From Verrucomicrobiia bacterium (GTDB lineage: Bacteria > Verrucomicrobiota > Verrucomicrobiia > Verrucomicrobiales > DEV007), in NCBI GenBank assembly GCA_030430255.1, contig JAUIGD010000011.1, positions 1-40,377 of the forward strand: 40,377 nt of DNA, given 5' to 3'. Made by a program: the position numbers and the translations under genes. The notes beneath the pieces were generated by a model. The model saw nothing but the letters and a program-made list of their open reading frames with translations, had not been told where the DNA came from and ran no database searches. Shown piece by piece: positions 1 through 40,377 of the stretch (position 1 is the first letter of the stretch; each line of letters starts with the position of its first letter).

Positions 1-2
1 GG

Positions 3-131
3 TCGCCGGCACCCGCCGAGATCTTCCTCGCCCCGGTCTACGACGCCGCCCTCGGCGCCAGCCCCAACCGGCGCGCCCGCTCCCAGCGCCCGCAGCGCCC
101 CGCATCCCTCACCCCGATCCCATACCGATAG
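3..131 (+). CDS. possible 3' end of an upstream gene (partial)
   Basis: An open plus-strand frame enters from the window edge and stops at TAG 129-131, three bases before the nrtA start. Its first half reads like coding sequence (residues [15 protein letters not shown], with G or C at nearly every third position). The second half is rich in Arg and Pro and could be read-through of non-coding DNA. I do not recognise the family. If real, the gene would sit directly upstream of the nitrate operon and could belong to it. Confidence 0.25.
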
Positions 132-133
132 CC

Positions 134-1570
134 ATGCTGAACCGACACCACCTCAAACGACTCCTCACCCACGGCGCCCTCGCCTCCACCTCGGCCCTCG
201 CGCTCGGCCTCGCGGGCTGTGGCGACCCGCCCGCAGCGCCGTCCGCCGGCAGCGGCGGCGGCAGGACCGCGACCCCGGGCGGCGGGACGACGGAGCTCCT
301 CGACATCGAGAAACCGCAGCTGAAGTTCGGCTTCATCAAGCTCACCGACTGCGCACCCTTGGTCATCGCCAAGGAGAAGGGTTTCTTCGAGGACGAGGGC
401 CTGATCGTCGAGATCGAAGCGCAGGCGAACTGGAAGGTCCTCCTCGACCGCGTCATCACCGGCGAGCTCGACGGCTCGCACATGCTCGCCGGACAACCCA
501 TCGCCGCCACCGTCGGCTTCGGCACCCAGGCCGACTTCTACGTCTCCTACAGCCTCGACTACAACGGCAACGGCATCACCGTCGCCAACTCCCTCTGGGA
601 GCAGATGAAGCCGAACGTGGAGATGGATGCCGACGGCAAACCCGTCCACCCCATCCCCGCCGACTCGCTGGTGCCGATCGTGAAGGCCGCCGTCGAGGAT
701 GGCAACCCGCTCAAGATGGGCATGGTCTTCCCCGTCTCGACCCACAACTACGAGATCCGCTACTGGCTCGCCGCCTCGGGCATCAACCCGGGCTTCTACT
801 ACGACCCGTCCTCGGGCGAGGTGAACATCCCGGGCGTGCTCGACGCCGAGGTGCTCCTGTCGGTGACGCCGCCGCCGCAGATGCCGGCGACCCTCGAGGC
901 CGGCACCATCGTCGGCTACTGCGTCGGCGAGCCCTGGAACCAGCAGGCGGTGTTCAAGAAGATCGGCGTGCCCGTCACGACCAACTACGACATCTGGAAC
1001 AACAACCCGGAGAAGGTCTTCGGGGTCACCAAGAAGTGGGCCGACGAGAACCCGAACACCTGGCTGGCCATCACCAAGGCGCTCATCCGCGCCGGCCACT
1101 GGCTCGACGCCAGCACCGCGAACCGCGAGGAGGCGGTGCAGATCCTCTCGCGGCCGAACTACGTGGGCGCCGACGCCGAAGTCATCGCCAACAGCATGAC
1201 CGGCACCTTCGAGTTCGAGCCCGGCGACAAGCGCGAGATGCCGGACTTCAACGTCTTTTTCCGCCACCACGCCAGCTACCCCTGGTACAGCGACTGTGTC
1301 TGGTTCCTGACCCAGATGACTCGCTGGGGGCAGCTCACCGAACAGCAGCCGGACGGCTGGTACGCGGAGACCGCCGCGAAGATCTACCGCCCCGACATCT
1401 ATGAGAAGGCCGCGCGCATGCTCATCGCCGAGGGCAAGTTCAGCGAGTCCGACTTCCCCTTCGGCACCGACGGCTACCGCCCGCCCACCACCGACTTCAT
1501 CGACGGCAAGGCCTACGACGGCAAGAAGCCCAACGACTACATCAACAGCTTCGAGATCGGCCTCAAGTGA
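134..1570 (+). CDS. nrtA: nitrate ABC transporter substrate-binding lipoprotein, NrtA/CmpA family
   Basis: Periplasmic solute-binding component of a nitrate (possibly nitrite or bicarbonate) ABC importer, 478 residues. The N-terminus is a lipoprotein signal: a basic start, a hydrophobic stretch and the lipobox LAGC with Cys29. A Gly/Ser/Pro-rich linker follows and then the NrtA/CmpA fold, recognisable from stretches such as [19 protein letters not shown] and [18 protein letters not shown]. The lipid anchor suits a Gram-negative inner membrane. It is the first gene of a plus-strand run followed by permease, two ATPases and nitrate/nitrite reductases, which argues for nitrate rather than bicarbonate as substrate. 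The ATG at 134 is the only start that gives an intact lipobox; no Shine-Dalgarno sequence is evident. Confidence 0.9.
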
Positions 1571-1662
1571 ACCGGCGGGCCGCCGCTCGCCCCGACCCAT
1601 GAACACGCCTGATCACCACGATGAGGAAATCCGCATCCCGCTCATGCCCGCGCTGCCACCGG

Positions 1663-1679
1663 TTGGCACGGCGCCCGCT
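1663..1679 (+). promoter_or_regulatory. candidate sigma-54 (-24/-12) promoter upstream of nrtB
   Basis: The sequence TTGGCACGGCGCCCGCT has the GG-N10-GC spacing of sigma-54 promoters (GG 1665-1666, GC 1677-1678) and a perfect TGGCAC -24 element. The -12 element is weaker (CCGCT rather than TTGCT). Transcription would start near 1690, between nrtA and the ATG of nrtB. Sigma-54 control of nitrogen assimilation through NtrC is common, so the location is sensible, but no NtrC site was recognised. Confidence 0.45.
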
Positions 1680-1721
1680 CTATAGGGGGCGTCTTTGAAT
1701 CCCGACCTCGACCCCGATCCG

Positions 1722-2870
1722 ATGAGCACGACCACCGCCGACGCCACCGGCCTCAAACCCGCCCGCCCGCCACGCCGCAAGCGCTTCAGCTGGGTGCGGC
1801 TCGCCCACACCCTCGAGAAGTTGGGCCTCGGCTTCTTCGCCCCCTACGCCCGCCTCGCCGGCAAAGACGAACCGTGCAAGCAGCTCGGCGAGATCGGCAA
1901 GGGGGTCGGCCTCCCGGCCCTCGCCATCGCCCTGTTCATGGCCTTCTGGGCCTACTGCTCGACGAAGGTCGTGACCGATAGCTGGTCGATCCCCAGCCCG
2001 GCCGAGACCTGGGCCGCCTACCAAGGCATGCAGGAGTTCGCCGCCAACGAGGCCGTCAAGGGGCAGGAGTTCCGCATCAAGATGGACGCCATGGCCGACG
2101 GCTGGGAGGCGAAGGCGGCGGCCGCCGCCGCCGCTGGCGACGCCGCCGGCGCCGAGAAGTTCTCCGCCAACGCCACCAAATACCGCGAGATGCCCTACGC
2201 CGGGCCGCCCACCTTCGGGCAACAGATCAAGACCAGCCTGCTGACGGTGGGCATCGGCTTCCTGCTCGCGACGCTGATCGCCGTCCCGGTCGGCGTCCTC
2301 TGCGGCCTGAGCAGGAACTTCAGCACCGCGGTCACCCCGCTCATCCAGATCTTCAAACCGGTTTCGCCGCTGGCCTGGTTGCCGATCGTCTTCGTCTTCG
2401 TCACCGTCCTCTACAACCCCGGCGACGGGGCGAAGAACGCCGGCTTCGGCCGCGAGATGTTCATCTCGGCCGGGACGGTCACGCTCTGCTCGCTGTGGCC
2501 GACGCTCATCAACACCGCCTTCGGCGTCAGCGGCATCGACAAGGACCACCTCAACGTCGCCAAGGTGCTGAAGCTCTCGTGGTGGCAGCGCATCTTCAAG
2601 ATCGTGCTGCCGTCGGCGCTGCCGCTGATCTTCACCGGGCTCCGCCTCTCGCTCGGCGTCGGCTGGATGGTGCTCATCGCCGCCGACATGCTGGCGCAGA
2701 ACCCCGGGCTCGGGAAGTTCGTCTGGGACACCTTCCAGAACGGCTCATCCGAATCGATGGCGCAGATCGTCGTCGCCGTGTTCGCCATCGGCATCATCGG
2801 CTTCTTCCTCGACCGCATCATGTTCACCCTGCAGCGGCTCGTCAGCTTCGACAACAACACCGCGTTCTAA
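1722..2870 (+). CDS. nrtB: nitrate ABC transporter permease, NrtB family
   Basis: Inner-membrane permease of the nitrate importer, BPD_transp_1 family, 382 residues from the ATG at 1722. A TTG at 1695 would add nine residues. I prefer the ATG because the predicted sigma-54 transcript would begin near 1690. After a basic N-terminal tail there is one membrane segment (about 65-85). A hydrophilic Ala-rich insertion (about 105-155) follows, then the conserved membrane domain. The EAA loop that contacts the ATPases is visible around [19 protein letters not shown]. The Ala-rich insertion between the first segment and the core lengthens it relative to short NrtB proteins. It lies downstream of nrtA after a gap of about 150 bases that holds only a 28-codon reading frame and the candidate promoter. 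Confidence 0.88.
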
Positions 2871-2964
2871 ATGACGAAGTCCCGAATGACAGAATGACGA
2901 TCGCCGGCCGCAGCAGCGCCCCACACTTCGTCATCCGTCATCCGAGAATTCGTCACTCCTCCCC

Positions 2965-3867
2965 ATGTCCTACATCCAGCTCAACGGCGTCCACAAGGGA
3001 TTCGGCTCCGGCGCCGGCCGCACGGAGGTGCTCGCCGACATCAACCTCGAGATCGAGGAGGGCGAGTTCGTCGCGGTGGTCGGCTACTCCGGCTCCGGCA
3101 AGAGCACGCTCATGAACCTCCTCGCCGGCTTGGAGACGCCGGACCGGGGCGAGGTGATCGTCGGCGGCGAGACGGTGACCGGCCCGAGCGCCGACCGCGG
3201 CCTGGTGTTCCAGAACTACTCCCTGCTGCCGTGGCTCACCGTCGGCGGCAACGTCGGGGTGGCGGTCAACAAAGTCTGGGGCAGGCACGACAAAGCCGGG
3301 CGCGAACGGCGGGTCGACGAGGCGCTGGCGATGGTGAACCTCTCGCTGGCGAAGGGCAAACGCCCGGCGGAGCTGTCCGGCGGCATGCGCCAGCGCAACT
3401 CCGTCGCCCGCACGCTGTCGACGAAGCCCAAGGTGCTGCTGCTCGACGAGCCGCTGTCGGCGCTCGACGCCCTCACCCGCAGCAACATCCAGGACCAGAT
3501 CCTCGACATCAAGGCGCAGGAGGAGCAGACCATCGTCCTGATCACCAACGACGTCGACGAGGCGCTCTACATGGCCGACCGCGTCATCCCGCTCAGCCTC
3601 GGCCCGGGCGCGACCCTCGGCCCGGAGACCGCCGTGCCTTTCCCCCGCCCGCGCGACCGGTGCCTCATCAACGCCGACCCCGAAGCCTTCCGCCTGCGGG
3701 CCGAGATCGTCGACTACCTGCTGTCGGAGAAGGAGAAGGAGCGCTCCGCGGGCGATGCCCCGCAGGTCGCGCTGCCCAACATCCGCCCGATGGACATCAG
3801 CATGGCGAAACCCAGCCGCTTCCGCGGCCTCCGCCCGCGCCGCAAGAAAGTCCTGACACGGGCCTAG
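2965..3867 (+). CDS. nrtC: nitrate ABC transporter ATP-binding protein, NrtC/NrtD type (first copy)
   Basis: ATPase subunit of the nitrate importer, 300 residues. Walker A is GYSGSGKST, the Q-loop region is [10 protein letters not shown], the signature is [13 protein letters not shown] and Walker B is [12 protein letters not shown]. The switch histidine is replaced by Asn195 (ITNDVDEA), whereas the following paralogue keeps ITHDVDEA. If the two pair as a heterodimer, the two ATP sites are not equivalent. It lacks the extra substrate-binding-like domain that makes cyanobacterial NrtC about twice as long, so the gene name reflects position rather than architecture. A basic tail follows the ABC domain (about 275-300). 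The 94-base gap before it holds no recognisable signal. Confidence 0.87.
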
Positions 3868-3910
3868 GCAAAGAATCCCCGATCCCCCCGATCAACCAAC
3901 CCACTGCAGA

Positions 3911-4714
3911 ATGGCCGGCTACTTCGAAGCGATCAACCTCGGCAAGACCTACAAGACGCCGGGCGGCGACGCCGTCATCGTGCAGGGCTTCGACCTCGAG
4001 ATGAAGGAGGGCGAATTCGTCTGCATCATCGGCCACTCCGGCTGCGGCAAATCGACCGTCCTCTCGATGGTGGCCGGCCTCAACGAGATCACCGAGGGCT
4101 CCGTCATCCTCGGCGGGCGCGAGATCGACGGCGCCGGGCCCGACCGCGGCGTGGTCTTCCAGGCGCCCTGCCTGCTGCCCTGGATGACCGCCCGGGAGAA
4201 CGTGATGCTCGGCGTCGAGCAGGTCTTCTACCACGCGACGAAGGAGGAGCGGGCGCAGATCGGCGAGTACTACCTCGCCGCCGTCGGCCTCTCTGGGGCG
4301 ATGGACAAACGCCCGGCGGAACTCTCCGGCGGCATGCGCCAGCGGGTCGGGCTCGCCCGCGCCTTCGCCCTGTCGCCGAAGATGCTGCTGCTCGACGAGC
4401 CCTTCGGGATGCTCGACAAGCTGACCAAATTCGAACTGCAGGGCGTCTTGCTCGACCTTTGGAACCGCGAGCGCCTCACGGCGATGATGATCACCCACGA
4501 TGTCGACGAGGCGATCTACCTCGCGGACAGGGTCGTGATGATGACCAACGGCCCCGCCGCCAGCGTGGGCGATGTCTTGACCATTGACCTCGAACGCCCG
4601 CGCGACCGCAAGGCGATCATGACCACCGACCGCTACCGCCAGTACCGCGAGCACCTCGTGGGCTTCCTGGAGAAGTGCGAACTCGAACGCCCGGTGCACG
4701 AGGAGGCCGCCTGA
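3911..4714 (+). CDS. nrtD: nitrate ABC transporter ATP-binding protein, NrtD type (second copy)
   Basis: Second ATPase of the nitrate importer, 267 residues, paralogous to the preceding gene. All ABC motifs are canonical: Walker [11 protein letters not shown]-loop [10 protein letters not shown], signature [14 protein letters not shown], Walker [13 protein letters not shown] and the switch His196 in ITHDVDEA. It probably forms a heterodimer with the first ATPase beneath the NrtB permease. It starts 43 bases after nrtC and ends 19 bases before the diflavin reductase gene, consistent with co-transcription. Confidence 0.88.
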
Positions 4715-4733
4715 CCGGCCGCACGCCATCGCC

Positions 4734-6443
4734 ATGTCCCAGTTCCCCGCCATCCCGGAGAGCGCCCCGTTCAGCGCTGAGCAGCGCGAATGGTTGAACG
4801 GCTTCCTCGCGGGGCTGTTCTCCTCCGCGCCGGCCGGGCGCGAGGCCGCGGCGGGGGGCGGCCAGCCGAGGGTGCCGGTCCTCTTCGGCAGCCAGAGCGG
4901 CAACTCCGAAGAGCTCGCCGAACGCCTCGCCGAGACGTTGCGCGGGTCCGGTCTCGACGCGCCCGCCGTCAGCATGGAGGACTTCGCCGAGGTCGATCTC
5001 GCGGCCGCCGGGCGGGTGCTCTTCGTCACCAGCACCTGGGGGGAGGGCGACCCGCCGGACAACGCGGTCGAGTTCTGGCGGGCGCTGAGCTCCGCGGACC
5101 ACCCCCGCCTCGAGAACCTGAGCTACGCGGTCTGCGCGCTCGGCGATTCCAACTACCTCGACTTCTGCGGGTTCGGTCGGAAGCTCGACGAACGCCTCGC
5201 CGCCCTGGGCGCGTCCCGCATCGCCGACCGCGCCGACTGCGACGCCGATTTCGAGGAGGCCGCCGACGCGTGGATCGCGTCGGTTTGCGAGGCGGTCCGG
5301 GGCGCGCCCGGGCCGCCGGCGGCACCCGCCGCGCGCCCCGCCGACGACGCCGGCCCCGCCTACTCGAAAAAGAACCCGTTCCCCGCCCCGCTGCTGAAGA
5401 ACGTCCGGCTGAACGCCGAGGGCTCCGCCCGCGACACGCGCCACTTCGAGATCTCGCTCGAGGGCTCGGGGTTGGTGTACGAGGTCGGCGACGCGCTCGG
5501 CGTCGTCCCCGAAAACTGCCCCGAGGTCGCCGCCGAACTCATCGCCGCCTACGGCTTCGATGCCGACACCGCCGTGCCGCTGCCCGGCGGCGGCGAGGCG
5601 CCGCTCGCCGATGCGCTGCGCCACCACTACGCGATCACCATCCCCGGGAAGAAGCTGCTCGAGCACTACCGCGGCGCGACCGGGCAGCCGCTCGACGCCG
5701 ATTACCTGTGGGGTCGCGAGATCGTCGACCTCGCCCTCGGGTTCCCGGAGGTCCGGTTCGGGCCGGGTGAGTTCGTGGCATTGTTAGGCAAACTCCAGCC
5801 GCGCCTCTACTCGATCAGCTCCAGCCCCAAGGCCCACCCCGGCGAGGTCCACCTCACCGTCGCCGCCGTCCGCTACGAGGCGCATGGCCGCCGGCGCAAG
5901 GGCGTCTGCTCGACCTTCCTCGCCGACCGCTGCAACGGCGGTGGCGCGAAGGTCTTCGTCCACCCGGCGAAAGGGTTCAAACCTCCTGCCGACACGGCGA
6001 CGAAGATGATCATGGTGGGCCCGGGCACCGGCATCGCCCCCTTCCGCGCCTTCCTCGAGGAGCGCCGCGAGACCGGCGCGCCGGGAGAGAACTGGCTCTT
6101 CTTTGGGAACCCGCACGAGAAGACCGACTTCCTCTACCGCAACGAGCTGGCCGCGATGCGCGACGGCGGCGGATTGGCAAAGCTCGATCTCGCCTGGTCG
6201 CGCGACTCCGGGCAGAAAGTTTACGTCCAAGACCGCATGATCGAGAACGCCGCCGAGCTATGGCGCTGGCTCGAAGACGGCGCCCACTTCTACGTCTGCG
6301 GCGACGCCAAGCGCATGGCGAAGGACGTGGACGCCGCCCTGCATCACGTCATCGCCACCGCGGGCGGCCGGGGCGAGGACGGCGCGGGGGAGTACGTCGC
6401 GGCGATGAAGAAGGAGAAACGCTACCAGCGCGATGTGTACTGA
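4734..6443 (+). CDS. CysJ-like diflavin reductase (sulfite reductase flavoprotein type), likely electron donor for nitrite reductase
   Basis: NADPH-dependent diflavin reductase of 569 residues resembling the sulfite reductase alpha subunit CysJ. The order is a short N-terminal helix (about 11-30), a flavodoxin FMN domain (about 48-190, [10 protein letters not shown] and [14 protein letters not shown]), a Pro/Ala linker, an FAD domain ([10 protein letters not shown], then GVCSTFL) and an NADP-binding domain ([29 protein letters not shown]). The C-terminus RYQRDVY is typical of CysJ. In Escherichia coli the homologue feeds a sulfite reductase haemoprotein. Here it lies in a nitrate locus with a siroheme reductase two genes on, so I infer that it powers nitrite reduction. 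Its N-terminus resembles that of the nitrite reductase (see findings). A sulfite role cannot be excluded. Confidence 0.85.
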
Positions 6444-6445
6444 CC

Positions 6446-6859
6446 CTAGGGATCGTAAAAGCGGTCGAAGCCTCCCTCCTCGAGCCCTGACCGGAGTTCG
6501 CGATCGTGCGTCCAGAGCTCGCCGCCCGATTCCAGCGTGAGCGCCACATAAGCCAAATCCTTCCGATCAACATGAGCGCAGAGTTCCCAAGCCCGCATCC
6601 AGTTCGGCAGACTGATGGTCGCCTCGTTGCGGAAGTCGATCCGGTTCAAGAGACCGTTAAAGAGATCGAGAAGCTCGGGCACGCTCAGAGAACTCATCGC
6701 GGCGATCCGCTCCTTATACTTGAAGACCTCAACGAAGACGAACTTCGGCGCAATGAAACGGATCCCCTCTGGAGGCGCGGCAATGGCGCGCTGAACCTTC
6801 GACGACCTCGCCAACAACCCTGCGAAGAGGACGTTCGCATCGATGACAACCTCGCCCAC
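6446..6859 (-). CDS. PIN-domain ribonuclease, VapC-like toxin
   Basis: 137-residue PIN-domain protein, probably a metal-dependent RNase acting as the toxin of a type II pair. The acidic metal-binding residues of the fold can be placed: Asp7 (VVIDANVLFAG), Glu44 (FVEVFKYKE), Asp98 and Asp101 (HVDRKDLAYVALTL) and Asp119 (WTHDREL). Its start abuts the stop of the antitoxin-like gene with no gap, as usual for such pairs. It lies antisense to the nitrate operon and ends two bases from the diflavin reductase stop. GC content is visibly lower than in the flanking operon genes, which suggests later acquisition. The cellular target is unknown. Confidence 0.8.
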   Translation of the reverse strand: MGEVVIDANVLFAGLLARSSKVQRAIAAPPEGIRFIAPKFVFVEVFKYKERIAAMSSLSVPELLDLFNGLLNRIDFRNEATISLPNWMRAWELCAHVDRKDLAYVALTLESGGELWTHDRELRSGLEEGGFDRFYDP

Positions 6860-7102
6860 CTACCCGTCCTTTACGCCGAGCATGTCCATGATCGCTTGGC
6901 CTTCACGCCCCCACCAGTCCGCCTTGATGTCCTCGGCGAGCTGGTCGGCCTGCTCATCGGTCATCGTGCTCAACTCGGCGAGAAAGATGCTGTTCATCAA
7001 CGAGAGATAGCCACCCAACCGCCCCTCCGGGAGCGCATCTCGGTCGAATTCGATTCTGATTTTATCGCCCTCGGGACGGATCGTCATAGACGGCTGACTC
7101 AT
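6860..7102 (-). CDS. small protein upstream of the PIN toxin, probable antitoxin
   Basis: An 80-residue acidic protein that I do not recognise at family level. It begins MSQPSMTIRPEGDKIRIEFD, a beta-rich, AbrB-like-looking start. A helical, Asp/Glu-rich second half ends in DMLGVKDG. Its size, acidity and position directly upstream of the PIN gene, with stop and start codons abutting, make it the likely antitoxin and autoregulator. It is divergent from nirA with about 49 bases between the starts, so any operator there could also affect nirA. An alternative start at the second Met would remove five residues. Confidence 0.65.
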   Translation of the reverse strand: MSQPSMTIRPEGDKIRIEFDRDALPEGRLGGYLSLMNSIFLAELSTMTDEQADQLAEDIKADWWGREGQAIMDMLGVKDG

Positions 7103-7151
7103 TGTTGAATCCTACCTATTTTCCTTCGCCGAACAAGTGCAACCCGGCTCC

Positions 7152-8927
7152 ATGTCCAGCAAGCCACCACCCACCGACCACCCTTTCACCGGAGCCCAGA
7201 AGCAATACCTCGAGGGCTTCTTCTCGGGCGCCCAACTGCGCGGCGGGCTGCGGTTCGGCGATGTCGAACCAGCGCCCGAGCGCGGCCCGGACGCCGGGCC
7301 GAAGGTCAAACTCTGCAAAGAAGAGAAGCTCAAACTCGAGCTCCACCCGCTCGACGCCTACCCCGAGATCCGCCGCAAGGCACAGCTCGCGCTCCCGCCA
7401 GAGGGCGGCGACATCTACCGTTTCAAGTCGAACGGCCTGTTCTGGCTCGCCCCCGTGAAGGACGGCTACATGTGCCGCCTGCGGATCCCCGGCGGGTGGC
7501 TGACCGCCGCGCAGCTGCGCGAACTCGGCTCCATCGCGGGCGACCTCGCCTCCGGCTTCCTCCAGATCACCACCCGCAACAACATCCAGATCCGGGTGAT
7601 CCCGCCCGGGAACACCACCGAGCTCCTGCGGCGCGTCGTCGGCTGCGGCCTGCACTCGCGCGGGGCGGGCGCCGACAACGTCCGCAACCTCACCGCCAGC
7701 CCGGCCGCCGGGCTCGACCCGCACGAGCTCATCGACGTCAAGCCGCTGGTCGACGACCTGCAGTCGGTGATCATGAACGACCGCGAGTTCTACGACCTGC
7801 CCCGCAAGTTCAACATCAGCTTCAACGGCGGCGGACGGATCGGGGTCGCCGAGGACACCAACGACATCGGCATGCGCGCCTTCCGCGACGCCGACGGCAG
7901 CGTGCGCTTCCAGGTCCTCCTCGGCGGGGTCACCGGACACCGGGAATGGGCCGAGCACAGCGGCGCGGTCTGCACGCCGGAGCAGTCGGTGGAGGTCGCC
8001 GCCGCCATGACCAAGGTCTTCGCCCGCAACGGCAACCGGGGCAGCCGCGGCAAGGCGAGGCTCGTCTACCTGCTGAAGGACTGGGGCCTCGACAGATTCA
8101 TCGCCGAGACGGAGTCGCTGCTCGGGTTCGAGCTCGAGCGCCGCCCCGCCGGGGCCGTCCCGGTCGATGCCGGCGCCCCGCCGCCCGTCCCCCACCCCCA
8201 TCTGGGCGCCCACCCGCAGAAGCAGGCCGGGCTCTGCTACCTCGGGGTGTCGACACCGGTGGGCGTGCTGCAGCGCGACGAGGTCGACGCGATCGCCCGC
8301 GTCGCCGAGGAGTTCGGCAGCGGCGACCTGCGGCTCACCATCTTCGAGAGCCTCCTCATCACCAACATCCCGGCGGACCGGGCCGGCGCCGCCGAGGCGG
8401 CGCTCGCGCGGGCCGGCCTGAGCTGCAAGGCCTCGAACTTCCGCGGCGGCACGGTCGCCTGCACCGGGAACCGCTACTGCAAGTACTCCGCCGCCGACAC
8501 CAAGGGCCACGCGGTCGCGCTCGGCGAGTTCATCGACTCGCAGCTCGAACTCGACCTGCCGGTCAACGTCCACGTCACCGGCTGCCCGCACTCCTGCGCC
8601 CAACACTACATCGGCGACATCGGACTGCTGGCCTGCAAGGTCGAGCTCGACGGCGCGCCCGCCGAAGGCTTCCACGTGTTCGTCGGGGGCGGCTTCGGCG
8701 AACACAAGAACTTCGGGCGCCAGCTGTTCAAGGCGGTTCCCGCCGGCCCCGCGCTCCAGCGCCGCATCCTCGGCCTCCTCCGCGCCTACCTCGCCGAGCG
8801 CGAGCGCGGCCAGAGCTTCCAGAGCTTCAGCACCGGCCGCGAGCTCGGGGAGCTCGCCTCCCTCACCGCCGCCCACGAGCCGGGCGGCGACCTCCCCTTC
8901 GTCCCGGCCTCCACCCTCCGCTACTGA
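7152..8927 (+). CDS. nirA: assimilatory nitrite/sulfite reductase, NirA family (siroheme, 4Fe-4S)
   Basis: Siroheme reductase of 591 residues that most likely performs the six-electron reduction of nitrite to ammonium. It has the duplicated ferredoxin-like plus haem-binding layout of the nitrite/sulfite reductase family. The four cysteines bridging siroheme and the 4Fe-4S cluster are visible as CTGNRYC (Cys437, Cys443) and GCPHSCAQ (Cys478, Cys482). RFKSNGLFWLAPVKDGYMCR and LQITTRNNIQIR are typical ferredoxin-half-domain stretches. The N-terminus (PFTGAQKQYLEGFFSG) resembles that of the diflavin reductase upstream. The ATG at 7152 is preferred; a GTG at 7137 is possible. A toxin-antitoxin pair separates it from the upstream operon genes, so it may need its own promoter. 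A sulfite substrate is possible but less likely in this context. Confidence 0.87.
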   Translation: MSSKPPPTDHPFTGAQKQYLEGFFSGAQLRGGLRFGDVEPAPERGPDAGPKVKLCKEEKLKLELHPLDAYPEIRRKAQLALPPEGGDIYRFKSNGLFWLAPVKDGYMCRLRIPGGWLTAAQLRELGSIAGDLASGFLQITTRNNIQIRVIPPGNTTELLRRVVGCGLHSRGAGADNVRNLTASPAAGLDPHELIDVKPLVDDLQSVIMNDREFYDLPRKFNISFNGGGRIGVAEDTNDIGMRAFRDADGSVRFQVLLGGVTGHREWAEHSGAVCTPEQSVEVAAAMTKVFARNGNRGSRGKARLVYLLKDWGLDRFIAETESLLGFELERRPAGAVPVDAGAPPPVPHPHLGAHPQKQAGLCYLGVSTPVGVLQRDEVDAIARVAEEFGSGDLRLTIFESLLITNIPADRAGAAEAALARAGLSCKASNFRGGTVACTGNRYCKYSAADTKGHAVALGEFIDSQLELDLPVNVHVTGCPHSCAQHYIGDIGLLACKVELDGAPAEGFHVFVGGGFGEHKNFGRQLFKAVPAGPALQRRILGLLRAYLAERERGQSFQSFSTGRELGELASLTAAHEPGGDLPFVPASTLRY

Positions 8928-8935
8928 CGCACACG

Positions 8936-10204
8936 ATGCACCAGCTCGCCCCGGCACCGCCCCTGCGCGACACGGGCGAGAACGTCCTCGACGCCCTGCT
9001 GGCCGAGCAGCGCGACCTCACCGCCGTCGAACGCTTCTCGCAACGGCACGCGCGGCTGGAGGACCCGTTCTACGCGGACCTGGTGCCGCTGAGCAAACCG
9101 GGACCCGGCGAGCAGTATGCCTTCGAGGTCGACCTCGACGCCTGCTCCGGCTGCAAGGCCTGCGTCGCCGCGTGCCACTCGATGAACGGGCTCGACGAGG
9201 GCGAGTCGTGGCGCGAAGTCGGCGGGCTCGTCTCCCACGGGGGCGCCGCGCCGGTCACCGTCACCACCGCCTGCCACCACTGCGCGGACCCCGCCTGCGC
9301 CGACGGCTGCCCGACCCTGGCCTATCAAAAAGATGCCGACACCGGGATCGTCCGCCACCTGGACGACCAGTGCATCGGCTGCAGCTACTGCGAGATGAAG
9401 TGCCCCTACGGCGTGCCGAAGTACAACGCCGCGCGGGGCATCGTCCGCAAGTGCGACATGTGCCACGGCCGCCTCGCCGCGGGCGAGGCGCCGGCCTGCG
9501 TCGCGTCCTGCCCCAACGGCGCGATCCGCATCCGCGTGGTGCGGGCGGAGGAGGTTCCGGCGACAGGCGCGATCGTCCCCGGCGCGTTCGAATCCGGCTA
9601 CACCCGGCCGACGACGGCCTTCAAGAGCGCGCGCGAGATCGCCGACTTCAGACCGGCGGCGCCCGGTAGGCAGGATCGTCCGCACGACCACCTGCCGCTG
9701 GTCTGGATGCTGACGCTCTCCCAGTTCAGCGTCGGGTTCGGGCTCGCCGCCGCGCTCACCGGCAACCGCCCGCATGCCCTCGCCGCCGCCGCCGCCGGGC
9801 TCGCGGGCATGGCCGCCAGCGTCGCCCACCTCGGGCAGCCGAAGAAGGCGTGGCGCGCGTTCCTCGGCCTGCGCCGCTCGTGGTTGAGCCGCGAGATCCT
9901 CGCCTTCGGCCTGTGGATGCCGCTCGCCCTCGCCGCCGCCGCGCTGCCCTCGCCACCGCTGCTGTGGGCCGCGACCGCCAGCGGCCTGCTGGCGGTCGGC
10001 TGCTCGGCGATGGTCTATATCGACACCCGCCGCCCCTCCTGGCGCGCCGCGCGCACCCTGCCCAGCTTCTTCGGCGCCGTCGCGCTCGGGGCGGCGGCGC
10101 TGCCCGCCTCGCCGGCCCTCGCCGCCGCCGCCTTCGCCGCGTTCTGGTTCGAGCGCCGCGCCTACTTCCGTTCGATGACCCCGCTCGGCATGCCGGGTGT
10201 CTAG
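8936..10204 (+). CDS. fused DmsB-like four-cluster ferredoxin and DmsC-like membrane anchor
   Basis: A 422-residue electron-transfer protein. Residues 1-65 precede four cysteine groups, each able to contribute to a 4Fe-4S cluster: Cys70/73/76/80, 113/116/121/125, 146/149/152/156 and 173/176/188/192, as in DmsB/NrfC proteins. From about residue 253 the chain is hydrophobic with roughly six membrane segments, resembling a shortened DmsC. It sits between nirA and nasA, starting 8 bases after nirA and ending 8 bases before the nasA ATG. This suggests that it passes electrons to the nitrate reductase, possibly from quinol. In standalone enzymes DmsB and DmsC are separate subunits, so this is a fusion. 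No signal peptide was seen, so the Fe-S part probably faces the cytoplasm. Confidence 0.8.
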
Positions 10205-10211
10205 CAAAACG

Positions 10212-12413
10212 ATGTCCCTACCGATCCCGAATTTCATCCGCCAGTTCGAGGGCCCGCTCACCCGCGAGCTGGTGCGCGACCCCGGCGGCTTCGGCCTCGG
10301 CCAGGTGCCGCGCATCGCCAAGCCGGACGCCACCACCGACATGGTCTGCGGCTACTGTTCGACCGGATGTTCGCTGAAGCTGCACCTCAAGGAGGGCCGG
10401 CCGGTCAACCTCAGCCCGACGCCGGACTACCCGGTGAACCTCGGCATGGCCTGCCCGAAAGGCTGGGAGGCGCTCGCGCCGCTGTCCGCGCCGAACCGCG
10501 CGACGCACCCGCTGATGCGCATCGACGGGGCTTTGACCCGGGTGGGTTGGGACGCGGCGATGGGGCGGTTCCGCTCGAAGCTGCGCGCCATCCAGAACGC
10601 TCACGGCGGCGACGCGCTGGCCTTCCTCAGCACCGGCCAGATCTGCACCGAGGAGATGGCCTTCCTCGGCACGCTCGCCCGATGCGGCATGGGCATCGCC
10701 CACGGCGACGGCAACACGCGCCAGTGCATGGCCACCGCGGTCGCCGCCTACAAGGGGTCGTTCGGCTTCGACGCACCACCCTACACCTACGCCGACTTCG
10801 AGGAGTCGGACTGCATCGTCCTGGTCGGCTCGAACCTCTGCATCGCGCACCCCATCCTGTGGCAGCGCGTGCTGCGCAACCGCCGCGGCCCGGAGATCGT
10901 CGTCATCGACCCGCGCCGCACCGAGACCGCCGCCGCCGCCACCCAACACCTCGCGATCGCGCCCAAGTCCGACCTCGTCCTGCTCTACGGCCTCGCCCGC
11001 CTGCTGATCGAGAACGGCGCCGTGGAGCGCGACTTCGTCGACGCCCACACCTCCGGCTTCGCCGCCTTCGAAGCCTTTGTCGATGACTTCCCGGCCGGGC
11101 GCGTCGCCCGGGAGACCGGCGTCCCCGAAGCGGCGCTGCGCCGCCTCGCCGACACGGTCCGCGACCGCGACCGCGTCTCGTTCTGGTGGACGATGGGCGT
11201 CAACCAGTCGCACCAGGCCACCCGCACCGCCCAGGCGATCATCAACCTCGCCCTCATGACCGGCAACATCGGCCGCCCCGGCACCGGAGCGAACTCCATC
11301 ACCGGCCAGTGCAACGCCATGGGGTCGCGGCTGTTCTCCAACACCGCCAGCCTGCTCGGCGGCCGCGACTTCATCGACGCCGCCCACCGCGCCGAGGTCG
11401 CCGCCACCACCGGCATCCCGGAGGACCGCATCCCGGCGCAGAACTGCCTCGCGTATGACCAGATCCTCGACGGCGTCGAGTCCGGCCGCATCCGCGGGCT
11501 GTGGGTGGTCGCCACCAACACCGCCCACTCGTGGAGCGGCGGCGGACGCTTGGGCAGGGCGTTGGAGAAGCTCGACCTGCTCGTGGTGCAGGACATGTAT
11601 GCCGACACCGCGACCGCGCGGTTCGCCGACATCGTCCTCCCCGCCGCCGGCTGGGGCGAGAAGGACGGCACCTTCATCAACTCCGAGCGCCGCATCGGCC
11701 TGGTCAAAAAGGTCGCCCGCGCCCCCGGCGAGGCGCTCTCCGACTTCAACATCTTCAAGCTCGTCGCCCACCACTTCGGCGTCGCCGACCTGTTCGCCGG
11801 GTGGATCGACCCCGAGGCTGTGTTCGCCATGCTGGCGGAGCTTTCGCAAGGCCGCCCGTGCGACTTCAGCGGGATCGCCGGTTACCGCGACCTCGAGGCG
11901 GGCCGCGGCATCCAGTGGCCGCTGTCCGAGCCGGACGAGGACGTCGCGCCGGAGCGGCGCCTCTTCGAGGACGGCCGCTTCTTCCACGCCGACGGGCGCG
12001 CGCGCTTCGTCTTCGACGCCCCCAGACCGCCGGCCGAGGTGCCCTGCGGGCGCTACCCCTTCGTGTTGCTGACCGGGCGCGGCAGTTCCTCGCAGTGGCA
12101 CACCGGCACCCGCACGCAGACCTCCGCGGTCTTGCGCCGGCTCCACCCCGACGCGATCTACGTCGAGCTCAGCCCGGCCGATGCCGCCGAGCTGGGGCTG
12201 GAGACCGGCGACCGCGCCCGGCTCGCCTCGCGCCGCGGCGAGATCGAGGTCGCCGTCCGCGTCACCTCCGCCGTCAAGCGCGGCGAGGTGTTCGTGCCGA
12301 TGCACTTCGAGGAGGTCAACGCCCTCACGCTCGGGGAGGTCGACCCCCACTCCCGCCAGCCGAGCTACAAGCACTGCGCGGTCGGCCTCGCCCCCGTTCG
12401 CGGGCCGCAGTAG
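10212..12413 (+). CDS. nasA: assimilatory nitrate reductase catalytic subunit (molybdopterin)
   Basis: Molybdenum bis-MGD oxidoreductase of 733 residues reducing nitrate to nitrite. The N-terminal 4Fe-4S site is Cys46, Cys49, Cys53 and Cys81 ([18 protein letters not shown]). Cys172 in [11 protein letters not shown] is the likely molybdenum ligand. The C-terminal molybdopterin-binding domain starts near [16 protein letters not shown]. There is no signal peptide, so it is cytoplasmic, as expected for assimilation. It lacks the extra C-terminal Fe-S domain of longer NasA proteins. The ATG at 10212 follows the upstream stop by 8 bases; a GTG at 10197 would overlap that gene. It is the last gene of the nitrate locus, and a weak GC hairpin without a T-tract follows. 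Confidence 0.9.
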
Positions 12414-12553
12414 CCCGACAATTCCGGGCCGGAGCCCCGTGAGAGAACGGGCGGCGCCCGGTCCCGCGCCAGCGCCCCGATCTCCGCCGGGCTTGATCCT
12501 TGACTTTCGACGGCTGAGTTTCGATTCTCGCCGGGCGCCCAGCGCCCGATCCC

Positions 12554-14355
12554 GTGAGCCAATCCTACCAAGTCTTCGCCCGCAAATACCGCCCGCGCAC
12601 CTTCGATGACGTGCTCGGGCAAGACCACGTGGTGCAGACTTTGAAGAACGCCATCGCGCAGGACCGACTGGCGCACGCCTACCTATTCGTCGGCCCGCGC
12701 GGGACGGGAAAGACCTCGACCGCCCGCATCATGGCGAAGGCGCTCAACTGCCCGGGCGGCCCAAAGATGGAGTTCGACCCGGACGACGAGATCTGCCAGG
12801 AGATCGCCGAGGGGCGCTGCCTGGACGTGCTCGAGATCGACGGCGCCTCGAACAACGGCGTCGAGCAGGTCCGCGAGCTGCGCGACAACGTCAAGTTCGC
12901 CCCCGCGCGCTGCCGCTACAAGATCTCGACGAGGTGCACATGCTGTCGAACGCGGCCTTCAACGCGCTGCTGAAGACGCTCGAGGAACCGCCCGAACACG
13001 TGAAGTTCATCTTCGCGACCACCGAGGCGAACAAGATCCTGCCGACGATCATCTCGCGCTGCCAGCGCTTCGACCTGCGCCGCATCCCGACGCGGATCAT
13101 CGCCGACCACCTCGCACACATCGCGCGCGAGGAGGGCATCGACCTCGATCCCGAAGCCGCGCAGGCGATCGCCAAGGGCGCCGAGGGCGGCATGCGCGAC
13201 GCGCAATCGATGCTCGACCAGCTGGTGGCGTTCTGCGGCGAGACGATCCGCGAGCCGGACGTGCTGGAGGTGTTCGGCTTCACCGGCGTCGAGGTCGTCG
13301 CGGGCCTGGCGGACGCCATCCTGAGAGGCGACACGGCGGTGGCGCTGGAGGGCGTCTACGCGCAGTCGGAGGCGGGCAAGGACCTGACCAAACTGCTCGC
13401 CGACCTGATCTCGCACCTGCGCTCGGTGCTGGTCGCGCAAGTCGATCCCGAGGCCGCCGCGAGCGAGCTCTCGCCGGAGGGCGCGGAGCGGGTGAAGGAG
13501 CAGGCGGCAGCGGTCGAGACCGAGCGCCTGCTGGCGCTCATCGACCACCTCGCCGAGGTGGACGGGCGGATGAAGTGGGCGCCGAACAAACGCCTGCACC
13601 TGGAGGTCGGTGTGATCAAAGCGGGACAGATCCTCGCCGAGACGCGGCTGGCGGACGTCATCAAAGTGATCGATGGCGCGCTGGCGGAGCTACCGGCCGG
13701 GACAACAGGGACAGGCGCTCCGGCCGCACGGGTCGCGACGCCGGCGCCGACGGTGGCGACGCCGGCGCCCGCACCCGCACCCGCACCCGCACCCGCACCC
13801 GCACCCGCACCGGCACCGGCACCGGCATCGGCACCGGCATCGGCACCGGAGCCGGACCCCGAACCATCCGCCGCACCCGCGCGACCCGCCCCCGGAGGGG
13901 GCCTTTCGGGCGCCGACGCCTGGGTGGCGGTGCAGGAGTTCCTCGACCGCAACAAGCCGCTCGCGGCGACCGCGGCGGCGGGCGCGGTGTTCGTCGCCGA
14001 CGACGGCAAGACCTTCACCATCGCCCTGCCGCCGGAAGACAGCTTCGCCAAGACCCAGCTGATGAGCGACCGCGTGCGACCCGACATCGAGGGCTGCTTG
14101 GCGGATTGCCTCGGCAAGCGGAAGTTGCTCGTCGAGCTGCGCGAGGGGGTCGAGCCGCCACCGCCGCCCCCGGAGCTGGCCGAGATGGAGGAGCCGGCGC
14201 CCGAACCCATCGGATCCGCCCCCACGCCGGGCGCGCCCGCACCCCCCGCCGAGGAGAAGGCGGACCCCGCGCCGCAGGCCGACCCGGAATCGATCTACAA
14301 CGATCCGCTCATCGACGAGGCGGTCGACCTGTTCGAAGCGGAGATCGTCGGGTGA
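12554..14355 (+). CDS. dnaX: DNA polymerase III gamma/tau subunit, interrupted by a frameshift
   Basis: Clamp-loader ATPase gene read in two frames. The first part starts at GTG 12554 ([20 protein letters not shown]) and carries Walker A GPRGTGKT (about 47-54) and the zinc-region cysteines. The frame is lost near base 12926, at about codon 125. There the expected stretch from KIYIIDEVHML, which carries the Walker B acidic residues, is 7 bases short. The downstream frame resumes at [20 protein letters not shown] and continues through the sensor region, domain III, a Pro-Ala linker (from about 13750) and a C-terminal tau-like tail to 14355. The break is far upstream of the usual programmed frameshift region and removes catalytic residues. 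dnaX is normally essential, so an assembly or sequencing deletion is the simplest explanation. A real inactivation with a second copy elsewhere is the alternative. Confidence 0.85.
13765..13850 (+). repeat. hexamer tandem repeat (GCACCC/GCACCG) in the dnaX linker
   Basis: Consecutive GCACCC units grade into GCACCG units and then into two GCATCGGCACCG units. They are read in frame as an Ala-Pro run ending in Ala-Ser-Ala-Pro. The block encodes the flexible linker between the ATPase/oligomerisation part and the C-terminal part of tau. Its near-perfect hexamer structure suggests length change by replication slippage that preserves the frame. Confidence 0.85.
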
Positions 14356-14421
14356 AGGCGGCGGACCATTGGCCCGCGTGGGGCGCACCGGCGGCAGGCG
14401 GGGACGCGCGCCTCCCCGGGG

Positions 14422-14473
14422 GCCGGAGGCGGGACGCCCCCGGCACGGACATCGGCGGGACGCCGATGCCACG
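14422..14473 (-). repeat. dispersed double-hairpin repeat, copy A
   Basis: Reverse-strand copy of a repeat of about 52 bases also found at 31690-31742 and 31943-31995. Read on the minus strand it holds two adjacent hairpins. The first is CATCGGCG, loop TCC, CGCCGATG. In the second, the arms CCGGGGGCG and CGCCTCCGG flank a TCC loop, pairing nine bases with one G-T wobble. It fills the gap between dnaX and lipB. There is no T-tract, so it does not look like a classical terminator; it could act as a REP-type element or an RNA-end protector. Confidence 0.8.
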
Positions 14474-14506
14474 ACGGGCGCCGGGCGTGCGCTAGCGATC
14501 ATCCCG

Positions 14507-15142
14507 ATGAGCCTCGAACGCCACTGGCTGGGGCGCGTGAGCTACGCGCGCGGCCTCGAACTCCAAGACAGCGCCGTGAGGCGCCGCCTCGCCGGTGAGG
14601 GGGGTGATGCCATCTATTTGTTAGAACACGAGCCGGTCTACACCATCGGGAGGACGCGGGACCGCAGCAGCCTGCGCGGTGGCGAGGCGGACCTCCCGCA
14701 CCCGGTGTTCGAGACCAACCGCGGCGGGCAGGCGACCTACCACGGGCCGGGGCAGCTGGTCGGCTACCCGATCGTCGACCTGTCCGGATACGTGAAGGAC
14801 CTGCACGCCTACCTGCGGGCGCTCGAGGAGTCGTTGGTCGCCGCCTGCGCCGAGGTCGGGGTCGAGGCCGGGCGCCGCGAGGGCCTGACCGGCGTCTGGT
14901 GCGGCGGGCGGAAGCTGGCATCGATCGGCGTCGGCGTGCGGCAGTGGGTGACGATGCACGGCTTCGCGATCAACGTGGCGCCGGACCTCTCGGGCTTCGA
15001 CGCCATCACGCCCTGCGGCATCAGCGGCGTCGAGATGACCAGCCTCGGCCGCGAAGCCGGGCGCGAGATCGACCTGCGCGCCTTCGCGGACGTGGCGGCG
15101 GACTGCCTGGAGGCGGCGCTGGGGCGGATGGTCGGGGGGTGA
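14507..15142 (+). CDS. lipB: octanoyltransferase (lipoyl synthesis)
   Basis: Transfers octanoate from acyl-carrier protein to lipoyl domains of dehydrogenase complexes and glycine cleavage protein H; the first step of lipoate assembly in the cytoplasm. The 211-residue length is normal. Family signatures are present: RGGQATYHGPGQLVGYPI, the catalytic Lys136 in GGRKLASIG and the acyl-accepting Cys170 in ITPCGISGVEMTSL. The ATG at 14507 is chosen because upstream in-frame sequence is repeat-derived. lipA is not in the window. It is convergent with the DUF2891 gene. Confidence 0.92.
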   Translation: MSLERHWLGRVSYARGLELQDSAVRRRLAGEGGDAIYLLEHEPVYTIGRTRDRSSLRGGEADLPHPVFETNRGGQATYHGPGQLVGYPIVDLSGYVKDLHAYLRALEESLVAACAEVGVEAGRREGLTGVWCGGRKLASIGVGVRQWVTMHGFAINVAPDLSGFDAITPCGISGVEMTSLGREAGREIDLRAFADVAADCLEAALGRMVGG

Positions 15143-15175
15143 TGTTTCGTGGAGGGCCGCGCCCCCGGTCAGCCG

Positions 15176-15205
15176 CTGGAGCGCGGAGCTCCGTCTCCGC
15201 CGGGA
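15176..15205 (+). repeat. dispersed palindromic repeat (GGAGCTCC type), copy 1
   Basis: The stretch begins CTGGAGCGCGGAGCTCCG and continues to CTCCGCC. It closely matches 36184-36210, with mismatches near the start and in the spacer. GCGGAG pairs with CTCCGC across a short loop, and CGGAGCTCCG is itself palindromic. It lies in the convergent gap between lipB and the DUF2891 gene, with no other gene in that gap (15143-15269). Confidence 0.6.
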
Positions 15206-15269
15206 TTTTCCCTCGCGCGAAGGAGTCGAAGGTCGGCGGCGCTCGATGATGTTCGGCGGATCCGGTCCG

Positions 15270-16352
15270 CTACCGCCCGACGCCGTCGAGCAGGTACACG
15301 GCGAAGGAGGCGAGCCAGTGGTCGCCCTCGTAGTGGCCGCTGTCGACGTAGGCGAGGCCGGCCTCCGTGTGCTCGGCGGCGGCGCCTTCGAGGACAGCCT
15401 GGCGCGGGTCTTCGTCTGGCAACGCGGAGGCGATGCCGCGCATGGTCCAAGCGCGGTTGAGGTTGAGGCCGGCGAGGTGGACGAGGTGGCCGTCGCTCGG
15501 GTCGCTGACCTCGGCGGGGGTGAGGAGGTTGCCCATCTCGCGCCCGGCGAGGCCGGGGAAGAAGGCGTCGAGCCAAGCGGAAAACGCGTCGGCGGGGAGG
15601 ACGCGGCGCATGAGGTCGGCCTCGTTCAAGCCGGCGGAGAAGAAGTCGTTCCCGGAGGGTTCGTAGCGCACCGGGTAGTCGCGGTCGGCGGCGTAGAAGG
15701 CGCGCGCTTTGGCCTCGATCAATTTCACAAACTCGGCGTCGCCGACCTCGTGCGCGTAGTCGTGGAACTGCCCGAGCGCGAAAGAGGACTCGGGGTGGAA
15801 GCCGCAGCGCACCGGCCAGTCGAGCTTCGGCAGGTAGGCCTTGGCGAGCGCGACGATCTTCGCCTCGAGCGGCCCGAGGTCCGCCGCCCAGCGGCGGGCG
15901 TCGGGATCGTCCCAGGCGCGCAGTTCGGCGGCGAGCCGGAGCAGCCAGGCCCAACCGTACATGCGCTCGTAGGAGCGGTTCTCCGGCGCGTCGAAGTAGG
16001 CGGCTTCGGCGGCGAGCCCGTCCGCCGTCAGTTGGGCATCGAGCGCGGCGCGGACGGCGGCCGCCTTGTCCTCGCCGAGATGGCCGCCGCGCAGCAGGCG
16101 GACGAGCATCCAGTGGCCGTGGACCGCCGAGTGCCAGTCGTAGCAGCCGTAGAACACCGGGTGCAGCGCGCGCGGGCGGCGAGCCGAGCCGGGGCCCGCG
16201 TGGACGTGCATCGGCTTGTTCGGGAACTCGCGGGTGATGCCGGCCAGGGCGAGCGCCGCGTAGGCGTCGGCTTGTGCTTCGGTGAGGGTCGCGGCGGCGG
16301 ACATCGAGGCGAGCGCCGCCGCGGTGACGAGGGTGGCGGTGGCGGCGCGCAT
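15270..16352 (-). CDS. DUF2891 family secreted protein
   Basis: 360 residues with an N-terminal export signal (MRAATATLVTAAALASMSAAA). The body matches what I recall of the DUF2891 family, notably HPVFYGCYDWHSAVHGHW and the His/Trp-rich, helical character. No catalytic role is established for this family, and I infer only a periplasmic or secreted location. It starts 20 bases downstream of the bioB stop on the same strand and may be read through from bioB, although no functional tie to biotin is apparent. Confidence 0.75.
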   Translation of the reverse strand: MRAATATLVTAAALASMSAAATLTEAQADAYAALALAGITREFPNKPMHVHAGPGSARRPRALHPVFYGCYDWHSAVHGHWMLVRLLRGGHLGEDKAAAVRAALDAQLTADGLAAEAAYFDAPENRSYERMYGWAWLLRLAAELRAWDDPDARRWAADLGPLEAKIVALAKAYLPKLDWPVRCGFHPESSFALGQFHDYAHEVGDAEFVKLIEAKARAFYAADRDYPVRYEPSGNDFFSAGLNEADLMRRVLPADAFSAWLDAFFPGLAGREMGNLLTPAEVSDPSDGHLVHLAGLNLNRAWTMRGIASALPDEDPRQAVLEGAAAEHTEAGLAYVDSGHYEGDHWLASFAVYLLDGVGR

Positions 16353-16372
16353 GGGGCTGGGGCGCCGCGGGG

Positions 16373-17359
16373 TCAGCCCGCGGCCGCGACGGCGGCCGGT
16401 TCGGCGGCCGCGCCTGCGCCCGCCTCGAGTTGCGCCGAGCGCAGCCCGAGTTTGCCGAGCAGGCGCAGGTCCTGCTCGGTGCGCGGGTTGGCGGCGGTGA
16501 GGAGCTTATCGCCGTAGAAGATGGAGTTCGCGCCGGCGAAGAAGCAGAGCGCCTGCGCCTCGTCCGACAGGGCGGTGCGCCCTGCCGACAGGCGCACCTT
16601 CGCGCCCGGGACGGCGATCCGCGCGCAGGCGATGGTGCGCACGAGGTCGAAGGTGTCGACGGGGTCGGCGCCCTCCATCGGCGTCCCCGGCATGGGCATG
16701 AGCTTGTTGATCGGGATGCTCTCCGGCGCGGGGTCGAAGGAGGCGAGCACCTCGAGCATGCGCAGCCGGTCATCGACCGTCTCGCCGAGCCCGAGGATGC
16801 CGCCGCAGCAGACCGACATGCCGGCGTCTTGCACGTGGCGGATGGTGTCGATGCGGTCTTGGAAGCTGTGGGTGCTGACGATGTTCGGGTAGTGCTCGGG
16901 CGAGGTGTCGATGTTGTGGTTGTACGCCGTCACCCCGGCCTCCTTCAGCGCGCGCGCCTCGTCCGGGCCGAGGCTGCCGAGGGTCGTGCACACCTCCATG
17001 CCGAGGTCGGCGACCTCGCGCACGATCCCCAAGACCTCATCGAAGCGCGAGCTGCCGGCTTTGACCCCCTTCCAGGCGGCGCCCATGCAGAAGCGGGTGG
17101 ACCCGGCGTCGCGCGCCGCCTTGGCCCGTTCGAGGATGTCGCAGCGCGGCATGAGGCGCTCGGCGGCGACGCCGCTGTCGTAGCGGGCGCTCTGCGCGCA
17201 GTAGGAGCAGTCCTCGCTGCAGCCGCCGGTCTTGATCGACAGCAAGGTGCAGAGCTGCACCTCGGGCTCCGGCCAGTGCTTTTCGTGCACGGCGCGGGCG
17301 CGCTTCAGGAGATCGAAAAGCGGCAGGTGGTAGAGGGAGCGGAGTTCGTCGAGCGTCAT
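16373..17359 (-). CDS. bioB: biotin synthase
   Basis: Radical SAM enzyme inserting sulfur into dethiobiotin, the last step of biotin synthesis. 328 residues from the ATG at 17359. The SAM-cluster motif is Cys47-x3-Cys51-x2-Cys54 (GGCSEDCSYCAQS), and YNHNIDTSPEHYPNIVSTH and CCGGILGLGET are typical BioB stretches. The frame is open upstream for 43 more codons, but that sequence does not resemble BioB. The tail after about residue 305 is Ala-rich. Other bio genes are absent from the window, so it appears to be a stand-alone locus, perhaps with the DUF2891 gene behind it. Confidence 0.93.
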   Translation of the reverse strand: MTLDELRSLYHLPLFDLLKRARAVHEKHWPEPEVQLCTLLSIKTGGCSEDCSYCAQSARYDSGVAAERLMPRCDILERAKAARDAGSTRFCMGAAWKGVKAGSSRFDEVLGIVREVADLGMEVCTTLGSLGPDEARALKEAGVTAYNHNIDTSPEHYPNIVSTHSFQDRIDTIRHVQDAGMSVCCGGILGLGETVDDRLRMLEVLASFDPAPESIPINKLMPMPGTPMEGADPVDTFDLVRTIACARIAVPGAKVRLSAGRTALSDEAQALCFFAGANSIFYGDKLLTAANPRTEQDLRLLGKLGLRSAQLEAGAGAAAEPAAVAAAG

Positions 17360-17511
17360 TGCGGGCGGCAGGCCTGCAAAGGGGCGCCGTGCTGGCAGAA
17401 AAGTCAAGCGGCGGGGAAGCGCGAGCGCCGCCTCGCCGGCCGGCGCCGGCGCCGCAGAGACGACATTCCGGCCGTCGTCCGCGCCCACGAACCCCGGCTG
17501 GGGTGCCGTCC

Positions 17512-18477
17512 CTACTCCCGCCGCGGTACTGAGGGCGGCCGGTCATCGGCGAGCGCGCGAGCCCACGCGCGCAGTTGGGCCGTGGCCGCTTCCTCATGGC
17601 TGAGCCAGAAAAAGTGGTCGGCGCCGGGGATCAGTCGGGATTCGTAGTCTGGGACACGGCGCCTCAAGGCCAACTCTGCCCGGTCGAGAACGCGATCGCG
17701 CACAAAGGTCTCGTCGGCGCCAGCTAGGAGGCGAACCCTGCCCGCGCGCGGCAGGCGCGGCAACGCGTCGTCGGGCGGCACCGCCCCGAGCACGATCAGC
17801 CCGGCGTAGCGGTCCGGCGACCGGGCGTACTCGCGCGCAGCCCCGAACCCGCCCGCCGACAGGCCGATCAATATCGGCCTGGGGAGTGCGAACCCCAGCT
17901 CCTGCGATGCCGCATCGACGCACTCGTGCAGGTAGTCACCGCTCGCCTCCGCGCCGCTGATGCCGTAGGCGGGGCAGAGGATGATCGCCCGCGGAAAGGT
18001 CCGTGCGAGGGTGTGTAGGTAATAGGTGAAGCTTCCACCGTAGCCATGGAGGAAGAGCAAGGCGGGCGCGCCCTCCCCCGCACCGTCGGGAATTCGCATG
18101 GCCGCCAATCCTCTGTTAGGCCGCTCGCGGGAATAGCAATAGGGTAGCGCCGAAGGCAGGGTGGCGAACTCCGGGTCGGCCTCGATCTCCCGATAGCGCC
18201 GAGCGATCTTCGCATTCAATTCACGCGCCCTCGCCGCCGGCATGCCGAGCGCCCAGCCACCCGCTCCGGCGGCTTGCATCAGCTTCGCCTCCGGCACGGC
18301 GTTGACACCGAAGCGCACCAACGGCAGGAGCTTCGCCCCGCGTTCGCCAGCGATCTCCGCGGGCGGGGCGGCCGAGCGGCTCGCCCAATCGATCTGAACC
18401 ACCTCCCCCGCCGCAGCGGTCGGCACCGAGCCGCCGACGAGCGGAAGCGCGAGCGCCGCGACCGCGCACCCCTTCAT
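17512..18477 (-). CDS. secreted alpha/beta hydrolase, esterase-like
   Basis: 321 residues with an N-terminal signal peptide (MKGCAVAALALPLVGGSVPTAAA). It shows an alpha/beta-hydrolase fold: oxyanion region FLHGYGGS (about 142-149), nucleophile Ser207 in GLSAGG, likely Asp255 (GADETF) and His288 (PGADHFFW). The arrangement resembles PHB-depolymerase- or esterase-type proteins; the substrate is unknown. Its start overlaps the end of the DUF2007 gene by four bases (ATGA type), and the nitroreductase gene lies before that, so the three probably form one minus-strand transcript. Confidence 0.78.
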   Translation of the reverse strand: MKGCAVAALALPLVGGSVPTAAAGEVVQIDWASRSAAPPAEIAGERGAKLLPLVRFGVNAVPEAKLMQAAGAGGWALGMPAARARELNAKIARRYREIEADPEFATLPSALPYCYSRERPNRGLAAMRIPDGAGEGAPALLFLHGYGGSFTYYLHTLARTFPRAIILCPAYGISGAEASGDYLHECVDAASQELGFALPRPILIGLSAGGFGAAREYARSPDRYAGLIVLGAVPPDDALPRLPRAGRVRLLAGADETFVRDRVLDRAELALRRRVPDYESRLIPGADHFFWLSHEEAATAQLRAWARALADDRPPSVPRRE

Positions 18478-18788
18478 GGCGCACGCTCCTCTCCGCACGA
18501 CCAGCAGACATCGAGGTTCCCCGGGTTCTCCTCGCCGCAGGCGCAGTGCCACTCCTCATCGGACCGCTGCGCATCGCTCTCGAAACGCTCCTTGAGCAAG
18601 GCCAGCGCGCGCTCGCGGTCGGCGGGGTCGACGACGCACAAGGCCGGGAAAAACTCCGGGATCGGCACCTCCGTCAGCGTGCCGACCAGGTCCTTGTTGC
18701 GGACGTGGGTCGCGATCCCCGCCTCCTCGAGGATCGACTGGCAGTAGCCGATCCGGGTGAAGTCGCGTTCGCGGAACAACTCTTCCAT
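18474..18788 (-). CDS. DUF2007-like protein with C-terminal zinc ribbon
   Basis: 104 residues. The first about 70 (GYCQSILEEAGIATHVRNKD, then PALCVVDPADRERALALL) resemble the small DUF2007 signal-transducer-like domain, a ferredoxin-like fold of unknown role. The tail carries Cys82-x-Cys84-x10-Cys95-x2-Cys98 (WHCACGEENPG, DVCWSCGEE), a RanBP2-like or zinc-ribbon motif. The start MEELFRERDF fits the domain; upstream codons are Arg-rich and unlikely to be translated. It is four-base coupled to the downstream hydrolase gene. It could be a small protein- or RNA-binding regulator, but no function is assigned. Confidence 0.72.
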   Translation of the reverse strand: MEELFRERDFTRIGYCQSILEEAGIATHVRNKDLVGTLTEVPIPEFFPALCVVDPADRERALALLKERFESDAQRSDEEWHCACGEENPGNLDVCWSCGEERAP

Positions 18789-18804
18789 CGCCTTTGGTCG
18801 TTCG

Positions 18805-19392
18805 TTAAACCCATTCCACTTTCTCCTCAACCGGCTTGCGGACGCCCTTCGGCCACGCCTCACCCTCGCGGGGCCAGCCGAGATAGAACAGGCCGAGGCA
18901 GCGGTCGCGGTCGCGGAGCCCGAGCCAGCGCTTCGCCGCGCCGCTGTCGAGGAGGGGGGGCGACGACCAAAACGCGCCCAGCCCGGCGGCGGCGGCGGTG
19001 AGGTGCATGTTCTGCACCGCGCAAGCGACGGCCTCGATCTCTTCGAGCTCCGGGATCTTCGGGTTGTCGCCGCGGCGCATGATCAGCGCCACCACCGCCC
19101 CGGCGAGCGTCGGGTTGCGCGAGAGCTTGTCGAATTTGTCCTGCCGGAACTCGGCCTCCGGGGTCACCTCGCGATAGATCTCCGCCAGGCGTGAGGCCAA
19201 GGTTTGCCTCGCCTCCCCGGCGAAGACCTTGAATCGCCAAGGCTCGGTGTAACCGTGCGTCGGCGCCCAGTTCGCGTTCTCGAACAGCAGGTCGAGCAGC
19301 GGGCGGGGCAGCTCGCGGCCGGCGTCCATGAGCGCGGGCTTCAGGCTGCGGCGCCCGCGGATGATGCGCGTGATGGTTTCGGTGTCGTCCAT
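18805..19392 (-). CDS. nitroreductase family protein (FMN)
   Basis: About 195 residues of the FMN-dependent nitroreductase superfamily, closest by eye to the short YdjA-like group. The FMN-binding Arg pair is in IRGRRSLKP, FENANWAPTHGYTEPWRF is the conserved substrate and flavin region, and AAAAGLGAFWSS is the C-terminal flavin-binding turn. It probably reduces nitro groups, quinones or similar substrates with NAD(P)H; the physiological substrate is unknown. The start is taken as MDDTET at 19392; 19404 would add four residues. It leads the minus-strand group with the DUF2007 and hydrolase genes, 16 bases apart. Confidence 0.82.
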   Translation of the reverse strand: MDDTETITRIIRGRRSLKPALMDAGRELPRPLLDLLFENANWAPTHGYTEPWRFKVFAGEARQTLASRLAEIYREVTPEAEFRQDKFDKLSRNPTLAGAVVALIMRRGDNPKIPELEEIEAVACAVQNMHLTAAAAGLGAFWSSPPLLDSGAAKRWLGLRDRDRCLGLFYLGWPREGEAWPKGVRKPVEEKVEWV

Positions 19393-19430
19393 GTCGGGCG
19401 CCACCGTCGGCGAGGAACGGGGGCGGGGCG

Positions 19431-19544
19431 AGGGGGAACCCGTTGCCGCCCGTGGCGCCGGGCCCCATCGCCCTGCAGAATTGCCGCGGCGCCGGGGTCT
19501 GGATCCGCAACCTGCGCATCCGCGAACTCGGGACCGGCGAGTAG
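19431..19544 (+). pseudogene. remnant of a DUF1080 (3-keto-disaccharide hydrolase-like) gene, C-terminus only
   Basis: A plus-strand frame ending at TAG 19542-19544 reads GPIALQNCRGAGVWIRNLRI followed by REL and a short tail. This matches the usual closing strand of DUF1080 lectin-like proteins (pattern GPIxLQxxGxxVxFRNIRI). Only about 30 residues are recognisable and there is no start; upstream sequence runs into the opposite-strand nitroreductase. DUF1080 genes often neighbour sulfatases and sugar-processing genes, as here. I read it as the tail of a deleted gene. Confidence 0.5.
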
Positions 19545-19645
19545 CGCGGGCGGGGGAGGCCGTCTACAGTGCCCGCGCCGGTCCACCGCCGCCCGTCCGC
19601 TGCCGGTCAGGGGTCGCCCCCGCGGCAGGATGCCGCCACGCCGCC

Positions 19646-21079
19646 ATGAAACCCACCTCCATCACCCGCCTCCTCGCCTCGGCGCTGATCGCCTCCGTCT
19701 GCCTCGGCGCGCCCGCCCGCGCCGGCCGGCCGAACATCCTCCTCGTCATGGCCGACGACCACGGCTACGGCGACTGCGGCTTCACCGGGCACCCCTTTGT
19801 CAAAACCCCGCACCTCGACGCCATGGCCGCCGGGGGCGTGGTCTTCGACCGCTTCTACGCCAGCTCGCCGGTCTGCTCGCCGACCCGCGCCGCGGTGATG
19901 ACCGGCCGCCACGCCTTCCGCGTCAACGTCCCCAACCACGGCCACTACCTGCGCCCGCACGAGGTGACCATCGCCGAAGCGTTCCGCGCCGCCGGCTACG
20001 TCACCGGGCATTTCGGCAAATGGCACATCGGCTCGGTCCAGCCGGGCAGCCCGACCTCGCCGGGCGGGCAGGGCTTCGACGAGTGGCTCTCGGGCCTCAA
20101 CTTCTTCGACAACGACCCCTACCTCAGCCACGGCGGCGAATACCGGCAGATCGAGGGCGCCGGCACCGCCATCGCCACGGACGCGACGATCGAGTTCCTA
20201 ACAAAACATCACAACGGCGGCAAACCGATGCTCGCCGTGACCTGGTTCCCCTCCCCGCACGACCCACACGCCGAGCTGCCGGAGGGCGTCGACGGCGCGG
20301 CGGCGCTCTACAAGGAAGAGGCCGGCAAGATGGCCGGCTACTTCCGCGAGATCACCCTGCTCGACCAGCAGGTCGGCAAGCTCCGCGCCACCCTGCGCGG
20401 GTTGGGCATCGAGAAGGACACGGTCTTCCTCTACTGCAGCGACAACGGCGGCCTGGTCGAGGCCTCCTCCGGCGGCCGCGCGCGCAAGGGCAGCATCTAC
20501 GAGGGCGGCCTGCGCGTCCCCGCGGTCCTCGAGTGGCCGGGCACGCTCACCGCGCGCACGGTCGCGACGCCGGTCTGGTCCTGCGATATCCTGCCGACGA
20601 TGTTGGCGATCGCCGATATCGACTTCGACCCGCCGCCACACCCGCTGGACGGGATCGACATCGCCGCCATCATCGCCGGCGAGCGGGAGACGCGGCCGCC
20701 GATGGGCTTCTGGCACGGCTTCGCCGGCGGCCAATCCACGCGCAGCGACTCGATCATCCGCGCACTGATGGAGGCGCACGACGCCGGCCGGCCGAACCCA
20801 CACCCCGGGCGCGTGCTCAAGAACGTGATGGAGTTCCCCGAATTCGAGGACGGCAAGCACACCGGCCATGCGGCGTGGAACGATTGGCCGTGGAAGCTGC
20901 ACCGGATCGAGAACGCGAAGGGCGAGGTCAAGGTGGAGCTCTACGACCTCGAGGCCGACCCCGACGAGGCGGACGATGTGAGCGCCGACCACCCCGACCG
21001 CGCGAGCGCGATGCGCACCGCACTGGAGGCCTGGCAGGCGGGCGTGCTGCGCTCCTGGGAGGGGGCGGACTACCGGTGA
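19646..21079 (+). CDS. secreted sulfatase
   Basis: Formylglycine-dependent sulfatase of 477 residues, exported by the signal MKPTSITRLLASALIASVCL. The active-site signature is Cys77 in VCSPTRAAVMTGRH (C-x-P-x-R), where an anaerobic or FGE-type maturase must convert the Cys. Metal-binding Asp residues are in ILLVMADDHGYGD, and the second metal site is YCSDNGG. It probably removes sulfate from polysaccharides or similar esters in the periplasm; the exact substrate is not deducible. The ATG at 19646 gives the signal peptide directly. It faces an MFS gene convergently, 40 bases apart. Confidence 0.88.
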   Translation: MKPTSITRLLASALIASVCLGAPARAGRPNILLVMADDHGYGDCGFTGHPFVKTPHLDAMAAGGVVFDRFYASSPVCSPTRAAVMTGRHAFRVNVPNHGHYLRPHEVTIAEAFRAAGYVTGHFGKWHIGSVQPGSPTSPGGQGFDEWLSGLNFFDNDPYLSHGGEYRQIEGAGTAIATDATIEFLTKHHNGGKPMLAVTWFPSPHDPHAELPEGVDGAAALYKEEAGKMAGYFREITLLDQQVGKLRATLRGLGIEKDTVFLYCSDNGGLVEASSGGRARKGSIYEGGLRVPAVLEWPGTLTARTVATPVWSCDILPTMLAIADIDFDPPPHPLDGIDIAAIIAGERETRPPMGFWHGFAGGQSTRSDSIIRALMEAHDAGRPNPHPGRVLKNVMEFPEFEDGKHTGHAAWNDWPWKLHRIENAKGEVKVELYDLEADPDEADDVSADHPDRASAMRTALEAWQAGVLRSWEGADYR

Positions 21080-21093
21080 TCGGCGGCCGGCCG

Positions 21094-21135
21094 GACCCCG
21101 CGGGGCGCCCCCGCGCCGCTCACGGGCGCGGGGTC
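21094..21135. terminator. possible bidirectional hairpin between convergent sulfatase and MFS genes
   Basis: The inverted repeat GACCCCGCG (21094-21102) and CGCGGGGTC (21127-21135) spans the gap between two convergent stop codons and runs into the MFS 3' end. It contains further GC palindromes. No T-tract on either strand, so intrinsic termination is uncertain. Confidence 0.35.
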
Positions 21136-22496
21136 GAGCGGAACCAGAAGCGCAGCCAGTAGCGGATGCGGGAGCGCGAGAGGGCGGTGCCGACGAGGCG
21201 GTCCAGGTTCTCGGCGTCGGGTTCCTCCAACGCCCGGGACGATGCGAGGGCGGCGACGAAGAGCGCCGCCATGATCGCGAACAGCGCGCTGTGGGCGTTG
21301 AGCTCGAAGCCGCCGAACTCACGCCGCGAACTGGCGAACAGGTCGAGGAAGGCGCCCCAGAGCACCGGCGCCAGGCCGAGCACCAGGCTTCCGACGACCG
21401 AGAAAAAAGCGAAGTAGTAGCTGCGGCCGAGGTCGGGGATCACGACCATCGCCAGCCGCACGTTGGCGAGGTTCATCAGTGAGTTCGCGAGGCCGATGGC
21501 CACCATGAGCGCCGCCGCCAGGGCGGCGCCCGCAGGCAACAGCCCGCCGGCGAGCCCGGCCCACAGCGCCATCGCCACCACCCAGAGGCAGAAGGCCGCG
21601 CCCATCACCGGCTTGCTGCCGAAACGGTCGAGCGCCCGGCGGAGCAGGAACTGGTTGAGGGCGCCGCCGACGAACATCAGCGAGGTGAGGAGCAAAACGG
21701 AGCGCTCCGGCATCTCGAGCCGCCCCCTGAGAAAGGCGACCACGAAGGTCACCACGCCGCCCGCCGCGAGCGAGGCCCAGGCGTTCGTGATCAGCACGCG
21801 GCGGAAGGCGCGCAGCCGCCACATCTCGCGGAAACCCGGCCGCGCGCGGAGCGCCGCCGGCGGCAGCGCCGGAGCGCCCGGGATGCGCGCCAGCGCGGCC
21901 ACGCTGGCGACCGCCATCAGCAGGCTGAACGCGAACAGCGCGCTGAAGCGCCCCGGCCCCGCCCCTTCGCCGAGCACCAGCGCCGCCAACGCGAAGGCCG
22001 CGATGCTGGCGAGGTTGACCACGCCCGCCTCCGTCGCCAGGTAGCGCCCCCGCAGCGGCGGCGGCACGACGCCGGAGATCCAGGGCAGCCAACCGCAACT
22101 CGACACCCCTCGCACCGCGTTGAACAGGAAGAGCAGCACCAGCACCGCGGCCAGGCGGCCGCCGTCGCCCAGCGGCAGGACATCGAGCGGCACGAAGACG
22201 AGCAGCGCGATAAACACGCTGCGCGCGCCCCAGCCCGCCACGACGAACCGCTTGCAGCCGAGGCGGTCGACGAAGCCGGCGGCGGGGATCTGCAGCACGA
22301 CGAGCAGCGGGAGCATGCCGGCGATCAGCCCGAGCGTGAACGAAGAGGCACCCAGCGACTTCGCGTAGAGGATCATCGGGCTGCCGAGCACCATCTGGAA
22401 CGACAGCGCATTGAACGCGGCGAACGCGAAGGCGTTGCCCGTCCCCGGCTGGAAGGTGGCGGGCGGGGCGGCTTCGTTTCCGCGGGCGGGCATCAT
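21120..22496 (-). CDS. MFS transporter
   Basis: 458 residues with about twelve hydrophobic segments, a major facilitator superfamily permease. The typical loop between segments 2 and 3 reads GFVDRLGCKRFVVAG, a variant of the G-x-x-x-D-R-x-G-R-R motif. The central cytoplasmic loop is the region around RIPGAPALPPAALRARPGF. The substrate is unknown. The start is at one of two adjacent ATGs (22496 or 22493); codons further upstream look non-coding. It is convergent with the sulfatase, which could hint at uptake of a desulfated product, but nothing in the sequence shows this. Confidence 0.8.
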   Translation of the reverse strand: MMPARGNEAAPPATFQPGTGNAFAFAAFNALSFQMVLGSPMILYAKSLGASSFTLGLIAGMLPLLVVLQIPAAGFVDRLGCKRFVVAGWGARSVFIALLVFVPLDVLPLGDGGRLAAVLVLLFLFNAVRGVSSCGWLPWISGVVPPPLRGRYLATEAGVVNLASIAAFALAALVLGEGAGPGRFSALFAFSLLMAVASVAALARIPGAPALPPAALRARPGFREMWRLRAFRRVLITNAWASLAAGGVVTFVVAFLRGRLEMPERSVLLLTSLMFVGGALNQFLLRRALDRFGSKPVMGAAFCLWVVAMALWAGLAGGLLPAGAALAAALMVAIGLANSLMNLANVRLAMVVIPDLGRSYYFAFFSVVGSLVLGLAPVLWGAFLDLFASSRREFGGFELNAHSALFAIMAALFVAALASSRALEEPDAENLDRLVGTALSRSRIRYWLRFWFRSTPRP

Positions 22497-22618
22497 ACGG
22501 GGTGCGAGGTCGGGGCGGCGCGGCGAATCTCCCCAGCGCGGGCGCCCCGCGCAAGGGCGGACAGGCATCGTTCCGCTCCGCAGTCATCCCGTCGCGACCT
22601 GCCTGCGCCGGCCGCCCC

Positions 22619-22637
22619 CTAGCCCGAATCGATCACC
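22619..22637 (+). repeat. single copy of a 19-base repeat end
   Basis: CTAGCCCGAATCGATCACC is identical to the left end of the palindromic element at 31488-31506. No inverted partner was found nearby and the similarity ends after the 19 bases plus two or three more. It lies in the otherwise featureless gap (22497-22697) between ggt and the MFS gene. Confidence 0.7.
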
Positions 22638-22697
22638 GCACCCGCTCGACCCCAGCCGATCTCAGGCTGTGCCGGATCGCCCCTGGCGGGTGGCCGC

Positions 22698-24527
<1,830 letters not shown>

Positions 24528-24594
24528 GGTTGCGTACGTTACACTCAATTGCTAGCGATCGCCGCAAGTGAATTCGGGGAAGGGGGCGCGGGAT

Positions 24595-24620
24595 CCGGGC
24601 GGGAGCCCCCCCGAGCCCGG
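24595..24620 (-). other. intercistronic hairpin between pgsW and ggt
   Basis: CCGGGC (24595-24600) and GCCCGG (24615-24620) can pair in the 110-base gap between pgsW and ggt. The hairpin may stabilise an mRNA end or partly terminate. No T-tract is present. Confidence 0.3.
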
Positions 24621-24637
24621 TCGCCGGGATCGCCGGA

Positions 24638-25783
24638 TCAGATCATCGGCTCCACGTCGCCGGCGTCTTTGTGGCCCTTGGTGCCGCGCAGGAACTGGGC
24701 GCCCCAAGGGGAGCGGACGAAGCCGTAGAGGGCTGCGACCACCAGCACCAGCAAGCCGAGGGCGAGCGGGCGGTTGTAGGTCAGCCGGTGGAAGACGCCG
24801 CCGTCGCCGGGCTGCGGGGTGGTCTCCGGGTAGCGCGGCAGCCCGAACTCGTCGGCGATCTCCATGATGTGCAGGAGGTGGACTACCGGCACGCCGCCCG
24901 AGCTGAACGCCGCCATCACCGAGGTGCTGGCGTCGGCGCCGCGCGGCGGGCTGGTGTTGAGCCCCTGCTTGAAGGTCTCCTTGGCGATCGTGCGCCCGGC
25001 CGAGCTGGCGCCGCCGCCGACGTTGATGTAGGCGGCGATCGGCCCGTCTGCCCTGTCCCGGTAGACCTCGAGGCGCCGCTTGACGCTGTCGGCGTAGTTC
25101 TCCGGCTCGATGAACAGCGGCACCGAATTGCGCGTGATGGCGCCGCGCAACAGCTCGCGCGAGCTGTCCGGGAGGCCGCGCGCCACGTCGTCGACACCGC
25201 CCAAGGACGCCGCCACGGCACGGGTCTCGAGCACGCCGCGCTCGGCGAGGATCTGCTCCATGTCGAGCCACAGCAGGTCGGGGTTGTTCGCGCCCCACTC
25301 GGAGGAGGAGGCGCTGGCGATCACGACCGGCTTCAGGCCGAGCGACTCGCAGGCCGCGTAGACGCAGAGGTTGATCGCCGGGTAGGATCCCGAGACGCCG
25401 ACGGCGACGTTGTCGCCGGCCTTCACGCCCGCGTCTTTGAGCATCTCGACCACCACCGCGGCGAAGTTCGGGTTCAGCGACGTGCGCTTGGTGAAGTAGC
25501 CGCCGGCGTTGGTCGTCACCGGCGTGTGCGGCTGGCCGAGCATCCCGGTCTCCGCCGGGTCGAGCGTGGTGTCGATGGGTTCGCCGCGCTCCTCGCGGTA
25601 GCGCTTGATCGTCTCCATCCCCTCGGCCGCGAGCCGCGCCGCCTCCAGCTTCTCGGCGTAGTGGGGTTGGCGGATGTCGGCCTGGAAATGCTCGACCGCC
25701 ACCACCGCGCCCACGGCCAGCAGCGCCACCAGGGTCATGGCGCGGATCGAGATGCCTTTGGGGCGCCAGTAGATTCCTTTCAT
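24638..25783 (-). CDS. pgsW: poly-gamma-glutamate system protein PgsW
   Basis: 381 residues with one N-terminal membrane segment (about 14-30) and one near the C-terminus (about 335-355). The soluble central part contains VAVGVSGSYPAINLCVYAAC, SASSSEWGANNPD and INVGGGASSAG. I recognise it as the PgsW-type protein found with PgsB and PgsC outside the Firmicutes; its biochemical role is not established. Between the two anchors the large domain should lie on the periplasmic face. Here it takes the place where PgsA/CapA would be expected. It starts 41 bases after pgsC and is followed by ggt. Confidence 0.8.
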   Translation of the reverse strand: MKGIYWRPKGISIRAMTLVALLAVGAVVAVEHFQADIRQPHYAEKLEAARLAAEGMETIKRYREERGEPIDTTLDPAETGMLGQPHTPVTTNAGGYFTKRTSLNPNFAAVVVEMLKDAGVKAGDNVAVGVSGSYPAINLCVYAACESLGLKPVVIASASSSEWGANNPDLLWLDMEQILAERGVLETRAVAASLGGVDDVARGLPDSSRELLRGAITRNSVPLFIEPENYADSVKRRLEVYRDRADGPIAAYINVGGGASSAGRTIAKETFKQGLNTSPPRGADASTSVMAAFSSGGVPVVHLLHIMEIADEFGLPRYPETTPQPGDGGVFHRLTYNRPLALGLLVLVVAALYGFVRSPWGAQFLRGTKGHKDAGDVEPMI

Positions 25784-25824
25784 CGGTCTGTCTTTCTATC
25801 GATCGGTACGGGTCGGTCGCTCGG

Positions 25825-26340
25825 TCACTCGGTGGCGTCGTCCATCCCGACGAGCTGGCTCGCGGCGCGCACGCGGGTCTCGAACTGCTCGATCTCGGCG
25901 GGGATCGCCAGCACGAGCAACAGGCGGGTGACCATGGAGACGGTGGCCAGCGAGGTGACCGTCTCCAACACGCCCTGACGGTCCATCCACAGCGCGATCA
26001 GGCCGGGGATGATGAAGCCGATCACCTGGTAGTCGCCGCCGAGCCCGGCGACGGCATCGCCGCCGAGCGTCCGGAAGGCGACGCCGATGACGTAGCCCGA
26101 GAGGATCGCCAGGGCGGTGCGGCGCTTGCCGTAGACGATCACGATCGACGACACGAGGCGCACGACGAGGTACGTCAACAGCGCCACCAGCAGGGTGAGC
26201 AGGATGCTCACCGGCTGGAACACGAACAGGGCGAAGTAGCCAGGCACCACGAGCCCCCCCGCCTTGAAGCCGAAGAACTCGGCGAACAGCAGGCTGACCA
26301 CGAGGCCGAGGCCGATAGAGACGGTGAGCAGGTCGAGCAT
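25825..26340 (-). CDS. pgsC: poly-gamma-glutamate biosynthesis membrane protein PgsC/CapC
   Basis: Small integral membrane subunit of the poly-gamma-glutamate synthase, 171 residues, about the usual length for PgsC. The N-terminus MLDLLTVSIGLGLVVSLLFA and the following GFKAGGLVVPGYFALFVFQP are characteristic. Several membrane segments follow, with a charged C-terminal tail. It works with the ligase PgsB. It lies 34 bases downstream of pgsB and 41 bases upstream of pgsW, in an operon on the minus strand. Confidence 0.88.
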   Translation of the reverse strand: MLDLLTVSIGLGLVVSLLFAEFFGFKAGGLVVPGYFALFVFQPVSILLTLLVALLTYLVVRLVSSIVIVYGKRRTALAILSGYVIGVAFRTLGGDAVAGLGGDYQVIGFIIPGLIALWMDRQGVLETVTSLATVSMVTRLLLVLAIPAEIEQFETRVRAASQLVGMDDATE

Positions 26341-26374
26341 GGGCGCTTCTTCTTTCTTTAGTTACAAATGGTTG

Positions 26375-27574
26375 CTAGACCGCGGCGGCGGGGTCGGCCT
26401 CGGGAGCGGTGCGGTTCTTCACCATCTGCAAGAGCTCGAGGCCGGGGCCGCCGATGTTGCCCATGCCGACGACCAGCGCCGAGCGGCCGCAGACCGACAG
26501 CATGGTCTCGAAGATCTGCGAGGCGCTCTTGCCGTCGGCGTAGTGGATCTTCTCCGGGTCGAGCCCCTTCGGCAGCGCGGCGCGGGTGAAGGCGTGGGTG
26601 CCGGTGCCGATGAGCAGGTAGAGGTCGGCGCCGGTCCACCCGAGGCAGGCCTCGCCGAGGGTGAAGCTCCGGTCGGGGCGGTCGGCGCGGCAGTTGAACA
26701 GGGCGATGCGCTTGACGTCGGGCCGCTTGGACACGCAGCCCTCCCAGATGCGCCCGGTGGAGACCGGATCGTTGGCCGCGAAGGCGTTGACGAAGAACAG
26801 CGTGCGGCCGAAATAGCCGAGCTCGTACTCCTTGAGCACGCCGACGTCGGGCGGCGACTTCCACATGCCGCGCAGCGCGGTCCCGCGGTCGATGCCGAGG
26901 TCGGCGCACACCTTGAGCACCAGCGCCACGTTCTCGGCGTGTTCCTGGTAGGGGAAGCCGGCGAGGTCTGCGTCGCTGATGGCGGCGACGTCGCCCTCGT
27001 CGGCCCCGACGAACTCCGACCCCCGGTCGGCACAGATCTGCTCCATCACGCCGGCGTGCTCGCGCTCGCAGGTGAACAGCTTGCCGCCGCGCGGCACCAT
27101 GCCGCAGAGCGCGAGGGCGACGTCGGAGGGCTCCGGGCCCATGACGTCGAGGTGGTCGGGGCGCGCGTTGGTGATGACGCCGTGCGTCGCGCGCACGAAC
27201 ATCTTCTCGCTCATCCACTGGTAGCTCGGCTGCAGCGCCATGCACTCGATGACGAGGGCGTCGGGCTTGTAACCGGAGGCGGTCTTCACGATGCGCACCT
27301 GTTCGCCGACGTTGGCGCCCGCCGGGCGGTAGATGGGGTACTCGCGGCCGGCCGGGGTGATGAAGCGGGCGAGGGTGCCGGTGGTCTTGGCGCAGACCGT
27401 CAGCCCGGCCTCGCGCAGCGCGCCGGAGAGCAGGCGGGTGACGGAGGATTTCCCGCGGGTGCCGTTGACGTGGATGCGCACCGGGATGGTGCCGAGCACG
27501 CGCCGGTGGGCGAGGGCCTCCCAGAGCCCGAGGCCGACGATGAACACGAGGCAGCAGACGAGGATCGCTAGCAT
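26375..27574 (-). CDS. pgsB: poly-gamma-glutamate synthase ligase PgsB/CapB
   Basis: ATP-dependent amide ligase polymerising glutamate through the gamma-carboxyl, Mur-ligase family, 399 residues. It starts with a membrane anchor (MLAILVCCLVFIVGLGLWEA), followed by the P-loop in HVNGTRGKSSVTRLL. Further PgsB-typical stretches are ECMALQPSYQW, TNARPDHLDVMGP and FNCRADRPDRS. The ATG at 27574 is preferred because the upstream open frame is Pro/Arg-rich and lacks similarity. It is the first gene of pgsB-pgsC-pgsW-ggt. The polymer could be capsule, exopolymer or osmoprotectant; the sequence does not say which. Confidence 0.9.
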   Translation of the reverse strand: MLAILVCCLVFIVGLGLWEALAHRRVLGTIPVRIHVNGTRGKSSVTRLLSGALREAGLTVCAKTTGTLARFITPAGREYPIYRPAGANVGEQVRIVKTASGYKPDALVIECMALQPSYQWMSEKMFVRATHGVITNARPDHLDVMGPEPSDVALALCGMVPRGGKLFTCEREHAGVMEQICADRGSEFVGADEGDVAAISDADLAGFPYQEHAENVALVLKVCADLGIDRGTALRGMWKSPPDVGVLKEYELGYFGRTLFFVNAFAANDPVSTGRIWEGCVSKRPDVKRIALFNCRADRPDRSFTLGEACLGWTGADLYLLIGTGTHAFTRAALPKGLDPEKIHYADGKSASQIFETMLSVCGRSALVVGMGNIGGPGLELLQMVKNRTAPEADPAAAV

Positions 27575-27793
27575 GGCATTGGCGCCTCGAGACCGCTGCG
27601 GCAACCCGTGCGCCCACCGGTCCGGCGGCGGGCGGCGGGCTGGGTGCGGGGTCTGGTGTGGAAAAGCATCGGGTGGGAAAGACAGCGGCGGCGGGCGCCG
27701 GGGGGAGGAAGCGCGCCCGCTGCACGCCACGGAAGTGGGGCGCGGGTGCAGCAGGCGGGCGGTTTAGGGAGAGCGGCGCCGATCGGGTAGAGG

Positions 27794-27813
27794 GGAGACC
27801 TCGTCGGGTCTCC
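27794..27813 (-). promoter_or_regulatory. hairpin in the pgsB leader
   Basis: A perfect 7-bp inverted repeat, GGAGACC with GGTCTCC, about 220 bases upstream of the pgsB start. It could be an operator or a leader-RNA structure. There is no supporting motif for a known riboswitch. Confidence 0.3.
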
Positions 27814-27892
27814 AGGGCGCGCCGCCTGCAAACGGTTGAGCGGCGCGAGTGATAGCTGTTCGCCGCCGGATTGCAACGGGAATCGCAGGGCG

Positions 27893-27912
27893 GGCGACGA
27901 ATTTTTCGCGCC
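27893..27912 (-). terminator. possible terminator hairpin after the Na+/Ca2+ exchanger gene
   Basis: GGCG plus CGAA pair with TTCG plus CGCC around a three-base loop with one bulged base (GGCGACGAATTTTTCGCGCC). It lies 13 bases beyond the exchanger stop on its downstream side. A T-tract is lacking on the minus strand, so confidence is low. Confidence 0.3.
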
Positions 27913-27924
27913 CCCCCACCGCGC

Positions 27925-28869
27925 TCAAGCGCCCGGTTTCGGCCAGACGGCCCACAGGTAGGCGACGAAGCCGGCGAACAGCAGCGCGCCCTCCCAGCGC
28001 GCGATCTTGAATCCGCTGCGCATGAGCGGCAGCAGGGCCACGGCGGCGGCCAGCATGAAGCCGAGGTCGCGGCCGCTGATCCCGCCCGCATCGACCGGCC
28101 GCACGAGGGCCGCGATGCCGGCGATCCCCAGCAGGTTGAAGAGGTTCGAACCCACGATGTTGCCGATGGCGATGTCGGTCTGGCGTCGCAACGCCGCGAC
28201 CAACGAGGTCGCCAACTCGGGCAACGAGGTGCCCGCCGCGACGATCGTCAGACCGATGACCTCCTCCCCGACGCCGAGCCCGCGGGCGAGATGGGTGGCG
28301 TTGTCGACGAGCAGGCGCGCGCCGAACACCAGCAGGGCCAGGCCGGCCGCGACGAGGGCGAGCGCGACCGGCAGCCGCATGGGGGCACCGCCATCGGCCG
28401 GTCCGGCGGCGCCGGGCGGGCCGGGCTTCCTCTCCGCCGCCACCGACCAGGCGAGGTAGCCGACCAGCCCGGCGACGAGCAGCCCCCCCTCCGGCCGCGA
28501 CAGGCCGCCGCCGGTGCTGAGCAGCACCGCGAACAAGGTGGAGACCGCGAGCAGCAGCGGCATGTCGCGGCGGATGATCTTCAGGTGGACCGCGAGCGGG
28601 CAGACCATCGCCGACAGCCCGAGGATGACCGCGATATTGAAGATGTTCGAGCCGATGACATTGCCCATGGCGATGCCTCCCTGCCCGGCGTGGGCAGATT
28701 TGACCGACACCGCCAGCTCGGGGGCGCTCGTGCCGAAGGCGACCACCGTCAGCCCGACCACGAGTTCGCTCAGGCCCAGCCGCGACGCGATGGAGGAGGC
28801 GCCGCGCACCAGCACGTCGGCGCCGGCGGTGAGCAAGACGAGGCCGAGGGCGAGCAACAGGTAGGTCAT
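27925..28869 (-). CDS. sodium/calcium exchanger family antiporter
   Basis: Inner-membrane cation/Ca2+ exchanger of the YrbG/CaxA type, 314 residues and about ten membrane segments. Both alpha repeats are clear: GTSAPELAVS with GNVIGSNIFN in the first half, and GTSLPELATS with GNIVGSNLFN in the second. They carry the acidic and Asn/Ser residues that bind Ca2+. A Pro/Gly/Ala-rich cytoplasmic loop (about 155-175) joins the halves. The ATG at 28869 (MTYLLLALG) places the first membrane segment at the N-terminus as in homologues; the upstream open frame is not similar. It is divergent from lpxI across 149 bases. Confidence 0.88.
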   Translation of the reverse strand: MTYLLLALGLVLLTAGADVLVRGASSIASRLGLSELVVGLTVVAFGTSAPELAVSVKSAHAGQGGIAMGNVIGSNIFNIAVILGLSAMVCPLAVHLKIIRRDMPLLLAVSTLFAVLLSTGGGLSRPEGGLLVAGLVGYLAWSVAAERKPGPPGAAGPADGGAPMRLPVALALVAAGLALLVFGARLLVDNATHLARGLGVGEEVIGLTIVAAGTSLPELATSLVAALRRQTDIAIGNIVGSNLFNLLGIAGIAALVRPVDAGGISGRDLGFMLAAAVALLPLMRSGFKIARWEGALLFAGFVAYLWAVWPKPGA

Positions 28870-29018
28870 GCGGGGCGCGCTTGCACGACGGGACTCTCCG
28901 CCAAAGCGGCCGCGGGGCGAGCCCGAATATTCGGCGGATCCCCCGGCCGGGGCCGGCGATGCGGTGTTGACGGCGCGCGACGCCCATTGACCTTGGCGCG
29001 CCCTCCGCCCGCCCGACA

Positions 29019-29804
29019 TTGTCCACCGAACCCACCATCGCCCTCATCGCCGGCAACGGCATCTACCCGGCCACCTTCGCGGACGCCGCGCGCCGGGCGG
29101 GGGCGGGGCGGCTCGTCGCGGCGGCCTTCGAGGGAGAGACCGAACCCGCTCTGGAGGAGCTGGTCGATGCGACCGCCTGGATGCGCGTCGGGCAGCTGGG
29201 CAAGATGATCAAGTTCTTCAAGCGGGAGGGGGCGACGCGCGCGGTCATGGTGGGCCAGATCGCGCCGAAAAACCTCTTCGACCTCCGCCCCGACCTGCGC
29301 ACCCTCGTGCTCCTCGGGCGGCTCAAGGAGCGCAACGCGGACGAGTTGGCCAAGGATGGCATCGAGCTCATCCCGGCCACCACCTACCTCGACGACCTGC
29401 TCCCCGCCGCCGGCCACATCTGTGGCCCGAAGGGCGACAAGCGCCTCGCCGCCGACGCGGAGTTCGGCTTCCGCATCGCCAAGGAGACCAGCCGGCTGGA
29501 CATCGGCCAGACGGTCGTCGTCCGCCGCGGCACCGTCCTCGCCGTCGAGGCCTTCGAGGGCACCAACGAGGCCATCCGCCGCGGCGGCGCCCTCGGCAGG
29601 GGCTCGGCGGTCGCGGTCAAGGTCTCGAAGCCGCACCAGGACCTCCGCTTCGACGTCCCCTGCATCGGCCCGGAGACGATCAAGACGGCCGCCGAGGCCG
29701 GTGTCCGCGCCCTGGTGGTCGAGGCGGGGATGACCCTGCTGCTCGGGAGGGAGGAGATCTTCCACCTCGCCGACGCGCTGCGGGTGACCGTCATCGCGCG
29801 CTGA
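29019..29804 (+). CDS. lpxI: UDP-2,3-diacylglucosamine diphosphatase LpxI
   Basis: Hydrolyses UDP-2,3-diacylglucosamine to lipid X in lipid A synthesis, the LpxI (DUF1009) alternative to LpxH. The 261 residues begin IALIAGNGIYPATFADAARR, and the conserved middle includes VGQLGKMIKFFKREG and MVGQIAPKNLF. The C-terminal domain has GRGSAVAVKVSKPHQDLRFD and CIGPETI. No ATG or GTG sits before the essential GNG motif, so the TTG at 29019 is the likely start. Presence of LpxI implies an outer membrane with lipid A. It is followed by the small membrane-protein frame at 29848. Confidence 0.88.
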   Translation: MSTEPTIALIAGNGIYPATFADAARRAGAGRLVAAAFEGETEPALEELVDATAWMRVGQLGKMIKFFKREGATRAVMVGQIAPKNLFDLRPDLRTLVLLGRLKERNADELAKDGIELIPATTYLDDLLPAAGHICGPKGDKRLAADAEFGFRIAKETSRLDIGQTVVVRRGTVLAVEAFEGTNEAIRRGGALGRGSAVAVKVSKPHQDLRFDVPCIGPETIKTAAEAGVRALVVEAGMTLLLGREEIFHLADALRVTVIAR

Positions 29805-29847
29805 TGGCGCTGGACGCCGACGCTTCCCCCCGGTAGCCTGCCCGGCC

Positions 29848-30000
29848 GTGCTGCACGCCCTCAAAGTCGGGTTCTGGGTGACCCTGTTCGCCGTGGCGAC
29901 CTTTTTTTGGGTCGCCTTGTTCGAACATGGTCTCGCGGGATTCGGCGAGGGGCTGAAAGCCGAATTCGCGGGCTTGCGCGCCCTGTTCGGAAGCGGTTAA
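29848..30000 (+). CDS. small membrane protein, 50 residues
   Basis: A GTG-started frame between lpxI and the TPR gene with coding-like codon use (mostly G or C at third positions). It encodes one strongly hydrophobic segment (about 9-26, GFWVTLFAVATFFWVALF) flanked by a short basic start. An amphipathic tail (EGLKAEFAGLRALFG) follows. It starts 44 bases after the lpxI stop and ends 99 bases before the TPR start. No family is recognised; it may be an accessory membrane peptide. Non-coding origin remains possible. Confidence 0.5.
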   Translation: MLHALKVGFWVTLFAVATFFWVALFEHGLAGFGEGLKAEFAGLRALFGSG

Positions 30001-30099
30001 AGTCGCCGCCCCGCAGATTTGCCCGGACGAAGCCCGCCGGACAACCCAACTGCACCAACGTCCATCCACCCACCCCACGACCCGCCAACCCGCCAGACC

Positions 30100-31491
30100 A
30101 TGGAGCTCGTCACCGAAGAGAACCTCGAACCGAAGTCCCTCAACCTGTTCCTCAAGGCGCAGAACGCCATCGAACTGAAGAACTTCGACTACGCCATCAG
30201 CCTCCTCCAGAGCATCCTCAAAGAGGTGCCCGGCTTCGTCAAAGGGCGCGAGCTGCTGCGCGCCACCCAAGGGGCCCGGGTCGGCGGCCAGAAGAAGAAG
30301 GGCGGTCTGACCCTCGGCGGCGGCATGTCCAAAGTGAAGGCCAAGCTGAAGAAGGATCCCGAGGGAGCCTTGGTGGACATCGAGGAGAAGCTGAACGGCG
30401 ACCCCTACAACATCGAGGCCAACACGCTGTTCTACGACGCCTGGATGGCCCTCAAGCAGCCGCAGATGGCCACCTTCGGGCTCGAGACCATCCGCCAGGG
30501 CCACCCGACCAACACCAAGAACCTGCACAAGCTCGGCGACCACTACATCTCCATCGGCGACTACCCCGCCGCCGCCAAGATCTTCGACCAGATCACCGAG
30601 CACGACCCCTCGGACGGCACCGCGCGCAAGAAGGCCAAAGACGCCTCCGCCATGGGCACCATGAAGAGCACCGGCATCGACCGTAAGGGCGCCGGGCTCA
30701 GGGACCTGCTCAAGAACCAGGACGAGACCGCCGCCCTCGAAGCCGCGTCCCGCAAGGGCGCCACCCGCGAACAGATGGAGGCGCGCCTGGCCGAGCTCGG
30801 CGAACAATACGCCGCCGACCCGCAGAACCTCCACGTCGTCAAAGACATCGCCAGCCTCTACGAGCGGCTCGAGGACTGGGAGAACTGCGCCTCGTATTTC
30901 GAGTACGCCTTCTCCATCAGCAACGCCGACGCCACCCTCCGGCGCAAGGCCGAGGAGGCGCGCGACAAGCAGCGCGTCCAGAAGATCAAAGACCTGGAAG
31001 CCCAGATCGAGGGCGCCGGCGACGATGCCGACGACCTCCGCGCCCAGCTCGAGGAGCTCAAAGCCGCATCCCTCGAGCAGCAGATCGCCGAGGCCAGAGA
31101 GCGCGTCGAGAGCAACCCGACCGACCCCGAACTGCGCTTCGATCTCGGCTCCCACCTCTACGCTGCGGGCCAGCAGCGCGACGCCATCCCGCACCTGCAG
31201 AAGGCCAAGAACAACCCCCACATCCGCATCCGCGCCATGCTGATGCTCGGGCGCTGCTACGAGGCGATGAAGATGCACGACCTCGCCATCAAGACGCTCA
31301 GCGAGGCCAACGGGGAGCTGCACGCCATGGACGGCGTCAAGAAAGAGGTGCTCTACACCCTCGGCATCATCCACGATGCCGTCGGCGACAAGGAGAAGTC
31401 GCTCGAGGCGCTCAAGGAAATCTACAACGCGGACTACGACTACCGCGACGTCGCCGCCCGCGTCGAGGGCTCCTACGGCGACGACGACTAG
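30100..31491 (+). CDS. tetratricopeptide-repeat protein
   Basis: 463 residues, helical throughout and without a signal peptide, so presumably cytoplasmic. TPR-like pairs are visible at the start (LFLKAQNAIELKNFDYAISL), in the middle (KLGDHYISIGDYPAAAKIFD; LYERLEDWENCASYFEYAFS) and near the end (LMLGRCYEAMKMHDLAIKTL). A basic Gly/Lys-rich linker (about 65-85) and a charged coiled-coil-like region (about 275-335) separate them. I associate this N-terminus with conserved Verrucomicrobiota proteins, from memory only. It is probably a scaffold for protein contacts. Its TAG stop codon forms part of the palindromic element that follows. Confidence 0.8.
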   Translation: MELVTEENLEPKSLNLFLKAQNAIELKNFDYAISLLQSILKEVPGFVKGRELLRATQGARVGGQKKKGGLTLGGGMSKVKAKLKKDPEGALVDIEEKLNGDPYNIEANTLFYDAWMALKQPQMATFGLETIRQGHPTNTKNLHKLGDHYISIGDYPAAAKIFDQITEHDPSDGTARKKAKDASAMGTMKSTGIDRKGAGLRDLLKNQDETAALEAASRKGATREQMEARLAELGEQYAADPQNLHVVKDIASLYERLEDWENCASYFEYAFSISNADATLRRKAEEARDKQRVQKIKDLEAQIEGAGDDADDLRAQLEELKAASLEQQIAEARERVESNPTDPELRFDLGSHLYAAGQQRDAIPHLQKAKNNPHIRIRAMLMLGRCYEAMKMHDLAIKTLSEANGELHAMDGVKKEVLYTLGIIHDAVGDKEKSLEALKEIYNADYDYRDVAARVEGSYGDDD

Positions 31492-31671
31492 CCCGAATCG
31501 ATCACCACATTCGTAGGCGAGGCACTGCCATTCGTTGACGCTGAGTAGGCGGCGGCAGGGACAGGCGAAGCGGCTGGGTGAACACCCTGCCCGAGCCGGT
31601 CACCACGCCAACACCCTCAGCCTCAACGAGGGCGAGCCACAGCCCGGAGCTTGGTGATCGATCCGGGCTAG
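31488..31671. repeat. 184-bp imperfect palindromic element (MITE/REPIN-like)
   Basis: The outer ends CTAGCCCGAATCGATCACC (31488-31506) and GGTGATCGATCCGGGCTAG (31653-31671) are inverted with one mismatch. A second inner pair, TCGTTGACGCTGAG and CTCAGCCTCAACGA (from about 31532 and 31617), also has one mismatch. The centre adds GGCAGGG with CCCTGCC and GGGTG with CACCC. The whole could fold as one long hairpin. The left end supplies the stop codon of the TPR gene. No transposase is encoded, so mobilisation in trans is an inference. The same 19-base end recurs at 22619. Confidence 0.75.
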
Positions 31672-31689
31672 CCCTCGCCCGCCATCGCT

Positions 31690-31742
31690 CGTGGCATCGG
31701 CGTCCCGCCGATGTCCGTGCCGGGGGCGTCCCGCCCCCAGGC
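31690..31742 (+). repeat. dispersed double-hairpin repeat, copy B
   Basis: Two hairpins: CATCGGCG, loop TCC, CGCCGATG (31695-31713) and GGGGGCG, loop TCC, CGCCCCC (31722-31738), joined by TCCGTGCC. It is nearly identical to copy C at 31943-31995 and matches copy A on the opposite strand at 14422-14473. Confidence 0.85.
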
Positions 31743-31942
31743 CAGCCGGAGCGCGAGCATCTTGCTCGCCCCGCATGCCCTGAACAGCACCACCGCAATC
31801 CCAACCACCCCCAAGGGCAAACCAAACCCCCAAAGGCGAGCGAGACGCTCGCGCTCCGTGCCCCCAGCAGCGGCAACGAGGACATCTGCCCTCCAACGCG
31901 CCCACACCCCCCGGACGTCGCGCGCCCTCGCCCGCGCGCGCC

Positions 31943-31995
31943 CGTGGCATCGGCGTCCCGCCGATGTCTGTGCCGGGGGCGTCTCGCCCCCAGGC
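31943..31995 (+). repeat. dispersed double-hairpin repeat, copy C
   Basis: CATCGGCG, loop TCC, CGCCGATG (31948-31966), then GGGGGCG, loop TCT, CGCCCCC (31975-31991). It differs from copy B at two positions (one in the spacer, one in the second loop), so both stems are conserved. Confidence 0.85.
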
Positions 31996-32023
31996 TCCGT
32001 GTACGCGACCCCCGCCGCGGCAG

Positions 32024-34924
32024 TCACCGATCGGCCAACTTCGGCTCGAGCACCTTCACCACCTCCTCGGCGAGGCGGCGCGACCCCTCCGGCGTGTAGT
32101 GGACATCCGCCTTGCGCTGGATCTCGGCGGCGTGCTCTTTGGCGAACGCATAGAGGTCGTGGATTTCCACCCCCGCCTCCTCCATCACCTTCGCCGCGAC
32201 CGCGTTGTATTTCGCCGCGTCACCGACGATCCGGCCGCGCGCACCCTCCGGCACCGGCGTCGTGTTGCGCCAGATCAACTCCGCGCCGGTCTCCCGGAGC
32301 CGTGCCACCAGCTTGCGAAGGTTCGCCTCGTAGTCCTCGATCGCCACGAGCTTCCCCGCCCCATCGGTCTCGACGGGCACCAACTGTTCGGTCCCCGGCT
32401 TGACGAACTTCAGGTCGTGCAGCCCCCAGTTGAAGTGGATCACATCCCACTCGCCATCGCCCAGCCACTCGTCGATCGAAGCGATGCCGCGCTGTGTGCT
32501 GCCGCAGTTGGTCGCAGGGCGATGGACGTTCGCCTTGCCCGCCAGCAACTCGCGCACCGCCAGCGTGTAGCCGATCGAGATCGAGTCGCCGATCAACAAC
32601 ACCCGCGGCAGCCCCTCGACGTCCGCGATCGGCGCCAGCGGGTTCGGGCGCTTCGGCTTCGCATCCGCGACCGGCGCCGAAGCCGGCGCTGCGACCGGCG
32701 CCTCGGCCGGCGTGACCGCCGCCGCAGCGCGCGCCGAACGCCCCCGGCCCTCCTCCTTCTTGGGCAACAAGGTGAGCACCGCGCTGACCTCGCCGTCGAG
32801 CGCGAAGGGGGCGTCGTAGTCGCCGACCGTGCCGCCCTCATCGCGGCCGACGTCCAATCCGTCCACCGGCATGGCCGCGGGCGGCGTCACGGTTCCCATG
32901 TGCGTGCGCCGCCCGACCGTCAGCTGAACTCTGCCCTCGCGCGTCATCCTCGCGTAGAACGAAAACGCCTGCGGGTGCACCTTCTCGCTCATCGAGACGC
33001 GCGACACCTTCCCCCCGACGCGGGTCACGAACTGCAGCACCCCGCCCTCCAGCACCAGCGCGAACCCGTGCGCGTCGCCGCCCTGCGCGGCGATGACACC
33101 GTCGCGGTCGATCGAGTCCACCTCGCCCTCGATCAGTATCCCGCGCCCGGCGATGTTCGGCGCCTCATCCTGCGGCAATCGGTCACCCGACTTCAGCTCG
33201 AAGCGTTCCCGCGTGCTCAGCCGCTTCGGCTTGCGGTTGGCGCGCCACGTCCCCACCGGCGCCACGTCCGCCCGCTCCGCGTAGGCGTCGAACAAGGCCG
33301 CCAGCTCCTTCGCCAGCTCCGGCTTCTCCGCCGCGCGGTCGCGCAGCTCGCTGCGGTCTTCCGCGATGTTGTAAAGCTCCCAAGCGCGGTCCTCCTTCCG
33401 CACCAGCTTCCAATCGCCGCGCCGCACGGCGCAGTTCCCCTCGTGCTCCCAAAACAGCGCCTCGCGCTCGATCTCCCCCCCCTTGAACGCGGCGTTCAGG
33501 CTGCGCCCCTCGAGCGGCTTGATTTTGTTTCCATCGACTTGTTCTGGATACTCGACGCCCGCCAGCTCGACGCAGGTGGCCATGATGTCGATCAGGTGCC
33601 CGGGCTGGTGCTCCAGCTCGCCCGCGCGCTCGATCCCCGCCGGCCAGTGCGCCACCAGCGGCGTGCTGATGCCGCCCTCGTGCACCCAGTGCTTGTACTC
33701 GCGGAACGGCGTGTTGGAGACGTTCGCCCAGCCCTGCCCGTAGCCGATGTACGTGTCCGCAGGCCCCGGCATCACGCCCTCGCCGGTGCGCACGGGGTAG
33801 CCGTCGCGCGTCTTCTCCGGCTGCATCCGCGTCTGCAGCTCCCCCTTCGCCATCGGCGGCAGCGGCGGCGAATCCGCCCGCGGGGTGAAGCCGCCGCGGC
33901 GCCCATAGGCCTCCGCGCAGCCGCCGTTGTCCTGCAGGAAGAAGATCAGCGTGTTGTCCAGCTGCCCGGCCTTCTCCACCGCCGCGACGATCTCCCCGAT
34001 CCCCTGGTCCATCTCGTCGACCATCGCCGCGTAGACCTCCATGCAGCGCAGCTCCCAGGCCTCGTTCTTCACATGGCCCCACTCCCAGGCCTGCGGCGAC
34101 AGCTCGGAGTCCGCCGCGATGATGCCCAGCTCTTTCATGCGCTCGAACCGCGCCGCCCGCACCGCGGCGTAGCCCGCGTCATACTTGCCCTCATACTTCG
34201 CGATCGTCTCCTCGCGCGCGTGCATCGGCCAGTGCGCCGCCGTGTAGGACACATAACAAAAGAATGGCTCCCCCTCCTTGGCCGCCACGTGCTCCTCGAT
34301 GTAGCGCACCGTCTGGTCGGAGATCGCATCGGTGTAGAACCACGCATCCCCCGGCGCGTACTCGGGGTCGTCGTCAGGCGCGATCTGTGTCTCGTCGCGC
34401 GTCAACGAGTTCGGGTCCCAGAGCGAGCCCGCGCCGTGGATCGTGCCGTAGAAGCGGTCGAACCCCCGCCCGAGCGGCCAGTTGTCCTTCGGCCCGTCCG
34501 GCGCGGTGTGCTTGGTCACGTGCCACTTGCCGGCCATGTAGGTCCCGTAGCCGACCCGCTTCAGCGCCTCGGCGATGGTCAAGCATTCGCGGTTCAACTC
34601 GCCGCGGTAGCCGTCATGGCCGCGGTCGTTCATCATGTGGCCGATCCCCGCTTGGTGCGGGTAGAGCCCGGACAGCAGCGACGCCCGCGTCGGGCAGCAG
34701 CGGGCAGTGTTGTAGAACTGGGTGAAACGCAGCCCGCCCGCCGCCAGCCGGTCGAGGTTCGGCGTGTCGATCTCCGACCCGTAACAACCGAGGTCCGAGA
34801 TCCCCATGTCGTCCCCCATGATGAGGATGATGTTCGGCCGCGGCGCCGCAGCCCCAGCGTCGAAGGGACCAATCGATACCGCTGCGGCGGCGAGGGCGGA
34901 AAGGGGAAGGGCGAGGGTCTTCAT
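32024..34924 (-). CDS. secreted sulfatase fused to an SGNH/GDSL hydrolase
   Basis: 966 residues from the ATG at 34924, with a signal peptide ([20 protein letters not shown]). Residues about 29-500 are a formylglycine sulfatase: metal site [11 protein letters not shown], signature Cys76 in [13 protein letters not shown] and second metal site FLQDNGG. Residues about 520-720 look like a beta-sandwich region typical after arylsulfatases. A Pro/Ala/Glu linker follows. From about residue 775 an SGNH hydrolase begins: [10 protein letters not shown] with Ser781, [10 protein letters not shown], and Asp940/His942 in [10 protein letters not shown]. The protein could remove both sulfate and acyl (for example acetyl) esters from one polysaccharide; this is an inference. 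It is followed downstream by the repeat island. An alternative start four codons upstream exists. Confidence 0.85.
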
Positions 34925-34957
34925 GATCCCCAGCATACCGCCCCCGGAGCCCGGATC

Positions 34958-36133
34958 TCAAGACCCGGCGTCGCCGGCCCCCGTTTGTTCCAGTTTCTCC
35001 ACCGGCGCCAGCAATTCCGCGATCCGACGATGCGCATCCGAACCGTTGCGCACGATCAACTGCCCGCCCACCGGCTCGAACGAAGCCGCCGCCCCGTCCG
35101 GAAACTCAACCCCGACACTCTCCAGCCACCCCTTCGCAGCGGGTGCGGACTCGGCGAGCTTCGCCCTCAGGCGCTCGTTGTCGATGGGGTAGCGCCGCAC
35201 CACGACAAATGGGGTCGGGCGATTCGTGTCCGCCAGAATCACGGCGTGCTCTTCGTATAATAAGGAATACCCGGCGAGCTCTGCTGTGTAACGAAGCACA
35301 AGTGACATCGGGAGATCATCGAGGCGCAAGGTCAGAACCGGGCCGAACTCCTCAGAGCGCAGTATCACAAAGTTGATCGAAGGATCGCCCGAAACGCTTC
35401 GCAGATAAGCGGTCGCCTCGTGGACCGTCGCTTCATCAAATGCCACTCTCTCGACGGTGATCCCCTCGATCTTCCTTTGCAACGCGTCGGGGTTCTCCGG
35501 CGGAGGCGCCCCGGCCATCGATGCCGCGATCGCCTCGATGTACTCGAACTCCTCCGGCGAGGTCCGCACCACGAGCTGTTGACTGGGATCCGCGTAACCG
35601 GCCCGACACCCCTCACCAAAAGCCACGCCGACCGCCTCGAGCCATTCTTTGACATCGGCGAATGGGGCGCCTTCACCCCGACCGCGCGCTAGCGTGGATT
35701 CAACAATCTCGGGGTCGATCCGGAGGCGCCGCTCAACCGGTCGGCGAACGACCTCGACCCGCACGAAGCCGTCGCTCGACAGCGACGAATGGGCGCCCGT
35801 CAGAAGGCAGATATAACGCAGAGCGACTCCAACCGGAACGTCGGAAAGCTGGAGGTCGACCGTCGGTTGCTCGCCCACGGACGGCACAAAAACCATGCCC
35901 ACCCCCTTGCCCTCCGGATCCGCCCGCCTCGCGAACTCCCCGAGGGCGGTGATCGCCTCGCTCAGCCTCGCATCAGAGAAATCGATTCGCGGGATCACGA
36001 TCTCCCGCAATCTCCGTTCCAGATCCCCACGAACCGCAGCCATCGCCGCGAAGTCGACCGCTTCCGCCAATCCTGAAAAACCGAGCAGGCCACTGGTGGC
36101 CGAGAGGGAGCTGACAAAATGACGGCGTCGCAT
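34958..36133 (-). CDS. exported protein with duplicated STN/secretin-N-like modules
   Basis: 391 residues. The N-terminus MRRRHFVSSLSATSGLLGFS looks like a Tat-type or Sec signal. Two similar modules follow. Each opens with an STN-like half: IDFSDARLSEAITALGEFAR and VDLQLSDVPVGVALRYICLL in the first, and VAFDEATVHEATAYLRSVSG and LTLRLDDLPMSLVLRYTAEL in the second. Each closes with a secretin-N-like half: VKEWLEAVGVAFGEG with QQLVVRTSPEEF, and AKGWLESVGVEFPDG with GQLIVRNGSDAH. No secretin pore domain is present. It may be a periplasmic adaptor; function unknown. GC is somewhat lower than in its neighbours. It starts upstream of the sulfatase-SGNH gene on the same strand, 33 bases apart. Confidence 0.72.
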   Translation of the reverse strand: MRRRHFVSSLSATSGLLGFSGLAEAVDFAAMAAVRGDLERRLREIVIPRIDFSDARLSEAITALGEFARRADPEGKGVGMVFVPSVGEQPTVDLQLSDVPVGVALRYICLLTGAHSSLSSDGFVRVEVVRRPVERRLRIDPEIVESTLARGRGEGAPFADVKEWLEAVGVAFGEGCRAGYADPSQQLVVRTSPEEFEYIEAIAASMAGAPPPENPDALQRKIEGITVERVAFDEATVHEATAYLRSVSGDPSINFVILRSEEFGPVLTLRLDDLPMSLVLRYTAELAGYSLLYEEHAVILADTNRPTPFVVVRRYPIDNERLRAKLAESAPAAKGWLESVGVEFPDGAAASFEPVGGQLIVRNGSDAHRRIAELLAPVEKLEQTGAGDAGS

Positions 36134-36183
36134 GGACAGACTCTACGCCCACCACCTCACCCGAGGCAAGGCGCCCGATCCCC

Positions 36184-36210
36184 CTGGAGGGCGGAGCTCC
36201 GACTCCGCCG
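36184..36210 (+). repeat. dispersed palindromic repeat (GGAGCTCC type), copy 2
   Basis: CTGGAGGGCGGAGCTCCG followed by ACTCCGCCG matches the element at 15176 with few changes. GGCGGAG pairs with CTCCGCC. It lies in the 193-base gap between the STN-type gene and rtcR, which holds no gene. Confidence 0.6.
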
Positions 36211-36284
36211 CGACTACCCGGCAGCGCCCCCGAACCGCCAATCACGCCACGGGCAAACCCAACCACCCCGCCCTCCCAATAACT

Positions 36285-36299
36285 CCGCGCTCTTCGCGG
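36285..36299 (-). terminator. possible terminator downstream of rtcR
   Basis: On the minus strand CCGCG and CGCGG pair around AAGAG, followed by AGTTATT. The stem is short and the T-rich tail imperfect. Position, 28 bases past the rtcR stop, fits. Confidence 0.35.
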
Positions 36300-36326
36300 G
36301 CACCAAACCCATCGCAGCCCCCACCC

Positions 36327-37958
36327 TCACAAAGCCCCAAAGCTCAACCCGAAGCGAGCCAGGTACTTCCGCACCCGGTCCGAGTCGTTCTTCGTCTCGC
36401 GCTGCGCCCGCGACACCTCGAACAGCTCGCGGCCGGCTTCGCTCGCCGTCTTGCTCCGCTTGCAGACGCGCAGCACGTAGTCGAGCTGCACGCGGTCGAA
36501 GGGGTCGATGGCCGCGATCGCCTCCGCGGACAACACCTCCTCCAGCGCCGCGAGGTCACCGACCACCTCCCGGCCGCTCGCGGGCCGCTGCCAGGACGCG
36601 CGCAACCGCGCCACTTCCGCCTCCACCTCGTCGCGGCGGATGCGCCCGCGTGGGGCGAGCGTCGCCATGCGCGTGACGGCGGCGTTGAGGTCGCGGAAGT
36701 TGCCCCGCCAGGCCGCGTCCGGCGCCTCGGCGAAACGCAGGAAGGCCGCGCGCGCCTCCTTGTTGAACCCCGCCGCCCGCCCCTCGCGCTCGGCGAAGCG
36801 GCGCAGCTCGTAGTCGAGGTTCGGCGCGATGTCCTCCCGGCGCTCGGCCAAGGCCGGCAGGGCGAAGCTCCACAGGTTGATGCGCGCCAGCAGGTCCTCG
36901 CGGAACGCCCCCTCGGCCGTCGCTGCCGCGAGGTCGCGGTTCGTGCCGGCGATCAGTTGGAAGCGGCTGCGCGCCGGCCGGTCGGCACCCACCGGGAGAA
37001 ACGTCCCCTCCTCCAGCGCGCGCAGCAGCATCGCCTGCTCGTCCGCCCCGAGCTCGCCGATCTCGTCGAGGAACAGCATGCCGCCGTCGGCCTCGCGCAG
37101 CAGCCCCGGCCGGTCCGCCCCGGCGCCGGTGAACGCGCCCTTGCGATGCCCGAACAGCGCGCTCGCCGCCGTGTCGCCGCGCAGCGTCGCGCAGTTCACC
37201 TCGACGAACGCCCCGTCCAGCCCGCAGCGGTCCTGCCGCAGCTCGTAGATGCGCCGCGCGAGCTGCGACTTGCCCGCCCCGGTCGGGCCGGTGAGCAAGA
37301 TCGGCGCGCGCGAACGCAGGGCCACCACCTCGATCTCCTCGATCAAAGCATTGAACGCGCGGTTGCGGGTCGCGATCCCGCTGCGGAGGAAGTCGCGCGC
37401 CCGCTCGGCCTCGACCTCGAAGCGCGTCGCCAGCCGGTCGTATTTGGAGAGGTCGAGATCGATCACCTGCCGCGTGCCGGCGACCACCGCCGCGCCGGTG
37501 CCGCCGTCGCGCCGCGCCCCCCTGCCCTTCGACGGCCCCGTCTGCACCAGTCGCCCCGGGATGAAACTGGCCTCCACTAACAAAAACAGACAGATCTGCG
37601 CCACATGGGTTCCGGTCGTCATGTGCACGAGGTAGTCCTCGCGGGAACGGTCGAAGCGGTAGCTCGCGCAGAACGCATGCAGCGCCTCGTAGACATCGGC
37701 GAAGTCCCAAGGATCCCGCAGCGGGATCTCGTGGAACCGCACCTCGGTCTCCGGCGACAGCTGCCGGATGTCGTCCGCGACCTGCTCGGCGAGCCGTCGG
37801 TGGGCCGGGTCGATCAACAGTTCGAAGCGCCCGACCGTGAACTCCTCGGCCGCACAGAGCGCGACGGAGGGACGCCACTTCTCCCAGCGCCCCGCACCCT
37901 CACCCCGGTCGAGGTTGGTGCCGAGAAAGCCCAGCACGACAGTTTTGCGATGATTCAT
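36327..37958 (-). CDS. rtcR: sigma-54-dependent activator of RNA repair genes, RtcR
   Basis: Enhancer-binding protein of 543 residues that senses RNA damage products and activates rtcBA transcription with sigma-54. Residues 1-180 form the CARF-type ligand-binding domain (KTVVLGFLGTNLDRG; DYLVHMTTGTHVAQICLFLL). The AAA+ domain follows: Walker A GPTGAGKS (224-231), the sigma-54 contact loop GAFTGA (274-279) and Walker B LFLDE (295-299). A helix-turn-helix-like C-terminus closes it (YVLRVCKRSKTASEAGRELF). It is divergent from rtcB across 191 bases that contain a sigma-54 promoter and several dyads, the arrangement expected for direct control. Confidence 0.93.
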   Translation of the reverse strand: MNHRKTVVLGFLGTNLDRGEGAGRWEKWRPSVALCAAEEFTVGRFELLIDPAHRRLAEQVADDIRQLSPETEVRFHEIPLRDPWDFADVYEALHAFCASYRFDRSREDYLVHMTTGTHVAQICLFLLVEASFIPGRLVQTGPSKGRGARRDGGTGAAVVAGTRQVIDLDLSKYDRLATRFEVEAERARDFLRSGIATRNRAFNALIEEIEVVALRSRAPILLTGPTGAGKSQLARRIYELRQDRCGLDGAFVEVNCATLRGDTAASALFGHRKGAFTGAGADRPGLLREADGGMLFLDEIGELGADEQAMLLRALEEGTFLPVGADRPARSRFQLIAGTNRDLAAATAEGAFREDLLARINLWSFALPALAERREDIAPNLDYELRRFAEREGRAAGFNKEARAAFLRFAEAPDAAWRGNFRDLNAAVTRMATLAPRGRIRRDEVEAEVARLRASWQRPASGREVVGDLAALEEVLSAEAIAAIDPFDRVQLDYVLRVCKRSKTASEAGRELFEVSRAQRETKNDSDRVRKYLARFGLSFGAL

Positions 37959-37965
37959 CGGTCTA

Positions 37966-37998
37966 TTCTCCGATACATTGAGATATTTTCTCGGAGAA
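37966..37998. promoter_or_regulatory. inverted repeat in the rtcR promoter/leader
   Basis: Perfect 8-bp arms TTCTCCGA (37966-37973) and TCGGAGAA (37991-37998) with a 17-base AT-rich spacer, ending 8 bases before the rtcR start codon. It could be an autoregulatory operator or a leader hairpin. A second dyad, GAGCCT and AGGCTC (38004-38020), follows directly. Confidence 0.45.
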
Positions 37999-38037
37999 CT
38001 TCGGAGCCTCGTACAGGCTCATTGCCGAAATCTTTAT

Positions 38038-38072
38038 TCTCATAACATTTTTACGATGAGGCTGTTATGAGA
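38038..38072. promoter_or_regulatory. dyad upstream of the rtcB promoter, candidate RtcR enhancer site
   Basis: Perfect 10-bp arms TCTCATAACA (38038-38047) and TGTTATGAGA (38063-38072), 15 bases apart, in an unusually AT-rich stretch. It ends 25 bases before the -24 element of the rtcB promoter. Enhancer-binding proteins normally bind dyads upstream of sigma-54 promoters, so this is the best candidate for the RtcR site. The assignment is by position and symmetry only. Confidence 0.5.
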
Positions 38073-38097
38073 TTCATTTTGCTCGTCGATCAAAACC

Positions 38098-38113
38098 TGG
38101 CATCCGCCCTGCG
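38098..38113 (+). promoter_or_regulatory. sigma-54 promoter of rtcB
   Basis: TGGCATCCGCCCTGCG has GG (38099-38100) and GC (38111-38112) separated by exactly ten bases, close to the consensus TGGCAC-N5-TTGC. The predicted start is near 38123, giving a leader of about 27 bases to the rtcB ATG. The divergent RtcR, which contains the GAFTGA loop, strongly supports it. Confidence 0.8.
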
Positions 38114-38149
38114 AAAGGGTCTGCCATCATCCAAACCGAAAGAGAGAAG

Positions 38150-39643
38150 ATGCCAGAACAACCCACCATCCACGCGACCGGCGAAGCGACCGGTCTCCTG
38201 CCCGCCCGGGACAATCAAGGCAAGCCGATCACCGTGATCGGCACCGAGGCGATCCGTGCGGGATTCGACTCGACCTGCCTCAAGCAGGCGCAGAACTCAC
38301 GCTCCGCGCCCGGCGTCACCGAACTGGTGCTCAACCCCGACGCCCACGCCGGCTACGGCGCCCCGGTCGGCTGCGTGATGGCCTCGCCGACGCACATCTA
38401 CCCCGGCCCGGTCGGCGTCGATATCAAATGCTCGATGTCGCTGCTCCAGCTCGACCTCGAGGACGCGGCGATCGATGACAAGCGCACGCGCCGCGAGCTG
38501 ATCAACGCCATCTGCGCCCGCACGCCGACCGGCGCCGGCAAGGGGCAGCGTTCGGTGAGCAAGGCGCGCAAGGTCGGCGAGGCCCTCGGCCGCCGCGCCG
38601 TCACGCAGGGCGCATCGCGCGAGGTGTGCGAGGCGCTCGGCATCCCGCCGGAGTGGGCGGAGCGTTGCGAGGACAGCCACCACTGGGGCCACGACGGCAC
38701 GCAGAGCGCGCTTGAGGAACGCCTGGAGCGCATGTTGAACAAGGGCTACGCGACCCGCTTCGGGAGCAAAGTGGCACAGTTCGGTTCCTACGGGGGCGGC
38801 AACCACTTCGGCGAAGCCGAGCGGGTCTCGGTCGCGGACGACGCCGACGCGAAGGCAAGGGCGGAAGTCTTCGGCCTGCGAGACGGGCACGTCGCCTTCC
38901 TCTCGCACTGCGGCTCGCGCGGCTTCGGGCACGACCTGGCCGCCGGCCAGTTCCGCTCGCTGCAGGAGCACTTCGTGCGTTGGAACACGCCGTACCCGGC
39001 CGACGACCGGCAGCTCGTCTACGCGCCGCTCGGGACTCCGGAGGCCGACGCCTATCTCGACGACATGGCGCTCGGCGCCAACTTCGCGACGGTGAACCAC
39101 CTGCTGATCAACGCGCTGGTGCTGGAGGCCTTCCAGGAGGTCATCCCCGGCACGACCGGCCGCCTGGTCTACTTCATCAGCCACAACATCGCCCGCGAGG
39201 AGATCGTCGATAACAAGCCCCAGTGGGTGCACCGCAAGGGCGCCACGCGCGCCCTCCCGGCCGGGCACCACGAGCTCCGCGACACCCCCTTCGCCGGCAC
39301 CGGCCACCCCATCCTGCTGCCCGGCAACCCGCGCGACGGCTCGGCGGTGATGGCCGCGCTGCCGGGCGCCGCGCAGAGCTGCTACTCGGTGAACCACGGC
39401 GCCGGGCGCCAGATGGGCCGCAAGCACGCCTTCCGCGAACTCGACCAGAAGACGGTCGATCGCGAATTGGACGAGGCGGACATCCTCAGCAACTGCCGCG
39501 CCTACCCGCGCGACGAGGCACCAGACGCCTACAAGGACTTCAACGAAGTGCTGCGCAGCGTCGAGTCCGCCGGCCTCGCGCATCAGGTCGCCAAGCTCGA
39601 CGCCCGCTTCGTCATCAAGGATGCCAGCAAGGCCGACGACTGA
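38150..39643 (+). CDS. rtcB: RNA-splicing ligase RtcB
   Basis: GTP- and Mn2+-dependent ligase joining RNA 3'-phosphate or 2',3'-cyclic phosphate to 5'-OH ends, 497 residues. Metal ligands are recognisable: Asp91 and Cys94 in VGVDIKCSM, and histidines in GGNHFGEAE, SHCGSRGFGH and SHNIARE. The guanylylated His is His416 in SVNHGAGR. A purine-rich tract (AAAGAGAGAAG) abuts the ATG at 38150 and may act as a weak ribosome binding site. Repair of cleaved tRNA or rRNA is the likely role, induced through RtcR. It is followed after 72 bases by rtcA. Confidence 0.94.
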   Translation: MPEQPTIHATGEATGLLPARDNQGKPITVIGTEAIRAGFDSTCLKQAQNSRSAPGVTELVLNPDAHAGYGAPVGCVMASPTHIYPGPVGVDIKCSMSLLQLDLEDAAIDDKRTRRELINAICARTPTGAGKGQRSVSKARKVGEALGRRAVTQGASREVCEALGIPPEWAERCEDSHHWGHDGTQSALEERLERMLNKGYATRFGSKVAQFGSYGGGNHFGEAERVSVADDADAKARAEVFGLRDGHVAFLSHCGSRGFGHDLAAGQFRSLQEHFVRWNTPYPADDRQLVYAPLGTPEADAYLDDMALGANFATVNHLLINALVLEAFQEVIPGTTGRLVYFISHNIAREEIVDNKPQWVHRKGATRALPAGHHELRDTPFAGTGHPILLPGNPRDGSAVMAALPGAAQSCYSVNHGAGRQMGRKHAFRELDQKTVDRELDEADILSNCRAYPRDEAPDAYKDFNEVLRSVESAGLAHQVAKLDARFVIKDASKADD

Positions 39644-39652
39644 ACACCACCC

Positions 39653-39685
39653 GCGAAGGCGGGAGGCCGTGCCTCCCGCCTTCGC
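39653..39685 (+). other. perfect 15-bp hairpin between rtcB and rtcA
   Basis: GCGAAGGCGGGAGGC (39653-39667), loop CGT, GCCTCCCGCCTTCGC (39671-39685). It starts 10 bases after the rtcB stop. There is no T-tract, so it may protect the rtcB mRNA end, attenuate rtcA, or be a repeat-derived element. Confidence 0.75.
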
Positions 39686-39715
39686 CCACGCCTCCAGCAT
39701 ACCTTCCCACACCCG

Positions 39716-40377
39716 ATGCTCACCCTCGACGGCTCCCAAGGCGGCGGCCAAATCCTCCGCAGCGCCCTCTCGCTCTCGCTGGCGACGCGCAAACCGTTCC
39801 GCATCGCCCACATCCGCGGCAGACGGCCGAAGCCGGGCCTCATGCGCCAGCACCTCACCTGCGTCAACGCCGCCGAGGCGATCGGCGGCGGCGAGGCGCG
39901 CGGCGCGGAGCTCGGCTCGCAGGATCTCCAATTCACCCCCGGCGAGGTGAACGGCGGCGACTACCACTTCGCCATCGGCACGGCCGGCAGCACGACCTTG
40001 CTCGCGCAGACCCTCCTTCCCGCCCTCTGGTCGGCGGGCCAGGGCGCGACCCTCCACCTCGAGGGAGGCACCCACAACCCGATGGCTCCCCCGGCGGAGT
40101 TCCTCTCGCGCTGCTACCTGCCGCAGCTCGCCAAAATGGGCGCCCGCGCCGAGTTGGAAGTCGAACGCCCAGGCTTCGCGCCGGCGGGCGGCGGATCGCT
40201 GCGGGTGCGCGTCGAGCCCTGCCGAGGGATTCAACCCATCGATTTGCTAGAGCGCGGCGCCGAGACCGGCCGCCTGCTCGAATGCTACACCGCGCACCTC
40301 AAGCCCGGGGTCGCCGACCGCGAGCTCGCCGCCGCGCTGCGCGGGCTCGGCTGGGGGGCGGCGACCGCATCGACGAT
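39716..40377 (+). CDS. rtcA: RNA 3'-terminal phosphate cyclase RtcA (partial, cut by window end)
   Basis: ATP-dependent enzyme converting RNA 3'-phosphate to 2',3'-cyclic phosphate, supplying or protecting RtcB substrates. Starts at ATG 39716 with LTLDGSQGGGQILRSALSLS, the family N-terminus. It continues through RIAHIRGRRPKPGLMRQH, IGTAGSTTLLAQTLLPAL and GGTHNPMAPPAEFL. 220 codons are present of a usual length near 340; the C-terminal part with the adenylylated His lies beyond the window. Gene order rtcR, rtcB, rtcA matches the classical RNA-repair operon. Confidence 0.93.
   Translation, partial: MLTLDGSQGGGQILRSALSLSLATRKPFRIAHIRGRRPKPGLMRQHLTCVNAAEAIGGGEARGAELGSQDLQFTPGEVNGGDYHFAIGTAGSTTLLAQTLLPALWSAGQGATLHLEGGTHNPMAPPAEFLSRCYLPQLAKMGARAELEVERPGFAPAGGGSLRVRVEPCRGIQPIDLLERGAETGRLLECYTAHLKPGVADRELAAALRGLGWGAATAST

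Follow-up and report, generated by a model that had tools for sequence, protein, structure and literature searches.

The short hairpins crowded between positions 31695 and 31991 of this DNA are REP (repetitive extragenic palindrome) sequences, members of two dispersed families. By the window we mean the whole stretch of DNA analysed, 40,377 nucleotides long. Taken whole, the best explanation, and one we hold to be very probable, is that they are GT[AG]G REPs or near to that type and represent two small mobile elements whose enzymes are RAYTs (REP-associated tyrosine transposases), the RAYT of one of the two being an in-frame insert in the gene of a conserved enzyme. The hairpins themselves are an already known sort of repeat, the GT[AG]G REPs, to which they add a new member. 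The in-frame RAYTs are, as far as the literature searched reaches, undescribed.

Hairpins in the gap between convergent genes

The preliminary description had reported six TCY-loop hairpins with a common core, one of them on the minus strand, in which the loop stays constant and the stems change. Position and sequence bear this out for all six. Each is a perfect hairpin, each lies where that description had placed it, and the constant loop on a changing stem holds throughout. What had been missed was the arrangement. Four of the six fall into a 72-base direct repeat that is present twice, its copies lying 253 bases from each other and being 92% identical. The remaining two, with the GCGAGC stems, make up an inverted pair (31747-31770 and 31835-31858) that is 92% complementary and has 64 bases between the halves. 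Also missed was a GTRG tag at the stem foot. The layout is that of one inverted pair of the shorter repeat (repeat B) enclosed by two direct copies of the longer one (repeat A), and the window holds a third copy of repeat A some way off.

31691..31743, plus strand: repeat A, copy 1 (putative extent, from conservation across 90 genome copies)
31691-31694, plus strand: GTGG tag of copy 1
31695-31713, plus strand: hairpin 1 of copy 1, CATCGGCG-TCC-CGCCGATG
31722-31738, plus strand: hairpin 2 of copy 1, GGGGGCG-TCC-CGCCCCC, followed by the conserved end
31747..31770, plus strand: repeat B, plus-strand half of the inverted pair, GGAGC and GCGAGCA-TCT-TGCTCGC (hairpin 31753-31769)
31835..31858, minus strand: repeat B, minus-strand half of the pair, GGAGC and GCGAGCG-TCT-CGCTCGC (hairpin 31836-31852)
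31944..31996, plus strand: repeat A, copy 2 (GTGG tag 31944-31947)
31948-31966, plus strand: hairpin 1 of copy 2, CATCGGCG-TCC-CGCCGATG
31975-31991, plus strand: hairpin 2 of copy 2, GGGGGCG-TCT-CGCCCCC
14420..14472, minus strand: third copy of repeat A in the window (tag 14469-14472, hairpin 1 14450-14468; far end putative, from other copies)
30019..31491, plus strand: upstream open reading frame, 490 aa as listed; the repeats begin past its stop codon
32024..34936, minus strand: 970-aa open reading frame converging on the repeats from the other side

The third copy sits between two plus-strand open reading frames.

Such hairpins are far commoner than base composition would give. Stems of at least 7 bp around a three-base loop number 25 in the window, against a mean of 8.3 and a maximum of 15 in 30 dinucleotide shuffles; eight of them carry a TCY/RGA loop (shuffled mean 0.67, maximum 3). 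A sample of the same genome chosen without regard to repeats (137,057 bases on 20 contigs, 40 shuffles) has the TCY/RGA loop in 6 of its 27 hairpins, where shuffling gives a mean of 1.1 and a maximum of 4, and the core GCRTCYYGC in five (mean 0.2, maximum 2). The total of 27 is within the shuffled range (mean 20.7, maximum 28), so the excess outside the window is specific to the TCY loop and the core. In 20 loci picked for holding the repeat, a biased set, the loop is GGA/TCC in 52 of 146 hairpins.

An eighth TCY hairpin of the window, GGTGAGCA-TCC-TGCTCACC at 26194-26212 on the minus strand, has no GTRG in the six bases before it and is probably chance or a remnant. At 39653-39685 there is a perfect 15-bp stem with a three-base CGT loop, unlike either repeat.

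Two families of dispersed repeats

The hairpins had been thought unlike a simple repeat. The genome says otherwise, for they belong to two dispersed families of 103 and 20 copies. Repeat A consists of the GTGG tag, the hairpin CATCGGCG-TCY-CGCCGATG and then a variable second hairpin. The source genome (6.63 Mb) has 103 copies with a TCC or TCT loop, a count that carries no evidence on the tag because the search pattern itself contains GTGG. The exact 23-mer of tag and first hairpin occurs 90 times there, and 73 other genomes of the family yielded one copy of repeat A in total. Alignment of the 90 copies shows conservation from the base preceding GTGG to about 30 bases past the first hairpin, second hairpin included; outside this span the flanks are random-looking sequence. 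Repeat A has the marks of a GT[AG]G REP, namely the tag at the stem foot, a high number of dispersed copies and the same repeat flanking a RAYT. Repeat B is GGAGC followed by GCGAGCR-TCY-YGCTCGC, in 20 copies in the source genome. Its loop-closing pair is G-C in 8 of the 20 and A-T in 12, and never mismatched although the pattern allowed a mismatch. Its tag is GGAG, which places B outside the GT[AG]G definition and leaves A within it. A reading of the hairpins as CGTC-tagged REPs was discarded, as the CGTC of the core is stem and loop rather than an unpaired end.

The second hairpin of repeat A is where the stems vary, and across the 90 copies the variable pairs change together. Pair (8,24) is Watson-Crick in 88 of 90 (shuffled mean 57.8, maximum 68) and pair (10,22) in 63, with G-T in another 21 (shuffled Watson-Crick 29.2, maximum 43). 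The outermost pair (7,25), at 70 of 90 against 69.6, is at the shuffled level, the four pairs closest to the loop are nearly invariant, and a perfect stem of at least 5 bp is present in 60 of 90 copies at the settings used. Because the copies are related, these paired changes may reflect a few subfamilies. At (10,22) the TCY strand shows G-T in 21 of 90 copies and A-C in at least three, an excess that hints at the TCY strand being the one that folds and that could come from one subfamily.

One might suppose that such a fold serves mainly at the RNA level, the hairpins having been selected to end transcription or to stabilise mRNA 3' ends where two genes converge. They do lie between two convergent open reading frames, and both the paired changes and the preponderance of G-T over A-C fit a folded TCY-sense strand. 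We nevertheless judge an RNA role quite unlikely. Between 31400 and 32100 we found no terminator-like site with a T run (shuffled mean 0.3), and we rejected the reading of the hairpins as intrinsic terminators since no GC hairpin is followed by a T run there. An Rfam search of the whole window gave no match. Hairpins of this kind also flank RAYT genes, which often lie within the open frames of conserved enzymes, and an RNA role would lead one to expect conserved positions beside orthologues, against which the exact repeat is nearly absent from the 73 other genomes of the family. To our knowledge, moreover, termination needs neither a fixed loop nor a GTRG tag.

Copies also keep company. On one contig of the source genome (C667:9201-9858) four minus-strand copies of repeat A stand in tandem at a spacing of 205-215 bases, and their near flanks are the same. 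Each of the two repeats goes with a RAYT of its own, and copies of A are often found no more than a few hundred bases from copies of B (contigs C43, C80, C430, C447, C474, C491, C555 and C598), as though one repeat favoured the other as a target.

RAYT genes of the source genome

A search of the source genome for the Y1_Tnp domain gave 12 matches, and two of the genes are bracketed by the repeats of the window. One (L052, contig C590) has repeat A on both sides in inverted orientation; the other (L050, contig C494) has repeat B on both sides, again inverted. By family model, and hence from sequence, both are assigned to the REP-associated tyrosine transposases, which are HUH/Y1 nucleases. The NCBIfam model NF047646 is the top transposase model for each of twelve RAYTs scored. 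Its cut-off of 80 bits is exceeded by L050 (89.4), L065 (81.6) and L157 (80.4); below it lie L052 (79.8), L140 (79.1), L104 (77.0), L171 (76.4), L115 (74.4), L098 (72.8), L169 (70.0), L085 (68.2) and L051 (67.7). An identity of L052 as an IS200/IS605 TnpA was rejected on the IS200 model NF033573, where it scores 19.5 bits against a cut-off of 55 and where L050 and L051 have no listed match. A profile search with the L052 core returned 4er8 first (1.1e-09), a RAYT bound to a REP hairpin. The predicted structure of the RAYT core, about 208 aa with long helices ahead of the HUH motif, has a pLDDT of 89.9, and its best fold match is again 4er8 (E 3.1e-07), with a TM of only 0.49 and an rmsd of 6.2.

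The third RAYT of the genome (L051, contig C627) lies inside metH and has no TCY hairpin at its junctions. The junction peptides, SRDAGATF and SKDACATL for example, resemble translated repeats; it is perhaps an old insert. Other genes were set aside as partners of the hairpins. L049 is IS200-like and lacks them. Eight more Y1_Tnp genes (L053-L060), with open frames of 363-419 aa (368 aa in L056), lack them too apart from one 5-bp stem at L054, and are apparently a separate family.

Loop and tag across RAYT loci

We assembled 113 RAYT loci: 30 from 288 genomes of the order (the source genome included), the best 80 of 486 relatives in named genomes, and three of the source genome's own. Six duplicates were dropped, leaving 107. 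In the order, a RAYT match at E <= 1e-20 was present in 154 of the 288 genomes. A hairpin with a three-base loop and a stem of at least 7 bp lies within 300 bases at 86 of the 107 loci and on both sides at 72 (raw counts). Among the 86 the loop class is TCY at 67, TGY at 5, GCY and TTY at 4 each, CCY and ACY at 2 each, and something else at 2.

The telling comparison is between hairpins that share a locus and differ in stem. At 59 loci such hairpins form 188 pairs, and the loop class agrees in 165 of them and disagrees in 23, where 5000 shuffles gave a mean agreement of 122.8 and a maximum of 146. (An earlier rule that mis-sorted GCY and CCY, since replaced, gave 160 of 188 against a mean of 122.4 and a maximum of 139 in 1000 shuffles.) The tag is one-sided. 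Of 226 TCY hairpins near RAYTs, 142 have GTRG at the foot of the stem, and on the opposite side it stands in 2 of 226; 84 of the 226 have no GTRG at the foot, and one of the 227 TCY hairpins, too close to an end, was left out.

Could mutation alone have done this? Imperfect palindromes are known to mutate through template-switch repair, and template switching at replication could pair the stem changes with the loop fixed merely by ancestry, which the copies within one family do share, and with recognition having no part. Ancestry, however, poorly explains a loop class shared around one RAYT when other classes surround other RAYTs, and poorly explains a tag confined to one strand. We consider this account unlikely.

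Recognition by the transposase fits these observations better. Two 'group 3' enzymes depend on tag and loop bases, tolerate exchange of most of the stem sequence and are harmed by mismatches (PMC8266576). At the level of sequence, perfect palindromes and loop concordance are seen here, and group 3 TnpAREP is a candidate placement. The catalytic equipment is in place: HVH and the catalytic Tyr are found in 70 of 70 RAYTs embedded in other genes and in 34 of 34 that stand alone, and in the 70 embedded RAYTs the tag-reading positions, named after PMC6006769 by spacing, are W in 70, Q in 55, D in 69, H in 66 and R in 69. HVH and the D-H..R stretch lie within the two search patterns behind 80 of the 113 loci and are partly guaranteed there; the catalytic Tyr lies outside the patterns. 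The preliminary description had proposed recognition through the loop by a protein or an RNA. Its protein half has gained a candidate, a RAYT flanked by the same hairpins, with a loop class shared between different stems beyond shuffles and with paired stem changes. Given the agreement of loop class at RAYT loci and the fit with the published group 3 biochemistry, loop recognition by a protein appears likely from our sequence analysis. It would not be universal, since E. coli TnpAREP, of group 2, is indifferent to loop sequence (PMC8266576).

The RAYT, we infer, would bind the single strand that bears GTRG and TCY. It would read the tag and the loop, require an intact stem and read little of the stem sequence, and then cut at a dinucleotide that the tag specifies (CC where the tag is GTGG), thereby copying or moving the repeat. 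A GTGG guide can select CC (PMC8266576). The dinucleotide before GTGG in the 90 copies of repeat A is CC in 40 and AC in 22, where CC has a frequency of 0.10 elsewhere, and the element ends in GCC. This would be as expected for cutting at CC with a GTGG guide, and we regard it as a lead; the CC flank is seen in the source genome only, and the GTAG-tagged hairpins of another locus (L062) are preceded by AA or GA. The six hairpins would then be two insertions of repeat A plus a single inverted repeat B pair that have collected where the two frames converge.

RAYTs within conserved enzymes

The RAYT flanked by repeat A, L052, forms one open frame with ispG, and the genome, which is 89% complete, has no IspG match other than the two ispG halves around it. 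L051 lies in frame within the only metH found in the genome. By BLAST and family models, 70 of the 107 RAYTs are embedded in frame, 34 stand alone and 3 (L105, L122 and L146) are unclear and left out of the embedded and stand-alone counts; 70 of 107 is not a prevalence, the set having been found mostly with embedded queries. The hosts of the 70 are as follows.

MetH 22; IspG 20; ValS 8 (L157 elsewhere in the enzyme); restriction-modification enzymes 6
LeuS 2; CarB 2; helicase 2; FabA-like 2
Sua5, AlaRS, GH38, UDG, radical SAM and TPR protein, one each

Thirty come from the source genome's own order; the others, all named records, are from Verrucomicrobiota (18), Planctomycetota (15), Armatimonadota (3), Pseudomonadota (2), Kiritimatiellota (1) and Hydrogenedentota (1). 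One locus of the own order (L063) matches a locus named Akkermansiaceae (L100) across the stretch of RAYT compared, which makes Verrucomicrobiales the probable order. In the search of the 288 genomes the nearest relatives lie mostly in frames of 840-1536 aa, with exceptions that include L079 (299 aa) and a frame of 313 aa in genome G036, and remoter relatives mostly in frames of about 200-370 aa, several also in frames above 800 aa.

One might suspect accidents: the frame could be mere read-through of GC-rich DNA, or a chimera of the assembly, and the host gene could in truth be broken. Long chance frames do occur in GC-rich genomes, most of our sources are metagenome assemblies, the contig of L052 is only 6.1 kb, and by our own tally 16 of the 70 cases have host homology on one side only, often at contig ends. 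In the other 54 a single frame holds host-enzyme sequence to either side of the RAYT. Curated whole-protein cut-offs are passed despite the insert by LeuS (972.9 bits), ValS (1027.6), CarB (1629.5) and the MetH of a cultured carrier, Rubritalea marina DSM 17716 (1811.5, in a frame of 1528 aa); IspG with its insert passes TIGR00612 (466.8) and fails PRK02048 (582.7 of 886). Many genomes have inserts at the same sites, among them three that are single contigs (G123, G207 and G219). In IspG the inserts occupy two linkers of variable length, and the conserved blocks on either side are intact in a comparison of 8 inserted and 9 empty copies (row L174 left out). The RAYTs have a dN/dS of 0.06-0.14 in 8 of 11 pairs with computable dS, two of these with dS above 2. 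We therefore regard accident as very unlikely, and an embedded RAYT would be translated together with the host enzyme around it, in a linker or loop where the enzyme tolerates it. A predicted model of an IspG fusion has a mean pLDDT of 57.3; beyond the barrel and the RAYT its quality is low, so the linkers are not read from it, and the structures it matches best are those of IspG.

Most embedded RAYTs lack an ATG of their own. Within the 45 codons ahead of the core, 17 of the 70 embedded RAYTs have an ATG, as against 25 of the 34 that stand alone (Fisher p 2e-6). In the same stretch 40 of the 70 have only GTG or TTG, which are possible starts, and 13 have no start codon; two of the 13 are truncated at a contig end. 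The ribosome-binding signal was uninformative: a start codon with a Shine-Dalgarno-like signal was found for 9 of the 70 embedded RAYTs and for 3 of the 34 stand-alone ones. No Hint (splicing) domain appeared among the Pfam matches of the fusion proteins scanned, where only Y1_Tnp lies between the host halves.

How did they get there? IspG is present in 276 of the 288 genomes of the order. Most IspG frames among the matches listed are, by our reading, about 590-660 aa and 15 are 841-1108 aa, so the insert is patchy. The lengths of MetH frames over the order, from below 500 to above 1600 aa, do not by themselves separate inserted from empty copies. A tree of the 107 RAYT rows groups them by host gene, with support below 80 on 47 of 104 inner branches. 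It needs one change each for IspG site 1, ValS and LeuS, three for MetH site 1 and ten for embedded versus alone; given those ten, embedding probably arose or was lost more than once, as far as a sequence tree can tell. Purely vertical descent of the inserts was rejected, as host and RAYT distances correlate only in part (Mantel r 0.31 for 18 IspG, 0.64 for 19 MetH and 0.51 for 6 ValS rows). In one pair (L065 and L102) the RAYTs share 97.9% nucleotide identity and the ispG flanks 92.8 and 89.2%, a hint from sequence that inserts may be exchanged between alleles; in the other five of the six pairs tried the RAYT was not clearly closer than the host flanks.

Known systems and a possible new lifestyle

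The repeats have close published kin. REPs of the GTAG super-family carry GT[AG]G at the foot of stems of 6-9 bp with alternative paired residues; they have very short loops (many TY), high copy number and dimers, and lie in gaps between convergent or unidirectional genes (PMC3733652). The verrucomicrobial O. terrae has a mostly GTGG-tagged family with many intragenic REPs (PMC3733652). Ours are alike in foot tag, paired stem residues, short loop, copy number and a convergent-gene gap, and differ in that the exact repeat A is nearly confined to the source genome within its family. The enzymes, too, share with known RAYT/TnpAREP proteins the HUH motif NHVH, mostly WQ, a catalytic Tyr before NP and foot-tagged REPs, along with an own REP family per RAYT and, probably, the reading of loop and tag with a largely free stem that is published for group 3 (PMC8266576, PMC6006769). 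What sets the present RAYTs apart is the core of about 208 aa with its long helices ahead of the HUH motif, and that many of them have no ATG and continue in frame into a host enzyme. The occurrence of REPs within genes, and within RAYT genes too, has been described (PMC3733652, PMC6006769); PMC3733652 speaks of REPs within genes, whereas here whole RAYT genes lie within genes. The full-text literature searched, with subscription journals and bioRxiv outside its scope, holds no description of RAYTs within host genes, nor do the available excerpts of PMC3733652, PMC6006769, PMC8266576 and PMC2817692. A few unexpectedly long RAYT proteins were discarded as fusions or annotation errors in an earlier survey (PMC6006769), and with over-long members removed, embedding may have escaped notice.

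The comparative support, drawn from several phyla, is for RAYTs that read the loop and for stems that may drift if they still pair. The flanks of a RAYT might thus allow its REP code to be predicted. Beyond this we offer, tentatively and at somewhat less than even chances, the idea of a gene-resident class of RAYT: translated as in-frame enzyme domains, with their own ATG mostly lost and catalysis under selection, they would spread between same-site alleles, intein-like but without splicing, and seed loop-recognised REPs. The host gene would protect the transposase, because a frameshift or stop in the RAYT would also kill the host enzyme. Inteins sit in frame in conserved enzymes, recur at the same sites, are patchy among relatives and have a DNA-cutting domain. 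Embedded RAYTs resemble them in all four respects and differ in the splicing domain, of which none was seen here. IStrons are likewise IS-type mobile DNA rendered harmless to the host gene; they are removed by RNA splicing (PMC4227781), whereas the embedded RAYT stays open and in frame. Rickettsia palindromic elements are palindromic repeats inserted into protein-coding genes, but have a CGTC tag (RPE-4, RPE-6) and no known transposase (PMC3733652), where here the transposase gene itself is in host genes. Embedded RAYTs would be a new transposase lifestyle, within a conserved enzyme and with no splicing. If they move between alleles, they would be a homing system on single-strand DNA chemistry; if they do not, a new kind of domestication.

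One hairpin turned up far from home. Upstream of a stand-alone RAYT of Planctomycetota Bin_90R (L095, JAJVIO010000058.1) lies exactly the first hairpin of the window, GTGG included, through either transfer or convergence.
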